A stretch of 64,000 nt of DNA, from the NCBI GenBank assembly GCA_025936115.1, contig JAICTZ010000007.1, forward strand, positions 1-64,000, read 5' to 3'. The translations under genes and the position numbers were made by a program. The notes under the pieces were generated by a model. That model was not told the origin of the DNA, did not search any database, and saw only the letters and a program-made list of their open reading frames with translations. Positions 1-64,000 of this stretch are shown here, piece by piece. The DNA is from Polyangiaceae bacterium. Its GTDB lineage: Bacteria; Myxococcota_A; Polyangia; Polyangiales; Polyangiaceae. Numbering within the stretch: the stretch's first letter is position 1; each line of letters begins with the position of its first letter.

Positions 1-309
1 GCCGGAGGCGAGAGCGTCGAGCAGTGCCGGGAAGCGTCTGACGAGACGAGCGGCGGCAACGCGCCGGAAAGCCTCGTCCTCCGAGAAGCGGAGCTCGTAG
101 ATGCAATAGGTGTAGAGGCTCGAGCAGGCGCGGGTGCGGTGAATGCCGCGCGCTTCGACCTCGCCGAGGTGGACGAGGAGCTCGGCAAGCAGTTGGTTCG
201 AACGACCCACGAGGCGGCGCGTCCCTTCGAGGAGCTCGGCATCGGAGAGCTGCGCGAGCGACGCTGGGCCTGGAATGCCGGATGCATCCACGTGTGTGTT
301 CGTTTGCAT
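1..309 (-). CDS. HNH-endonuclease-family protein, N-terminal part (cut by window edge)
   Basis: Only the first 103 codons are in the window; the rest lies before base 1. The start is the ATG at 309. The visible part is an all-helical-looking region with a Ser-Asp-Ala-Glu-Leu-Leu stretch near residue 22, followed by a run resembling the N-terminal domain of a large myxobacterial family whose C-terminus carries an HNH nuclease motif. That motif would lie outside the window, so catalysis cannot be judged. These genes occur in many copies in Polyangia genomes; their role is not established. The family call is by resemblance only. Confidence 0.6.
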   Translation of the reverse strand, partial: MQTNTHVDASGIPGPASLAQLSDAELLEGTRRLVGRSNQLLAELLVHLGEVEARGIHRTRACSSLYTYCIYELRFSEDEAFRRVAAARLVRRFPALLDALASG

Positions 310-870
310 GCGCGTACGGTAACGCCGGGTTTTCGGTGCTCGCTAAAGGCGCGCTCGCGGGCGATTGAGCACCGAAACGCCGTGCGAATCGTCCGGTCGA
401 GCAAGAGCTCAGCAGCGCGCCTGCCATGTTCCGCGTGCGACTCTTTTCGAGTGCCAGCCACGCTCGCGACCGCGAGCGCCACGAACCCTGTCAAGGAAAA
501 TCGGAGATTAGAAACGATGGACCAAATCCGTCGCGCTCACGCTCCGAGCTACGCGAAGGCGCGTCTCTCCTTTCTTCGTCGCCGTTCGCCGCATCCACCC
601 CATTCCACGTTCCGCCGTTCGCGTCGGTTCGGCGCCGCACACCGTCACGCGCCGCAGACCACCCACGTCGACCACTCCACGCCGCCGGCCGCGGCACGCC
701 GTCGTTACGCCGCCCACGCCGTCGTTACGCCGCCACGCCGCCATGGACACCGTCCCGGCCGCTACAGCGTCCCACGCCGCTACGGTTCCGCGCTCCGCCG
801 CTGCACGCCGCTCGCATCCTTACGGCTGTGCACGCCGTCGTCACGGCACTGCAGCCGCCGTCACGGCTCT
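310..870. other. non-coding stretch with degenerate short repeats
   Basis: About 560 bases with no convincing gene. From about 680 it holds degenerate repeats of the form CACGCCGTCGTTACGCCG (two close 21-bp copies near 695-735), grading into the 50-bp array downstream. Several plus-strand frames stay open through it, but they encode only Arg/Ala/His-rich low-complexity sequence with no domain. Being open in several frames at once is what GC-rich repeats produce, so no CDS is called. No promoter stands out. Confidence 0.5.
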
Positions 871-1060
871 GCACGCGGCCGTTACACGCCGTTGCACGCA
901 GCTCGCATTCTTACGGCTCTGCACGCGGCCGTTACACGCCGTTGCACGCAGCTCGCATTCTTACGGCTCTGCACGCGGCCGTTACACGCCGTTGCACGCA
1001 GCTCGCATTCTTACGGCTCCGCACTCCGCCGGTGCACGCCCTTCGCCTCCTTACGGCTCT
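871..1060. repeat. 50-bp tandem repeat array
   Basis: Three consecutive 50-bp units start at 871, 921 and 971; they are identical apart from the last base of the third unit. A fourth, shortened 40-bp relative occupies 1021-1060, and more degenerate units extend upstream to about 770. Each unit begins GCACGCGGCCGTTACACG and ends TTACGGCTCT. The period is not a multiple of 3, which argues against a repeat protein. The 40-bp unit supplies the stop codon of the methyltransferase gene at 1051-1053, and that gene's last codons (from 1061) look like another diverged unit. Confidence 0.9.
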
Positions 1061-2520
1061 GCACTCTGCCGTTTCACGCCGTTCGCCTCGCGCGCGAGTG
1101 CGTCCTCGAGTGCCTCGAGCGACAACGACTCGAGTAACGCCTTGTTGATCGGTCGCATGGCGTCCCAAAACAGGCGCGCCTCGAAGAACTTCCGTGCGAG
1201 CGGCGACTCGAGCGCACGCACGAGCACGGTGGCGCGCTCGGCGTCCGCGCACGGCAGAAAATACGCCGTGTCGTCGAGCACGACGGGCCGCTCGCCATCC
1301 GGCGCGAGCGCCCGGAACGTGAGCTCTTTGTGCAGCGCCGAGATCGCGACTTTGTGGGGCGCAAAGGTGTACTCGCCCACGCCGAACATCGAGAACGGCG
1401 GCTGCCCACGATAGATGCGACTCTTGCGCGCCGCGAAAGCCGCGAGGTGTTGCTCGAGGTAACGCCACGTGGCGGGCGCGCGCGCGCGAATCACGCGCGT
1501 GTCGTCGCCGAGCGCTCGCTGCGTCACGAGCACGAAGCGCGGTGGCGAGCGCCGCGCCCGCACGAGGTCCGTCCCCTTGAACAGCGGGTAGACGTAGTCG
1601 CGCTCGATCGCGACCGCTTCACCGAGGCCGTTTCGAAGCCTGCCGTCTTCCTCCACGAGCTCCATCACGCGCGTGACATCGTGCTTCACGCCCGAGCGCC
1701 AGCCTTGTGCGCTCTCGCTTTCGAGCGCCCCAGTCGCCCGATACGCGTCGAAATCACTGTAAACGCGTCCACGACTCACGCCCATGTGGCTCACGGGTTC
1801 GTGGGCCGCGAGACTCGAATAGACGGCCCAGCGCGCCTCGCCTGTATCGCGGGCTCGCTCGCCGCTACCGCGTACTACGAGCAACACCGCGGCGACCGCG
1901 GCCGCAAAATTTGCGCGCGCGTCCACGGCGCGCACCTCGCCGCTGAGCTCCCACTCCGAGCTCGCACACTGCGCGAGCAGGCGGCGTGCCACGGCCGTTT
2001 TGCACAACATGGCGAGCGTGAAGCGCCGGCCCCGGGTGACGTCCAAGAGACGCGCGAGCATCCACTCCGAAATGTCGAAGTTGCTCTTGCCCGTGAGCGC
2101 GTCGAACCCGGTCTCCCCCTTGTGGTTGCGTTTCGTCGGCAGATTTTCGGCGTCGAGCGCGCCGAGCGTCGAGTTCGTCACCCACGGCGGATTGCCGAGC
2201 ACGAGCAGCGGCTCGGGCAGCCGGGCGACGACGCTCGCCCAGTCCACCGCAAAAAAATCAGCCTTTGCGACGCTCGCCCCCGTCCCGGAGAGGACACGCC
2301 GAGCGACTTCGACGTACTCCGGCGAGCGCTCGTAACCGACGAGCCGTGCCCCCGAAAAACGGCGCGCGGCGGCCAAAAAGGTCCCCGTTCCACAGGTCGG
2401 CTCGAGCACGCTCGCAAACCGCTCACCGGAGCGCGCGACGAGCTCCACCACGGCATCGGCGAGAGCTCTCGGCGTTTGCCAATCGCCGAGCTCGACGCGC
2501 TGCCGGCGCGCGCGATTCAT
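1051..2520 (-). CDS. orphan N6-adenine DNA methyltransferase (NPPW type)
   Basis: About 489 residues. Near residue 40 is an AdoMet-binding motif I (EPTCGTGTFL) and near residue 100 the catalytic motif IV NPPW (context LGNPPWVTNS), the signature of adenine-N6 methyltransferases. The order (binding motif, then catalytic motif, then a long C-terminal target-recognition region) fits the TaqI/Eco57I-like gamma class. No restriction gene is adjacent, so it looks solitary. The start is ATG 2520, 58 bp from the divergent DUF481 gene; the frame stays open upstream but that part is low-complexity and unlike the family. The C-terminus runs into the repeat array. Confidence 0.85.
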   Translation of the reverse strand: MNRARRQRVELGDWQTPRALADAVVELVARSGERFASVLEPTCGTGTFLAAARRFSGARLVGYERSPEYVEVARRVLSGTGASVAKADFFAVDWASVVARLPEPLLVLGNPPWVTNSTLGALDAENLPTKRNHKGETGFDALTGKSNFDISEWMLARLLDVTRGRRFTLAMLCKTAVARRLLAQCASSEWELSGEVRAVDARANFAAAVAAVLLVVRGSGERARDTGEARWAVYSSLAAHEPVSHMGVSRGRVYSDFDAYRATGALESESAQGWRSGVKHDVTRVMELVEEDGRLRNGLGEAVAIERDYVYPLFKGTDLVRARRSPPRFVLVTQRALGDDTRVIRARAPATWRYLEQHLAAFAARKSRIYRGQPPFSMFGVGEYTFAPHKVAISALHKELTFRALAPDGERPVVLDDTAYFLPCADAERATVLVRALESPLARKFFEARLFWDAMRPINKALLESLSLEALEDALAREANGVKRQSAEP

Positions 2521-2578
2521 CGAGCCCCTGGGGGTAGCCGGCACGCGACAACTGTGCTCCAAATCGCCGCCGAACCCA

Positions 2579-3724
2579 ATGACCCATCGAACACGGCGCG
2601 GGACAAGCGCGACCCTTTCCGGACTCCTTCGCGCGCGCGCTGCGCGTTCCTGCGTCGCAGTCGGCGCGTGCGCAACGAGCGTACTCGCCGCGCCCGTCGC
2701 GCTCGCGCAGACGATGGGCGCCCCGCCGCCCGACGCGACGGCGCTCGTGTCCACACCGACGGCCAGCGCGAAACCGCCCGAGAAGGCCGACGCGCTCGAC
2801 GTGACGACCGTTGCGATTTCCGCCGGCGGACAGCTCTCGACCGGCAACTCGCGCCTGCTCGCCGGCACGGTGAGCGCCGACTACCAAACGCGCTTCTCCG
2901 ACAACGGCATCGGCCTCAACTTGCTCGGCAACTACGGCGAGAGCGCGACGCCCGGCTCGGACCTGCACGTGAGCGCCCAAAATATCCAGGGCCGCGCGCG
3001 CTACGACCGTTACCTCATCGATCCCATGAGCGTGTTCGTCCTCAACACCGGCCGCCATGACCGCTTCCAGGGCCTCGACTTTCGGTACAATCTAGATCCC
3101 GGCGTCAAATACCTGTTCGTTCAGGAATCGGACACGAAGCTCTGGGGCGAGCTCGGCTACGACTTTCAGTACGACATCCGGCGCAACGATTCACTGACGC
3201 AAGCCGACGGCACCCGCCTCGATAAGACGGCGACCGACCACTCGGTGCGTCTCTTCGCCGGCTTCACACACGCTTTCAACGACAGCGTGAACCTGACGAC
3301 GGGCGTCGAGTACCTGCAGAGCGTCGTGCACGCCACGAAGAACCGCATCAACTTCGACGCGCTCTTCGCGGCCAAGCTCGGTGGCGGTCTCGCGCTCGGC
3401 GTCGGCTTCAACGCGCGCTACGACCACGATCCCTTGCCCGAGAAGAAGCGCCTCGATACGCAGTCGATCCTGAGCCTCATCTACTCTTTCAGCGACGCGC
3501 CGAAAGCGATGCCCGAAGAGCCCAAGTGCCCACCGCCCCTACCGGCGCCCGCCTGCGTCCCCGTGGTTGCGCCCGTACCGACCGCACCCGACGTAACGCC
3601 GAACGGCGCCGCTCCCGCCGAGCCGCCACCGCCGTCAGCCGCACCCGCGCCTGTTCCACCGGCAGCTCAGCCGACGGCACCGCCCGCGGGGATCGCCCCG
3701 GGGCCGGTCGCACCCGCACCGTAA
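2579..3724 (+). CDS. DUF481-family outer-membrane beta-barrel protein
   Basis: 381 residues. A long basic N-terminus and hydrophobic segment end in VALAQT, a likely signal-peptidase site near residue 44. The middle (about 70-310) has alternating beta strands and patterns such as GQLSTGNS and ARYDRYL typical of DUF481 proteins, which form outer-membrane barrels and are linked to osmotic or salt response in some bacteria. The last 65 residues are a Pro/Ala tail probably exposed to the periplasm or disordered. Monocistronic: divergent to the methyltransferase and followed by an inverted-repeat element. Substrate unknown. Confidence 0.8.
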   Translation: MTHRTRRGTSATLSGLLRARAARSCVAVGACATSVLAAPVALAQTMGAPPPDATALVSTPTASAKPPEKADALDVTTVAISAGGQLSTGNSRLLAGTVSADYQTRFSDNGIGLNLLGNYGESATPGSDLHVSAQNIQGRARYDRYLIDPMSVFVLNTGRHDRFQGLDFRYNLDPGVKYLFVQESDTKLWGELGYDFQYDIRRNDSLTQADGTRLDKTATDHSVRLFAGFTHAFNDSVNLTTGVEYLQSVVHATKNRINFDALFAAKLGGGLALGVGFNARYDHDPLPEKKRLDTQSILSLIYSFSDAPKAMPEEPKCPPPLPAPACVPVVAPVPTAPDVTPNGAAPAEPPPPSAAPAPVPPAAQPTAPPAGIAPGPVAPAP

Positions 3725-3750
3725 CGGCACGCTGCGGAGCATCGGGGAAC

Positions 3751-3859
3751 TTACCGCCAAGGCGCCCAGGGGTTTAAATCTCGGAGCTGGTCGTGCTGCG
3801 CACCGGCCGCGATCCAAAATCTTGGCGTTCTTGGCGGCTTCTGGCGCCTTGGCGGTTAA
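3751..3859. repeat. dispersed inverted-repeat element, copy 1
   Basis: Starts TTACCGCCAAGGCGCC and ends GGCGCCTTGGCGGTTAA, so its ends are inverted copies of one another, with an internal CTTGGCGTTCTTGGCGG. The same core occurs at 41078-41281. It lies between the convergent DUF481 and DHH genes, where it could also fold as a terminator. Confidence 0.75.
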
Positions 3860-3893
3860 CTCCCGGAAGCCGTCCGGGCGCGCAACCGAGCCG

Positions 3894-4982
3894 TCAGCTC
3901 TTGCGCTTGTCGAGCTCAGGCACGACGCGCGCGACGCGCTTGTGCACGACTTCGCGCACCATGCTCCAGAGGCTCTCTTCGTCGCCGCTCTCGGCCATGA
4001 GCCCGAGGGGAATGCGGAAGCCACCCATGTCGGCGCGACCGCCGCCGTAGGGCCGACCCTCGCTGTCGTCGCCGAAAACGTTTTGCATGAAGACCGCGGG
4101 ATCGACGCTCGCGCGGCGGGTACGGAGCGAGCCGTCGACGCGGTCTTCGACGATGCCGAACACGAGCACGGTGTCGATGTCCTCGCGCCGGAGCAGGAAA
4201 TCGGCTGCCATCGGGATGGCGTCGCGGTTCGTGCCCGAAACGTGGCCCACGCCGGCGATCGCGAAATCACGCACCACTTCCAGATCGGCGAGCGCGCGTC
4301 CGATGGCGGCCATGGCTTCGGCCGAAATGGCGCGGCGGCCGACGCGCGAGAGCGTCTCGGCGTCGACGAACGGCTTCAGGTACGCGGCGGCGCGGAAGTC
4401 CGCGGGCGTCGCGTACGCAAAGTCGTCGGTGTCCGTCTGGATGCCGAAGAACATCGCGGTCGCAACGTCGCCGTCGTCGTTGCCGGTGCCGAACGGCGCG
4501 AGCCCCGCCTCGGCGTACTCGGCGTAAATGGTGCACGTCGCACCCACATCGTGCCGAATGTCCACGAAGGGCGCCTTCGGGATGGTCGTCGGGCGATGGT
4601 GGTCGACGATCGTGAGGACCTCGAGCCCGGGGGGCAGCTTGATGCTCGTCTCGCTCGCGCTGGCGTCGACGAGCGAAAGGTAACGGTACGGCGCGAGCTC
4701 CGCCGGGTCGCTCACCTTGACCATCGGCACGTTGAGGAGCTTCACGAGCGCGCGATTTTCCGAACGTGAAATCGGCAGCACGTGAGCGATCGTGGCCGAG
4801 ACGCCGAGACGCTCGCAGAGCCGCCGGTGGGCGAGCGCGCTGGCAATCGCATCCGGATCGGGGTGACCCCCGAGTAAAATCACGTGGCGCTCATCGCGGG
4901 CGCCGGCCAGCACCGCCTCGAGCTCGTGGATGCGGTCGGTCTGTAGCGGCGGGTGAACGGCGCTGAGATGTGGGGCGTTCAA
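3894..4982 (-). CDS. DHH-family phosphoesterase (nanoRNase/pAp phosphatase-like)
   Basis: 362 residues from TTG 4982. The DHH superfamily metal-binding motifs are in order: GGHPDPDAIASA near residue 36, an Asp in SLVDASASE near 100, and the signature DHHRPTT near 120. A C-terminal glycine-rich GGGRADMGG fits the DHHA1 substrate-binding domain. Relatives hydrolyse short RNA oligonucleotides or 3'-phosphoadenosine 5'-phosphate using Mn2+; the exact substrate here is not determinable. TTG 4982 has AGAGG four bases upstream; the frame is open further, to a TTG at 5075, with unlike sequence. Stands alone, upstream of and divergent from the ilv leader. Confidence 0.85.
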   Translation of the reverse strand: MNAPHLSAVHPPLQTDRIHELEAVLAGARDERHVILLGGHPDPDAIASALAHRRLCERLGVSATIAHVLPISRSENRALVKLLNVPMVKVSDPAELAPYRYLSLVDASASETSIKLPPGLEVLTIVDHHRPTTIPKAPFVDIRHDVGATCTIYAEYAEAGLAPFGTGNDDGDVATAMFFGIQTDTDDFAYATPADFRAAAYLKPFVDAETLSRVGRRAISAEAMAAIGRALADLEVVRDFAIAGVGHVSGTNRDAIPMAADFLLRREDIDTVLVFGIVEDRVDGSLRTRRASVDPAVFMQNVFGDDSEGRPYGGGRADMGGFRIPLGLMAESGDEESLWSMVREVVHKRVARVVPELDKRKS

Positions 4983-5277
4983 AGGACCTCTGAAAACGGC
5001 GGCCTTGCTGGGCGACAGGTTAGCACTCGTCGTGCGGGGCACGCGGGAAGCAGGGTCTGTAGCGACGATGATCAATAGCCACGGTTTGGCTCCGGTGGAA
5101 CCCTTCTAGGAATTTTTCTTGAATTTCAAGAGGTTACGCCGCAGCGGTCGAGCGCTCAGCGTTACGAGCGCATCCGTTCCGTCGCCGTCACCGCCAGGTT
5201 TCGCCTGAGGCGAGCGCTAAAGGTCCCCGTGGAACATACTTGACGGGACGCGTCGAGGAAGGCAGGGTTAGGCGACC
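4983..5277. other. intergenic region with palindrome and possible ilv promoter
   Basis: Region between the divergent DHH gene and the ilv leader. It holds an AT-rich island with the 13-bp palindrome CTTGAATTTCAAG at 5118-5130, a candidate operator or promoter part. A TTGACG at 5240-5245 is a plausible -35 box for the ilv operon, but the bases 17-19 further on (around CAGGGTTAG, 5262-5270) are a poor -10. If it is used, transcription would begin almost at the leader ATG, giving a nearly leaderless leader peptide. Confidence 0.35.
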
Positions 5278-5388
5278 ATGTCGGTGCAGCCCACTTCGTC
5301 GGATTTCGCGAGCGCAGGCTCTCGGGTCGTCGTCGTCGGGCTTCTTCCCGTCCTCGGCCTTATTGGCTCGGGTGCGGCGGCCGACTGA
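5278..5388 (+). CDS. ilv operon leader peptide (36 aa)
   Basis: Short ORF from ATG 5278 to TGA 5386-5388. Residues 17-29 read V-V-V-V-G-L-L-P-V-L-G-L-I, so 10 of 13 positions are Val, Leu or Ile, exactly the products of the operon that follows. Four consecutive GTC codons (5326-5337) would be sensitive to Val-tRNA shortage. This is the hallmark of a ribosome-mediated attenuation leader. The peptide itself probably has no other function. The possible AGGAAGG is rather far upstream (about 5256), so initiation may be weak or leaderless. An alternative reading as random ORF is unlikely given residue content, position and the terminator downstream. Confidence 0.85.
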   Translation: MSVQPTSSDFASAGSRVVVVGLLPVLGLIGSGAAAD

Positions 5389-5425
5389 AGTAATCCCAAA
5401 CTTCCTCGAAACGGCCCCCGCACCC
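5370..5425 (+). promoter_or_regulatory. predicted antiterminator pairing of ilv attenuator
   Basis: GGGTGCGG at 5370-5377, at the end of the leader ORF, is the exact complement of CCGCACCC at 5418-5425, which overlaps the 5' arm of the terminator. A ribosome stalled on the Val/Leu/Ile codons leaves 5370-5377 free to pair and so blocks the terminator. A ribosome reaching the stop codon covers it and lets the terminator form. Pairing is read from sequence; the mechanism is inferred from known attenuators. Confidence 0.7.
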
Positions 5426-5453
5426 AAAGTGGTTCGGGGGCTTTTTCGATTTT
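5414..5453 (+). terminator. intrinsic terminator (attenuator) before ilvB
   Basis: Stem GCCCCCG (5414-5420) with CGGGGGC (5435-5441), extended inside by ACC/GGT (5422-5424 with 5431-5433) after one mismatch; six-base loop; followed by TTTTT at 5442-5446 and TTTT at 5450-5453. It lies 25 bp after the leader stop and 58 bp before ilvB, so it must be regulated for ilvB to be expressed from upstream. Confidence 0.85.
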
Positions 5454-5511
5454 AGCCCTCCCTTACCGTACGATCGTCCGCGTCAGCGCAAAGGTCCCAA
5501 GGAGTCCTCTC

Positions 5512-7308
5512 GTGGCACAACCCTCTACGAACCCCTCCGCGCCCCCTCGCATCGTCCCCGAACCGGGGATCCGCACCCTCACCGGCGCCCAGATCATCTG
5601 GGACGCACTCGAGCGGCAAGGCGTCGAGGTCGTCTTCGGCTACCCGGGCGGCGCGATCATGCCGGCGTACGACGCCCTGCCCGGCTCCACGATCCGCCAC
5701 GTGCTCGTGCGACACGAGCAAGGCGCCGCTCACATGGCGGATGGCTACGCGCGCGCGTCGGGTCGCGTCGGCGTCGCCGTGGCGACCTCGGGTCCTGGCG
5801 CGACGAACCTCGTGACCGGCATCGCCAACGCGATGATGGATTCGATCCCCATCGTTTGCATCACGGGACAGGTCGCTTCCACGCTGATCGGCAGCGATGC
5901 TTTTCAGGAGATCGACTTCACCGGCATCACGCTGCCCATCACCAAGCACAACTTCTTGGTGACGCGGACCGAAGACATCATGCCGACCATCAAGCAAGCG
6001 TTTTACATCGCAAGCTCGGGTCGGCCGGGTCCCGTCGTGGTCGACATCGCGAAGGACGCTCAGAACCGGAGCATCGAGTACCAGTACGATCCGTCGCCCG
6101 TGCGCCTGCCCGGTTACCGCCCCGAGCGGCTGCCGCTGCCGGAAGAGCTGCGCGAGGCAAAGGAGATGATCATGGAGGCCAAGCGCCCCATCATCTTCTG
6201 CGGGCACGGCGTGATCCGAGCGAACGCGACGAGCCTTTTGCTCGAGCTCGTGCACAAGACCAACATTCCCGTCGCGCTCACGCTGCTCGGTTTGGGCGGC
6301 TTTCCCGCTCGCCACGAGCGCTCGCTCGGCATGATGGGCATGCACGGCGAAGCCTGGGTCAACAAGGCCATTCAGGAAGCCGACCTGATCATCGCCCTCG
6401 GCATGCGCTTCGACGACCGCGTCACGGGCAACCTGAAGACTTACGCCCCGAACGCGAAGAAGATCCACGTCGAGCTCGACCCCGCCGAGATCAACAAGAA
6501 CGTGAAGGTGGACTTGCCACTGCTCGGCGACGTGCGCGAGATCTTGCGGCTCCTGTTGCCGCACCTAGGCCCCGGCGATTGCGCGGCCTGGCTCGCCTAC
6601 ATCGAAGAGCTCAAGGGCGACAGCGCCGTGCGCGACATTCAGGACTTGCCGGACAACGGGCGCTTGTTCGCGCCGCACGTGATCAACGATCTGTGGCGCT
6701 ACACGGACGGCAAGGCGCTCGTCGTGACCGACGTGGGCCAGCATCAGATGTGGGAAGCGCAGTACTACAAGCACGATCATCCGCGAAAGCTGCTCACGTC
6801 CGGCGGCGCCGGCACGATGGGCTTCGCGCTGCCGGCCGCCATGGGCGCGCGCCTCGCCTGTCCCAACGACGAAATCTGGGTGATCGCGGGCGACGGCGGG
6901 TTCCAGATGACGGCCTCGGAGCTTGCAACGTGCGCGCAGGAAAACATCAAGGTCAACGTCGCCATCATCAACAACGGCTTTCTCGGCATGGTGCGGCAGT
7001 GGCAGCAGTTCTTCTACGGCGGGCGCTACGTCGCGACGCCGATCAAGAGCCCCGACTACGTCATGCTCGCGCAGGCGCACGGCTTGAAGGGCATCTGCGT
7101 GACCAAGCGCAGTGACGTGCGCGCGGCCGTCGAGCAGGCGCGTAGCAACGCCGAGACGACGCTCATCGACTTCCGGGTCGAGCAGCAGGACAGCGTGTAT
7201 CCGATGGTGCCCGCGGGCGCCGACCTCGACGCCATGATCCGCCGGCCGAAGCCCGAGCTCAAATCCGCGCCCCATAACCCCATCTTCGAGACGGGAGACG
7301 ACAAATGA
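5512..7308 (+). CDS. ilvB: acetolactate synthase large (catalytic) subunit
   Basis: 598 residues. Catalyses the ThDP-dependent condensation of pyruvate with pyruvate or 2-oxobutyrate, the first common step to Val/Leu and Ile. The catalytic Glu is in VRHEQGAAHMADGYA near residue 68; SGPGATN and GQV belong to the N-terminal and FAD regions. The ThDP-binding motif starts GDGGFQM near 462 and ends in NN about 27 residues later. Full length for the family. The start is GTG 5512 with AAGGAG eight bases upstream. The last codons overlap ilvN by ATGA, implying translational coupling. Controlled by the attenuator upstream. Confidence 0.97.
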   Translation: MAQPSTNPSAPPRIVPEPGIRTLTGAQIIWDALERQGVEVVFGYPGGAIMPAYDALPGSTIRHVLVRHEQGAAHMADGYARASGRVGVAVATSGPGATNLVTGIANAMMDSIPIVCITGQVASTLIGSDAFQEIDFTGITLPITKHNFLVTRTEDIMPTIKQAFYIASSGRPGPVVVDIAKDAQNRSIEYQYDPSPVRLPGYRPERLPLPEELREAKEMIMEAKRPIIFCGHGVIRANATSLLLELVHKTNIPVALTLLGLGGFPARHERSLGMMGMHGEAWVNKAIQEADLIIALGMRFDDRVTGNLKTYAPNAKKIHVELDPAEINKNVKVDLPLLGDVREILRLLLPHLGPGDCAAWLAYIEELKGDSAVRDIQDLPDNGRLFAPHVINDLWRYTDGKALVVTDVGQHQMWEAQYYKHDHPRKLLTSGGAGTMGFALPAAMGARLACPNDEIWVIAGDGGFQMTASELATCAQENIKVNVAIINNGFLGMVRQWQQFFYGGRYVATPIKSPDYVMLAQAHGLKGICVTKRSDVRAAVEQARSNAETTLIDFRVEQQDSVYPMVPAGADLDAMIRRPKPELKSAPHNPIFETGDDK

Positions 7309-7856
7309 CCGCGCCGAATCAGCCAACCCTCCGCACCTTCGTGGCGTACGTGGAGGACCAACCGGGCGTTCTCAACCGCATCGCCTCGCTCTTTCGGCGC
7401 CGCAATTTCAACATCGTCTCGCTCAACGTGGGCCGTACCCACGAAGCCGGGATCTCGCGCATGACGGTGGTCGTCGAAGCCGACGACGACAAGGCCCTGC
7501 GCATCGAAGCAAACCTCTACAAGCTCGTGAACGTCCTCTCGGTCGAGGACATCTCGAAGCAACCGAACATCGTGCGTGACATCGCGCTCATCAAGGTCAA
7601 GGCGCCGCCCGAAAAGCGGAGCGAGGTCCTGCAGCTCTGTCAGGTGTTCCGCGCGCGCGCCCTCGACGTGGGGCCCGACACGCTCGTCGTCGAGGTCACG
7701 GGCACGCAGGACAAGATCGAAGGGCTGCTCGCCATTTTGGCGCCGTTCGGCGTGCTCGAGATGGTTCAGAGCGGCACCGTCGCCATGACGCGCGGAGACA
7801 TCTCGAGCGCGGCCAAGAGCATTGCGCAGGAGCGGCCCAGGATCGCCGTCGCGTAG
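7305..7856 (+). CDS. ilvN: acetolactate synthase small (regulatory) subunit
   Basis: 183 residues, starting inside the ilvB stop (ATGA). The N-terminal ACT domain (FVAYVEDQPGVLNRIASLF, residues about 8-80) binds the feedback inhibitor valine in the family; the C-terminal half (about 85-165) is the ALS small-subunit C-domain. It stabilises and stimulates IlvB. Length and layout are normal. A 92-bp gap without a visible terminator separates it from leuA, consistent with one long transcript. Confidence 0.96.
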   Translation: MTAPNQPTLRTFVAYVEDQPGVLNRIASLFRRRNFNIVSLNVGRTHEAGISRMTVVVEADDDKALRIEANLYKLVNVLSVEDISKQPNIVRDIALIKVKAPPEKRSEVLQLCQVFRARALDVGPDTLVVEVTGTQDKIEGLLAILAPFGVLEMVQSGTVAMTRGDISSAAKSIAQERPRIAVA

Positions 7857-7948
7857 GACCCCTTTTCCTCACCTCCACCCCGACCGTTACCTCTCACTAG
7901 ACACGCTGTAGCCGAAGCACACGGATCCGATTCAACGAAAGAAAAGTC

Positions 7949-9619
7949 ATGTCCCACCCAGTTACAGGCTCGCCCGCTGACACCGTTCGTATCTTCGACA
8001 CGACGCTTCGTGACGGCGAGCAATCGCCGGGCGCGACGCTCACGTCGGAAGAGAAGCTCGAGGTGGCGCGGGCGCTTTCACGACTGGGCGTGGACGTGAT
8101 CGAAGCGGGCTTTCCTTGTGCCTCACCGGACGACTTCGAGGCCGTGAAGAGCATCGCTGCGACGGTCGGCGTGACACCGGTCGAAGGTCGCCCGTCGAGC
8201 GAGCCACCCGTGATCTGCGGACTCGCGCGGGCGGCCGAGAACGACATCAAGACCGCGTACGAGGCGGTGAAGGTCGCCAAGCACCCGCGCATTCATATCT
8301 TCCTCGCGACCTCGCCGATCCATCGCGAGCACAAGCTCAGGATGACGAAGGAGCAGGTCGTCGAGCGCATGGTGCGCATGGTGACGTACGCGAAGACCTT
8401 GTGCGACGACATCGAGTTCAGCCCCGAAGACGCCGGCCGCACGGAGCCGGAATTTTTGTACCAGGTGCTCGAAGCGGCGATCCGCGCGGGCGCGACGACG
8501 CTGAACATCCCGGACACCGTCGGTTACACGATGCCCGACGAGTTCGGCGCGCTGATCGGCGGCATCATGCAAAACGTGCCGGGCATCGAGAAAGCGATCG
8601 TCTCGGTGCACTGTCACAACGATCTCGGCCTCGCGACGGCCAACACGCTCGCCGGCATCAGGAACGGCGCGCGCCAAGCCGAGGTGACCATCAACGGCAT
8701 CGGTGAGCGCGCGGGCAACACGGCGCTCGAGGAGGTCGTGATGGCCCTGCGCACGCGCGAGCCCGTGTTCAAGTTGAACACCAACATCGACACGACTCAG
8801 CTCACGCGCACGAGCAAGCTCGTCTCGGTGCGCACGGGCATGGTGGTGCAACCGAACAAGGCCGTCGTCGGCGCGAACGCCTTCGCGCACGAGTCTGGCA
8901 TCCACCAAGACGGCATGCTCAAGAACGAAGCGACGTACGAGATCATGCGGCCCGAGACGGTCGGCGCGGGACAGACGCTGCTCGTGCTCGGCAAGCATTC
9001 CGGGCGGCACGCCTTTGCCGTGCGGCTGCGCGAGCTCGGCCACGCGCTCGAGGGCGAAGGGCTCGACGCGGCGTTCGCGCGCTTCAAGCTGCTCGCCGAC
9101 AAGAAAAAGCGCATCACCGACGCCGACCTCGAGGCGCTCGCCGTGAGCGAGTTCGGGCGCGGGCGCGAGTATTTCCAGCTCGACGCCGTGCAGGTGACGT
9201 GCGGCTCGAACGGGATGCCGACGGCGACGGTGCGTCTGCGCTGCCCGGACGGCGAGCTCAGGACGCGCGCTGCGGTCGGCACGGGCCCCGTGCACGCGGT
9301 GTTCCGCGCCGTCGACGAGATCGTGCAAGCCCCGGCGGAGCTACTCGAGTACTCGATCAACGCCGTGACCGAGGGCATCGACGCGCTCGGTCACGCCAGC
9401 GTCCGCGTGCGCGGCGCGGGCGACGGCGGGCGCCTGAACCCGCAGCACGGCTCCGGACAAGCACCGATTTTGCACGGCCACGCCGCGGACACCGACGTGA
9501 TCGTCGCGAGCACCAAGGCCTATCTTGCGGCCCTGAACCGCGTGCTCGCCACCCTGAATGCTCAGGCGCAGACTTCGAGCCCCACGGCCGCCCAAGCACC
9601 GCAGAAGGCCGTCAGTTGA
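7949..9619 (+). CDS. leuA: 2-isopropylmalate synthase
   Basis: 556 residues. Condenses acetyl-CoA with 2-oxoisovalerate, the committed step to leucine. The TIM-barrel begins with the DRE-TIM motif [15 protein letters not shown] near residue 13; the metal-binding HCHNDLG lies near 213 and GERAGN near 252; the HExGIHQDG loop is near 315. The C-terminal LeuA dimer/regulatory domain (about 400-530) is present, so leucine feedback is expected, then a Gln/Ala tail. Third gene after the Val/Leu/Ile leader, fitting control by BCAA supply. Confidence 0.96.
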
Positions 9620-9631
9620 GCCCGCTTAGCC

Positions 9632-11296
9632 ATGACCGACCCTCCACTTAGTCCCGACTCCGACCTCGTCGAGATCTACGACACGACGCTGCGCGACGGC
9701 TCGCAGCGTGAAGGAATTTCCTACACCGCGTCCGACAAGCTGCGCATCGCGCAGAAGCTCGACGAGTTCGGGGTGAGCTTCATCGAAGGCGGCTGGCCCG
9801 GCTCGAACCCCAAAGACGCCGAATTTTTCGCGCGCGCGCGCGATCTCGAGTGGAAGCACGCCGTCGTCACGGCGTTCGGCTCGACGCGCCGCGCGAAGCT
9901 CGGACCCGAGAGCGACGCCAACATGCGCGCGCTGCTCGACGCGGGCACCAAGGCGTGCACGGTCGTCGGCAAGACCTGGACCCTACACGTGACCGACGTG
10001 CTCCGCACGACGCTCGACGACAATTTGAAGATGATCGAAGAGAGCGTGCGCTTTCTCGTGAGCGAAGAGCGGCGCGTGATCTACGACGCCGAGCACTTTT
10101 TCGACGGTTATGCGGCCGACGGCGCGTACGCACTCGAGACGCTCTGCGCGGCCGTGCGGGGCGGCGCCGAGACGCTGGTGCTGTGCGAAACGAACGGCGG
10201 CCGCCTGCCCTGGTTCGTCGAGGAGACGACACGCGCGGTGAAGGCGGCGCTCGGCGCGGGCACACGCCTCGGCATCCACGCGCACGACGACTCGGGCTGC
10301 GGCGTCGCCAACTCGCTCGCGGCGGTCCGCGGCGGCGCGACGCACGTACAGGGGACCATCAACGGCTACGGCGAGCGTTGTGGCAACGCCAATCTCTCGG
10401 TGATCGTGCCGAATCTCGAGCTCAAGCTCGGCCGGCGCTGCCTCGTGCCGGGACGACTGCGCGAGGTCACCGAGCTCTCGCGCTTCGTCGCCGAGGTCGC
10501 CAATCTCGCGCCCGACGCGCACATGGCCTACGTCGGCAAGAGCGCGTTCGCGCACAAGGGCGGCATCCATGTTGCCGCCATGCGCCGCAACACCGAGTCG
10601 TACCAGCACATCGACCCGGCGCTCGTCGGCAACGAGATGCGCGTCGTCGTGAGCGAGCTGTCGGGCCGCGGCAACGTGCTCTCCAAGGCCGAAGAGCTCG
10701 GCGTGCGCGTAGCGGCCGGCGTCGAAGGTGAAGCGCTCGAGGAGATCAAGAAAGCCGAAGCGCGCGGCGTCTCGTACGAGGGGGCCGAAGCGTCGATCGC
10801 GCTCTTGCTGGCGCGGCGAGCGCCCGAGTACGAGCCGCTCTTCGTCGTGCAGGACTACGAAACGCGCGTGGGACGGCGCGGCGGCGGCGAAACTTACGCC
10901 GAAGCGACGGTGAAGCTCCGCGTCGGCGCCCAGTCGTTCCACACGGCCGCCGAGGGAAACGGGCCGGTGAGCGCGCTCGACGCTGCCTTGCGCAAGGCGC
11001 TCACGCCCGTGTATCCGGCGCTCGCCGCCATTCACCTGGCCGACTACAAGGTGCGTATCCTCGACGGCAAGGACGGCACCCAAGCGACGACCCGCGTGCT
11101 CATCGACAGCCAGTACGAGCAGCAGTCGTACAGCACGGTCGGCGCGTCACCGAACATCATTCTCGCGTCGCTCGAAGCGCTGGTCGACGCCATCGAGTAC
11201 GGCTTGCGCCAGCACGGGGTGCGTCTCGTGGACGCACTCTTCGATCACGGCGGGCGCCCGAGCGAACGCAACGTGGCGCGCGCGAGCGGCGTGTAG
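9632..11296 (+). CDS. cimA: (R)-citramalate synthase
   Basis: 554 residues, 12 bp after leuA. Same DRE-TIM superfamily (EIYDTTLRDGSQREGI near residue 14) but with the citramalate-synthase-type sequence (EGGWPGSNPKD; DAEHFFDGY; HAHDDSGC; INGYGERCGN) rather than the LeuA type, and its own C-terminal LeuA-dimer regulatory domain. Makes citramalate from pyruvate and acetyl-CoA, giving a threonine-independent route to 2-oxobutyrate and isoleucine. Its place in the ilv/leu operon supports this. A homocitrate or second isopropylmalate synthase is less likely. Confidence 0.9.
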   Translation: MTDPPLSPDSDLVEIYDTTLRDGSQREGISYTASDKLRIAQKLDEFGVSFIEGGWPGSNPKDAEFFARARDLEWKHAVVTAFGSTRRAKLGPESDANMRALLDAGTKACTVVGKTWTLHVTDVLRTTLDDNLKMIEESVRFLVSEERRVIYDAEHFFDGYAADGAYALETLCAAVRGGAETLVLCETNGGRLPWFVEETTRAVKAALGAGTRLGIHAHDDSGCGVANSLAAVRGGATHVQGTINGYGERCGNANLSVIVPNLELKLGRRCLVPGRLREVTELSRFVAEVANLAPDAHMAYVGKSAFAHKGGIHVAAMRRNTESYQHIDPALVGNEMRVVVSELSGRGNVLSKAEELGVRVAAGVEGEALEEIKKAEARGVSYEGAEASIALLLARRAPEYEPLFVVQDYETRVGRRGGGETYAEATVKLRVGAQSFHTAAEGNGPVSALDAALRKALTPVYPALAAIHLADYKVRILDGKDGTQATTRVLIDSQYEQQSYSTVGASPNIILASLEALVDAIEYGLRQHGVRLVDALFDHGGRPSERNVARASGV

Positions 11297-11324
11297 CCGC
11301 TCACACGCGCCGCGCGCCCGTCAC

Positions 11325-11762
11325 TCAGCGTTCGATCAGGACCTCGAGGTACTCGCCCGGCACGATGAACGACGTTTGCCTCCGCGTGAAGCGCGAGGCG
11401 AGCTCACTGATATCGGTCGTGAGCCGCTCCTGTGCGGCGGCGTCGAGCATGCGGAACGCGACGTAGGTCGGCCCGTACAGGCGCCGAAAGACGTCGATGA
11501 AATGGGCCGCCGACTCGTAACGGAACACGAAGTCCCGACGCGTGGCTCGCACCGAGCGCGCGCCGCGAAACAGATCGTCGAGTCGCCCCTGCGTGCCCCA
11601 CAGGATGGGCGACGCGAGACCGGGCGCCGGCGGCACGTGCTTGGCGACGGTCTCGAGCAGTCCGCCGATGAAGCCTTCGGGCGTCCAGTTGGCGAGACCG
11701 ATCTTGCCGCCGGGCTTCGTGACACGCACGAGCTCTTTGGCCGCGCGTTGCAGAAGCGACGA
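11325..11762 (-). pseudogene. truncated class I SAM-dependent methyltransferase
   Basis: The open frame encodes about 145 residues beginning LLQRAAKELVRVTKPGGKIG, which is the post-motif-III region of a UbiE/Methyltransf_11-type enzyme, followed by a normal-looking C-terminus. The upstream half, with the AdoMet-binding GxGxG motif, is missing: an in-frame TGA sits at 11763-11765 and the next 150 bp in any frame show no methyltransferase sequence. A GTG at 11729 could start a 134-residue product, but without a cofactor site it would not be active. Read as a gene whose 5' half was lost when leuB's upstream region was joined. Confidence 0.7.
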
Positions 11763-11919
11763 TCACCGATCGCCTCGCCCACATGACCGATCGACCGAGT
11801 AGACGCACGGACTCAGGAATGAACCACGCCATACGGCGAGCTGCTCGTGCCGGAGCCTTCCGCACGTGAATTTCGGCGGCTCTCGCGCGCAGCCGGGGCG
11901 TCGTGGTAGAGGGCGGCAC

Positions 11920-12987
11920 ATGCAAGCGAAAATCGTGCTCCTCCCGGGCGACGGGGTCGGACCGGAAGTCGTCGACCAGGCGCAAGCGGTGCTCTTGGCG
12001 GTCGCCAAACAGCGCGGCCATAGCTTCGGCTTCGAGACCTGCTTGATGGGTGGCATTGCCATCGACGAGACGGGCGAGGCGCTGCCGCCCGAGACGCTCG
12101 CGGCGTGCCAGCGTGCCGACGCGGTGTTGCTCGGCGCGGTCGGCGGCCCCAAGTGGGACAACCCCAAAGCGAAGACGCGCCCGGAAATGGGCCTGCTCGG
12201 CATCCGACGCGGACTCGGCCTGTACGCGAATCTGCGTCCCGTGCGCGGCTACACGGAGCTGCTCGGCTCGTCGCCGCTCAAGCCGGACCGCGTCGAGGGG
12301 GTGAACCTGCTCGTCGTGCGCGAGCTCACGGGCGGGCTCTACTTCGGCGCGAAGTACCGTGAAGACACGCCCAAGGGCGTGCGCGTCGTGGACACGCTCG
12401 AGTATCACGCGTTCGAAATCGAGCGCATCGTGCGGCTCGCGTTCGAAATCGCTCGTGGCCGAAAGAAGAAGGTCACTTCGGTCGACAAGGCCAACGTGCT
12501 CGAGTCGTCGCGACTCTGGCGCGAGACCGCGACCGAGCTCGGCGCGAAATTTCCCGACGTGACGCTCGAGCACCAGCTCGTCGATTCCTGCGCCATGCGC
12601 CTCGTGACCGCGCCGGGCAGCTTCGACGTCATCGTGACCGAGAACATGTTCGGCGACATCCTCTCCGACGAAGCGGCCGTCCTGACGGGCTCGCTCGGCA
12701 TGCTTCCGAGCGCGTCGCTCGGCGAGGGCAGACTCGGCCTGTACGAGCCGATCCACGGTTCGGCGCCCGACATCGCCGGCAAGGGCATCGCGAACCCGCT
12801 CGGCACGATCCTGAGCGCCGCGCTGCTCTTACGGCACAGCCTCGGGCTCGAGGCCGAAGCCGTCAGCATCGAGCGTGCGGTCGAAAAGGCGCTGGCTCGC
12901 GGCGCGCGCACACGCGATCTCGGCGGCGACAAGACCGTCTCGACGGCCGGCATGGGTGAAGCCGTGATCGCGGCGCTCGAGGGCTGA
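11920..12987 (+). CDS. leuB: 3-isopropylmalate dehydrogenase
   Basis: 355 residues. NAD+-dependent oxidative decarboxylation of 3-isopropylmalate in leucine synthesis. Visible are [11 protein letters not shown] at the N-terminus, the family loop [32 protein letters not shown] and the metal-binding [13 protein letters not shown]. Start ATG 11920 with AGAGGG upstream. It is separated from cimA by the methyltransferase remnant, and the leuC/leuD isomerase genes that often accompany it are not in the window. Confidence 0.97.
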
Positions 12988-13043
12988 GCCAGTCTGAAGA
13001 GACGCTGCTCTAGTCGCAGGCAGCGCGTGCGTCCGGGACCGAG

Positions 13044-13811
13044 TCACCACGCGATCGGCCGAGCGTCGCGGAAAAAACCGCCGTTCGGCCCGTCTGGGCC
13101 GAGCGTCGCCGCCCACACGATGCCCTCGGCGCCGCGTTCGACGCTGCGGCTTGCGCTCGGACCGCCCATGCGCGTTCGCACCCAGCCGGGGCAGACGGCG
13201 TTCACGCGCCGGCCTTCGGCGAGCGTGGGCGCGAGGAGGCGCGTGAACGCGTTCAGGGCGATTTTCGAGACGCTGTAGGCGTTACGCGGCCAGCCGCCCA
13301 GGTCGCGCGTGCCGGAGCGCACGCGAGCGACGAAGTCGTCGACCAGCGCGTCGAGGTCCGCACGCGTGAGCTTCGGTGAGAGCAGCCGCTCGCGAAGCTC
13401 GGGGGACGCGTGACTGAGCTCGCCCATGCCGCTCGAGACTTGCACGATGTTGGCGTTCGGCGCGAGTCGCGGCAGGAACGCATCCGTCACGTTCACGGCG
13501 CCGCGATAGTTCGTCGCGAGCGTGCGAGTCGCCACCTCGGCGTCGAAGCCGTCGAAAGAGGCGCCGGCGTTGTTGACGAGGGCGGCGAGCGCCAAACCGG
13601 ACGGGAGCGAGCGCACGGCGCGTTCGATCGCAGCGGGCTCGGCGACGTCGAGCGCGAGAGAGCTCGCCCGTGGGCCGAGCTCGCGTGCGGCATGCCGCCC
13701 GCTTTCCGCGTCGCGGGCGGCGATGAGCACGTCGTACCCCCGCGCGCTGAGTTGCCGTGCGGTTTCCAGGCCTAGACCGCGATTGCCGCCAGTGACGAGC
13801 GCCGTGGGCAT
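13044..13811 (-). CDS. short-chain dehydrogenase/reductase
   Basis: 255 residues. Classical SDR: TGGNRGLGLE nucleotide-binding motif near residue 7, NNAG near 85, catalytic Ser in QVSSGMGE and YSVSK (Tyr-x3-Lys) further on. Short insertion after the Ser as in carbonyl-reductase-like (CBR1) SDRs. NADP preference is likely from the Arg after the first motif (ARD). Substrate unknown. Lies downstream of the halogenase-like flavoenzyme on the same strand (70 bp), so the two may act together. Confidence 0.85.
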   Translation of the reverse strand: MPTALVTGGNRGLGLETARQLSARGYDVLIAARDAESGRHAARELGPRASSLALDVAEPAAIERAVRSLPSGLALAALVNNAGASFDGFDAEVATRTLATNYRGAVNVTDAFLPRLAPNANIVQVSSGMGELSHASPELRERLLSPKLTRADLDALVDDFVARVRSGTRDLGGWPRNAYSVSKIALNAFTRLLAPTLAEGRRVNAVCPGWVRTRMGGPSASRSVERGAEGIVWAATLGPDGPNGGFFRDARPIAW

Positions 13812-13881
13812 ACTGCCTTCCTTGCGCTCGCTGCGCCGAGGCGCAAGCCCGGCTGCGAGGGCACCGATGAGGCAAGCCGCG

Positions 13882-15147
13882 TCAGGCGTGCAGCGAGGCG
13901 GAACCGGGGCGGCGTGACACGAACGGGACGCGACGGTGCATCCGCGCGAGCAGGTGGAAGAGCGCCACACGCACGCTCATGCCGAGCGTCCTGTTGCCGT
14001 GACCGGCGAGCAGCGAGGTGATCGCGGCGCGCAGGCCGAGCTTGTCGGTCGGGTGCAGCAAGAGCTCGCCGAACTCGGGCGTGTAAAAGCCCTTGACGAA
14101 GTCGGTGTAGGTCGCGACCAGGCGCCGCATGCGCCGTTCGTAGCCGACGAATTCGGCACGGCCGAAGCGGCGGCTCGCGAGCGCTCCGTCGATGCAGCGC
14201 GCCGCGTCGAACGCCGCGGAGAGCCCGAGCTGCACCCCGGTCGAAAACACCGGATCGATGAAGGCGCCCGCGTCACCGACGAGCAGCCAGCGATCTCCCG
14301 CCATTTCCCGGCTGCGGTACGACCAATCGGAGATGGTGCGAACGGGCGCTATGCGCGTGGCCTTGGCGAGCCTCTGCGCGACGTACGGCGTCGCCGCGAT
14401 GCGCGCACGTAGAAATTCCTCGCCCGGCTTTTCGCCGCGGAGCGTCTTGGCGGGTCCCACGAGCCCGACGCTCGTGCGATCGCCGCGTAGCGGGATGATC
14501 CACCACCAGCCCTCGTCGACCAGCACGACGCTGATGTCGCCCTCGGCGAGTCCCATCTGACGCTCGGCGCCCTCGAAGTGCGAAAAGACGGCGAAGTTTC
14601 TGAGGTCCGCTTCCATCTCGCGCAGGCCGAGCCGCGACGGCAGCAGCGCGCTCTGCCCGCTCGCGTCCACCAAGAACTCGGCGGTGTGTCGCTCTTCCCT
14701 GCCGTCGGCGCGGCGCACGACGACCTCGACGCCGCGCGCGAGGTCGCAGTCGAAACGCAGCACCTGCGTCTCCTGTTCGACGGTCACGCCGCTCTCTGCG
14801 GCGTGCGCGAGCAGAAGCTCGTCGAACTCGCCGCGGTCCACTTCGAAAGCCGACGGCGAGCCGGCGATCAGGCCGTCGGCAAAGGGATAGCGCTGGCGCT
14901 TCGCGCCGTCCCCCGTCACGAATTCCGCGGCGTACTTCGGCAAAAAGCGGCCATCAGTCAGGGCCGGCAGCACGCCGAGCTCGTCGAACAGCGGGATCGA
15001 GCACGGCAAGAGCGACTCACCGATGTGAAAGCGCGGGAAGCGCTCCTTCTCGAAGAGGTGCACGCTGCGCTGTCGCTGAGCGAGACGCGTCGCGACGGTC
15101 GAGCCCGCCGGACCGCCGCCGATGACGATGACGTCCGTGTGAGTCAC
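13882..15147 (-). CDS. FAD-dependent halogenase-like oxidoreductase
   Basis: 421 residues. GGGPAGST at 10-17 binds FAD. It carries three signatures of flavin-dependent halogenases: a Lys in LPK-YAAEF at residue 71 (aligned with the catalytic Lys), WxWxIP as W214-W-W-I-I-P219, and FxxPxSxG as F296-I-D-P-V-F-S302-T-G304. The same motifs occur in some non-halogenating COG0644 enzymes and no natural-product genes or dedicated flavin reductase are adjacent, so the substrate and even halide use are open. Second-last gene of a minus-strand run that ends with the SDR. Confidence 0.7.
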   Translation of the reverse strand: MTHTDVIVIGGGPAGSTVATRLAQRQRSVHLFEKERFPRFHIGESLLPCSIPLFDELGVLPALTDGRFLPKYAAEFVTGDGAKRQRYPFADGLIAGSPSAFEVDRGEFDELLLAHAAESGVTVEQETQVLRFDCDLARGVEVVVRRADGREERHTAEFLVDASGQSALLPSRLGLREMEADLRNFAVFSHFEGAERQMGLAEGDISVVLVDEGWWWIIPLRGDRTSVGLVGPAKTLRGEKPGEEFLRARIAATPYVAQRLAKATRIAPVRTISDWSYRSREMAGDRWLLVGDAGAFIDPVFSTGVQLGLSAAFDAARCIDGALASRRFGRAEFVGYERRMRRLVATYTDFVKGFYTPEFGELLLHPTDKLGLRAAITSLLAGHGNRTLGMSVRVALFHLLARMHRRVPFVSRRPGSASLHA

Positions 15148-15246
15148 CGGCCGAGCATAGACGAACCGCGGGGTATCGCTAGCTTGGGCCGAAGGCCCCA
15201 GCCCGACAAGACATGTGAGTCTCGGAGGCCGCCGCTCGGGCGCCGC

Positions 15247-16242
15247 TCAGTGATCGGGGCCTTTTAGCGTGGCAGGCTCGTCCTCGCCGAAGCGCGCGCT
15301 TTCGGGCTGGCCGGCTTCGACGGCGACGTGGAGGCGCGCGCGGCCTGCGCGCTTGGCCTCGTAGAGCGCCGCGTCCGCCGCGCTGATGAGCGAGTCGGGA
15401 TCGAGGTAGCCCTGCCCCGTCGAAGCCGCCCCCGCGCTCGCCGTGACCGTGAGCTCCCCGGCCGAGGTCTTGAACGGACGCCGCGAAACGCCGTCGAGTA
15501 GGCGGCTGCCGACCGCGGCCGCGTCGGGCAGGCTGCCGCCGGGCAAAACCAAGAGAAACTCTTCACCGCCGTAGCGGCCGATCACGTCGTAGTCGCGCAC
15601 GGCGCGCGCACAGCGCGCCGCGAACTCCACGAGCACTTCGTCGCCCACCGGGTGACCGTAGGTGTCGTTCACGCGCTTGAAGTGATCGACGTCGAAGATC
15701 ACGATGCCCGTCGCCGATTTGGTGCGCAGCGAACGCCGGAGCTCGCGTCCCAAAATCTCGAGCAGACTGCCACGGTTGCGTACGCCCGTGAGCGCGTCGT
15801 GCGTGGCGCGCCGCTCGAGCTCGGCGTGCGCCTTGAGCAGCCCGTCTTGGAGCTCGACGATACGTTGGCCCGCGACGAGCCACGCTTCGAGCTCGTCGAC
15901 GTCGACCGGCTTTTGGATGTAGCCGTCGGCGCCGCTGTTCATGGCCTCGACGAGCGGCCGGCGACCCTCACGCGCCGTCGTGAGCACGACGTAAACGTAA
16001 GGCGAGCGCCCGCGCAGAATGCGACAGAGCTCGGGGCCGTTGATCGTCCCCATGTTCCAATCGACGACGGCCATGCGCGGCGCGTTCTGTTGCGTGAGCA
16101 CGCGCAGCGCCGAACCCCCGCTGTCCGCCTCCATGATCTCGTAGCCGCGCGCCGCGAGTTGCTTCGCGAGCACGCTACGGCTCACGCTGTCGTCATCGAC
16201 GAGCAGCACCCGTTTTGGCTGGTTATGATCTTCCCCTGGCAT
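15247..16242 (-). CDS. response regulator with GGDEF diguanylate cyclase domain
   Basis: 331 residues. N-terminal receiver domain (about 10-125) with DDD acidic pocket, phospho-acceptor Asp in AVVDWNMGTING and conserved Lys in IQKPVD. C-terminal GGDEF domain (about 155-315) with active site GGEEF and an upstream RDYD exactly five residues before it, matching the RxxD inhibitory I-site. It should make cyclic di-GMP under phosphorylation control with product feedback. Starts 10 bp after the patatin stop, so probably the same transcript. The partner kinase is not evident. Confidence 0.92.
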   Translation of the reverse strand: MPGEDHNQPKRVLLVDDDSVSRSVLAKQLAARGYEIMEADSGGSALRVLTQQNAPRMAVVDWNMGTINGPELCRILRGRSPYVYVVLTTAREGRRPLVEAMNSGADGYIQKPVDVDELEAWLVAGQRIVELQDGLLKAHAELERRATHDALTGVRNRGSLLEILGRELRRSLRTKSATGIVIFDVDHFKRVNDTYGHPVGDEVLVEFAARCARAVRDYDVIGRYGGEEFLLVLPGGSLPDAAAVGSRLLDGVSRRPFKTSAGELTVTASAGAASTGQGYLDPDSLISAADAALYEAKRAGRARLHVAVEAGQPESARFGEDEPATLKGPDH

Positions 16243-16252
16243 CCGAGCTCTC

Positions 16253-17482
16253 TCAGGAAGGCCCGAAGAAGCGTTTTACCAGAGCTGCCTTCGCGTGGGC
16301 ATCCCTGCGTCCGAGCTCGATGAGTTCGCGGGCGAACCCCCCGTCAAACAGCAGGTACGAGGCCCAATCCGCCTCACCCCCCGGCGTTTCGGTGGCCGTA
16401 CGCTCCAGGAAATAGCGGGCCAAGGTCTGGATTTCGCTCGTATCGAGTCGCGTTCGGATGTAGTCGCCGGCTTTCCTGCCGAGATCCTCGGACGGAGTGA
16501 ATACGAGCGTGTCGAGCCTCCGATAAGGGGCTCCGCGGTGTTTGATCCAAACCTTTTGCACCCGCTCGAGTTGGTCGGCCGGCAGGGCCTCCTCGAGCAC
16601 TTCCATCATCTGGTTCAAACGCTCCATCATTTGGAGGTCGTAGGCGACCGGATCGAGCAGCAGCGCGTTCAAGAGCTTGCCGATGAGGAAGACGGGCCCC
16701 ACGTCCTGGCCCTCGCCGCGATCGGCCGCCTCCTCGGCGTCGACCTCGCCCGTGCTCTGCATGTGCCGCACGGAAATCACGACGAGGCGTTCCGCGCCGG
16801 CCCGGATGGCGGGCGCGATCGGCGTGTTGAACCTGAGGCCACCGTCGCAGTAGTAGTGCTCGCCCACCCGGCGCATGGCAAAGAGCAGCGGGATCGCGGC
16901 CGAGGCGAGCACGTGGTCGGCCGTGATGCGGCCCTCCACGGTGATTCGGCGCTCGTCGCGCGCGGCTTGCAGCTGAACGCCCGGCGCGTGCTCGGCGAAA
17001 ATCGTCGTTCGGCCGGACGCGACGTGGAGCGCGGCGACCATGAGCGCATGCACACGGCCCGAAGCGATGTTGCGATGCAGCCGCTCCCACTGCACTGCGC
17101 GACGAATCACGACCTCGAGCGCACGGGTGTCGAGCAGCGAGTTGCCCTGGTGTTCGGACGACGTGAAGCGCTGGATGCGGCGCTTGATGCTGCCCGGCCA
17201 GAGTCCGAAGGGGCGGACCTTGGCGTGATCGGCGAGCTTGAGGCTCTGCCAGAGCTTGGCCAGGCGCGCGGCGCCGTGGCCGGGCTCATCGGCGTTCGCG
17301 GCAAAGTAGGCGGCGTTGATCGCGCCGACCGAGGTGCCCGAGTACACGTCGAACAACGGACCGCGCCGGAGCTCCCCTTCCATCACCTCGGCAATGCCCG
17401 CCACGACCCCGACCTCGTACGCGCCCCGCATGCCTCCACCCGAGAGCACGAGGCCGATCTTGCGCTGACGAGCGGCAGGCAC
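16253..17482 (-). CDS. patatin-like phospholipase
   Basis: 409 residues. LSGGGMRGAYEVG near residue 13 forms the oxyanion hole, GTSVG near 50 holds the nucleophile Ser, and DGG in YYCDGGLRFNTP holds the catalytic Asp, completing the Ser-Asp dyad. No signal peptide is seen, so it acts in the cytoplasm or is exported by another route. The C-terminal 150 residues are helical and unassigned. First gene of a minus-strand run (lipase, GGDEF, flavoenzyme, SDR); divergent to the PP2C gene across 110 bp. Confidence 0.9.
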   Translation of the reverse strand: MPAARQRKIGLVLSGGGMRGAYEVGVVAGIAEVMEGELRRGPLFDVYSGTSVGAINAAYFAANADEPGHGAARLAKLWQSLKLADHAKVRPFGLWPGSIKRRIQRFTSSEHQGNSLLDTRALEVVIRRAVQWERLHRNIASGRVHALMVAALHVASGRTTIFAEHAPGVQLQAARDERRITVEGRITADHVLASAAIPLLFAMRRVGEHYYCDGGLRFNTPIAPAIRAGAERLVVISVRHMQSTGEVDAEEAADRGEGQDVGPVFLIGKLLNALLLDPVAYDLQMMERLNQMMEVLEEALPADQLERVQKVWIKHRGAPYRRLDTLVFTPSEDLGRKAGDYIRTRLDTSEIQTLARYFLERTATETPGGEADWASYLLFDGGFARELIELGRRDAHAKAALVKRFFGPS

Positions 17483-17592
17483 TGCTAGTTACAGCATGAC
17501 AGCTGGTGGTCGCTGCCTCAAGCGGCAAGGCCCCGAGGCCGGTCCCGGATTTCGGAGACGGGCTATGTCTATACTCGAGCCTTCACTTCGAT

Positions 17593-18549
17593 ATGTCGCA
17601 AGATCTCGCGCTCCGCGCATTCGGCCGCACCGATGTGGGTCGAAGTCGTCCCAACAACGAAGACGTCGTGCTCGTGCGCGACGATCTCGGGCTCTACGCC
17701 GTCGCCGACGGCGCAGGCGGCCACCGCTCGGGGGAAATCGCAAGCTCGCTCGCGATTCGCTCGCTCGAAAACTATTTCGGCGCGACGATCCGCCGCACGC
17801 ACGAAGAGCCCGAGTTCGATCGCTTCGGCATTCCCTTCGGCGCGCGCCGCCTCTCCGCAGCCATCCTGAAGGCGAACCGCGACGTGATCGAGATCGCCAA
17901 GTCCACACCCGCCCATAAGGGCATGGGCTCGACGGTCGTCGCGGCGTGTTTCTCCCCACGCTCGGGGCTCATGCACGTCGGGCACGCCGGCGACAGCCGC
18001 TGTTACCGGCTGCGTGGTGGTCATCTCGAGCAACTCACGCAGGATCATTCGCTGCTCACCGACGTGCTCGAGCAGCGGCCCGAGCTCGACGACTCCGTGC
18101 TCGAACGCTTGCCGAAGAGCGTCGTCACGCGAGCGCTCGGGCTCGACCCGAAGCTGCGCCTCTCGCTCCGTTCGTATGCCGTCGTCGCGGGTGATCACTA
18201 CTTGCTCTGCAGTGACGGTCTGAGCGGTCCCGTCCCGTCCGTCGCCATCGCCGAAGCGCTCGCTTCTCACGCTGGGCCCGAAATGGTGGTGGAGGATTTG
18301 ATTTCGCGAGCCAACGCCGCGGGCGGTCCCGACAACATCGCCGCCGTCGTCATCGAATGCACGGAAGGTCCTGAAACCAAGAGCGTGCCACCGCCACCGC
18401 CCGGTGGCGTGCGCGCGGGCCGCGACGCCTTCCGCTCCGATCCGGAGCTCTTGATTTTGGGCATCGAGGAGCTCGAATCGCTCGACGCCGACTCGGCGAG
18501 CGACGACCTATTGCAGGCGCTCGCGGCACTTTTGGGCAAGCGATCATGA
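17593..18549 (+). CDS. PP2C-family Ser/Thr protein phosphatase
   Basis: 318 residues from ATG 17593. Begins with GRTDVGRSRPNNED and VADGAGGH, the metal-binding Asp motifs of PP2C/Stp enzymes; GHAGDSRCY and GGPDNIAAVVI complete the core. The C-terminal 50 residues are a linker rich in Pro and acidic residues. Expected to remove phosphates from kinase targets; two Ser/Thr kinases occur in this window but are not adjacent. Its stop overlaps the truD start (ATGA). Confidence 0.93.
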   Translation: MSQDLALRAFGRTDVGRSRPNNEDVVLVRDDLGLYAVADGAGGHRSGEIASSLAIRSLENYFGATIRRTHEEPEFDRFGIPFGARRLSAAILKANRDVIEIAKSTPAHKGMGSTVVAACFSPRSGLMHVGHAGDSRCYRLRGGHLEQLTQDHSLLTDVLEQRPELDDSVLERLPKSVVTRALGLDPKLRLSLRSYAVVAGDHYLLCSDGLSGPVPSVAIAEALASHAGPEMVVEDLISRANAAGGPDNIAAVVIECTEGPETKSVPPPPPGGVRAGRDAFRSDPELLILGIEELESLDADSASDDLLQALAALLGKRS

Positions 18550-19604
18550 CCGTCACCCCCGAACGACCGCCGCTCTGGACGCTGGGACTGCCCGGCGTGG
18601 GCGGCAGGATCGGCCCCGAGCTCACGGATTTCGTCGTCGAAGAGCTCCCCGCGTACGCGCCTTCGGGCAGCGGCGACCACTGGTACGTGCTGGTCAAAAA
18701 GCGCGGCGTGAACACGCGCGATGCGGCGCTCGCCATCGCGCGCGCGAGCGGCTGCGCCGAACGCGACATCGGTTACGCGGGCATGAAGGATCGGCACGGC
18801 GTGACGACGCAGTGGCTCTCGGTGCCCGGCCGCGCGCCGGCGCCCGACACCTGGCAGCTGCCGGCCGAGCTCACCGTCGTCGAAGTCTCGCGCCACACGA
18901 ACAAGCTCCGCACGGGCCATCTGCGCGGCAATCGCTTCGACGTGGGCCTCGTCGGCACGCTCGAGGGCGCGGAAGAGCACGCTCGCGCGCTATTCGCGGA
19001 GCTCGCCCGCCGCGGCCACGTCAATTACTTCGGCTCGCAGCGCTTCGGGCGCGACGGGCGCAACCTGGCCGAAGCCGTGGCTTGGCTCGGCGGCGAGGCG
19101 CGGCTCCCGCGCGGGCGCGAGCGCTTCCTCGCGAAACTCTACGCGAGCGCGCTCCAGTCGGAGATCTTCAATCGCTACGCGACACGGCGCCTAGAGCGCG
19201 GCCTCGGTGAGCTCCTGCTGGGCGAGGTCGTGCGGCTCGCCGGAGCGGGCGCGTCGTTCGTCGTCGAGGACATGGCGCGCGAGGCACCGCGCTGGCAGGC
19301 GCGCGATCTCTGCCTCACGGGCCCCATGCCCGGACCGAAGATGCGCGAAGCGAAAGCCGACGCCGCGGATCTCGAAGCGGAAGTCATCGCGGGGCTCGGG
19401 CTCGATCCGGCAGCGCTCGACGAGCTCGGACGGCACGCTCCAGGCACGCGCCGTGACCTCTTGGTCGTGCCCGAAGGCGTGAGCGTCGCCATGGAAGGCG
19501 ACCGCCTTCGGCTCCGTTTCACGCTGCCGGCGGGGAGTTACGCCACGATGCTCGTGCGCGAGCTCACGCGCGCGGACGAGGCCGGGGCGCGCTCGGACGG
19601 CTGA
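18546..19604 (+). CDS. truD: tRNA pseudouridine-13 synthase TruD
   Basis: 352 residues. Isomerises uridine 13 of tRNA. The catalytic Asp lies in GYAGMKDRHGVTTQ near residue 80, and YFGSQRFGRDGRN near 160 is the second family signature; the variable TRUD insertion follows. Length is normal for bacterial TruD. Translationally coupled to the PP2C gene by a four-base overlap, although the two roles are unrelated as far as known. Confidence 0.95.
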   Translation: MTVTPERPPLWTLGLPGVGGRIGPELTDFVVEELPAYAPSGSGDHWYVLVKKRGVNTRDAALAIARASGCAERDIGYAGMKDRHGVTTQWLSVPGRAPAPDTWQLPAELTVVEVSRHTNKLRTGHLRGNRFDVGLVGTLEGAEEHARALFAELARRGHVNYFGSQRFGRDGRNLAEAVAWLGGEARLPRGRERFLAKLYASALQSEIFNRYATRRLERGLGELLLGEVVRLAGAGASFVVEDMAREAPRWQARDLCLTGPMPGPKMREAKADAADLEAEVIAGLGLDPAALDELGRHAPGTRRDLLVVPEGVSVAMEGDRLRLRFTLPAGSYATMLVRELTRADEAGARSDG

Positions 19605-19649
19605 GTCAGCATTTTGGCCGGGGGTCTCGGCACATGGAAGACTGCGGCG

Positions 19650-20540
19650 GTGCCGTTCCAGCGCGAAAACCGCCCTCCCGCTCGGCGTGGCCGCACGCTG
19701 GCCGCGTTTTCGTGCCTGCTCACGAGCTGCGCGACGTTTCGGCCGCTCCCGCCGCCCACGCCGGAAGTTCCGCTCGCTGATTGGGAGCGCGCAGGCGACG
19801 GCGCTGACGCGCGTGACACGGTCCGAACCGGCGAGCACCACGCGTCCGCGCCCGCGCTCGCGAAGAGCGCGAGCCAGCGCGAGGGCGACGGACCCTATGC
19901 GCCGCCCGCGACCACCGCTCCGAGCCCCATTCCAGGGAACACGGCGTGCTTGGGCGAGCTCCGCTCGCTCGATGTCGCCTTTCGCGAGAGCGCGCCCGTC
20001 GTGGGCATCAACACGCCCGTCGTGCTCGAGGGACGTCTCGACGGCATTCGCTTCTACGCGCCCGACCACCGCGCCTTCGTCGCCGACTGCCGGCTCGTGC
20101 TCGCCCTGCGTCTGATCACGCCCGATTTGCGCGCGCTCGGCGTGAGTGAAGTGCGTTTTTCGGGCGCTTACGTGTACAAGCTGACGCACCCGGGACGCAT
20201 GAGCATGCACGCGTACGGACTTGCCGCCGACCTGCATGCGTTCAAAATCGCGGGCACGCTGCTCGAGGTCAAACACGATTTCGCGCGCGGCGCCGGCTGC
20301 CGCGGCTCGTTGCCCGTACTGAACCAAATCGCCTGCCGCATCCGCGCGCGGGGCCTGTTCAAAGAGCAGCTCGGCCCCGACGACAACGCCGCGCACTTCG
20401 ACCACTTTCACGTCGGGTTGAAGCCGCTGCCGGGCGAGCTCGCGCCGAATTTGCCGCTGCCCGTGGCGGCCAAGCCGCACCACCGCGCCGCGCGCGTCAC
20501 CGCGCCAAAGCGTAGTGTGCAGCAACGATCCGCGCGGTGA
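19650..20540 (+). CDS. extensin-like (M15-related) peptidase lipoprotein
   Basis: 296 residues from GTG 19650 (a TTG at 19614 is also in frame). The N-terminus is basic, then LAAFSCLLTSC, a plausible lipobox, followed by about 85 Pro/Ala-rich residues. The C-terminal domain (about 105-270) matches the bacterial extensin-like C-terminal family: SMHAYGLAADLH supplies the His and Asp, and HFDHFHV the last His, of an M15-type zinc site. Likely acts on peptidoglycan peptides in the envelope. Its 3' end overlaps convergent mutH by 44 bp. Confidence 0.75.
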   Translation: MPFQRENRPPARRGRTLAAFSCLLTSCATFRPLPPPTPEVPLADWERAGDGADARDTVRTGEHHASAPALAKSASQREGDGPYAPPATTAPSPIPGNTACLGELRSLDVAFRESAPVVGINTPVVLEGRLDGIRFYAPDHRAFVADCRLVLALRLITPDLRALGVSEVRFSGAYVYKLTHPGRMSMHAYGLAADLHAFKIAGTLLEVKHDFARGAGCRGSLPVLNQIACRIRARGLFKEQLGPDDNAAHFDHFHVGLKPLPGELAPNLPLPVAAKPHHRAARVTAPKRSVQQRSAR

Positions 20541-21192
20541 ACGACGCGCGCAAATAGAAGCCGCGCGGCAACGCCTGGAACGCGACGCCGTCGGCGTCGA
20601 GCGCCCTGCGCCGCGCGTGGGAGTCCGCGGCTTTCGGGCGCACCTGCAAGTAGCGCCCGAGATGTCCCGTGATGCCCTCGACGTCGCCGCGTCCGATACG
20701 CCCGGCGAGCTCGTCCCAGTCGAACTTGAGCTCGCTCTCCTCCTCGGCGCTCGGGCTCCACAAAAGCGGCGTACCGAGACGCCGCTCCGCGACCGGGCGC
20801 TCGCGTTCGCCCTCGACCGGGACGAACAAGACGCGCGCGAGCTTCGCCCGGACAGGCGACAGTTCCCATTCGATATCACCGACGTCCGTCAGTGAAATCG
20901 TGCAGACGAAGGTCGACTCGACGGGGCGCCCGCTCGAATCGACCGGTAGCGTCTTGAGCTCGATGCCGAGCTCGGCGAAATCCGGACCGGAACGCGAAGC
21001 TGCCGTCGCGCCGAGGCCGAGCTCGACGAGCTGCCCGACGAAACCCTTGGCACGGCGCAGATCGGTCGGCACGGGTCGCTCGAGCCGCTCGGCGAGCTCA
21101 CCGAGCCGCACGCCGGCGAGTGCCTGCGCGCGCGCGAGGAGCTCGATTTCCGAGCTCGGACCTGGCGTGGGTTCGAAGCGCGCGCCGCTCAT
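20497..21192 (-). CDS. mutH: MutH-like mismatch-repair endonuclease
   Basis: 231 residues, the normal length of MutH. The catalytic triad of the MutH/Sau3AI fold is visible as D-(6)-E-L-K in PDFAELGIELKTLP near residue 70, followed by the family-typical VDSSGRPVESTFVC. MutH nicks the unmethylated strand at hemimethylated GATC during MutS/MutL repair. No dam, mutS or mutL is in the window. MutH is best known from gammaproteobacteria, so its presence here is worth noting. Convergent overlap with the extensin-like gene. Confidence 0.88.
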   Translation of the reverse strand: MSGARFEPTPGPSSEIELLARAQALAGVRLGELAERLERPVPTDLRRAKGFVGQLVELGLGATAASRSGPDFAELGIELKTLPVDSSGRPVESTFVCTISLTDVGDIEWELSPVRAKLARVLFVPVEGERERPVAERRLGTPLLWSPSAEEESELKFDWDELAGRIGRGDVEGITGHLGRYLQVRPKAADSHARRRALDADGVAFQALPRGFYLRASFTARIVAAHYALAR

Positions 21193-21267
21193 CGTCGGGC
21201 GCGCGCATCGTGCGGCTTCGTGGCGGCGCGTGCAAGTCGGACCGCGCCGCGAGTGGAGCCGCCGCGC

Positions 21268-21732
21268 TCAGCGCAACGGGCGCGCGGCGGACTCGAAGCG
21301 TTCGGCGTTCACCGGCTCGATGCGGTGACGCGCGAGCGGCGCGAGCTCGAGCAGTCGCCGTTCGAAATCGCTCGACTCGCGAAACAGCGTGACGTTGTCG
21401 CCGAGCGCCTCGGTGAAGGCGTTCATGGCGGGACTCACCGCCGTGGGCCAGGTGAGCAGCGTGAAAGAAGCGAAGCGCCGTCGGTTCGCGAGAGCCATCC
21501 GGACGAAGGCGCTGCGAGCGAGCAGGTCGTAGCGCGTCATATTGGCGGCGTCGCAGAAGTAGTGCACGCCGCTGAAGCCGCCCACGAGCGTTTGAACCTG
21601 ACTGGCGAGCCGAGCGCCGAGCGCGGCCGAAAGACCCCCGGTCACGAACGCGTAGAGCACCGAGTCGCCGGCCCAGCCGAGCGTGGCCGACCCTTCGGTG
21701 TCAGTCAGCGTTTCGAACGGTAGTGGTTTCAT
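21268..21732 (-). CDS. uncharacterised small protein, STAS/SpoIIAA-like look
   Basis: 154 residues from ATG 21732. The alternating hydrophobic strands and helices, a central YFCDAANMTRYD and a C-terminus with many Arg resemble the small SpoIIAA/STAS-like proteins common in myxobacteria, but no diagnostic motif is present. No signal peptide or membrane segment. The frame is open for 112 further codons upstream, but that part crosses the inverted-repeat region and is low-complexity. Function unknown. Confidence 0.6.
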   Translation of the reverse strand: MKPLPFETLTDTEGSATLGWAGDSVLYAFVTGGLSAALGARLASQVQTLVGGFSGVHYFCDAANMTRYDLLARSAFVRMALANRRRFASFTLLTWPTAVSPAMNAFTEALGDNVTLFRESSDFERRLLELAPLARHRIEPVNAERFESAARPLR

Positions 21733-21856
21733 CGTACGCGGCAGTGTCGCGCTCCTACCCGGGAGCACACGCACTCGTAGCTCGAACTCAGATACGGCAG
21801 CGCGCGACGCCGACATTAGGGCGCGTCCGTGAATTCTCATCGCCCGCGTGTCCCCC

Positions 21857-21971
21857 CGTGCCCGTAAACGTGCCCGTAAACGTGCCCGCCGGTCCGTAAG
21901 GATCCGGCGCGCGACCGATCGCGCTGTTGCGCCTGTAGGGCACAGGCGCGGGCGGGCACGGGCACGTTTAC
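21857..21971. repeat. GTAAACGTGCCC repeat with nested inverted repeats
   Basis: Two tandem copies of GTAAACGTGCCC (21864-21875, 21876-21887) plus a half copy before, and one inverted copy GGGCACGTTTAC at 21960-21971. Inside lies a perfect 8-bp stem GCGCCTGT/ACAGGCGC with a five-base loop (21929-21949). The whole can fold as a long-armed hairpin. It sits between the divergent STAS-like and DUF3025 genes. Confidence 0.75.
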
Positions 21972-22019
21972 TGGGTGACGAGACGCTCAGACAGGCTCGG
22001 GGTGCGATAATGTCGGCGA

Positions 22020-22658
22020 GTGCCGGCGGCGCCAGCCTGGAACGCACGTTTTTTCGAGCAAGACGCACGGTTTTGGCCGATCGCGCCGGCCGCGCGCGCG
22101 TTCGCCGAACACTCCGATTTCCCAGCGCCCGAGGAGCTCGTCGCGCCCGGCGTGAGTTTCGTCAGCGCGCGAAAACCCCGGCGCGCTCGGCGACAGCTCG
22201 CTCCCGACACTGCGTACGACGCGCGCATTCTGCGCGGCGAAGTGCCCACGCGCCCGCGCTCTTGGCACGACTTCTTGAATGCGCTCGTTTGGGCGACGTT
22301 TCCGGCGAGCAAACGCGCCGTTCACATGCTCCAGGCCGCGCTGCTCGAGCGCGCCCGCCTGCCCGGTTCGGGCGCGCTGCCGAACGCTCGCGCCCGCGCC
22401 CACGACGCGCTCGCGCTGCTCGACGAGGGCGGCGTGCTCGTGCTCGCCGCCGAGGGCCAAACGCTCACGCTCGGCTTCGGTCACGCCTTGTACGAAGCGC
22501 TCGTGCGAGGTGGTCCTTCCGTCACGGCGAGCGCGCTGAGCTTCGAGCTGCTGCGACTGCCTGCCACTGCCGAGGCTGCAGCCGTCGCTGACGAGCTGCT
22601 CGCGGCACGGCTGGAAAAGCCGCTATTTCCCGCGGACTTGTCGCGACGCGAGTTCTGA
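22020..22658 (+). CDS. DUF3025 family protein
   Basis: 212 residues, GTG start. RSWHDFLNALVWATFP near residue 82 is the signature of DUF3025, a family of unknown function found mainly in proteobacteria; a Lys and Ala-rich helix follow, then DALALLDEGGVLVLA. No signal peptide, so cytoplasmic. Stands alone, 82 bp before the histidine kinase. Confidence 0.75.
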   Translation: MPAAPAWNARFFEQDARFWPIAPAARAFAEHSDFPAPEELVAPGVSFVSARKPRRARRQLAPDTAYDARILRGEVPTRPRSWHDFLNALVWATFPASKRAVHMLQAALLERARLPGSGALPNARARAHDALALLDEGGVLVLAAEGQTLTLGFGHALYEALVRGGPSVTASALSFELLRLPATAEAAAVADELLAARLEKPLFPADLSRREF

Positions 22659-22740
22659 AACACAGCGTGAAATCAGCCCCGGAAACGCGTATCGATTCGG
22701 GATATTAAAGCCGCGGCGCCGTGAGCCGTTCTATCTATCG

Positions 22741-24267
22741 ATGGTCGACCCGAGCTCGCTCCTGGCGTCGAGCGGGTCTCCACCCGCCGCAACGGTCGTG
22801 CGCGAGCGCGCGGAGCTGCCGCACGCCACGTCTGCGCCGGCGCCGGATCGGCACGTCGAGATGAATCGGCGTCTCACGTCCCTGAACGGGATGGGCGCGG
22901 CCGGCATCACGGCGCTCACGATGGCCGCCATCTGGGGCCAATGGCAACGGCTCGCCGTCGTCGGCGGCATTCAGCTCGTCGTCATTGCGTTCAATCAATG
23001 GGTCGACCGAGCGGAGCTCGCGCGCCACGGACGCTCGATCGAGGTGAAGCGCGCGCTCGTCAACGTGGGCTCGGCGCTCGTGGTCAATCACGTCGCGGGC
23101 TGGCCCGTCCCGGTCTGGCTGTGGCCGCCGTTCGTCGCGCTCGCTTTCGATCACCTCGATCGCAAGGTGGCGCTCCTGATGCTGGGTTCGATGACCGCGG
23201 TGCAGGACATCGCCGCGTTTTCCGAGCACGTGCCCTGGATGTACCCGGTCATGTCGACGACGCTGGCCGTGTTCGCGTCGGAGGTCTCACGCCGCCGCTT
23301 CGCCGTGACGCGCGAAATGCTGCTCGACAGTGACCAGCAGCGGGCGGCTATCGCCCAAGCGCACGAGCGGCTCAAGGTCGAGGCTCTGGCACGGCACGAA
23401 GCCGAACGCGAGCTCCAGCAAGCGCACAAGCTCGAAGCCGTGGGACGGCTGGCCTCCGGTATCGCTCACGAAATCAATTCGCCCGTGCAGTTCGTGGGCG
23501 ACAGCATCTTGTTCTTGCGCGACGCCACGGCCGACTTGTTGGTCGTGCTCGAAAAGAACCGCGTCCTCCGCCGGGCCGCGCTCGCGAGCGCGTCCATGGC
23601 AGACGTAGCGACGCTCGTCCGCCAAGCCGACGCGGCCGAAGAAGACGCCGATCTCGCGTACATCGTCGAGAACCTGCCGAAAGCGTTCGAACGGTCGCTC
23701 GAAGGCCTCGAGCGCGTGACGCGGATCGTACGCTCGATGAAGGCGTTCGCGCACCCGGACGCGAGCGAGATGCTCGCCGCAGACATCAATCACGCCGTCG
23801 AAACGACGCTCATGATCGCGCACAACGAGTACAAGTACGTGGCCGACGTCGAGACGCGTTTCGACGCCTTGCCCCCCGTGCGCTGCCATCTCGGCGACAT
23901 CAATCAAGCTGTCCTCAACATCGTGGTGAACGCCGGACACGCCATCGCCGACGTCGTGCAGGGCACCAAGCGGCGTGGCCTCATCACGGTGCGCACCGGC
24001 GTCGAAGGCGAGCACGTCCTCATCTCCGTGAGCGATACGGGCGGCGGCATTCCGCTCGCGATCCGTGAGCGCATCTTCGATCCCTTCTTCACGACCAAAG
24101 AGGTCGGCAAGGGTACGGGCCAGGGGCTCGCGATCGCGCGCTCCGTCGTCGTGAGTCGTCACGGCGGCACGCTGACCTTCGACACCGAGCTCGGCAAGGG
24201 CACGACCTTTTACCTGCGCCTCCCGATCGCTGGCCATTTGGCCGCCGAAGCGGAAGCAGCGGCCTGA
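22741..24267 (+). CDS. membrane sensor histidine kinase (orphan)
   Basis: 508 residues. Five or six hydrophobic segments between about 50 and 180 form the membrane sensor; a coiled-coil linker (about 195-235) leads to the kinase core. The H-box is [12 protein letters not shown] near 241, the N-box NAGHAIA near 398, G1 DTGGGI near 438, F-box FDPFFTTK near 450 and G2 GTGQGLAIA near 460. A 60-residue insertion separates the H-box from the rest of the dimerisation helices, as in NtrB/ZraS-like kinases. No response regulator is adjacent, so the partner is unknown. Confidence 0.9.
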
Positions 24268-24313
24268 AGCGGCGCGGCCCGCGAAGTATGAGGGGCCCGA
24301 TTGGTCTGCCCGC

Positions 24314-25231
24314 TCAATGTCCGAGCGGGCTCGAGATCGTGGTCGAGCGGTTCTTGTCGGGAGCGGCCGCGCGCGCGGAGCCGCTCCCCGTGTTGCCGCT
24401 GCCGACGCAGACGCCGTCGCGGGCCGTGCAGAGCTTCACCTGCGCGCAGACCGTAGAGGCCGCGCAATCCGCGGACGATCCGGCGCTGCAGGCGCCGGCT
24501 TTCGCCGTGCAGGTGCCTTCGAGCTTGCAGCGCGCGGACTTTCGACAGTCGGCGTTGTCGAGGGCGGCACACTTGCCGTCCTTGACGCCGCACTTACCGT
24601 CACGCGCGCAGGCGCTCGAGGCTTTGCACGCTTCGGCCGTGGCGACGCAGGCGCCGTCCTTGGCCGCGCACTGAAAGCCGTCCTTGCACGCGAGCGACTG
24701 CGCGCAATCGGCGTCCGAGCCCGGAACACAGCGGCCGCCTTCGGCTTTGCACAGACCGAAGCGCGCGCAGGCGCTGTCCTTGTCCGGCTTCTCGTCGCTC
24801 GTGCCGGCGCAATGGCGGCGAGACAGCGCCGAGCACTTGCCGTCTTGCATGACGCAGCGACCTTCGCCTTCACAGCTACTTTCGCACGCGGGATCGGTCG
24901 TGAGCGACAGGTTGACGCAGCTGCCGAGGCGCGCGGAGCAACTGCCGCCCTTCTTGCAATCGGCCGATGCTGCACAGGCGCTGTCGGCGGCCGCGGTACA
25001 AACGCCGTCTTTGGCGCTGCACTTGCCGTGCTCCTTGCACGCGTCCGACGCAGCACAATCCGCGTCGGAGCCGACGCGACAGAGTGCGTTCGCGTCCGCA
25101 TGACAACGCCCGTCGCGCGCGCACTCCTTCGATTCTTTGCAGGCGTCCTTGGAGTCGCACGCGACCGGGAGGAGCATAACGAGCGCGGTCGCGAGGACCT
25201 CTGCTACGGCGCCGAAGCTTCGGAACGACAT
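24314..25231 (-). CDS. cysteine-rich repeat lipoprotein
   Basis: 305 residues from ATG 25231. The lipobox is LLPVAC near residue 25. The mature part is built from about a dozen repeats of roughly 20 residues with pattern C-x(3-5)-C-x(2-4)-G-x-C-x(5-6)-C, giving more than 40 Cys, which suggests disulfide-linked small modules on the cell surface. The tail is Ser/Ala/Gly. Similar Cys-repeat lipoproteins occur in myxobacteria without known function. Monocistronic, divergent from the L,D-transpeptidase gene. Confidence 0.8.
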   Translation of the reverse strand: MSFRSFGAVAEVLATALVMLLPVACDSKDACKESKECARDGRCHADANALCRVGSDADCAASDACKEHGKCSAKDGVCTAAADSACAASADCKKGGSCSARLGSCVNLSLTTDPACESSCEGEGRCVMQDGKCSALSRRHCAGTSDEKPDKDSACARFGLCKAEGGRCVPGSDADCAQSLACKDGFQCAAKDGACVATAEACKASSACARDGKCGVKDGKCAALDNADCRKSARCKLEGTCTAKAGACSAGSSADCAASTVCAQVKLCTARDGVCVGSGNTGSGSARAAAPDKNRSTTISSPLGH

Positions 25232-25337
25232 CGCGCGCACGATAGCCTGAAATCCCTGCTGCTTCTCGTTCGCGCACAGTGTAGGTAGGGTCGGACCCCT
25301 TTGAGCTGCTCGGTCGGCTCGAGTACGCTTGGCGGTC

Positions 25338-26957
25338 ATGCCGGCTCGCGCGCCCACCGCGTCTTTTGCGCGGCAGCTCCGCTCTGCGAGCTGGCTCTCG
25401 CTGCTTCTGGCCCTCGCGGGCGGCTGCGCGTCCGAGCGACCGAGTGAGGAGGGACGCGCGCTCGTGCCCGTGCCGCAGCATGAGGACGCCGCTCCCGCTC
25501 GGCGTGGAACGGCGCAGAAGACAGCGGTCGCCTCAAAACCCAAACCTTCTTCTCCCCGACTTTACGCGAAGGCACGCTTCGTTTGGATTCAGGCGAAACC
25601 CGACGCGAGCGCCGAGTGGCTCGGCTATTTGTGGACGGGCGGCTCGGTCGCTCTAAAGAGCGAACAGGCGCACTACGGCCCGGGCTGCGACGGCCCCTGG
25701 TACGAAATCGAGCCGCGCGGTTTCGTGTGCACGGACGACAAGCGCGCGACCATCGACGCCGAAGACCCGGAGGCGACCGCCCTCGGCGCCTTCACGCCCA
25801 ACGTGACTTCGGCGTGGCCCTTCCGCTACGGCGAATCGCTCGGCCTCGTGCGTTATCGCGAGCTCCCCTCCCCCGAGCTCCAGGCCCGCAACGAAACCGA
25901 TCTGGCGGCGCACCTCGCCGACGTGCGGAGGGCGCGCGCGGGGCAAGACATCGAATCCTTGCGCGGCGTCGACGTGAGTCTACCGGAGCTCGCCCCCCCG
26001 GCGCTGCCGCTGCTCGCGCGGACGGTGCACGAGGCGCGCACCACGCTCTATCAGCATTCGACGGTCGCCTACACGACCGAGGCGCGCTGGGGCGAGCGGG
26101 CGTTTCTGTTGAGCGCCGATTACGGCTGGATTCCGAAGGATCGCGTGAAGGAATACGTGCCGCTCGCGTTTCACGGCGTGCACCTCGGCGCCGAGGCCCA
26201 GTTGCCGCTCGCGTTTTTCCGCACGCACGATCGCCCGAAGTACGCGCGCCTCGGTGATCGCGTGACCCGCGCCACGGGCGTGTTCGCGCGGCTGTCGTCC
26301 GTCGAGCTCACGGGCAAGAGCGTCGAGCAAGACGGCGTGCGTTACCTCGAAACTCGGGAGCCCGGCGTGCTCGTCGACGCCGCGGACGCGGTCGTCCCGG
26401 AGCTCCCCGTCGCGACGCCGTGGGGCACGCCGGTGGACCGTACGGGGCACGGGGCCAAGCCGCCACACGGCTCCCTGAAACGGGCGCGCGCGAGGAACGG
26501 CGTTCCCACCGGGGACGAACATGCTCGCTGGATCGACGTGAGCATCCAAGGCGGCTGGCTCATCGCGTTCGAAGGCAGCGAGCCGCGCTACGTGACGCTC
26601 ATCTCGCCGGGGCGCGGCGGCACGCCCGTGCCGCATCACCCGCTGCTCGCAACGGCTTCGACCCCGCTCGGCACGTTCTCGATCAACACCAAGATCGTGA
26701 CCGCCACGATGGAAGCGCCGAACGAGCTCGTGCACTCCGACGTGCCGTGGGTGCAGAATTTCGTGGGCCCTTACGCGCTCCACACGGCGTACTGGCACGA
26801 CGACTGGGGCGATGCCGTGAGCGGCGGCTGTGTGAATTTGTCGCCGATCGACGCGCGCTATCTCTTCGATTTCACTGAGCCAAAGCTGCCGCCCGGCTGG
26901 CATGCCGTCCGGCGTGAGACACGCGGGCCGACGACGCGCGTCGTGCTTCACCCGTGA
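25338..26957 (+). CDS. L,D-transpeptidase (YkuD family) lipoprotein
   Basis: 539 residues from ATG 25338. Signal peptide with lipobox LALAGGC near residue 31. The N-terminal 350 residues hold two SH3-like stretches. The C-terminal YkuD domain carries HTAYWHDDWGDAVSGGCVNLSP: the His before the loop, the nucleophile Cys, and SGGC in place of the usual SHGC/SRGC. It forms or modifies 3-3 peptidoglycan cross-links or attaches proteins to the wall. No terminator was seen before the kinase gene 85 bp downstream. Confidence 0.85.
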   Translation: MPARAPTASFARQLRSASWLSLLLALAGGCASERPSEEGRALVPVPQHEDAAPARRGTAQKTAVASKPKPSSPRLYAKARFVWIQAKPDASAEWLGYLWTGGSVALKSEQAHYGPGCDGPWYEIEPRGFVCTDDKRATIDAEDPEATALGAFTPNVTSAWPFRYGESLGLVRYRELPSPELQARNETDLAAHLADVRRARAGQDIESLRGVDVSLPELAPPALPLLARTVHEARTTLYQHSTVAYTTEARWGERAFLLSADYGWIPKDRVKEYVPLAFHGVHLGAEAQLPLAFFRTHDRPKYARLGDRVTRATGVFARLSSVELTGKSVEQDGVRYLETREPGVLVDAADAVVPELPVATPWGTPVDRTGHGAKPPHGSLKRARARNGVPTGDEHARWIDVSIQGGWLIAFEGSEPRYVTLISPGRGGTPVPHHPLLATASTPLGTFSINTKIVTATMEAPNELVHSDVPWVQNFVGPYALHTAYWHDDWGDAVSGGCVNLSPIDARYLFDFTEPKLPPGWHAVRRETRGPTTRVVLHP

Positions 26958-27042
26958 GGCCGAGCAGACACTCCGCGATTTTTAGCGCCCGCTGGGCGTC
27001 GGGGATGGGGATCGATATACTGCGTCGTGCGTACTTGGCAGG

Positions 27043-28548
27043 GTGGTCGTTCCGTTGAACCCTAGCGCTACTGAGCCAGAGCCCGGCCATCAGGTCGCGG
27101 GGGTCGCGCCCGGGCAGATCCTGCTCGGCAAGTACCGGATTGAACGCGTGCTCGGCATGGGCGGCATGGGGGTCGTCGTCGCGGCGACGCACGTGACGCT
27201 CGAGCAGCGCGTCGCGATCAAGTTCCTCTTGCCGCACGCCCTGTCGAACGGCGAGGCAGTCGCCCGCTTCTTGCGGGAGGCGCGCGCGGCCGTTCGGATC
27301 AAGAGCGAGCACGTGGCGCGGGTTACGGACGTGGGCCAGCTCGAAAATGGCGCGCCCTACATGATCATGGAGTATCTCGAAGGCGCCGATCTCGGCAGCA
27401 TCGGGCAACGCCACGGCGCCCTGCCGCTCGACGACGGCGTCGAGTTCGTGCTGCAAGCGTGCGAAGCGATCGCCGAAGCGCACGCGCTCGGCATCGTGCA
27501 CCGGGATTTGAAGCCGGCGAATTTGTTCCTCGTGACGCGCCGCGACGGCACGCCGTCGGTCAAGGTGCTCGACTTCGGGATTTCGAAGGTGTCGGGCATG
27601 AGCGCGTCGGGGGCCGATTTGGGGATGACGAAGACGTCGACGGTGATGGGGTCGCCGCTCTACATGTCGCCCGAGCAGATGGCCTCGTCGCGCGATGTCG
27701 ACGCGCGCACGGATATTTGGGCACTCGGCGCTATTTTGTACGAGCTTTTGACGGGCACGGTGCCGTTCCAGGCCGATACCATCACGCAACTCTGTGTGAT
27801 GATCCTGCAGAACCCGACGCCCGCGCTGCGCAATTTGCGGCCCGACGCGCCCGAGGGGCTCGGTCTCGTCATCGCCCGCTGTCTCGAGAAGGATCGCAAC
27901 CGGCGTTACGCGACCATCGCCGACTTTGCGCAGGCGCTCGCGCCGTACGCTCCACGCCGCGCGCGCCTGTCGGTCGAGCGGGTGGCGCGCGTGATCGAAA
28001 GCGCGGGCCTCGGCGGTTCGCGACCGAGCGTCGACGAGTCGATACCGCCGAGCTCGTACGTCGGCGCGGGCACGGGCGCGGCTTGGGGCACATCGAGCAT
28101 CGCGAAGCGCGGCGGCGGGCGAGCGGTCGGTCTCGCCGCGGCGGGGTTGCTCTTACTCGGGGGCGCCGTAGGCGTCGGCATTTTCCTCTTGCGCGGGCAC
28201 CGCGCAGAAACGCCGGCGAGTACCGCGGAAGCGAAACCGGCGCCCGCCGCGACGCTCACGAGCACGCCCGCACGCACTGCCGAAGCGGCCATCGTCGCGC
28301 CCGCCGCGTCCGTCGTCGCTTCGGCGGCGGCGAGCGTTGCAGCAGCGAGGCGACCGGCGCCGGTGAACGACGCCGCAACGCCGGCTGCCGCGGCGACGGG
28401 CAAAGCGGTGCCGACGCCAAAAGCACGCGCCAGGTCGAGCGCGAAGAGCAGCCCCGCCGTCGCGCCGGCACCGAGCCCCACGTCAGCGGCCGTGCCCGCG
28501 CCCGCGAAGCCGGCGAACAAGGTCAATCTTTACGACGATCGCAAATAG
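27043..28548 (+). CDS. membrane-anchored Ser/Thr protein kinase
   Basis: 501 residues. Kinase domain at about 25-305: glycine loop GMGGMGVV, ATP Lys in VAIKFL, catalytic HRDLKPAN near 152, DFGISK near 176 and SPEQM in the activation segment. One transmembrane segment near 360-382 (GLAAAGLLLLGGAVGVGIFLL) puts an Ala/Pro-rich 110-residue tail outside. No PASTA or other sensor domain. The start could be GTG 27043 or TTG 27055. A likely partner of PP2C enzymes in general; targets unknown. Confidence 0.92.
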   Translation: MVVPLNPSATEPEPGHQVAGVAPGQILLGKYRIERVLGMGGMGVVVAATHVTLEQRVAIKFLLPHALSNGEAVARFLREARAAVRIKSEHVARVTDVGQLENGAPYMIMEYLEGADLGSIGQRHGALPLDDGVEFVLQACEAIAEAHALGIVHRDLKPANLFLVTRRDGTPSVKVLDFGISKVSGMSASGADLGMTKTSTVMGSPLYMSPEQMASSRDVDARTDIWALGAILYELLTGTVPFQADTITQLCVMILQNPTPALRNLRPDAPEGLGLVIARCLEKDRNRRYATIADFAQALAPYAPRRARLSVERVARVIESAGLGGSRPSVDESIPPSSYVGAGTGAAWGTSSIAKRGGGRAVGLAAAGLLLLGGAVGVGIFLLRGHRAETPASTAEAKPAPAATLTSTPARTAEAAIVAPAASVVASAAASVAAARRPAPVNDAATPAAAATGKAVPTPKARARSSAKSSPAVAPAPSPTSAAVPAPAKPANKVNLYDDRK

Positions 28549-28562
28549 CGCGCGGGCATCCG

Positions 28563-28608
28563 GCAGGGTGGCGGCGCCGTCGGCCGGATAACGGCGCCCC
28601 GCCCCTGC
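28563..28608. terminator. bidirectional hairpin between convergent genes
   Basis: Perfect stem GGCGCCGT (28573-28580) / ACGGCGCC (28591-28598) with a 10-base loop, extended imperfectly by GCAGGG and CCCTGC-like flanks. It lies between the convergent kinase and FG-GAP genes. It lacks a clear T-run, so termination is inferred from position. Confidence 0.55.
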
Positions 28609-28618
28609 GCGAGCGCGC

Positions 28619-31600
28619 TCAGTGCGGCTCGCTCGTGCACAGGAGCGCCGGTCCCTGGACGACGTTGTTCGCGTCGTTGCACTCCTCGACGCTGTCGTCG
28701 GGATCGGCGATCGCCCAAATCGTCACGTCGCGCGTGATGGAGCCCACGTCGATGCTGACGGAGGTGCTCGCTCCCGCCGCCAGCGTGTCGATGGTCGTTT
28801 CGCCGAGTACCTCGCCGCCCGCAGTGGGATCGCCTGCGTAGACGCGCACGACGACGTGGTTTGCGGCGTCGGCGCCTTGATTCGTGACCGTCACCGCGAC
28901 GTCGCCGGAGCAGCTCGCCGAGTCGACCTTCGCGAGCAGATCCGCGAGCGCGTCACCCGCGTTCACGTCGTGCGTGAGCTCGTTGTCGTCCTCGCGGCAT
29001 TCCCGCTCCTTACCGTCGGCGGCGTTGTTGCCGCCGTCGATCGTGACGCGCACGCTCGTGGGCCGCGCGCTGTCGTTCGGCGCCGAGTTATTGCCCACGC
29101 TGTACGTCACGCTCACGAGCGTCGATGCTCCGGGCTCGAGACTCTTGTCGAGCACGACCACGAGGGGTGTCCCGGCGTCGTCGTCGAGCGGCGCTTCCGC
29201 TCCGCTCCAGGTGCCGTAGAATGCGACCTCGATGCCGGGGCCGACGCGCAAATCCCCCGCATTCTTCACGACCACGGTGATCTGGATCTGCTCCGACAGG
29301 ACGCCGCACTTCGCGTCGGGCGACGAGATTTGAATGGCGGTGAGCGTGAGATCCGGCGCGACGCCGTAGTTGCGTGGCTGCGAGCGGTAGGTGTTGTAGA
29401 GGCGGCCGTTGAGCGGCTTCCAGCTTTCGGGTTCGTGGAGCGGGATGGCGCCGCTCTCGAGCACGTTGGTCACGTGGTAGGCGTGCTGGTTCCAGATGCG
29501 TCTGGCGGCGACCCAGGTGTCATTGGGATCGCCGAGCACGGTGATCCCGGTCGGGAGCGAGTCCTTGGCGACCGTGCCCGTGGGCCATTGGTTCAACACG
29601 GCGTCGTGCCAGTCGGCCGTGCCCATGCCCATGCCCATGCCGGGCATCGTGGAAACGTCGCCTTCGTTGCACTGGGAGAAGTGATTGTTTTGGACGAAGA
29701 CGATTTCCGCGTTGCCGTCGTTGTCGATGTCGGCGACCACCGGGTTTTCGAGCACGGTGCGGCTCACGGACGGGAACGCGAGGTAGACCTCGCCGGTCGA
29801 GCCGTCGTAAATGCGGAAGTAGCATTCGTCGCCATAGGCGACCTCGGCCGCGCCGTCGCCGTTGAAATCGAAGACGCTCGATGACGTCACGCGACTCGAG
29901 TCGTCTTCACTCGTGCGGAGCCAGCCGTTGTGGAGGCAGACGCATTGGCCCGAGCTCTCGTTGCACGTCGTGCCGGGGAGCGTGCAGTCGGAGTCCTGCT
30001 TGCAGGCGCCGCCGGGATGGCGCGGAGGGTTCGTCTGCGGTGGTGGGTTCGTCTTGTCGAGCACCGCGTCCCACGCCGGGCAGTTCGTCGCGTCCGGCGC
30101 TTGCAAATCGATGACACCGTACGAGCTCTCGAGCGCCGTCGCGATTTCGGGAAAGCCGTCGCCGTCGAAGTCGTCGACGTTCGGCGCGCCGCCGGAGTCG
30201 CCGCCGCCGAGATCTTGATCCATGAGCAGCGCGCCCTTGGCCCCGTCGAGGATGACGAGGTGACCGTTCGCGATCAACACGACTTCCGGTTTGCCGTCGA
30301 GAGGGTTCGCGGGACCGGGGGGGTGCGCCGCGCAGTCGTCCACCGACGTGCACGCGCCGAGCACGTCCGCGATGGCGCAGAGGCCGTCTTGTTGCAACAT
30401 GCCGAGCTTGGAGCGCGCGTCCCATACGGTGTCGAGTGGACACGGCGTCGTCACGCTGCCGCAGCCGGCGGGCGGCGTAGCGGGCAGCCGATACAGCATG
30501 GGGCCGGCCGCGATTTCGAGGCCCTTGTCGGGCGTGAGATCGGCTACGCACACCGTGGGGCCGTAGTTGTAGTTGGTGCCGCTGCGTTGATCCTGCGTCC
30601 CACGTGAGCCGGCCGTCGCGGCGTAGAGTTTGTCGATGGCGAATGCGCCGCCGTTCTTCGTGAGCGACACGACTCGATTGCCGAGGATGATCTCCGGCAT
30701 GCCCGCAAAGTCCAGGTTCGCGATCGCGGGCGAGGGCGCCGCGTAGTCCGTCATCGCGGGCTCGAAGATGCCGTCCGGGCTCGTGAACAGGACTTCGCCG
30801 CGGTTACTCAGGATTTGAAAACCCGCCGTCTCGAGCGGCACGACGATTTCGGGGAAACCGTCGCCGTCGAGATCAGCGGCCGCGAGCGCGCCCGAGGGCT
30901 GCGCGACGCCACCGGTGGCGTTCGTCGTGGCGGTGGCGTTGCTACAGTTATCCGTGAGTGCGGCGCCCTCGCTCCAGTAGGCGCCGTTGGCGTCGGCGTA
31001 CCCAGCCGTGGGCGTCGCCGGCCGCGCCGGCTTGCCGCAGAGCGCGAAGAAGTCTTTCCCCTTGTTCGGTCCGCCGCCGTGAACGGCGCGCACGACGCCG
31101 TCTCGGTCGCGCGTGTCGTCGGTGTGGCTCAAAAAGAGGATTTCGGGAAAATCACGCTCGTCGGCGCGACCGTCGCCGTTATCGTCGTCCAGGTTCACGA
31201 CGAGCGGAGTCGAGACCACCTGCGACGACCACGCGAACGCCTTACCGACCGCGTCGTCGCTGGCAGCGTCCGCCATGCTGTACGAGTGCTTGGTGCCGTC
31301 ACCCCAGCGAAACTCGACGGTGGGAAGTACGTCTTTGAACGGCGTCGCGGGCAACGTACAACTCGGCGCCACGCCCGTGCCGACGCACGTCCCCGCTTCA
31401 CACGTCATGAACGGCGGGCAATCCCAATCGTCCTCGCACGTGCAGGCGCCCGACCCGGCGGCGTCCGCGCTGCATTGGCTCACGAAGTAACCGCCGCTGC
31501 CGCAGCTGATCGCCTCGCCGGGCGCGCCGTTCGAGCCGCACACGCGGATCGTGTCGCCCGTACCGCACAGGCGTGTGTCGGGCGTGCAGTCGTCGGGCAA

Positions 31601-32074
31601 ACACTCGCCGCTCGCGGTGTCACAGTGGAGCGCCGCATCGCAGGCGGCGTCCGAGGCGCACTTATCGACACAAATGTGCCCGCCGCCATCCGCCGATTGG
31701 CAGAGCTCACTGTCTTTGCACGCGACCTCGTCGCACGTCTTGTCGACGCAGCTCGCGACGCCGCCCTCGGCCTGACAGCGCTGGCCGACGCCGCAATCCT
31801 TGCTCTTGCACGGATCCTCGCTGCTCGAGCCACCGCTGCCCGCCATGCTCGAGCCCCCGGAGCCACCGAGCATGATGGTGCTCGTGCCACCGGTCGCGCC
31901 CGTGCCGCCGCTGCCGCCCGCGCTGGTGGTTCCACCCGTCGCGCCCGAGCCCGTGCCGCCGGCAGCGGGCAGGCCGAGCTCGTCGGGAGGAGGCGCGCTG
32001 TTCGACGAACTGCACCCAAGCAGCAATCCGAGCGCGCTCGCGCCCACGATCCGCCCACGCCACGACGTCAGCAT
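28619..32074 (-). CDS. large FG-GAP/VCBS-repeat lipoprotein with CARDB-like C-terminus
   Basis: 1151 residues. Lipobox LGLLLGC near residue 21, then a Gly/Ser/Thr linker with GGS and GGT runs. About 85-225 is a Cys-rich, EGF-like region. The middle (about 270-860) shows FG-GAP/VCBS-type repeats with calcium-like loops such as DLDGDGFPEI, DFDGDGFPEI and DIDNDGNAEI. The C-terminal 250 residues resemble CARDB beta domains (VVKNAGDLRVGPG; VTNQGADAANHVVV). Probably a surface adhesion or matrix protein. This composite is common in Polyangia; ligand unknown. Confidence 0.88.
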   Translation of the reverse strand: MLTSWRGRIVGASALGLLLGCSSSNSAPPPDELGLPAAGGTGSGATGGTTSAGGSGGTGATGGTSTIMLGGSGGSSMAGSGGSSSEDPCKSKDCGVGQRCQAEGGVASCVDKTCDEVACKDSELCQSADGGGHICVDKCASDAACDAALHCDTASGECLPDDCTPDTRLCGTGDTIRVCGSNGAPGEAISCGSGGYFVSQCSADAAGSGACTCEDDWDCPPFMTCEAGTCVGTGVAPSCTLPATPFKDVLPTVEFRWGDGTKHSYSMADAASDDAVGKAFAWSSQVVSTPLVVNLDDDNGDGRADERDFPEILFLSHTDDTRDRDGVVRAVHGGGPNKGKDFFALCGKPARPATPTAGYADANGAYWSEGAALTDNCSNATATTNATGGVAQPSGALAAADLDGDGFPEIVVPLETAGFQILSNRGEVLFTSPDGIFEPAMTDYAAPSPAIANLDFAGMPEIILGNRVVSLTKNGGAFAIDKLYAATAGSRGTQDQRSGTNYNYGPTVCVADLTPDKGLEIAAGPMLYRLPATPPAGCGSVTTPCPLDTVWDARSKLGMLQQDGLCAIADVLGACTSVDDCAAHPPGPANPLDGKPEVVLIANGHLVILDGAKGALLMDQDLGGGDSGGAPNVDDFDGDGFPEIATALESSYGVIDLQAPDATNCPAWDAVLDKTNPPPQTNPPRHPGGACKQDSDCTLPGTTCNESSGQCVCLHNGWLRTSEDDSSRVTSSSVFDFNGDGAAEVAYGDECYFRIYDGSTGEVYLAFPSVSRTVLENPVVADIDNDGNAEIVFVQNNHFSQCNEGDVSTMPGMGMGMGTADWHDAVLNQWPTGTVAKDSLPTGITVLGDPNDTWVAARRIWNQHAYHVTNVLESGAIPLHEPESWKPLNGRLYNTYRSQPRNYGVAPDLTLTAIQISSPDAKCGVLSEQIQITVVVKNAGDLRVGPGIEVAFYGTWSGAEAPLDDDAGTPLVVVLDKSLEPGASTLVSVTYSVGNNSAPNDSARPTSVRVTIDGGNNAADGKERECREDDNELTHDVNAGDALADLLAKVDSASCSGDVAVTVTNQGADAANHVVVRVYAGDPTAGGEVLGETTIDTLAAGASTSVSIDVGSITRDVTIWAIADPDDSVEECNDANNVVQGPALLCTSEPH

Positions 32075-32347
32075 CGCGTGCAGTCTACTCCAGTCAACGA
32101 ACGGCGCCGGCGAATTGACGCGGACGAACTCACTATCAACGCGACGAACTCAGCATGATGACAATTCGCGTTTACCGCTCACGCCGCCAACCACTTTTGC
32201 AAACCGGTTACACACTCGCAGCCATTTTCGCGCGCGCTATGAAAGCCAACTCGGTGAGCGCGCGCGCCAACCGGAGTGCCACGTCCCGTGAGTAACGAGT
32301 TACGGCGCGGTCTTGAAGACCGCGGCCGATCGCTAAGAGAAGAGCGC
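32075..32347. other. intergenic region with two small palindromes
   Basis: No gene seen. Contains GTAACGAGTTAC (32293-32304) and directly after it a 17-bp near-perfect palindrome GCGGTCTTGAAGACCGC (32307-32323), 25 bp beyond the stop of the membrane-protein gene. No T-run follows on either strand, so a dyad operator or RNA stem is as likely as a terminator. Confidence 0.5.
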
Positions 32348-32863
32348 TCAATGCCAATGCACCTCCCACAAGACCACGATCACGACGAGCGCTTGGACTG
32401 CGTAAGCCGTGCGGAGCCCCCGTCCGGCCGCTTCGGTGAGCTCGCGCGTCGCGAAGCGCGGGTTCATGCGCCGCACGAGACCCTGCTCGAGCGGTAACGC
32501 GAACGCGAGGGTCGCGAAGTAACAGGTCCACGCGCTCGCGAGCGCAAGGGACGCGAGCCAGCGCGGCTCGACGGCCATCACCCAGCCACCGAGGAGCGCG
32601 GGGGCAACGTAGCCGGCATAGCCACTTCCGTTGCTCCAAAAGTAGGACGTCACGAGTCCCGCGACCGCCACGGTGAGTGGCAGCAGAACCCCGGCGCAGA
32701 GCGCCGTCGCGGCGCGGGCGATCCCAAGCACCTTGAAGAGCGGCCACCATTCCGGCCGGGGCAGCTCGCCCCGCATCGAGAGCCAGCTGGCGAACAAGCC
32801 CGGCACGAAGCCGACGATGAACGCGGTGAGCGAAAGCACGAAGTAGAGCGGGCCGCCACCCAT
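32348..32863 (-). CDS. small integral membrane protein, unknown
   Basis: 171 residues with four hydrophobic segments (about 5-28, 45-68, 80-112 and 145-168) and no recognised domain. It lies 95 bp downstream of the nitrate reductase gene on the same strand, so it could be part of that operon. It is much too small for a NarK-type nitrate transporter, but the location makes a link to nitrate metabolism possible. Function unassigned. Confidence 0.6.
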   Translation of the reverse strand: MGGGPLYFVLSLTAFIVGFVPGLFASWLSMRGELPRPEWWPLFKVLGIARAATALCAGVLLPLTVAVAGLVTSYFWSNGSGYAGYVAPALLGGWVMAVEPRWLASLALASAWTCYFATLAFALPLEQGLVRRMNPRFATRELTEAAGRGLRTAYAVQALVVIVVLWEVHWH

Positions 32864-32958
32864 CGTCCCGCTCGTACGGCGCCCCCACGTGCCGCTGCAA
32901 GAGAAAACTCATGCGCCAACTGAATAGGCGCAGCAGGCCGCGCTCTTACGGCACGGAG

Positions 32959-35193
32959 CTACACGAGCTGATCGGCTGCTTCGGCTGGACGCACGCGCAC
33001 CGCGCAATGCTTGTACGACGGCTGGCGCGAGTGCGGATCGAACGCCGGGAACGTGAGCTGATTCGCCTTGGCGTAGTGCATCGGCACGAAGAGCTGACCG
33101 GGACGCACGACGTGCGTCGGGTGGGCGCGCGCGCGGAACTGCCCGCGCCGCGATTCGACGATGACCCAGCTGCCCGGCTGGATGGAGAGTCGCTCCGCGT
33201 CGGTCGGGCTGAGCTCGACGTACGGCTCGTTCGGGTAAAGGCGCCGGAGCACCGCCGATTTCTCCGTGCGTGTTCCCGTGTGCCACTGGCTCGAGGAGCC
33301 GCGGCCCGTGAGCAAGACGAACGGGTACTCGGGCGTGGTCGCTTCCGGCACGGGGCGCGGCGCATCGAACAGCAGCCGCGCCTTGCCGTCGGCATGGAAG
33401 AAGCGACCGTCGGCGAACAGCCGGCGCTGGCTCTGCGGCAGCACGTTCTCGCCCGCGCGGAGCGGCCACTGGATCCCACGCCGATCGTCGAGCATGGCGT
33501 AGTCCTCGATGCCGGTGATGTCACACGGCTGTCCGCGCGAGAGCTCCTTCAAGATCTGAAACACCGCTTCCGGATCGGTCCAGCGCCGGAACAGATCCCC
33601 GACGCCCCACGCCTCCGCGAGCAGCTTGAAGATCGAAAAATCGGCGAGCGCCTCGCCCGGCGCGCGCACGACCTTCTTCAAGAGGCCGATGCGACGCTCC
33701 GAGTTGATGAAGGTGCCTTCTTTTTCGCCCCAGCCGGCCGCGGGCAGCACCAAGTGCGCGACGCGCGCGGTCTCGGTCGTCGTGTACATGTCTTGGACCA
33801 CCAAAAAATCCAAGCGCTTCAGAATGTCGACGGCGTCGTTCTGGTTGATCCAGGAGTGAGCGGTGTTCGTGGCGACGATCCAGAGCCCCTTGATCTTGCC
33901 GGCGAGCACGCCTTCGAGGATCTGATCGTACGCGAGGCTGGGGCGATCGGGGATGCGTTCCTGGGAGATCCCGAGGATTTGCGCGACCGTGGCGCGGTGC
34001 TCGGGATTGCTGAAGTCGCGACCGCCGAGCAGGCTCGTCGTGTTGCTGAAGAGGCGCGAGCCCATGGCGTTGCACTGACCGGTGATCGAGTTCGCTCCGG
34101 TACCCGGGCGACCGATGTTGCCGGTGATGAGCGCGAGATTCATCAGCGCCTGGGCGAGCCGCACGCCTTCGTAGCTCTGGTTGACGCCCATGGTCCACCA
34201 GATGCTCACGCGCTTGCCGGTGCCGATGAGCTGCGCGAGACGCGCGATCGCGTCCTGGGCGAGTCCGGTGGCCTCCGCGGCGCGGGCGAGCGTGAACGGC
34301 GCCACGTGCCGCGCGAGCTCTTCGAATCCCGACGTGTGCGCGTCGATGAACTCGCGGTCGAGCCAGCCGCGCGAGATGAGGTGCTGAATCACCGCATAAA
34401 ACAGCGTTAAATCGGACTTGGGCGCGAGCTGCAGGTGCAAGGTCGCGTTCATCGCCGTCTCGGTGCGGCGCGGATCGACGACCACGATTTCAGGCTGGTG
34501 CGGGTTCCTGCACACGTGCTCCCACAGAATCGGATGCGCGATGCAGAGGTTCGAGCCCACGAGCACGATCACGTCGGACTGCTCGAAATCCTCGTAGGCG
34601 TAGGGCGGCGCGTCGAAGCCGAAGGCCTGCTTGTAGGCCACGGCCGCCGTCGCCATGCATTGTCGCGTGTTGCCGTCGCCGTGCACGACGCCCATGCCGA
34701 ACTTGGCGAAGGCGCCAAGCATCGCAAGCTCCTCGGTCGGGATTTGTCCGGTGCCGAGCCAGGCTACCGAATCCTTGCCGTGCTTTTCTTGGATCGCTTT
34801 GAACCTGCGCACGAACGCTTCGAGCGCGCGATCCCAGGCCACGGGCACGAGCGCGCCGCGTTCGTTGCGGATGAGCGGCACGGTCGCGCGATCCTTGGCC
34901 TTGAGCGGCGTGAGCGCCTCCCAGCCTTTCGGGCACGCCATGCCGAAGTTCACCGAGTAATCGCGCGCCGGTGAGAGCCCGATGGCCTCGCCGTCTTTGA
35001 GGTGCAGCTCGAGGCCACAGCCGGTCGAACAGAAACCGCATACTGCCGTGGTCGTCGCGTCGGGCTGCTTCGCGAGCGGCACCTGACCGATGCCGAAGCC
35101 GGCTGGTTTGCGCAAGAGCTCCGCGGTGAGCGGCCCCTCCTTTTGGTGCAAGAGGGAGAGCGCGTCGGCCATCAACTCGCGCGGTGCTTTCAT
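32959..35193 (-). CDS. narB: assimilatory-type nitrate reductase catalytic subunit (NarB/NasC-like)
   Basis: 744 residues. A Mo-bis-MGD oxidoreductase: the N-terminal [4Fe-4S] motif is CGFCSTGC...CPKGW (about 52-90), followed by molybdopterin domains with [19 protein letters not shown] (Cys likely the Mo ligand) and [13 protein letters not shown], and a C-terminal dinucleotide-binding domain ([17 protein letters not shown]). No Tat signal, so cytoplasmic. Length matches cyanobacterial NarB and lacks the extra C-terminal [2Fe-2S] domain of enterobacterial NasA. ATGA overlap with the upstream DmsBC-like gene suggests that protein delivers the electrons. A formate dehydrogenase is less likely given the nitrite reductase in the operon. 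Confidence 0.9.
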
Positions 35194-36920
35194 GGTCCGA
35201 CGGCTCCCGGCATTTTGGGCGCGCTCTGCGCGCTGAAGAACAGCATGCGCTCGCAGATTTCACCGCCGAGCAAGAGCGCCCACGCCGTCACGGCAAGTCC
35301 GAGCTGCGTCTCGAGCGAGATGTCGGGCGTGCGCGCGACCGCGACGAGCAGCGTCGCGGCGACCGCGCCGAATACCAAGCGCGCGAAGGCGTACGGGCGG
35401 AGCTCGCCGATGAGCAAGAGCGCCGTGCGCCGGAGCTCACCGAGCCCGCGGTCCTTCAGGTGCAAGAGGATCTCCGCGTCGAACGCCAGCTTCACGCCGG
35501 CGAGCGCCGCGAGCGGCATGAACAAGCCGAACGCCGTCGCGCGCGCCGCCGAGTCACGGCCCTCGAACAGCGACGCCAGCGTGAGCGCGACGCTCGTCGT
35601 GGCGACGCCGAGCACGGCCGCCGTCAAGAGGAAGCGCCCACTCGTGCGCGCCGCGCTCCACCAGCGCCGCGCCGTGACTTGGTAGAGCATCATCGAGCAG
35701 AGCACGCCGACGACGCCGCTCGCCGCGACGACGAAGCCGAGCACCGAGCGCCCCTGCGCGAGCAAGAACGCGGGCGGTGCCGGCAAGCCCAAGCGTCCGC
35801 TCAACGGCTCGACCCAAAAGAGCGAGGCGTAGAGCACGGAGCAGCCCGCGAACAGGCCGAAGGCCGCGCACTCACGGCTCATCCACGACGTGCGAATGCC
35901 GAGGATCGCACGGAACGCGTACTGCGGGCGGCCGAGGTGGAACACGCTCGCGCCGAGCGCCAAGAGGCCCATCGCGAGCGCGACCAGCGACTGGTACGGC
36001 CGCGCGACGCCGAGCGTCGCGTAGCCGCCGAGCCGGCCGAGCACGAAATCGGCGACGAACGCCCCCACGGAAAGCTGCGTGAGCACGAGCAAGAACACGA
36101 GCGGCAAGTGCCGGTGCGAGCTTCTGACCCGGTGAAAGTCCGCGGGCAGCACGTTGCGCGGCAGCGGCCGAGCGCTCTTGTACGTCGTCGTGGGCACCGT
36201 GATCGTCGGCGACGGCGCTCCGGGCAAGAAAGCCTCGCTCTGTGCGTCTTCGAGCGCGCGCGCCGTCTCGACGATGCGAATTGAAATCGCTTCGTTGGGA
36301 CAGGCCTGCACGCAGGCGGGCGGCTCGCCCTCCGCCAACCGGTCGCTGCACATGTCGCACTTGCGCACGATGCCGCGCTTCTTGCTGTACTGCGGCACCT
36401 CGTACGGGCAGGTCAGCGTGCAGTACTGGCAGCCGATGCACTGATCGTCCAAGTGCTTGACGATGCCCGTCACCGGATCCTTTTCGTAAGCGCCGACGGG
36501 GCAACCCTTCATGCACGCCGGATCCACGCAGTGGTGGCACGCGGTCGTCACCGTCTGTTGCACGGGCGCGTCGGGCGTTCCGCCGTGGAGCAAGCCGACG
36601 CTGCGCCAGGTTTCGCCTTCATCGTCGTCGAGGCCGTTCAAGCGGTGACAGGCCGTGACGCAAGCCTTGCAACCGCTGCACGCGTCCAAATCCACCTGGA
36701 ACGCGAACTGCTGTCCCGGCCCGGGCCGTTCGAGCGGCATCAGATCCTGGTAGTAGCGTTTGCCCGGCGCGAGCGCGTCGCGGTCGTGCCGCTGCGAGAA
36801 GCGCTCGACGGCCGTGAGGCGCTGCTGCTCTTTCAAGTACTGCTGGAGCAGCGGCAGCCGCACGGGTTCGCGGCGGCGCGGAGGATTGCCCGGAAAAACC
36901 GAGGAGGCGTCTGTAACCAT
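35190..36920 (-). CDS. fused DmsB-like ferredoxin and DmsC-like membrane anchor
   Basis: 576 residues from ATG 36920. Residues about 65-215 are a DmsB/PhsB-type iron-sulfur subunit with four cluster motifs: [37 protein letters not shown] and CDMC...CVQACP. Residues about 270-570 hold eight transmembrane helices of the DmsC/NrfD-like anchor, which in relatives oxidises menaquinol. In most enzymes these are separate subunits. Lies 19 bp after the nitrite reductase fusion gene and overlaps narB, so it most likely passes quinol electrons to this nitrate reductase. That pairing is inferred from context. Confidence 0.85.
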
Positions 36921-36939
36921 GGGGATTTTCGGGGCAGCT

Positions 36940-39900
36940 TCACTCAGCGGCGGGACAGGCCGCGGGCAGCTCGGCGATCTTGATCGGCACGAGCTTGTCG
37001 ACTTCACGCGCGCTCGGTAGCTCGACCAGTACTTCGCCGGCCTCGATGCGGATCGGGAAGGTGCGAATGCGCAGCGAGTCTCCGCTCAAGCACTCGCCGC
37101 TCTTGAGCGAGAAGGTCTTCTTGTGCTGCGGGCAGGCCACCTTCGGTACGCCCTTTTGGTCACCGAGCAAGCCGCGCGCGAGCACCATGTCGCGCATGTG
37201 AGGACACATGTTCTGCGTCGCGTACCATTCACCGCGCGAGCTGAAGTTGTAGACCGCTATTTGCGCGTTGCCGTGGCGAATCGCCATGCCGCCGTCGAGC
37301 GGAAAATCCTCGACGCGCCCGACCCTGACCCAGCTCGTCTGGATCAGCGGCAGGTGCTTGCGATCGCGGACCTGCTCCGGCTTGTCTTTGACCCAATCGC
37401 GGGGCCGCGGTTGCCCGCGCTCGGTCGTGAGCTCGACGCTGTCGTCGGCCTCGGACGTGTTGGCGAAGTGCCGGAAACGGGCCCGTTTTTCCGGGTCTTT
37501 CACGACCTCCGCCCACTCGCAGCTGTAGGTATCGACCAGGTGCTGCATCTGCCGCTCGAGATCGGCCGCGATGCCGAGCCGGTCGTTGATCACCACTTCG
37601 CGCAAGTATTCGATGCCGCCGTCGAGCTTCTCGAGCCACACCGACGTGCGCGTCAGGCGATCGGCCGTTTGGATGTAGTACATGAGGAAACGGTCGATGT
37701 AGCGAACCGCCGTCTCCTTATCGAGATCGGCCGCGAGCAGCACGGCGTGCTTCGGCTTCATGCCGCCGTTACCGCAGACGTACAGATTCCAGCCCTTCTC
37801 CGTGGCGATGAGCCCGAAGTCCTTGCCCTGCGCTTCCGCGCATTCGCGCACGCAGCCGCTCACGGCCGACTTCAGCTTGTGCGGCGCTCGCAGGCCCTTG
37901 TAGCGATTCTCGACCTCGATCGCGAACTTGACCGAGTCCTGCACGCCGAAGCGGCACCAGCTCGTGCCGACGCAGCTCTTCACGGTGCGGAGCGCCTTGC
38001 CGTACGCGTGGCCGCTCTCGAAGCCCGCCGCCACGAGCTCCGCCCAAATTTCGGGCAGCTGCTCGAGGCGCGCGCCGAACAGATCGATGCGCTGGCCGCC
38101 CGTGATCTTGGTGTAAAGGCCGTATTTTTGGGCAACTTGCCCGAGCACCACTAGCTTCTCCGGCACGATTTCGCCGCCCGGGATGCGCGGCACGATCGAA
38201 TAGAGCCCGCCGCGCTGAATGTTGGCGAGGTAGCGATCGTTCGTGTCCTGGAGCGACGCGTGCTCGTTCTTCAGGATCATCTCGTTGTGCAGGCTCGCGA
38301 GGATGCTCGCGACGGCGGGCTTACAGATCTCGCAGCCGTTGCCCGCACCGTGCGTCGAGATGAGCTCCTGGAACGTGCGGTAGCCTTTGACCTGCACGAT
38401 CTGGAACAGCTCCTGGCGCGAGAACGCGAAGTGCTCGCAGAGCTGCTCGCGTACGATTTGGCCCGCCGCGCGCTGCTCGGCCTTCAAGATGTCGGCGATG
38501 AGCGGCACGCAGCCGCCGCAGCCCGTGCCCGCGCGGGTCTTCGCCTTGATCTCGCCGAGCGTCGAACATTCGCCGCGCCGAATGGCGTGGCATACGTCTC
38601 GCTTCGTCACGTTGTTGCACGAGCAAACCTGCGCCGACTCGCCGAGACCGGAGGCCGCCGTTTGCCCCTCGCGCGCGCCGAAAATCAGCTCTTCCGGCGC
38701 GTCCGGCAGCGCCGAGCCGCTGCGCATGATTTGCGTGAGCTTCGCGTACTCGGTCGCGTCGCCCACGAGGATGCCGCCGAGCAGGCGCGTGCGGTCCTCG
38801 CTGATGACGAGCTTCTTGTAGACGCCCTTGACGAGGTCTTCGTACAGAATGCTCGCGCCGCCCGTCGTGTCGGCGAAGGGATCGCCGAAGCTTGCGACAT
38901 CGACGCCGAGCAGCTTCAGCTTCGCCGACAAGTCGGAGCCCTCGAAGCGTGCCGAGGCGTCGCCCGTGAGATTGCGCGCGAGCACGCTGGCCATCTCGTA
39001 ACCCGGCGCGACCAGGCCGTAGAGCGTGTTCGCGTGGAGCGCGCACTCGCCGATGGCGCGTACGGCGCCGTCGCTCGTGCGCAGCTGATCGTCGATCACG
39101 ACGCCGCCGCGATCGCCGACGGTGATACCGGCTTCGCGCGCGAGCTCGTCGCGCGGACGGATACCGGCCGCCACGATCAGCATGTCGGCCTCGATCGGGT
39201 CGCCCTCGCTGAACTCGACGCCCTCGACGCGCTCGCCTCCGAGCACGCGTTGCGCCGAGACGTTCAGGTGCACCTCGACGCCGAGCTTGCGAATGCTCCG
39301 CAAAAGCAGGCGTGAACCCGCGCCGTCGAGCTGCCGCGGCATCAGGCGCGGCGCGAACTCGACGACGTGCGTCTCGAGCCCCATCTCGTGCACGGCCTTG
39401 GCCGCCTCGAGCCCGAGCAGGCCGCCGCCCATCACGACGGCGCGCTTGCTGCGCTTGGCATAGTCGCGGATTCCGACGAGATCTTCGATCGTGCGGTAGA
39501 CGAAGACGCCCGCCTTATCGACACCGGGGATCGGCGGCACGAACGCGCTCGAGCCCGTGCAGAGCACCGCCACGTCGTACGGCACGCGCTCCCCGCTCGA
39601 GGAACGAATCACCTTGCGCCGGCGGTCGATGCCCATCGCGCGCTCGCCGAGTAGCAGTCGAATGCCGCGCTGGCGGTACCACTCCGGGCCGGCGAGCAGC
39701 ATCTCGTCCGCGCTCGCCTTTTCGAAGAAGCTCGTGAGCCCCACGCGATCGTAGGCCGGGCGCGGCTCTTCGCAGAACGCGACCACCTGATAACGGCCCG
39801 CGGTGTCGAGCTCCGTGATGCGTTCGCAGAGCTTCCAGCCGACCATGCCGTTGCCGACGATGACGAGCTTTTGCTTGCTGCTACCGCTCGAAATCCGCGC

Positions 39901-40746
39901 GGGGGCGCTGCTTTCCGGGTTCGAGGTGCCGCTCACGACAGGCGCTTCTCCCACGCCGAGCACGCGTCCGAGCTCGTGCGCTTGGGGCCGCACGAAGGTC
40001 GAGCGCGGCGCCACCTCGTCAACGCGAATGCCGTGCTGCTTGAGCGCGAGCTCGACGGCGCTGCCGAGCGCGACGACGCGCAGCCTGCTGAGGTCGGTCC
40101 TGAGCTCGTGCGTCGTGCCGTGCACGCAACCGACTTCCCAAAACGCTTCGACCTGGACGGGGGAGCTCCAGACAATGGCGCGCATGGCGCCGCTGCGCAC
40201 CGTTTCGTAGAGCGTGAGGGCGCCCGTGTCGGAGCCGGGCGAGTTCGAGAGCAGCCGCACGGTCGCTCCCTTGCGCTCGAACAGATCGAGCAGGCGCGGA
40301 TCGGGACGCAGCGCGGCGACACCCACGACGCGCCCCTGCAGATCCAACATGTCGAGCGTGCCGCTCAGGCTCTCGAAGGACGAGAGCGGCGCGGCGGCGT
40401 CGGCGCGGAGCCCAATTTCCCGCAATGCCGCGGCGGGCTTCGGCCCCTGCGCGATTTTCCGCGCGGATCGCAGCGCTTGAGCGACTTCCTCTTCCCGGTC
40501 GAGCTGCCGCGCGAATTCGATGATGAGCCGCACGCCCTGCGCGGTGAAGAACACCACGTCGTCGAACTCACCGCGCGTAAGCTCCATGATCCAGCTCTCG
40601 ATGGGGCGGGATCCGGACTCGGCGGGGGCCACGTCGAAGCGGCTGAGCTCCGCTCCTTCCTGACGCAGGAGCCGCGCCGCCGCGTCCAAGTCGGACACGT
40701 TCGGAAGCGCAATCTGCCAGCTCGAGAACAAACCTGTATCGGCCAT
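36940..40746 (-). CDS. nirBD: HemD-NirB-NirD fusion: uroporphyrinogen-III synthase plus nitrite reductase
   Basis: 1268 residues from ATG 40746 (GAGG nine bases upstream; ATG 40767 also possible). Residues about 5-255 match HemD (FFTAQGVRLII; VGVAALRPDPRL; AIVWSSPVQVEAFW). About 290-590 is the FAD/NADH region of NirB (VGNGMVGWKLC; VVMGGGLLGLEAA). Near 700 is a BFD-type [2Fe-2S] motif (CSCNN...GTGCGGC) with a second partial copy (NGCEIC). The sulfite/nitrite reductase half follows, with siroheme/[4Fe-4S] ligands CVGTSWC near 925 and CVREC about 40 further on. About 1155-1268 is a Rieske NirD domain (CPH...CPQH). It reduces nitrite to ammonium with NADH; the HemD part makes the siroheme precursor. 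Confidence 0.9.
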   Translation of the reverse strand: MADTGLFSSWQIALPNVSDLDAAARLLRQEGAELSRFDVAPAESGSRPIESWIMELTRGEFDDVVFFTAQGVRLIIEFARQLDREEEVAQALRSARKIAQGPKPAAALREIGLRADAAAPLSSFESLSGTLDMLDLQGRVVGVAALRPDPRLLDLFERKGATVRLLSNSPGSDTGALTLYETVRSGAMRAIVWSSPVQVEAFWEVGCVHGTTHELRTDLSRLRVVALGSAVELALKQHGIRVDEVAPRSTFVRPQAHELGRVLGVGEAPVVSGTSNPESSAPARISSGSSKQKLVIVGNGMVGWKLCERITELDTAGRYQVVAFCEEPRPAYDRVGLTSFFEKASADEMLLAGPEWYRQRGIRLLLGERAMGIDRRRKVIRSSSGERVPYDVAVLCTGSSAFVPPIPGVDKAGVFVYRTIEDLVGIRDYAKRSKRAVVMGGGLLGLEAAKAVHEMGLETHVVEFAPRLMPRQLDGAGSRLLLRSIRKLGVEVHLNVSAQRVLGGERVEGVEFSEGDPIEADMLIVAAGIRPRDELAREAGITVGDRGGVVIDDQLRTSDGAVRAIGECALHANTLYGLVAPGYEMASVLARNLTGDASARFEGSDLSAKLKLLGVDVASFGDPFADTTGGASILYEDLVKGVYKKLVISEDRTRLLGGILVGDATEYAKLTQIMRSGSALPDAPEELIFGAREGQTAASGLGESAQVCSCNNVTKRDVCHAIRRGECSTLGEIKAKTRAGTGCGGCVPLIADILKAEQRAAGQIVREQLCEHFAFSRQELFQIVQVKGYRTFQELISTHGAGNGCEICKPAVASILASLHNEMILKNEHASLQDTNDRYLANIQRGGLYSIVPRIPGGEIVPEKLVVLGQVAQKYGLYTKITGGQRIDLFGARLEQLPEIWAELVAAGFESGHAYGKALRTVKSCVGTSWCRFGVQDSVKFAIEVENRYKGLRAPHKLKSAVSGCVRECAEAQGKDFGLIATEKGWNLYVCGNGGMKPKHAVLLAADLDKETAVRYIDRFLMYYIQTADRLTRTSVWLEKLDGGIEYLREVVINDRLGIAADLERQMQHLVDTYSCEWAEVVKDPEKRARFRHFANTSEADDSVELTTERGQPRPRDWVKDKPEQVRDRKHLPLIQTSWVRVGRVEDFPLDGGMAIRHGNAQIAVYNFSSRGEWYATQNMCPHMRDMVLARGLLGDQKGVPKVACPQHKKTFSLKSGECLSGDSLRIRTFPIRIEAGEVLVELPSAREVDKLVPIKIAELPAACPAAE

Positions 40747-40825
40747 CGACGCGTACCTCGCCGTCATGGTGAAAGCCACCCGGACTCGTCATCGTGCGCC
40801 CATCGAGCGATCGGGCACGAGGACC

Positions 40826-40872
40826 AACTGAAGTTTCTGATTTCAGTTTACGCGCGGCGACTCGCTCGTCAA
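40826..40872 (-). promoter_or_regulatory. candidate promoter and operator of the nitrite/nitrate operon
   Basis: Reading the minus strand, TTGACG (40872-40867) and TAAACT (40850-40845) are a sigma70-like pair with a 16-bp spacer. Overlapping the -10 and start site is a perfect 7-bp inverted repeat AACTGAA (40826-40832) / TTCAGTT (40842-40848) with a 9-bp spacer, placed where a repressor would block transcription. It lies about 80 bp before the nirBD start. The regulator is unknown. Confidence 0.5.
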
Positions 40873-41077
40873 CGTGCAAAGTGGCACGATTTCAGCCGAA
40901 AACACCGCTCTCGGAACGCGAGCGAAACGCACAAGAAACTCCGAAACGTCGCCGACAAACTCGTTCATCGTCCCGAAACGAATTCCCGCGGCGTCACATC
41001 ACGGAAACGCTGGCTCACGCGCGAGCTCAGAACGAGACGCGAGCCGTACGACCACGTCACTCCGAGGGGTGATTTGT

Positions 41078-41281
41078 AACCGCCAAGAGCGCCAAGGATG
41101 CAGACGCAAAGGGCGCGAACCGGAGGGATTGAACCGCCAAGGCGCCAAGAGCGGAGGGATCGAACCGCCAAGGCGCCAAGAGCGGAGGGATCGAACCGCC
41201 AAGGCGCCAAGGGGGTTGGATCGGAACGAGGTCGATCCCTCAGTAACCCTCTGCGTCCTTGGCGCTCTTGACGGTGAATTC
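41078..41281. repeat. dispersed inverted-repeat element, copy 2, with 31-bp tandem core
   Basis: Outer ends are inverted copies: AACCGCCAAGAGCGCCAAGG at the left, and CCTTGGCGCTCTTGACGGT at the right (about 41258-41276). The interior holds three 31-bp tandem units starting at 41122, 41153 and 41184, each containing GAACCGCCAAGGCGCCAAG. The core matches the element at 3751-3859. No ORF inside. It fills most of the gap between nirBD and moaD; the remaining 40747-41077 holds the promoter and no gene. Confidence 0.85.
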
Positions 41282-41283
41282 CC

Positions 41284-41544
41284 CTATCCCCCGGACACGG
41301 GCGGAATCAGCGCCACCACGTCGCCCGCCGCGAGCACGCGCTCGGCGTCGACGAATTCGTCACCGACCGCGAAGCGCACGCTGCCGAGCACGCCGCGCAG
41401 CCCCGGCCGCGACGCCTCGAGAAACTGCGCAAGCCGGCCAACCGTTTCGACGCCGTCCGGCAGCTCGATCCGCTCGGAATGAAGCCCCATGCGCTCGCGC
41501 AGCGCCGCGAAATAGAGCACGTCGATCGGCCGAGGAACGCTCAC
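41284..41544 (-). CDS. moaD: molybdopterin synthase sulfur-carrier subunit
   Basis: 86 residues with a ubiquitin-like fold pattern and the essential C-terminal Gly-Gly (ending PPVSGG), which is thiocarboxylated and donates sulfur to precursor Z. Start GTG 41544 with GAGGG six bases upstream; an ATG at 41565 lacks a ribosome site. Lies 24 bp from the divergent moaB. FAALRERMG near residue 11 is typical of MoaD. Confidence 0.92.
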   Translation of the reverse strand: MSVPRPIDVLYFAALRERMGLHSERIELPDGVETVGRLAQFLEASRPGLRGVLGSVRFAVGDEFVDAERVLAAGDVVALIPPVSGG

Positions 41545-41568
41545 GGTGTACCCTCGGCTTAGCATCCG

Positions 41569-42132
41569 ATGTCGGGACACGCCCACCACGAGCCAAACGC
41601 GAGACCAGACCAGAGCGCCGCTCGCCGCGCCATCCGCGTCCTTACCGTGACCATCTCGGACACACGCACGAGCGGCACCGACGAATCGGGGCAAACCTTG
41701 CGCGACCTCCTCGGAGCTGCGGGCTTCACGCTCGTCGAGCACCGCATCGTCGCCGACGAGCCGGCGCTCATCGCGCGCATCGTGCGCGAGCTCTCGGAGC
41801 GGGACCTCGCCGACGCGCTCGTCACGACGGGCGGCACGGGCATCGCGCCCCGCGACCGCACGTTCGAGGCGCTCGAGCCGCTCTTGGAGAAACGCCTCGA
41901 GGGCTTCGGGGAAGCGTTCCGCCGCCTCTCCTGGGACGAGGTCGGGCCGCGGGCCGTGCTGTCGCGTGCCGTCGCAGGTGTCGCGGGCGGTCGCTTCGTC
42001 GCCGCGTTGCCCGGCAGCCCGCGCGCGGTGAAGCTCGCGCTCGAGAAACTACTGATTCCGCTGCTCGAACACGCCGTCGCGCTGTGCCGCGGTGGCGGCG
42101 GCACGCACCATCACGGAGGCCGCGCCGGCTGA
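41569..42132 (+). CDS. moaB: molybdopterin-binding protein MoaB/Mog
   Basis: 187 residues. TISDTR near residue 29, VTTGGTGIAPRD near 97 and PGSPRAV near 148 are the MPT-binding motifs of MoaB/MogA, which adenylylates molybdopterin before molybdenum insertion. The first 20 and last 15 residues are His/Gly-rich extras (HAHH; THHHGG). One-base overlap with moeA (TGATG), so the two Mo-insertion genes are coupled. Confidence 0.92.
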   Translation: MSGHAHHEPNARPDQSAARRAIRVLTVTISDTRTSGTDESGQTLRDLLGAAGFTLVEHRIVADEPALIARIVRELSERDLADALVTTGGTGIAPRDRTFEALEPLLEKRLEGFGEAFRRLSWDEVGPRAVLSRAVAGVAGGRFVAALPGSPRAVKLALEKLLIPLLEHAVALCRGGGGTHHHGGRAG

Positions 42133-43337
42133 TGCTCACGTTCGAGGAAGCGCGCGCACGCCTACTCGCGGCCGTCGAAACGCTGCCGTCCGAGCGCGTT
42201 TCACTCGAGCGGACGCTCGGTCGCGTGCTGGCCGAGCCGCTCGTCGCGAGCGCGCCGATCCCCGCGTTTCCCTACAGCGCGATGGACGGCTATGCGTTCG
42301 CGACGCACGACTTCGTGGGAGCGGCTCCGTTTCGCTTCGCGGTGCGCGGCGAGAGCCGCACGGGGCGTCCCGCGGAGCCGCTCGTTCCCGGCACGGCATG
42401 CGTCATTTCTACGGGCGCCGAAGTACCGACCGCCGCCGACGCCGTCGTGCCGCGCGAGCTCGTCGAACGTGACGGCGACTTCATCACGACGAACGAGCGA
42501 CCGCGTGCGGGTCAGCACATTCGCCGCGCCGGCGAGGATCTCGCCGCGGGCGCGCTCGCGCTCGCGCCGGGCAGCCGGCTCGGCCCGGCGGCGCTCGGCC
42601 TCGCCGCCTCGCTCGACGCGACGGAGCTCGTGGTTTTTCGCCGGCCGCGCGTCACGATCCTGTGCACGGGCGACGAGCTACGCGCACCGGGCAGCGCGGC
42701 CGTGCCCGGCAAAATCCCGGAATCGGTGTCACCGCCGCTCGCGGCGCTCGCCTCGCTCGCCGCGGCCGACGTGCGGCGCGCTCCGCCGGTCGGCGACGAG
42801 CCGGACGCCACGCGAGCCGCCATCGCGCAAGCGCTGACGGATACGGATCTGTTGCTCACCGTCGGCGGCGTGAGTGTCGGCGACCACGACTGGGTCCGCC
42901 CCGCGCTCGAAGCGGAGGGCGTGACCTTGGACTTTTGGAAGGTCTCGATCAAGCCTGGCAAACCGCTCGCTTTCGGCCGGCGTGCGGGGGGCGCGTGGGT
43001 GCTCGGTTTGCCGGGAAATCCAGCGAGCGCCGTGATCACGTTTTCGCTCTTCGGCATGCCGCTGCTCCGTGCGCTCCAAGGCGATCGCGAGCCGCTACCG
43101 AAGCTCGCCGCGCTGCCGCTCGCGACGGCACTCTCGCACAAGCCGGGCCGGCTCGAGTTCGTGCGCGCGCGGCTCGAGCTGCGGGGCGAGCGACTCGTCG
43201 TCGTTCCGCAGGAAAATCAGGCTTCGGGCGCGCTCACGAGTCTCGCCTGGGCGGACGCGCTCGCGCTCGTGCCCGGCGACGTCGAGAGGCTGCCCGAGGG
43301 CGCGCTCGTGAGCGTGCTCCGGGTTCAGGATTTGTGA
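42132..43337 (+). CDS. moeA: molybdopterin molybdenumtransferase
   Basis: 401 residues from ATG 42132. MoeA signatures: PAFPYSAMDGYA near residue 41, TGAEVP near 95, VPRE, then the MoaB-like domain with CTGDEL near 178, VGGVSVGDHD near 245 and KPGKPLAFG near 275, and GLPGNPAS; the beta-barrel domain IV closes the protein. Inserts molybdate into adenylylated molybdopterin. Its 3' end overlaps convergent moaE by 13 bp. Between residues 170 and 180 the domain order is normal; nothing is missing. Confidence 0.94.
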   Translation: MLTFEEARARLLAAVETLPSERVSLERTLGRVLAEPLVASAPIPAFPYSAMDGYAFATHDFVGAAPFRFAVRGESRTGRPAEPLVPGTACVISTGAEVPTAADAVVPRELVERDGDFITTNERPRAGQHIRRAGEDLAAGALALAPGSRLGPAALGLAASLDATELVVFRRPRVTILCTGDELRAPGSAAVPGKIPESVSPPLAALASLAAADVRRAPPVGDEPDATRAAIAQALTDTDLLLTVGGVSVGDHDWVRPALEAEGVTLDFWKVSIKPGKPLAFGRRAGGAWVLGLPGNPASAVITFSLFGMPLLRALQGDREPLPKLAALPLATALSHKPGRLEFVRARLELRGERLVVVPQENQASGALTSLAWADALALVPGDVERLPEGALVSVLRVQDL

Positions 43338-43846
43338 GGGTGAGCGTCGGCGTGAACGTGGCCGTGGTCGTGACCCGGCTCGCAACGCGCGTCTTCCCAG
43401 CCGACCCAGTAGGGACCGGCGGGGCCGTGCTCGCGTTTCCAGATCGGCACGCGCGCCTTGACGCGATCGATGACGAGCCGGCACGCCGCGAACGCCTCGT
43501 CGCGGTGCGGCGCGCTCGCGGCGCAGATCACGGCCGCATCGCCGACGTTGAGCGAGCCCGTACGGTGGTGGACCGCGACGCGCACGCCGGGCAGCTCGGC
43601 CGTGATCTCGGCGAGAATGCGCCGCATTTCCGCGCAGGCGAGCGACGGGTACGCTTCGTACTCGAGCAGCGTCACCGCCTGGCCGGCGTTCGTGTTGCGC
43701 ACCGTGCCGACGAAGGTCGTGACGGCGCCGGCGCCGGCGTGTGAAACGGCCGCGATGACCCGGTCCAATGACAGTGGGTCAGTCGAGAGCGCTACGCTCG
43801 GCGCGTTTTCGGCCCCGTCCAGCGGGTTTTCCGCGCCGTGCCCCAC
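43325..43846 (-). CDS. moaE: molybdopterin synthase catalytic subunit
   Basis: 173 residues from GTG 43846, which has GAGGAGGG six bases upstream inside the end of moaC. Family motifs TFVGTVRNTN near residue 44, LEYEAYP near 61, VHHRTGSLNVGD near 92 and VPIWKREH near 133 (conserved Lys). With MoaD it converts precursor Z to molybdopterin. The C-terminal tail is His-rich (HDHGHVHADAHPH), perhaps metal-binding. Two bp after moaC, so co-translated. Confidence 0.93.
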   Translation of the reverse strand: MGHGAENPLDGAENAPSVALSTDPLSLDRVIAAVSHAGAGAVTTFVGTVRNTNAGQAVTLLEYEAYPSLACAEMRRILAEITAELPGVRVAVHHRTGSLNVGDAAVICAASAPHRDEAFAACRLVIDRVKARVPIWKREHGPAGPYWVGWEDARCEPGHDHGHVHADAHPHKS

Positions 43847-43848
43847 CC

Positions 43849-44778
43849 CTAACCCTCCTCGCGCCGGAAGTCCCCCGAGCGTCCGCCCGATTTCGCGACG
43901 AGCTCGACGTTCGTGATGCGCATACCGCGATCGACGGCTTTGAGCATGTCGTAGAGCGTGAGGGCGGCGGCGCTCACGGCAACGAGCGCTTCCATCTCGA
44001 CGCCCGTGCGGTCGAAGGCCCGCGCCGTCGCCGTCACGCTGACGCCGACCGGCTCCGCGCTCGGCACGAGCTCGACCTCGACGCCCGTGAGCTGCACGGC
44101 GTGGCAGAGGGGGATGAGCTCGGGCGTGCGCTTGGCCGCCTGGATGCCGGCGATGCGCGCGACGGCGAGCACGTCGCCTTTCGGCGTATTGCCCGCCTTC
44201 AGCGCGGCGAGTGTCTCGGGTTTCATGGCCACGAAGCCGCGCGCTACCGCCCGCCGGGGGGTCGCTTGTTTCTGCGAGACGTCCACCATGTGGGCCTCGC
44301 CGTCGGGCGTGAGGTGCGTGAGGTTTGGGGCCGAACGCGGCAAAAGCTCGTCGAAAGCACGCTCGAGCCGCGCCCGGCGCTCGGCGGCTTCGGTCTTCTT
44401 GCTGCGCGCGAGCTTGACGAGCGCGTAGCGTTTCAGCGGCGTGAGCGCCGGCCACGCGCGCTCGAGCTCCGCGCGCCGCGCGCCCGCGGCGGCCGCGAGC
44501 TCCGCGACAATTTGCTCCGGATCCGCTGCGGGTGCGACGCGCTCGGGCACGGGGCGCGCCCGTTCAGCCAGGCGCTCGACGCTCGCGAAGTCGACCTGTA
44601 CGCCTGCGCCGGCGGCAATGAGCGCGCGGCGTTCGTCGAGACTGAGTCCACGCCACGCCTCGAGCGACAAACGCACACCCGCCGCGTCGAGGGCGCGCCG
44701 CGCCGCAAGTGGCAGCACCGCGAGCGCGGAGTTCGGCTCCTCGAAAGCAAATTGCTCAAACGTGCTACGATCGTCCAC
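43849..44778 (-). CDS. moaC: fusion of nitrate-reductase-associated domain and MoaC
   Basis: 309 residues from GTG 44778 (a TTG at 44829 would add 17 residues). Residues about 5-145 resemble the nitrate reductase associated protein family (NarM in cyanobacteria): FEQFAFEE at the start, [17 protein letters not shown], and [15 protein letters not shown]. Residues about 155-309 are Moa[36 protein letters not shown] and KAVDRGMRI are the active-site motifs of cyclic pyranopterin monophosphate synthase. MoaC is normally about 160 residues and stand-alone. The fusion joins cofactor synthesis to a factor known to be needed by NarB-type reductases. Confidence 0.85.
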
Positions 44779-44829
44779 GCGCGACAACGGCGCGATTGTT
44801 TCACGCTGCGCCCTCGACGCAAGGTCCAA

Positions 44830-45849
44830 GTGAGTCGGTTCTTACCCATTTTAGGCGAGGTCGAGCGCGCGGCAGAGGCCGAGGTCACGCAAGTCTCGCC
44901 CGCGAGCGTGCGCATCTCGCTCACGGATCGCTGCGATCTGGCTTGCGTTTACTGCCGGCCGTCGCGCAGCGACGGGTACTTGCCCGACCGGCTCGACGAG
45001 CCCGCGCTCCACACGCTCATCGCCGGGCTGATGCGGGCCGGAGTGCGGCGCATCCGTTTCACGGGCGGCGAGCCGCTGCTCTCCGCGCACGTCACGGGTG
45101 CGATCCGGCGCGCCGCCGAGCTCGGGGCCGAGGACATCGCGCTCACGACGAACGGCACGCGCCTGAAGAAGCTCGCGGGAGAGCTCCGTGCCGCGGGCCT
45201 CCGGCGCCTCACGCTGTCGCTCGACTCGCTCGATCCGGCGCGCTTCGAGCGCATCACGCGCGGCGGCAAGCTCGAGCGCGTGCTCGAGGGGCTCGAAGCC
45301 GCGCGCGCCGTCGGCTTCGACGAAATCAAGCTCAACACCGTGGTGCTGCGCGGTGAGAACGACGACGAAATCGAGAGCATCACGCGCTTCGCCTGGGAGC
45401 GCGGCTTGGTTCCGCGCTTCATCGAAGTGATGCCGATTGCCGAGGGCGCGCGCATCGTCGCCGAGCGGCTCGTGCCCGCCGCCGAAATCCTGCGAGCGCT
45501 CGGGCCGCTCTTGTCCACTGCCGAGCCTGCCGTCGATCCGAACCGCGGCCCCGCCAAGTACGTCGCGAGCCGCGAGGATCCGCGCCTGCGCGTCGGCGTC
45601 ATCACGGGAACGACGGATACGTATTGCAAGGGTTGTGACCGCCTGCGCGTCTCCGCGACGGGGGTGCTGCGGCCGTGCCTCGCGACCGATCGGGGCGTCG
45701 GGGCCGCCACGGCCGCGCGCACGGGCGACGCCGACGCGATCGCGCGCGCCGTGAATGACGCCTGGAAGCTCAAGCCGGACGGCGACGTCTGGCGGGGCTG
45801 CACGGAGCCGAGCGCGAGCGAGGTCTCGATGCGCGCCATTGGCGGCTGA
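44830..45849 (+). CDS. moaA: GTP 3',8-cyclase
   Basis: 339 residues, GTG start with AAGG five bases upstream. Radical-SAM motif CDLACVYC near residue 37, FTGGEPLL near 76, the C-terminal cluster [18 protein letters not shown] near 267, and the terminal Gly-Gly needed for activity. Performs the first step of molybdenum-cofactor synthesis from GTP, with MoaC. Divergent from moaC, so both first-step enzymes share one short control region. Confidence 0.94.
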
Positions 45850-45879
45850 CGTCAGGTGGCGACCGCTGCACGAGTCCGC

Positions 45880-46473
45880 TCAGTGCGGCGCGTCTGCGGG
45901 CGTGTCCCAATCGCGGAGCTCGCTCCGTTCGCGGGCGCCGAGTACGAGCTCGGTCGCGCGCTCGCCCAAGCGCAGAATCACGCGCTGGAGCGCGCGCTCG
46001 CCAGCGGCAAGGGTCGCATCGACGACGGGTAACGCTGCCGCCGCATAGCGCGCGACGAGCGTCTGCCACAGCTCGCCGTCGCGCGGCGCGAGAAAGTCCG
46101 CCGCCGGAGCCTCGACGCCGAGCCGCGCGATGAGCGGCGCCTCGAGGTAGGGCAAGTCGCACGAAAGGGCGAGCGCGTGCGTGCGACCTCGCGCTTCGGC
46201 GTGTGCGAGCAGGGCACGTAGTCCGCCGAGGGGGCCGATGCCCGGGGGGTCGTCGGCGAGCGCAGGCAGACCCAAGTGAGCGTACGCCTCCGCGGCACCG
46301 ACGAGAACGATCGGTGTGCCGGGTAGCGCGTCACGGGAGCGCGCAACGAGCCGCGCGGCGAGCGTTTCGCCGCTCGGGAGCGCGAGGTTGCCTTTTGCGA
46401 CGCCGCCGAGGCGCGAGCCGCGACCGCCGACGAAAATTCCGATCACGAGTGAGGTGCGCGTGGCTTCGAGCAT
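45880..46473 (-). CDS. mobA: molybdenum cofactor guanylyltransferase
   Basis: 197 residues from ATG 46473. IFVGGRGSRLGGVAKG near residue 11 is the GTP-binding loop with its conserved Lys; DDPPGIGPLGG and SCDLPYL follow as in MobA. Adds GMP to Mo-molybdopterin to give the MGD form that the nitrate reductase requires. Convergent with moaA, divergent from modABC across 143 bp. Confidence 0.92.
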   Translation of the reverse strand: MLEATRTSLVIGIFVGGRGSRLGGVAKGNLALPSGETLAARLVARSRDALPGTPIVLVGAAEAYAHLGLPALADDPPGIGPLGGLRALLAHAEARGRTHALALSCDLPYLEAPLIARLGVEAPAADFLAPRDGELWQTLVARYAAAALPVVDATLAAGERALQRVILRLGERATELVLGARERSELRDWDTPADAPH

Positions 46474-46616
46474 GTGACTCGGCTCCGATTCACTGCTCGG
46501 AGCATGCACCGAGCCGGCGCCGCGCCCAAACTGGCTTTGGCCATAGCCCGGCAACGGAAGAAGACAGCGCGAAATTCACCGTCCATGCCCAGTGGGCGTC
46601 GGTGTAGAAAGCCTGC

Positions 46617-47435
46617 ATGAGTCTACGCAGCGCGAGGCGTGCGCTCCTCTTGTGCTGCTTCGTCACGCTCGCCGCGAGCGGCGGGTGCGGCACCAAACCA
46701 AAGGCGGGCGCGCACCCGGAGCTCACCGTGTTCGCCGCGGCGTCGCTGCGCGAAGTGTTCACGGCGCTCGCCCGCCGCTTCGAAGCGCTGCGTCCCGGCA
46801 CGCACGTGGTGCTCAGTTTCGCGGGCAGCCAGACGCTGCGCTCGCAGATCGAGCACGGCGCTCCCGCCGACGTGTTCGCGTCCGCCGACGAGCGTCACAT
46901 GACCGCGCTCGCGGCGGAAGGTCACGTCACGGCGCCGAAGTTCTTTGCGCAAAACGAGCTCGTCGTCGCGGTCTCGCGCGCAGGGGCGAGCAGCGTGCGC
47001 GAGTTTCGCCAACTACCGGACGCGACGCGCATCGTGCTCGGCGCGCCCGAGGTGCCGGTCGGCGAATACACGCGCCGGGCGCTCGAGCAGGCCAATGCCG
47101 ACCTGGGCGCCGACTTTCAGGCACGCGTCGAAGCCCACGTGGTTTCACGCGAGCCGGACGCGCGGCAGGTGCTCGCCAAAGTCGCGCTCGGCGAAGTGGA
47201 CGCGGGGATCGTTTACCGCACGGATGCGCTGGCTGCCAAAGACAAGGTCGTGATCGTGCCGATGCCGGCGGCCTACAACGTGCTCGCGAAGTACCCGGTC
47301 GCGGTCACGACGCACGCGCCGCGGGCGGAGCTCGGGCGTGCCTTCGTCGAGCTCCTGTTCTCACCCGAGGGCGCGCGGGTACTCGCCGAGAGCGGCTTTC
47401 TACCGGTGACCGGCGCGAAGGCCGACGCCCGCTGA
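46617..47435 (+). CDS. modA: molybdate ABC transporter substrate-binding protein
   Basis: 272 residues. Signal peptide with lipobox AASGGC near residue 23, then LTVFAAASLREVF and SFAGSQTLRSQI, the oxyanion-binding motifs of ModA. Captures molybdate outside the membrane. First gene of modABC; modB begins 6 bp downstream. No ModE gene or obvious ModE site was recognised upstream. Confidence 0.95.
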   Translation: MSLRSARRALLLCCFVTLAASGGCGTKPKAGAHPELTVFAAASLREVFTALARRFEALRPGTHVVLSFAGSQTLRSQIEHGAPADVFASADERHMTALAAEGHVTAPKFFAQNELVVAVSRAGASSVREFRQLPDATRIVLGAPEVPVGEYTRRALEQANADLGADFQARVEAHVVSREPDARQVLAKVALGEVDAGIVYRTDALAAKDKVVIVPMPAAYNVLAKYPVAVTTHAPRAELGRAFVELLFSPEGARVLAESGFLPVTGAKADAR

Positions 47436-47441
47436 GTCACG

Positions 47442-48257
47442 ATGGCGCCCGCTCCACGCTTTTCTCGAATCACGCTGGCGCTCGGCGCCCTCGGCAGCGC
47501 GCTGGTCGTGTTTTTGCTCTTGCCCATCGTCGGCTTGGTTTCCGGCACGAGCTTCGCCGACGCGCGCGCGGGCCTCCGTCATCCGCTGGTCGCGCCCGCG
47601 CTCGAGCTCAGCTTGGTCACGACGGCGCTCAGCGTGACGCTCGTCGTCGTGCTCGGAACGCCGCTCGCGTGGCTCGTCGCGCGCACGCCCGGACGTGCCG
47701 CGCGCTGGCTCGAGTCGTCGCTCAAACTTCCCGTCGTGCTCCCGCCGGCCGTCGCCGGGCTCGGGCTCCTGCTGGCTTTCGGCCGCGCGAGCGCGCTCGG
47801 CGGGTTGCTCGCACGTTTCGGGCTGTCCGTGCCCTTCACGACTGCCGCCGTCGTGCTCGCGCAGGTTTTCGTCGCGGCCCCCTTTTACGTCGAGGCGGCG
47901 ATTGCGGCTTTTCGGCGTTTGGACACGAGCCTGCTCGTCATCGCGCGGACGCTCGGCGCGTCACCGGTGCGCGTGCTTTTCCGCGTGGCGTTACCGCTCG
48001 CGGCGCCCGGATTGCTCTCGGGGGCAGCGCTGTGTTGGGCGCGCGCGCTCGGTGAGTTCGGCGCGACGCTGATGTTCGCGGGCAGCCTCGCCGGGCGAAC
48101 TCAAACGCTGCCGCTCGCGATCTACGCCGCGCTCGAGAGCGATCTGCGTGCGGCTCGCTCGCTCTCACTCGTGCTCGTGGTCGTGGCCTTCGCGCTGCTC
48201 GTCGCGGTCCAGAGCGCCGAACGCGCGAGCACCCGCAGCGGCGCGGAGCACGACTGA
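47442..48257 (+). CDS. modB: molybdate ABC transporter permease
   Basis: 271 residues with five or six membrane segments. LARTLGASPVRVLFRVALPLA-type EAA loop near residue 170 contacts the ATPase. PLAWLVARTPGRAARWLE near 70 and LPVVLPPAVAGLGLL near 95 are typical of ModB. Overlaps modC by one base (TGATG). Confidence 0.94.
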   Translation: MAPAPRFSRITLALGALGSALVVFLLLPIVGLVSGTSFADARAGLRHPLVAPALELSLVTTALSVTLVVVLGTPLAWLVARTPGRAARWLESSLKLPVVLPPAVAGLGLLLAFGRASALGGLLARFGLSVPFTTAAVVLAQVFVAAPFYVEAAIAAFRRLDTSLLVIARTLGASPVRVLFRVALPLAAPGLLSGAALCWARALGEFGATLMFAGSLAGRTQTLPLAIYAALESDLRAARSLSLVLVVVAFALLVAVQSAERASTRSGAEHD

Positions 48258-48970
48258 TGCTGCGCGTCGATCTCGGGGGCCACATCGGTCAGCTCCGGCT
48301 CGAGGCACGCTTCGACACGAGCCGCGGCCCGGTCGTGCTCACGGGACCGAACGGCTCCGGTAAGACGAGCCTCTTGCTCATGATCCTCGGCGTGATCGCC
48401 CCCGAGCGCGGTGAGGTGAGCCTCGACGGCACGTCCTTGTTCGACGCGCAACGGGAGGTCAACGTCGCCGTCGAGCAGCGCGCGATCGGCTACGTCCCGC
48501 AGCATTACGGCTTGTTCCCCCACCTCACGGCCGCACAAAACGTCGAATTTGCGCTCGCGTGCCACGAAGCGGCGCCGCCGCGCGCCGAACGGCGCGAGCG
48601 GGCGCTTTCGCTGCTCGCCGAGCTCGGCCTCGCGCCGTACGCCGAGCAGCGGCCGCACGCGCTCTCGGCGGGTGAACGGCAGCGCGTCGCGCTCGCGCGT
48701 GCGTTCGCTTCGGCACCCAGGGCGCTCTTACTCGACGAGCCCTTCGCCGCGCTCGACGTGGGGACGCGCCGGCAGGTGCGTGTGTTCTTGCGCGATTACC
48801 TCGAGCGCCTCGCGCTGCCGACGGTCGTCGTGAGCCACGACGCCGAGGACGCGCGCGCCGTAGGGCGGCACATCGCCGTGCTCGAAGCCGGACGCGTGGT
48901 TCAGAGCGGCAGTTGGGAGGAGCTCGCGGCGGACCCGGCGTCCGCGTTCGTGCGCGAGCTCACGTCGTAG
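48257..48970 (+). CDS. modC: molybdate ABC transporter ATPase
   Basis: 237 residues. Walker A GPNGSGKTS near residue 31, signature LSAGERQRVALA near 135 (Ala replaces the usual Gly of LSGG), Walker B LLLDEPFAALD near 158, and the switch His in VVSHDAED. Shorter than typical ModC because the C-terminal TOBE/Mop molybdate-sensing domain is absent, so ModC-level feedback by molybdate is not expected. Confidence 0.93.
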   Translation: MLRVDLGGHIGQLRLEARFDTSRGPVVLTGPNGSGKTSLLLMILGVIAPERGEVSLDGTSLFDAQREVNVAVEQRAIGYVPQHYGLFPHLTAAQNVEFALACHEAAPPRAERRERALSLLAELGLAPYAEQRPHALSAGERQRVALARAFASAPRALLLDEPFAALDVGTRRQVRVFLRDYLERLALPTVVVSHDAEDARAVGRHIAVLEAGRVVQSGSWEELAADPASAFVRELTS

Positions 48971-48981
48971 CTCCGCAACGT

Positions 48982-49006
48982 GCGGCGACGTGCCCTAACG
49001 TGCCGC
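48982..49006. terminator. hairpin between modC and nadE
   Basis: GCGGCGACG (48982-48990) pairs with CGTGCCGC (48999-49006) with one bulge, followed by short GCCGTGCCGC repeats to about 49030. It lies between convergent genes. No T-run, so weakly supported as a terminator. Confidence 0.35.
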
Positions 49007-49049
49007 GCCGTGCCGCGCCGTGCGGCGCCGTGCGCGATCCCGCCCGAGC

Positions 49050-51029
49050 TCAGTCGTCTTCGTCGAGCGCGGCGAGTTCGCGCTCGAACCCGCCCGAGAG
49101 GATCGGAAAGCGATACCAGGTCTTCGGATCGAGGCTCTCGTCGTCCACGTGGAAGCTCGGCGCGTAGCGCTCACGCTTCCACTGATTTTGCGAGAACAGG
49201 CGGAAAAAACGCCGAACCCACACGACGAGCGTCGCGCGCGCGTGCGCCGGGAACTCGACGCCGAGCTGCCCGAGGATTTCCCGCGGCGAGCGCTTGTCGC
49301 GAATTGCCGCGCGCTCGATCGCGTCGAGCACGTCGTACGGCATCAGATCCCGCTCGTCGGTCTGTTCCGCGCTCGGCGGGCGCAGCTCGGCCGTAGGCGC
49401 CTGCTCGTTCACCGCGCGGAGCGCCGGGATCGGTCCGAGCCCGACTGGCCCCTCGCGCTCGAGCCAGCGCAAGTACGAGCGCACGAAATTCTTGTCGATG
49501 CCGGCAATCGGGCTCAAGCCGCCGGCCGTGTCGCCGTCCATCGTTGCGTAGCCGACAGCGGCTTCCGAGCGGTTGCTCGTCGCGAGCAGCAGCGCTCGTT
49601 CGACGTTGGCAATGAGCCAGACGCTCGGTGCGCGCACGCGCGCCTGGATGTTCTGAAGCGCAACGTCGTGCTTTTCCCAGTCGAAGGTCGAGCCGAGCGC
49701 GGTTTCGATGCGGCTGCGATAGCCGAGCACGAGCTCTTCGACGTCGAGCTCGAGGTGCCGCGCGCCGATCGCCGTCGCGACTTCCCGAGCGGCGCGTCGC
49801 GTGGTCTCGGAGCTGTGCGCCGTGGCTTGGTAGGCCGTCGTGAGCAGCCGAGCTACGAGCGCCTCCGGCGTCGCCGGGCATTCGGGCGGCAGAAACGGCA
49901 GCCGCTCGACGAGCCCTTCGGGGCCCAAAGCCGTGAATGCCAGGCGAACCATCATCGCCACGAGACAGGCGACGAGGGCGGAATCGGCGCCCCCGCTCAA
50001 GGAAACGACGAACCCGCGCGAGCCCGTCTTGCGCAAGTAATCGAAGAGGCCGAGCGTGAGCGCGCGCGTGAGCTCTTCCTCTTTCGCGTAAGGGCCCTTT
50101 TCCCAGCCGGTTTCCTCGAGCGGGCGACTCGGGCTCGTGGCTGCCGGGTAGTTGAACGTGACCTTGACGCGCGCGTCAGCCGGTTCGCTCAGGTTCGGCT
50201 GATAGCTCGAGAGCGCGCCCTGCCGCACGTCGCCGAGATCGAGGTCGACGACGGCCGTCGCGAGCTCGACGGAGCGCAGCGAGAAACGCGGCGCCTTGCC
50301 GACGAGTGCGCCGCCAGCAGCGATGAGCGCGTCGCCGTCGTAAATGGCGCGCCCGGCTTCGTTGCCGAGCAAATTCGAGTACACGTACGCCACGCCGAAC
50401 GCGCGCGATCCCTCGAGGACCAATCGCTTTCGCACCTCGTGCTTGCAAAACGCGAAGTGGCTCGCGCTCGGATTCAGGATCACGTCGACCGCGTCGAGCG
50501 AGAGTTCCGCGCCGGGCCGCTTCGCCGCCCAGGCGTCCTCGCAAATCTCGAAACCGATGCGCACACCGCCCACGTCGAACACGTAATCGCCGAGCGGGAG
50601 CTCCTGCCCACGCACCTCGACGTGCGTGCGCGTGCCGGCCGGCCAAGGCTTGAACCAGCGCGGCTCGTAGTGGATGCCGTCGCCCGCGAGCGATCGTTTG
50701 GCGACGAAACCGAGCAGTCGGCCGTCGGCGGCGAGCGCGCAGGCGTTGAACACGGCCTTGGCGTGTTGGAGCGGCAGGCCGAAGCTCACCACCATGCCGC
50801 GCGTTTCCGGCAGCACCTCCATGAGGATGTCGAGCGCGGTCTCGCGGACGAAGGGCGCTAAAAATGCGTCTTCACAGCCGTAGCCCGTGATGCAGAGCTC
50901 CGGCAGACACAGAATGCCGACTCCGGCCGCGCGCGCCGTATGGATGGCCGCGACGATGTTCTTCTGATTGACCGCCCAAGCGAGGGGCGTCTGGTTCAGC
51001 GCGGCAGCAGCGACCTTGAGGAGCCTCAA
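49050..51029 (-). CDS. nadE: NAD+ synthase, glutamine-hydrolysing
   Basis: 659 residues, TTG start. The N-terminal nitrilase-like glutaminase (about 1-275) shows the Glu-Lys-Cys triad: Glu in LPELCITGYG, Lys in RWFKPW region and Cys in FEICEDAW. The C-terminal ammonia-dependent synthase (about 310-640) has the PP-loop SLSGGADSAL and EAAVGYATMDGDTAGGLSPI. Makes NAD+ from deamido-NAD+ and glutamine. Full length for the two-domain form. Probably monocistronic. Confidence 0.94.
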   Translation of the reverse strand: MRLLKVAAAALNQTPLAWAVNQKNIVAAIHTARAAGVGILCLPELCITGYGCEDAFLAPFVRETALDILMEVLPETRGMVVSFGLPLQHAKAVFNACALAADGRLLGFVAKRSLAGDGIHYEPRWFKPWPAGTRTHVEVRGQELPLGDYVFDVGGVRIGFEICEDAWAAKRPGAELSLDAVDVILNPSASHFAFCKHEVRKRLVLEGSRAFGVAYVYSNLLGNEAGRAIYDGDALIAAGGALVGKAPRFSLRSVELATAVVDLDLGDVRQGALSSYQPNLSEPADARVKVTFNYPAATSPSRPLEETGWEKGPYAKEEELTRALTLGLFDYLRKTGSRGFVVSLSGGADSALVACLVAMMVRLAFTALGPEGLVERLPFLPPECPATPEALVARLLTTAYQATAHSSETTRRAAREVATAIGARHLELDVEELVLGYRSRIETALGSTFDWEKHDVALQNIQARVRAPSVWLIANVERALLLATSNRSEAAVGYATMDGDTAGGLSPIAGIDKNFVRSYLRWLEREGPVGLGPIPALRAVNEQAPTAELRPPSAEQTDERDLMPYDVLDAIERAAIRDKRSPREILGQLGVEFPAHARATLVVWVRRFFRLFSQNQWKRERYAPSFHVDDESLDPKTWYRFPILSGGFERELAALDEDD

Positions 51030-51079
51030 CCTGACGATTGCTTACCACGAGCCGGCGAGCGCCGAGCGAGCGGCGACGC

Positions 51080-51403
51080 TCAGGACGGCGCGCTCAACCG
51101 AAACCAGAGCGACCGTTCCGTTCCGCAGCTCCGGCATTTGAGCCTTGCGCGCCGCAGTCGGCCGCTTTCGCCGGCGTGCGCTGTGTGCTCGACGAGCTCG
51201 AACGGCTCGTCGCAGCGGGGGCAGCGCACGCCACGCGCTCGCGGTTCGATCACGGCGGCCGTCACGACTTCGATCGGCCGCACCTCGCTCCCGCCCGGCT
51301 CCGAGTCGAGCAGCGCCGTCCGCGCGCGCACGAGCTTTTCGCTCATGGCGCGCCAGCGGCGCTCGAGCGTCCGAGGACGGGGAGTGCGTTTGGGGCGAGA
51401 CAT
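51080..51403 (-). CDS. small zinc-ribbon protein, unknown
   Basis: 107 residues. CPRC near 61 and CRSC near 91 make a four-Cys zinc ribbon preceded by a basic, helical N-terminus (SRPKRTPRPRTLERRW). No other domain. May bind nucleic acid or protein. Located 50 bp upstream of nadE on the same strand. Confidence 0.55.
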   Translation of the reverse strand: MSRPKRTPRPRTLERRWRAMSEKLVRARTALLDSEPGGSEVRPIEVVTAAVIEPRARGVRCPRCDEPFELVEHTAHAGESGRLRRARLKCRSCGTERSLWFRLSAPS

Positions 51404-51451
51404 GCGCTCACGAGGCCGCGCGGGCCTCGCCCCTCGAGCATAGCGCTCGAA

Positions 51452-52471
51452 TCAGTGCGGCGCGCCGCCGGAAATCCAGTTCTGGATCGTGTCGAGCTCG
51501 ACCGTCGTCAGGCACTTGGACGGTGTGTTCGAGCAGCCGGCTGGCATGCGGTTGCCGCAGCCGGGCACGTCGGACGTGAGCTTCGTGATGAGGAAGCTAC
51601 TCGCAACGTTGCTCGGGACGACGAGAACGTCACCCACGCAGGTCGCGGTGCCGGCGGGCAACGCGGTCGTAAGGTTCGTGTACAACTCCGCGTCGGTGAG
51701 CGTCGCCGGCGTGGCGGGGTTGCAGCTCGAAGCGCCACCACTGCCCGCGGAGTTTCCGCCCGCGCCGCCGCCTGCCGAGTTTCCGCCCGCGCCGCCGCCT
51801 GCCGAGTTTCCGCCCGCACCAGCGCCGCCAGTGCCGCACACTGCGGCAATATCCGTGAGCTTCACACGGTTTGCAGCGTTGCCGACGCCGTTGTGGCAAC
51901 TACCGCAGCGCGCGTCGAACACGGTGCGGACCGCGGCAAACGCCGGCGTCGCCGCGCCCCCGCCCGAGCCGCTCATGCCGGCGCTCGTGCCCGCGCCGCC
52001 GCTGACACCGGCGTGACCGCCAACGCCCGTGCCGCTGTGACCAGCGTTCGCGGTCGTGCCGCCCGTGCTGGGCGCCTCGCCACCTTGGCCGCCGCCACCC
52101 TCACCGCCGGCGCCCGCAAACTCGCCGCCTTGGCCGCCGCCGGCTTCGTTCGTCGTGCCGCCCGTGCCGGTGCCACCCGTGCCGGTGCCACCGGTAGCAG
52201 TCCCAGCAACGCCGGTGCCACCGGTTCCGGAGCTCGCGCCCGTGCCGCTACCGCCGCCCGTGCCGCCACCGCCTTTGCCGGCCGTCGAGGTGCCTCCGGA
52301 GCCCGCCTTCGAACCGGCGCTGCCACCCTTGCCAGCGCTCCCGCTCTTGCCCGCGGCACCGCCTTTGCCACCCTTGCCGCTCGTCGTGCCGCCCGAGTCG
52401 TCGTCACCGCCGCAGCGGAGCACGGCCGTTGCCAGTAGGGTCAAGATGATGGCGGAATTTAGGCGTCGCAT
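51452..52471 (-). CDS. glycine-repeat lipoprotein with CxxCH haem motif
   Basis: 339 residues from ATG 52471. Signal peptide with a Cys near residue 20 (AVLRC), an imperfect lipobox. Residues about 22-175 are Gly/Ser/Thr/Ala low-complexity. A cytochrome-c-like motif CGSCHNG lies near 192, then 9-residue repeats GGNSAGGGA encoded by a 27-bp minisatellite, then a Cys-containing domain ending WISGGAPH, as in planctomycete-type cytochrome-like domains of myxobacterial lipoproteins. Haem attachment is predicted from the motif only; CGN-RMP and a C-terminal WI are typical of that domain. Confidence 0.75.
   Translation of the reverse strand: MRRLNSAIILTLLATAVLRCGGDDDSGGTTSGKGGKGGAAGKSGSAGKGGSAGSKAGSGGTSTAGKGGGGTGGGSGTGASSGTGGTGVAGTATGGTGTGGTGTGGTTNEAGGGQGGEFAGAGGEGGGGQGGEAPSTGGTTANAGHSGTGVGGHAGVSGGAGTSAGMSGSGGGAATPAFAAVRTVFDARCGSCHNGVGNAANRVKLTDIAAVCGTGGAGAGGNSAGGGAGGNSAGGGAGGNSAGSGGASSCNPATPATLTDAELYTNLTTALPAGTATCVGDVLVVPSNVASSFLITKLTSDVPGCGNRMPAGCSNTPSKCLTTVELDTIQNWISGGAPH
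51747..51827. repeat. 27-bp in-frame minisatellite
   Basis: Three 27-bp units (51747, 51774, 51801) differing at a few bases, each containing GAGTTTCCGCCCGC. The period is a multiple of 3 and encodes GGNSAGGGA-type repeats in the lipoprotein on the minus strand. Confidence 0.85.
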
Positions 52472-52694
52472 GGCGGTTCTCTCTTTCGTTCCTCGCATTG
52501 GCGCGCAACGTGCGCGAGCGGGCCCGTAGCGGACCCCTTCCAAGTGCGGGCACGTCATTACATCGGCTGAGCCCGACAGGGAAGATGTGCTTTGTTTGAT
52601 TGTCCGCTGGGTGGTCCCCGCCCGCGCGGGAACGACTTGCCGATGGCAAAAAATGCCCAATGGGCTAGAGCACGCGTTTCAACGGAAGGCCGGA

Positions 52695-53609
52695 ATGACT
52701 CCCAGCACGCGCGCCACCATCAGCCAGGTACTGCAAGAGAATCCAGTGGTGTTGTATATGAAGGGCACGCGGGCTGCACCGCAGTGCGGATTTTCGGCGC
52801 GCGTCGTCGAGATCCTCGACGGCCTACTCACCGACTATCGAACGGTGGACGTGCTGGGCGACCCCGCTCTGCGGGAGGGCATCAAGGAATTTTCGTCGTG
52901 GCCGACGATCCCGCAGCTTTACGTGCGCGGGGAGTTCGTGGGCGGCTCCGACATCGTGACGGCGCTCTATGAGTCGGGTGAGCTCAGCGAGAAGCTCGGT
53001 GAGCTCGTTTCGGTGCGCGCCCCGCACATCACCGTCACGGAAGCCGCGCGCGACGAGCTGGCTCGAGCGCTCGAAGCCGAAAGCGAATGCATCCGCCTCG
53101 ACGTGAGTCCGACCTTCGAGCACGACCTCGCCGTCGGTGTGCCCGATCCGAAGGATCTGGTCGTCGATGCGGGCGGTATTCGCGTGTCGCTGCCGCGCAG
53201 CACCGCAGCGCGAGCGGACGGCATCCGCATCGATCTCGTGCAGACCCCCGAAGGGCCCGCTTTCAAGATCGACAACCCGAACGAGCCCGCCCGCGTCAAA
53301 CGCTTGAGTCCCGCCGAGCTCCACGCGCGGCTCACGCGCGGTGACGACCTCTTGCTCGTCGACGTGCGCACGCCCGAGGAGCGAGAAACTGCTCGAATCG
53401 AGGGCAGCCACCTGCTCGACGCCGCGCTTCACGACGAGATCGGCAAGGGTTCGCGCGAGCGCACCATCGTCGTCTACTGCCACCACGGCTCACGCAGCGA
53501 GCGCGCCGCGCAGGAGCTCGCGCAGCAGGGATTTCGCGACGTGTACAATCTCGTCGGCGGCATCAATGCTTGGTCGATGGACGTTGATCCCGACGTGCCG
53601 ATGTATTGA
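52695..53609 (+). CDS. fusion of CGFS glutaredoxin, degenerate A-type carrier and rhodanese
   Basis: 304 residues from ATG 52695. Residues about 5-100 are a Grx4-type monothiol glutaredoxin with active site APQCGFSARVVEIL; such proteins bind [2Fe-2S] clusters. About 108-205 resemble IscA/HesB (HITVTEAARDELARAL; FKIDNPNEPARV) but lack the Cys ligands normally found there. About 212-304 are a rhodanese with active-site loop YCHHGSRS and VYNLVGGINAW. Suggests one chain handling sulfur delivery and Fe-S cluster carriage, with the A-type part kept as a scaffold. Divergent from the CxxCH lipoprotein gene. Confidence 0.88.
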   Translation: MTPSTRATISQVLQENPVVLYMKGTRAAPQCGFSARVVEILDGLLTDYRTVDVLGDPALREGIKEFSSWPTIPQLYVRGEFVGGSDIVTALYESGELSEKLGELVSVRAPHITVTEAARDELARALEAESECIRLDVSPTFEHDLAVGVPDPKDLVVDAGGIRVSLPRSTAARADGIRIDLVQTPEGPAFKIDNPNEPARVKRLSPAELHARLTRGDDLLLVDVRTPEERETARIEGSHLLDAALHDEIGKGSRERTIVVYCHHGSRSERAAQELAQQGFRDVYNLVGGINAWSMDVDPDVPMY

Positions 53610-53700
53610 CTGCTGGCCGCGCGTAGCAGCGCGCTAGCGCTACTTCGCGAGTCTTTGGCAGGAGCAGATATCGATCGGCGTGAGTGGCGGGCGAGTGGGT

Positions 53701-55617
<1,917 letters not shown>

Positions 55618-55833
55618 GCGGCCGCATTCTGGTCGGCACCCGCGGATCCGTCGAGCCGTAAACGCCCGGACCGCGCTTTGCCGCGCGAGGGCCGCTCACG
55701 CGCCGCTCGCCTTGCCCACCTCTCGCTACACATGAGTTGCCGGTGGTAGAGACTACCTTGGTCGTTCAATCGCGCTCGGCACGACGCGAAGGCGAGACGT
55801 CCAGTAGCGAGCTTGGTAAGTTCAGAAGCTCAC

Positions 55834-56622
55834 ATGTCCGACGGGTTCGAGACCATCGAATTGGTGCCGGCGAAGCAGCGCCGCTCACGCCTCGGTTGCT
55901 TGGGGTGGATCTTGTTGCTGCTCGTGCTCGGGGCGGTGGCCGCGCTCGTCAAGTACGTCTACCTGCCGCTCCGCGCCGAGCGCGCTCGGCTCGAACAGCA
56001 GGTGCACGCCGGCGTCGAGCGTGAGAAGGGGCTCCAAAAATCGCTCGCCGATGCGCAAGCGCACGCGACGGAGCTCACGACGGCACGGGAGCAACTATCG
56101 GGCAAGCTCGCCGAAACGGAAGCCGAGCGCGAGAAGCTCGAGGGAGAGCTCAAGCGCGTCCAGAACGAGCTTGCCGCGATTTTGCAGCCGGAAATCAGCG
56201 CCGGTAACGTTCGCATCCGACGGCGCGGCAACGAGCTCGTCGTCGACGTTTCAGACCAAGTGCTCTTCGACTCCGGACACGCCGACGTGAGCGAAGGCGG
56301 CCAGAAAGTGCTCGCCGAGGTCGCGCCGAGCCTCGCGCGGCTCAAGGGCTACACGATTCAGGTCGCCGGCCACACCGATCGCACCCGCGTCGTGAACCCA
56401 GAGACCCGCGAGCGCTTCCCGACCAATTGGGAGCTCTCGACGGCACGCGCCACCAATGTGGTCCGCTACCTCGAAGAACGAGGGAAAATTCCCGGCACGC
56501 GCCTGGAGGCCGCCGGTTTCGCGGAGTTTCGTCCCGTGGCGGGCAACGCGACGGCTGAGGAGCGCCAAAAGAACCGGCGCATCGAGCTCGTTTTGATTCC
56601 CGCAGGAGCTCCGAGTCAGTAA
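55834..56622 (+). CDS. OmpA/MotB-like peptidoglycan-binding protein with coiled coil
   Basis: 262 residues from ATG 55834. One inner-membrane segment near 28-45, a long coiled coil about 50-120, then an OmpA C-terminal domain (about 130-258) with VLFDSGHADVSEGG, VAGHTDRT and LSTARATNVVRYL, the pattern that binds diaminopimelate of peptidoglycan. With a single cytoplasmic-membrane helix it probably spans from membrane to wall, as in MotB or related stators, though no MotA is nearby. Confidence 0.88.
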   Translation: MSDGFETIELVPAKQRRSRLGCLGWILLLLVLGAVAALVKYVYLPLRAERARLEQQVHAGVEREKGLQKSLADAQAHATELTTAREQLSGKLAETEAEREKLEGELKRVQNELAAILQPEISAGNVRIRRRGNELVVDVSDQVLFDSGHADVSEGGQKVLAEVAPSLARLKGYTIQVAGHTDRTRVVNPETRERFPTNWELSTARATNVVRYLEERGKIPGTRLEAAGFAEFRPVAGNATAEERQKNRRIELVLIPAGAPSQ

Positions 56623-56741
56623 AGCCCCGGCGCGAATTCGCGAGGGCAAGCCGCTACGGGGGCGCCAAAGCGCCACGCGAAGCACCACGAGCTCGGACGC
56701 CGCAGCGTTCGGAGTGGCATCGAACTTGCTCGGGCGACCGT

Positions 56742-57539
56742 ATGACGTGGCAACGCGCCGCCCTCGGCTTGACCCTCGCGAGCTCGCTCGCGCTCGGCTC
56801 TGGCTGCGCCGAAACAGTCAGCAAGGCAGCGCGTGACGCGGCCCCCGCCGCGGTCGAGGGCTCCGTCAAGACGGCCAGGGATCCGGCGACGCACGACACG
56901 ATCGCCGACATGATGTCCGATCCGCAGATCCGTGGCGCGACGGCGCAGATGGCGCAGGCCGTGACGGACGGCGTTCTCAACTCCATCACGGAAAAGGAAC
57001 GCCTCGCCCGCGCCGAAGCGGCGAGCAACGCCTTCGTGGAACACATGTCGAAGTCGCTCGCGGTGTCGCTGCAGCGCGATTTCGCTCCCGCCATGTCTGG
57101 CGTCGTCGCCGACTCCATCGAGCGGAGCCTCAACGACAAGGTGGAGGCGCGACTCGAAGTGATGGCTCGGGCCGTCGCGCGGGGAACCATGGCGGGCGTC
57201 GCCGACGGCTGGAAAAGCGGGCTCGACTCGTCGGGCCCGGCCGTGGACGGTCTCGTGAAACAGGTCGCGCGCACCGCGGGCCGCGAAGCGACACTCGGCT
57301 TTCAAGATGCCGTCGCCAAGAGCACCGCCCAACAGAAGGCGGGCGCCGCCGCACCCGGGGACGTGCTCGCCGCGGCCGGACGCGCGAGCGACTCCCTGCT
57401 CGTCGCATTTCGTTTCGCGGGCTGGCTCCTGGTCGTCGCGGCCGTCTTCATCGCGACCACGGGCATCGTCTGGTCCGTTCGGCGCCTGAGGCGGCCGCCC
57501 GGCTCCACGGGACCGCATCACACCGTGCACGCCAGCTGA
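56742..57539 (+). CDS. putative lipoprotein with C-terminal membrane helix, unknown
   Basis: 265 residues. N-terminal signal with lipobox ALGSGC near residue 22; then a helical, Ala-rich region (about 25-205) without known domain; then a C-terminal hydrophobic helix (about 225-245) and basic end. If both are real the protein would be lipidated outside and anchored by a second helix. It follows the OmpA-like gene by 119 bp. Confidence 0.6.
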   Translation: MTWQRAALGLTLASSLALGSGCAETVSKAARDAAPAAVEGSVKTARDPATHDTIADMMSDPQIRGATAQMAQAVTDGVLNSITEKERLARAEAASNAFVEHMSKSLAVSLQRDFAPAMSGVVADSIERSLNDKVEARLEVMARAVARGTMAGVADGWKSGLDSSGPAVDGLVKQVARTAGREATLGFQDAVAKSTAQQKAGAAAPGDVLAAAGRASDSLLVAFRFAGWLLVVAAVFIATTGIVWSVRRLRRPPGSTGPHHTVHAS

Positions 57540-57552
57540 CGCGCTCCGCCCG

Positions 57553-58662
57553 CTAACGCGAACGCGACGATGCGCCGGGGAGCAGCCGGGGCGCGCCGCC
57601 GCTCGCGCTCGCGCTGACGCCTCGGTGCACCACGAGTCGCTTGCCGGCCTCACGCCCCCGCGCGTAGGCCTCCGTGCCGCTGTGGGACGCGTGACGCGTC
57701 ATGCGAATGTGCGGGTGCCGGCCGCGAAAAAAATCGTGGAGCTCGCCGTCGCCGCGCCAGACGAGCCCCGCCGCGCGGCTCTTTTTACGCTCCGCATCGA
57801 GCTTTTCACGGAATCCGGCCATGAGCCCCGCGAGGAAGCGCTCGCGTTCGCGCGCGCTACGGCTGCGATCGCCCGCGCGGTACTCACGAAATAGCCGCTC
57901 GCCCGTGTGATTCACGAAGGCGTGCACGTACTCGGCGAGCTCGAGATTCTCCGGCGAGCCGCACACCTCGAGCACGCTGCCGCGCCGGCCCTCGAGTGGT
58001 CGCCAGACGGGCACCCAGATCACCTCGACGAAGAAATGCTCGGCGAGGATGTGCGCGAGGAGTCGCTGGCTCTCGCCGATGCGCCCGCTCGGCGCGCCGA
58101 GGTGGCGAAAATCGTAGAGCGGCCGCGTGCTCCGCGTGAGGGTGTCGAGGTTGTGCTTGAGCATCAAGCGCTGGGCGGCGCTCATGGCGGCCTGCGCCTC
58201 GTGCTCGTTGGGGCTCTCGGCGAGCGCGAGCAGCTTGGCGACGCGTTCGAGCACGTGCTCCTCCGCCGAGTGCTGGCCGCGGGGTACGCCGGCCGCGCGC
58301 GCGTCGATGCCGCGTTCCGCGCAGATGCGGCGGAACGTCGAGCCGTGCGCCGCTTCGTCGTGCACACCCAGCACTTCGTCGGCGTACTGGTGCGCCATTT
58401 CGTGTTTCAGCACCTCCACGAGCACGCCCCAGCCGTGCTCGACGAGCAGCGTGCGGGCGAGCTCGAGCGTGCGCGCGCCGCCCACCCAGCGTCCGAGCCG
58501 GCCGCTGGCGTCGGACAGCTCGAAGGCGGGGGTGCGGAGCGCCGAGCGGAAGAGCGACTGATTCAGGTCTTCGTAGACGCGGCGCGCGGCGCGGAGCGCG
58601 AGACGCTCGAGCTCGGCCGTGAGCGCGTGGGGAGCTCGTCGCCGTTCGTCGGGGCCGCGCAT
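57553..58662 (-). CDS. SprT-like zinc metallopeptidase with DUF2786
   Basis: 369 residues from ATG 58662. Residues about 10-110 are SprT-like, with the zinc site LKHEMAHQYAD (HExxH) near 75 and a further His in AAHGSTF. About 125-230 fits DUF2786, which often accompanies SprT-like domains. The tail is basic. SprT relatives can act on DNA-protein crosslinks, but no such role can be shown here. Convergent with the preceding lipoprotein gene and 34 bp from the ABC-F gene. Confidence 0.82.
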   Translation of the reverse strand: MRGPDERRRAPHALTAELERLALRAARRVYEDLNQSLFRSALRTPAFELSDASGRLGRWVGGARTLELARTLLVEHGWGVLVEVLKHEMAHQYADEVLGVHDEAAHGSTFRRICAERGIDARAAGVPRGQHSAEEHVLERVAKLLALAESPNEHEAQAAMSAAQRLMLKHNLDTLTRSTRPLYDFRHLGAPSGRIGESQRLLAHILAEHFFVEVIWVPVWRPLEGRRGSVLEVCGSPENLELAEYVHAFVNHTGERLFREYRAGDRSRSARERERFLAGLMAGFREKLDAERKKSRAAGLVWRGDGELHDFFRGRHPHIRMTRHASHSGTEAYARGREAGKRLVVHRGVSASASGGAPRLLPGASSRSR

Positions 58663-58696
58663 CGGTGTCGCCGTGGTGCCTCGGAGTCGCTGTCGC

Positions 58697-60319
58697 TCAG
58701 TGACGCACGCCGGGTGCCTCGGCGCCCGTCTGCTCGACGTACTCGCTGTAGCCGCCGCCGTACGTCCGCACGCCGCCGTGATCGAGCTCGAGCACGCGAT
58801 TCGAGAGTCGCCGCAAGAAGTGCCGATCGTGCGACACGAACAGCATCGTGCCCTCGAAGCCCGAAAGCGCTTCGACGAGCATCTCCTTCGTATCGATGTC
58901 GAGATGGTTCGTCGGCTCGTCGAGCACCAAGAAATTCGGCGGCTCGTAGAGCATGAGCGCCAGCACCAAACGCGCTTTTTCACCACCGGACAGGAATTTG
59001 CACGCCTTTTCGACGGCGGCGCCACTGAAGCCGAACACTCCCGCGAGGGTCTTCAGCGAACCCACCGACGCGCGCGGGAAACGCTCGGTGAGCGTCTCCC
59101 ACACTGTCTTTTCCGCCACGAGCAGCTCCATCGCGTGTTGCGCGAAGTAGCCGATTTGAACGCTGGGACCGAGCGTGACGCGTCCCTGGTCCGGCGGCGT
59201 CGCACCCGCGATGAGCTTCAGCAGCGTGGACTTGCCGGCGCCGTTCACGCCCATCACGCACCAGCGCTCGCGCCGCCGCACGAGCCAATCGAAGTTGTCG
59301 TAGATCTTGCGTGAGCCGTAGCCCTTGCTGACCGCCTCGACCTTGACGACGTCCTCGCCCGAGCGCGGCGCTTCGGGAAAATCGAAGTTCAGCTTCTGCC
59401 GGCGCTTGGGCGGCTCGACGCGCTCGATCTTCTCGAGTTTCTTCACGCGCGACTGCACCTGCGCCGCGTGACTCGCGCGCGCTTTGAAGCGCGCGATGAA
59501 CGCCTCTTCCTTCGCGAGCATCGCCTTTTGACGCATGAACTCGCTCTCCGCCTGCGCGTCGAGCAGGGCACGCTGTCCCAGATAAAACTCGTAGTTGCCC
59601 GAAAACACCGTGAGCTCGCCGCCGTCGATCTCGATGATTTTGTGCACGATCCGGTTCATGAACTCGCGATCGTGCGACGTCATGACGAGGGCGCCGTCGA
59701 AGCCCTTCAAAAACTCCTCGAGCCACAGGATCGACTCGATATCGAGGTGGTTCGTCGGCTCGTCGAGCAGCATCACGTCCGGCTTCATCAGCAAAATGCG
59801 CGCGAGCGCGACGCGCATCTTCCAGCCGCCCGAGAGCGCTCCCACGTCACCGTCGACCACCTCGTCGGCGAAGCCGAGCCCCGCGAGGATCTCGCGCGCT
59901 CGCGCCTCGAGCGCGTAACCGCCGAGCTCCTCGAAGCGCGCCTGCGCCTCCCCGAACTCGGTGATGTGACGTTCGAGCGCGCCGGCTTCGGCCGGATCGG
60001 CGAGCTTGTGCTCGAGCTCCTTGAGCCGAGCGGCGACGGTCGCCACCTCACCCGCGCCCGCCAGCGTGGCCGCGACCACGGTCATGCCGCGCATGTCGCC
60101 CACGTCCTGACTGAAGTAACCGATCGTCGTCCCGCGATCGACCGCGACCTGGCCCCCGTCCGGCTGCTCCTCCTTCACGATCAAGCGGAAGATGGTCGAC
60201 TTCCCCGCCCCGTTCGGCCCAATCAGACCGACTTTGTCACCACGGAAAATCGCACAGGACGCTTCCAGAAACAGCACCTGCTGCCCGTGCTGCTTCGTCA
60301 CCGAATCGAGCCGAATCAC
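58697..60319 (-). CDS. ABC-F family ATPase (ribosome-associated type)
   Basis: 540 residues with two ABC cassettes and no membrane part. Cassette 1: Walker A GPNGAGKST near 35, signature LSGGWKMRVALA near 155, Walker B LLDEPTNHLD. Linker with basic coiled segment about 240-310. Cassette 2: GVNGAGKST near 365, LSGGEKARLVLA near 455, LDEPTNHLD. This layout is typical of YbiT/Uup/EttA-like ABC-F proteins that act on ribosomes. The linker lacks features to pick the subfamily, and antibiotic resistance is not implied. Confidence 0.93.
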   Translation of the reverse strand: MIRLDSVTKQHGQQVLFLEASCAIFRGDKVGLIGPNGAGKSTIFRLIVKEEQPDGGQVAVDRGTTIGYFSQDVGDMRGMTVVAATLAGAGEVATVAARLKELEHKLADPAEAGALERHITEFGEAQARFEELGGYALEARAREILAGLGFADEVVDGDVGALSGGWKMRVALARILLMKPDVMLLDEPTNHLDIESILWLEEFLKGFDGALVMTSHDREFMNRIVHKIIEIDGGELTVFSGNYEFYLGQRALLDAQAESEFMRQKAMLAKEEAFIARFKARASHAAQVQSRVKKLEKIERVEPPKRRQKLNFDFPEAPRSGEDVVKVEAVSKGYGSRKIYDNFDWLVRRRERWCVMGVNGAGKSTLLKLIAGATPPDQGRVTLGPSVQIGYFAQHAMELLVAEKTVWETLTERFPRASVGSLKTLAGVFGFSGAAVEKACKFLSGGEKARLVLALMLYEPPNFLVLDEPTNHLDIDTKEMLVEALSGFEGTMLFVSHDRHFLRRLSNRVLELDHGGVRTYGGGYSEYVEQTGAEAPGVRH

Positions 60320-60592
60320 GGCGCGGAGCTAGCACGTATTTTCCTTTGCTGCCTCCACCCGCCCTTCTCGCGCCTCGGGCGCCGCCACGGGCTTGCCCGG
60401 CGCCGAAGAAGGCTGTTCGCAAGATGCCGTACGAGCGCCCGTGAGGTGCGCCAGCTCAGTGACGGCCGGCGCCGCGAAAAAAACGAGTCCGACGGAACCA
60501 AACGGGAGCGCCGCCGTTCTTGTCGGTGAATCGGCTCTCGGCCGAGGAGCGCGGCTTCGCGAAGGCAAACGAGCGAAGGACGGGAGGAATCC

Positions 60593-61564
60593 ATGTCGAA
60601 ACCAACGGACCGGCGTGATGTTTTGAAATTGACGGGCATCGGCGGCGTGGTGTTCGCCTCGAGCTTGTTGCGAGGCACGCTCGGGTGCTCGAGCGGAAGC
60701 GGCTCCGGAGATCGCGCGAAAGAGAAAGGCGAACCGCTACCGCCGAGCGGCACGCCGCGCGGCGCGGACCAGGATTTCTTCTTTCTGCAGATCTCCGACA
60801 CGCACTGGGGCTTCAGCGGCGCGATGGTCAATCCCGAGCCGACGCTCGAGCTGCCGGCGGTGGTCGCCGCCATCAACGCGAGCCCGGCGCAGCCCGACTT
60901 CATCGTGTTCACCGGTGATCTCACGCACAATACCGACGACGTGGCGGAGCGGAAAAAGCGGATGAGCGAGTTCATGCAGATCGCTCGCGGTCTCAGCGTG
61001 CCGACGCTGAAGTTCATGCCCGGCGAGCACGACGCCGCGGCGGACGGGGGCGCGGCGTTCAAGGAGCTAGTCGGCGACTTGCGCTGGTCGTTCGATTACC
61101 GCGGCATTCACTTCGTGGCCATCGACAACGTTTCCGATCCGATGGCGAAGGTCGGCGACGAACAGCTCGCCTGGCTCGCAGACGACCTCGCCGCTCTGGA
61201 CGACGAAGCGCCGATCGTGCTCTTTGCGCATCGTCCGCTGTGGGATCTGAAACCGGAGTGGGACTGGGCGACGCCGGACGGAGCCGCGGTCGTCGAGCTA
61301 TTGGTCCCTTACCACAACGTGACGGTCTTCTTCGGTCACATCCACCAAGAGCTTTCGCACATGACCGGACACATCCCGCATCATTCGGCGCGCTCGACCA
61401 TGTTCGCGCTGCCCACGCCGGACACACCCGGCATGCGCCAGCCCGTCCCGTGGGACCCGGCGAATCCGAACGCCGGCCTCGGCTATCGCAGTATCGACGC
61501 GACCACGACGAGCGGCGATTACGCGCTGACGGAGCTCCCGCTGCCGGCCGAGGTGACCCCGTGA
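60593..61564 (+). CDS. Tat-exported calcineurin-like metallophosphoesterase lipoprotein
   Basis: 323 residues, ATG with GGGAGGA upstream. N-terminus has DRRDVLKLTGIGG (twin-Arg) and a lipobox RGTLGC near residue 33, so it should be folded, exported by Tat and lipidated. Metallophosphoesterase motifs are in order: DTHWG, TGDLTHN, GEHD (in place of GNHD), FAHRPLW and GHIHQE. Substrate unknown. Stop overlaps the next gene (GTGA). Confidence 0.88.
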   Translation: MSKPTDRRDVLKLTGIGGVVFASSLLRGTLGCSSGSGSGDRAKEKGEPLPPSGTPRGADQDFFFLQISDTHWGFSGAMVNPEPTLELPAVVAAINASPAQPDFIVFTGDLTHNTDDVAERKKRMSEFMQIARGLSVPTLKFMPGEHDAAADGGAAFKELVGDLRWSFDYRGIHFVAIDNVSDPMAKVGDEQLAWLADDLAALDDEAPIVLFAHRPLWDLKPEWDWATPDGAAVVELLVPYHNVTVFFGHIHQELSHMTGHIPHHSARSTMFALPTPDTPGMRQPVPWDPANPNAGLGYRSIDATTTSGDYALTELPLPAEVTP

Positions 61565-61923
61565 CGCGGGCTTCGGCCTGGCTCACCGTTCTGCTGTCGC
61601 TCGTGGCGTGCGGCGGCAAGCCGAGCGATGCCGGCGACGACGACGCGAACCTCAAAGTGATTCCGATCGCGGCACGGCAGTGGGCGTACGATCCACAACA
61701 GATCACGCTCACGCTGAACGAGCCGGTCATCTTCGAGCTCACCTCGATCGACGTCCACCACGGCTTCAATCTGCCCGATTTCGGGGTACGCGCGGACGTG
61801 ATCCCGGAGCAAAAAACCCGCGTCAAAGTCACGCCCGACAAGGCCGGCAGCTTCGCATTCTTTTGCGACTACTTCTGCGGAACCGGGCACGAGGGCATGC
61901 AGGGTCAAGTCGTCGTCGAGTGA
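61561..61923 (+). CDS. small cupredoxin with CuA-type site
   Basis: 120 residues, GTG start overlapping the previous stop, signal with lipobox LLSLVAC. A cupredoxin fold carries His in DVHHGF and CDYFCGTGHEGM, i.e. C-x3-C-x3-H-x2-M, the CuA ligand pattern of cytochrome oxidase subunit II and N2O reductase. It lacks the two membrane helices of subunit II. Likely an electron carrier or copper chaperone-like protein outside the membrane. Translation-coupled to the phosphoesterase. Confidence 0.87.
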   Translation: MTRASAWLTVLLSLVACGGKPSDAGDDDANLKVIPIAARQWAYDPQQITLTLNEPVIFELTSIDVHHGFNLPDFGVRADVIPEQKTRVKVTPDKAGSFAFFCDYFCGTGHEGMQGQVVVE

Positions 61924-61969
61924 CTCCGAAACGGGAGCACGTCAAGCTCGGCTGTCCCCGCTTTTTCGT

Positions 61970-62185
61970 GGCGTCGAGCCCGGAGCGCGCGGGCAGCGGC
62001 TCGGCATCGCGCTCGTCCGTTTCGTACTCGAACATCCCGAGCTTTCACTCGTTTTCACGTGGACGCTCGCGACGGCGGACGCGCACGGCGTCTACGAGCA
62101 CGCGGATTTTCACGCGCTCACGGCGCCCGAACGCTGGATGTCGCTCGAGCGACCACGGGCTTGGCTGCCCGCGGCGAGCGGCTGA
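61970..62185 (+). pseudogene. GNAT acetyltransferase remnant
   Basis: An open stretch encodes the C-terminal part of a GNAT-like protein: GARGQRLGIALVRFVLEHP (acetyl-CoA-binding region) then TLATADAHGVYEHADF and LTAPERWMSLERP. The N-terminal half is absent and no start codon lies in frame before the motif. Read as a 5'-truncated gene left beside maeB. Confidence 0.6.
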
Positions 62186-62260
62186 GGCGATGCGCGGTTC
62201 CCTCGGGGACCGCCGGGCCCTAGACTCGGAGCGCCGCGTTCCTCGCGCGGACCTTTGGAC

Positions 62261-64000
62261 ATGAAAGACGACGACGCGCTTCGTTACCACTCGAGCGGCC
62301 GGCCCGGAAAAATCGAGGTGGTCTCGACCAAGCCGGTCGCGTCGCAGCTCGATTTGTCCCTCGCCTACACGCCAGGTGTCGCCGCGCCGTGCCGTGAGAT
62401 CGCGCGCGACCCCGAAACCGTGAATCTCTACACGGCGCGCCAAAACCTCGTCGCCGTCGTCTCGAACGGCACGGCCGTGCTCGGGCTCGGCAACCTCGGT
62501 CCGCGCGCGGCCAAGCCCGTGATGGAGGGCAAGGCGGTGCTGTTCAAGCGCTTCGCCGACATCGACGTGTTCGACATCGAAGTCGACGAGACCGATCCGA
62601 TGCGCTTCGTCGAAGTCGTGCGCGCGCTCGAGCCGACGTTCGGTGGCATCAACCTCGAGGACATCCGTGCGCCCGACTGCTTCGTGATCGAGCGGGAGCT
62701 GCGCGAGCGCATGTCGATCCCGGTGTTCCACGACGATCAGCACGGCACGGCGATCATCTCGGCGGCGGCGCTGCGTAACGCGGCCGAGCTCCAGGAAAAG
62801 CCGCTCGACTCGCTCAAGGTCTGCTGCATCGGCGCGGGCGCGGCCGCGACGAGCTGCATGCAAATGTGGGTGCGGCTCGGCGTCAGGCGCGAGCACATCA
62901 CGATGGTGGACGTGAACGGCGTGCTCGTCGAAGGCCGGTCCGATCTCGACGAATTTCGCGCGAGTTTCGCGCGACCCAAGAGCGATCCGCGCCGCAAGCT
63001 CGCCGAGGCGGTCGTCGGCGCCGACGTGCTGCTCGGCTTGTCGGCGGGCGGGCTCGTCACGCCCGCGATGCTGAAAACGATGGCGCCGAAGCCCATTATC
63101 TTCGCGCTCGCCAATCCCGATCCCGAGATCGCGTACCCCGACGCGGTCGCCGCGCGCCCCGACGCCATCGTCGCCACGGGGCGCAGCGATTTTCCGAACC
63201 AAGTGAACAACGTGCTCGGGTTTCCGTTCGTGTTCCGCGGCGCGCTCGACGTGCACGCGCGTTCGGTGAGCGAGGAGATGAAAGTCGCCGCGGCCGAAGC
63301 GCTCGCCGAGCTCGCGCGCGAGGAAGTGACCGACGAGGTGCTGCGCGCGTACGGCCGGCAGCGCATGCGCTTCGGCCGCGACTACGTGATTCCGAAGCCG
63401 TTCGACAACCGCGTGCTCTACTGGGTCGCGCCCGCCGTGGCCAAAGCCGCGATGGATTCGGGCGTCGCCGGGCGCGCGGTCGACATCACCGAGTACAAGG
63501 CGCGGCTCTATCACACGATTTCGCCGACGCGCCGCGTGCTCTGGAACATCACCGAGAGCGTCAAGGCCAAGAAGAAGCGCGTCGTTTTTCCCGAGGGCGA
63601 CAGCGACTCCATCCTGCGCGCCGCGCACGCCGTGCTGGAAGCCGGCATCGCGGAACCTATTTTGATCGGCGCGCGCGAGCGTATCCTCGAGCACGCGGAG
63701 CGTCTCGGCTTCGAGCTCAGCCAGGCGACTATCATCAATCCGCGCGAGTGCCACGAGTTCGAGCGCTACGTCGAAAGCTACTGGCACAAGCGGCAGCGCC
63801 GCGGCGTCACGCGGCTCGCCGCCCACAAGGAGCTCCGGCGCTCGCGCACGGCGTTCGGCATGATCATGGTCGCCGAAGGTGACGCCGACGGCCTCGTCGC
63901 GGGCGTGCGCCAGCCGTATCCGGCGACAATCCGGCCGGCGCTGCAAATCGTCGGCATGCGCGACGGCGTGCGCCGTGCAGCCGGCATGTACATGGTGGTC
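62261..64000 (+). CDS. maeB: NADP-dependent malic enzyme with phosphotransacetylase-like domain (3' end beyond window)
   Basis: 580 codons are in the window without a stop. Residues about 15-420 are malic enzyme: [58 protein letters not shown] and NAD(P)-binding CIGAGAAA. From about 425 a phosphotransacetylase-like domain begins ([20 protein letters not shown]). In MaeB the latter regulates rather than catalyses. Oxidative decarboxylation of malate to pyruvate with NADP+. Upstream is the GNAT remnant; promoter not identified. Confidence 0.93.

Follow-up and report, generated by a model that had tools for sequence, protein, structure and literature searches.

A gene joining a NarM-family domain to MoaC in a Moco gene island of Polyangiaceae, and relatives joining NarM to other cofactor-making enzymes

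The window, that is the whole stretch of 64,000 nucleotides analysed here, carries a NarM-MoaC fusion gene within a Moco island (moaD, mogA, moeA, moaE, moaA, mobA and an ABC transporter), which lies beside a Mo-enzyme cluster. The genes and domains concerned are the following.

32959-35193, minus strand: bis-MGD oxidoreductase of 744 amino acids, presumed assimilatory nitrate reductase (PF00384, PF01568, PF04879)
35190-37007, minus strand: 4Fe-4S/DmsC-type electron-transfer protein beside the reductase (PF13247, PF04976)
36940-40779, minus strand: HemD-NirB-Rieske (NirD) in a single ORF, 1279 amino acids (PF02602, PF07992, PF01077, PF13806)
41284-41535, minus strand: moaD (PF02597, ThiS)
41569-42132, plus strand: mogA/moaB-type MoCF_biosynth gene (PF00994)
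42132-43337 (start approximate), plus strand: moeA (PF03453, PF00994, PF03454)
43325-43840 (start approximate), minus strand: moaE, directly downstream of the fusion and on the same strand (PF02391, 127.9 bits)
43849-44778, minus strand: NarM-MoaC fusion gene, 309 amino acids, start GTG at 44778 or TTG at 44829, frame intact in 53 genomes
43882-44289, minus strand: MoaC domain with catalytic residues present (Pfam profile, alignment)
44386-44751, minus strand: NarM/Nitr_red_assoc domain (PF09655), predicted all-helical (Pfam profile, AlphaFold2 models)
44830-45849, plus strand: moaA, divergent, 51 bp from the GTG of the fusion (PF04055, PF06463)
45880-46554, minus strand: mobA-like NTP transferase (PF12804)
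46617-48970, plus strand: three-gene ABC transporter (PF13531, PF00528, PF00005), probably modABC, molybdate specificity being suggested by its place

From the GTG the fusion ORF runs for 309 codons and a stop. Translation from the alternative TTG at 44829 would make the gene abut the divergent moaA, whose GTG is at 44830. At L032, the closest of 36 loci found in a genome scan, the match begins with the first residue of the protein as translated from the GTG, and this start lies 52 bp from the moaA of that locus. No stop codon interrupts the frame in the window, which rules out for this gene a frameshift hiding two genes.

The sequence-only reading of this DNA had assigned the N-terminal 145 or so residues to the NarM family and the C-terminal half to a complete MoaC, and profile searches bore out both assignments. 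The N-terminal part matches PF09655 with 56.2 bits (E 6.6e-15), over the Pfam gathering cut-off of 25. With the NarM model TIGR02664 the whole protein scores 59.5 bits and the N-terminal piece 61.6 bits (E 5e-16 to 1e-16) against an NCBI cut-off of 110, and this half is therefore filed as a divergent PF09655 member and not as NarM proper; for brevity it is called NarM below. The NarJ/TorD/DmsD and XdhC families gave no match to the fusion (NCBIfam E≤1; Pfam E≤0.01). A MerR-type DNA-binding domain was rejected as an identity for NarM, the NCBIfam match being weak (12.6-13.8 bits, cut-off 261) and a PDB fold match lacking. The MoaC half covers positions 1-136 of the 136 of PF01967 (185 bits) and exceeds the curated cut-off of TIGR00581 (199.5 bits over 141.5). 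It matches solved MoaC structures, among them that of the E. coli protein (1ekr) with 57% identity, and the catalytic Lys, His, Glu, Asp and Lys residues are present in the window fusion. Residues equivalent to K51, H77, E112, D128 and K131, in what we take to be the E. coli numbering, are invariant in 48 of 48 aligned fusions, which had been picked because they scored well and had linkers no longer than 40 residues; K51 and D128 are named in the titles of PDB MoaC entries. The protein thus appears to be a bifunctional NarM-MoaC, its MoaC function being as well supported as sequence allows.

The Mo-enzyme cluster is less clear cut. The presumed nitrate reductase and the HemD-NirB-Rieske ORF lie 3 to 11 kb from the fusion. 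The reductase scores 503 bits with the Fdh-alpha model, 472 with NasA and 456 with NasC, all under the curated NCBIfam cut-offs; since the three models fit about equally, the label nitrate reductase rests mainly on context. Of the earlier description of a Moco/nitrate island with a NarB-length reductase, the Moco context and the length (744 amino acids) stand, but all curated cut-offs are missed. The ORF at 36940-40779 combines HemD (uroporphyrinogen-III synthase), a NirB-type nitrite reductase and a Rieske NirD, that is a siroheme-pathway enzyme fused to a siroheme enzyme, and a single tblastn alignment spans nearly its full length in L032, L033 and L035.

PF09655 is present in 38 of 377 sampled genomes of the phylum and in at least 93 of 183 genomes of the order, the latter being a lower bound because the Pfam search overlooked at least one NarM found by a custom profile (G144). 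Frames were read in the sequence stretches around the PF09655 matches of the order. Since sequences of the same set went into the custom NarM and MoaC profiles, the scores of members with these profiles are inflated. Within the order, 53 genomes carry an intact, unbroken NarM-MoaC frame. Of these, 52 belong to the home family (Polyangiaceae) and the remaining one, G402, to a different family; the truncated fusion of G470 and the NarM of G438, both at contig ends, are outside this count. That the frame recurs intact in so many genomes, among them G339 (assembled in two contigs) and G452 (in a single contig), also argues against an assembly artefact. The genome scan, made with a peptide pattern of this group, gave 36 loci including Polyangium species and Polyangiaceae MAGs; the records are titled Myxococcota, Myxococcales, Polyangia, Polyangiaceae, Polyangium, Deltaproteobacteria or Proteobacteria, the single Proteobacteria locus (L045) being unfused. 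None of 66 plasmid records matching the fusion covers 80% of it.

The linker between the two domains ranges from about 5 to about 150 residues. Within NarM the residues R27, R50, G57, W109, L112 and R117 are invariant in 48 of the 48 selected fusions. In 15 pairs from six members of the genus Polyangium dN/dS was 0.12-0.38 for NarM and 0.02-0.12 for MoaC; NarM evolves about three times faster than MoaC and yet is constrained, so that in terms of sequence evolution it is a conserved domain under purifying selection. A MoaC tree was computed from 95 rows (53 fused and 42 standalone MoaCs, nine degenerate copies having been excluded beforehand), the standalone sequences coming from 40 chosen places and two loci at hand. 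Fused MoaCs are strongly clustered, with a minimum of 8 label changes compared to 31 for shuffled labels; well-supported branches force only 2 changes, and both a single and a multiple origin of the fusion fit. The standalone MoaCs of genus g259 (G475, G476, G478; genomes of 11-15 Mb) nest among fused ones, from which we conclude that the fusion was probably lost in this genus. These genomes carry a separate, canonical-type NarM.

In the home genome there is one PF09655 match and one MoaC match, both in the fusion. As far as an assembly of 93% completeness can show, this speaks against a separate MoaC devoted to nitrate reductase alongside a housekeeping one. No second MoaC match was found in 46 of the 53 intact-fusion genomes; the other seven, G417 among them, have more than one. 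Being the only MoaC match, the fused MoaC presumably serves as general cPMP synthase for all Moco enzymes of the home genome. Outside the xanthine-oxidase family these comprise five candidates: the NasA-like enzyme of the window, a NasC-like and a NapA-like protein (772 and 606 bits, under their cut-offs of 1100 and 904), an FdhF/YdeP that exceeds its cut-off with 956 bits, and one of the sulfite-oxidase type. Of 50 genomes searched, 20 carry an intact fusion; two or more PF01568 matches, which do not by themselves prove Moco binding, occur in 19 of these, and a PF00174 match in 17.

NarM is joined to other partners as well. A single stop-free NarM-MoaC-MoaE frame occurs in five genomes (G337, G426, G456, G458, G462) and a NarM-MoaE frame in one, G481, which also carries NarM-MoaC. 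The two genes of G481 are located at L126 6850-7917 and L127 6102-7826, and its NarM and MoaC are separated by a long Pro-rich linker. NarM-MobA frames are found in two genomes of one genus (G325, G234), and the reverse order, MobA-NarM, in two of another genus (G355, G177). At 80 loci examined, nine genomes (G159, G343, G149, G464, G463, G378, G379, G465, G484) were seen to have an unfused NarM and, with its centre no more than 0.6 kb away, a separate mobA. In G239 an unfused NarM lies near an 800-amino acid oxidoreductase of bis-MGD type with a NapB-like gene. Seven plasmids carry a canonical-type NarM, which in six, all of acetic acid bacteria, is directly upstream of an annotated FdhF/YdeP, sometimes followed by moaA, an NTP transferase gene, moaD, moaE or fdhD; the seventh, from Agrobacterium, has no annotated Moco gene within 6 kb of NarM. 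In four of the six acetic acid bacterial loci (L069, L070, L235-L238) NarM stands behind cytochrome bd oxidase genes. The standalone NarM of four g259 genomes (L116, L117, L119, L120) has no profiled Moco gene within 7 kb. In family f2 divergent NarM-like genes (L171 7008-8594, L172 6991-8614) are directly followed by a protoglobin-histidine kinase, with FixG-type or cbb3 oxidase genes nearby. Within the order, a tie of NarM to YdeP alone was rejected: G012, G017, G134 and G347 have YdeP over the cut-off and no NarM match, and G289 has the fusion and no YdeP match at E≤1e-50.

NarM is reportedly needed for nitrate reductase activity, as found in a cyanobacterium, the founding work having been done in Synechococcus. 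The sequence-only reading accordingly had the fusion channel cofactor to one nitrate reductase. Its domain identities and Moco context were right, but the channelling to a single enzyme is not supported: 11 of the 53 intact-fusion genomes are without a nitrate-reductase-like match, an outcome which that reading had itself named as telling against it, and the fusion carries the sole MoaC match in 46. In these 11 (G289, G413, G417, G418, G425, G435, G452, G357, G314, G163, G472) the NasC model matched nothing at E≤1e-60, a threshold so permissive that NasA, NapA and some formate dehydrogenases also pass it, and NarG matched nothing at E≤1e-100, with the best five candidates per genome scored in the NasC-type search and the best three in the NarG search. 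Eight of the 11 genomes are at least 90% complete, and one of the 11 is a single 16 Mb contig. The PF01568 proteins of four of them were classified (2 of 2 in G289, 2 of 3 in G163, and 3 of 4 each in G357 and G314): YdeP is among them in G357, G163 and G314, and the others are PhsA-, Fdh- or Qrc-like, none of these exceeding 180 bits with the NasC model (cut-off 1100). In 18 of the 53 fusion genomes a NasC-type match reaches 650 bits or more, and others have NapA-, NarG- or Fdh-like matches. Over the order, nitrate-reductase-like matches are found in 68 of 93 genomes with NarM compared to 39 of 90 others (Fisher p 5e-5); a tree-aware pairwise test of the co-occurrence showed nothing, and with only 3 well-supported pairs was uninformative. 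In cyanobacteria a nitrate reductase associated protein co-occurs with nitrate reductase and Moco genes in a single module, module 52 (PMC5862535).

AlphaFold2 models of the whole fusion had a mean pLDDT of 93.2 and a pTM of 0.65, the latter leaving the mutual placement of the two domains unsettled; NarM alone gave a pLDDT of 92.1 and a pTM of 0.87. The domain is predicted to be all but wholly helical. Neither a Foldseek search of the NarM model against the PDB (best E 1.2) nor a search with the NarM sequence profile (best E 0.44) gave a match.

A side branch of NarM-pseudoMoaC proteins was found at nine loci. Four of them (G006, G349, G418, G427; L071 8718-9866, L072 2979-4187, L133 6965-8218, L158 3857-5299) have the K51, H77 and E112 positions changed and D128 kept, with K131 kept only in G418, and end in a strongly hydrophobic C-terminal segment (mean hydropathy 2.4-2.9), which is likely to be a membrane tail anchor. 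Those of G424 and G249 are degenerate without a hydrophobic tail, and those of G041, G144 and G411 form a milder class. A separate, better MoaC is present in G006, G349, G249, G418 and G144. In G041, G411 and G424 (L073 2077-2949, L163 4516-5418, L164 6578-7453) only degenerate MoaC matches were found, for which we have no explanation beyond incomplete assemblies. G041 nevertheless encodes a protein related to the window reductase, with 71% identity. Two further genomes, G036 and G089 (98-100% complete), have a NasC-like protein of about 765 bits and no MoaC match. No Moco gene is among the 20 proteins scanned around the pseudoMoaC genes, two of which are the pseudoMoaC paralogues themselves. 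The neighbours include a class II (ProS-like) tRNA synthetase, an alpha/beta hydrolase, a Cys/Met PLP enzyme, an FHA-ABC transporter, a PP2C and others, several being without match, and have no common theme.

That relatives join NarM to other cofactor-making enzymes suggests that it serves the cofactor assembly line and not one nitrate reductase. On balance we think that NarM probably is a docking or maturation module belonging to the line from Moco to bis-MGD, and that in this protein it is attached to the housekeeping MoaC. All its settings would share a partner to which NarM binds, the likeliest candidates being apo-forms of bis-MGD oxidoreductases or a late Moco protein that the settings have in common. 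NarM would keep cofactor-making enzymes near this partner or the bis-MGD clients; fusing it to one cofactor-making enzyme would fix that contact, and nitrate reductase would be one client among several. The fusion of NarM to three different Moco enzymes (MoaC, MoaE, MobA) argues for such a module, as do its place beside mobA or FdhF/YdeP, the purifying selection on it, its invariant residues, and the intact MoaC half as sole MoaC match in genomes with several candidate Moco enzymes. XdhC, which acts as chaperone for a different family of Moco enzymes, has MobA as an interaction partner, and a complex with MoeA, MogA and MobA has been suggested (PMC2997495). Four genomes (G056, G061, G120, G347) with PF01568 and MoaC matches and no NarM match argue against it, as does the fusion genome G289, in which no YdeP (E≤1e-50), NasC or NarG match was found. 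The NarM genes of the Agrobacterium plasmid and of the g259 genomes, with no Moco gene seen nearby, and the f2 genes followed by protoglobin-histidine kinases also count against it. A gene fusion can moreover follow from operon neighbourhood alone, and for archaeal MoaC fusions frameshifts in conserved blocks have been suggested (PMC11237513).

It is conceivable, although in our estimate unlikely, that operon neighbours were simply joined by loss of a stop codon with no function beyond co-expression. The clustering of Moco genes at the locus would suit this, as would the g259 lineage, which probably lost the fusion and lives without it, and the MoaC-MoaE, MoaC-MoaB and MoaD-MoaE fusions in archaea and MoaD-MoaE in some bacteria which the same source describes (PMC11237513). 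Purifying selection on a NarM half kept in 53 genomes does not fit with a mere passenger, nor does the variety of partner enzymes, with both orders in the case of MobA. NarM might instead be a ligand-sensing regulatory domain for Moco, MGD or another end product, exerting feedback on MoaC, MoaE or MobA, an idea to which we give little credence. Fusions to enzymes of different steps and the invariant charged NarM residues would be explained, and the hydrophobic-tailed NarM-pseudoMoaC proteins look like sensors or adaptors and not like enzymes; standalone NarM beside oxidoreductase genes suits maturation better, and the model leaves it uncertain how the two domains are arranged (pTM 0.65). Channelling of cofactor synthesis to one NarB-type nitrate reductase is highly improbable, in spite of the TIGR02664 family name (nitrate reductase maturation protein NarM), the cyanobacterial module, the nitrate-type cluster within 9 kb of the fusion and the order-wide co-occurrence, since at the thresholds applied no nitrate-reductase-like match turned up in 11 of the 53 fusion genomes, the fusion is the only MoaC match for several Moco enzymes, NarM adjoins FdhF/YdeP in acetic acid bacteria, and cPMP, the MoaC product, comes several pathway steps before the molybdoenzyme.

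Returning to NarM as a docking or maturation module, a wider proposal takes in the side branch and is put forward tentatively, as a possibility. PF09655 may be a mobile adaptor, possibly of new fold, of the whole Moco to bis-MGD line and not a nitrate reductase factor, fused to MoaC, MoaC-MoaE, MoaE and MobA as physical Moco metabolons, and one NarM-MoaC copy may then have become catalytically dead and membrane-anchored, with a new task outside Moco synthesis. The fusions to MoaC, MoaE and MobA and the non-nitrate neighbours shift the question from how NarM helps NarB to which Moco protein NarM holds. The covalently joined partners are open to direct expression and testing, and bear on whether Moco enzymes act as a physical assembly line.

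In the open-access literature we found neither a description of the NarM-MoaC fusion nor an explanation of what NarM does, and none of the eight NCBIfam models matching the protein describes this combination. A survey of Mo-utilisation fusions lists molybdoenzyme fusions, and NarM does not appear in the accessible part of it (PMC6147048).

The chaperones NarJ/TorD/DmsD and XdhC could, by analogy, share with NarM the binding of both apo-molybdoenzyme and Moco-synthesis enzymes, but differ in family, and the NarM model has no PDB fold match. With NarM/Nitr_red_assoc (PF09655, TIGR02664) the N-terminal half shares the Pfam family, the conserved core and the Moco-gene neighbourhood; it differs in reaching about 60 of the 110 bits set by NCBI, in being fused to MoaC and in occurring without a nitrate-reductase-like match in 11 of 53 genomes. 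In the known MoaC/MoaB, MoaC/MOSC and MoaC/MobA fusions (NF002947, NF011069, NF011070), and in the archaeal MoaC-MoaE and MoaC-MoaB (PMC11237513), MoaC is likewise joined to a Moco protein, whereas the partner found here is not a known pathway enzyme. Compared to MoaC itself, the cyclic pyranopterin monophosphate synthase, the fusion has the same full-length domain and the same catalytic residues, and differs by the NarM domain at its N-terminus.
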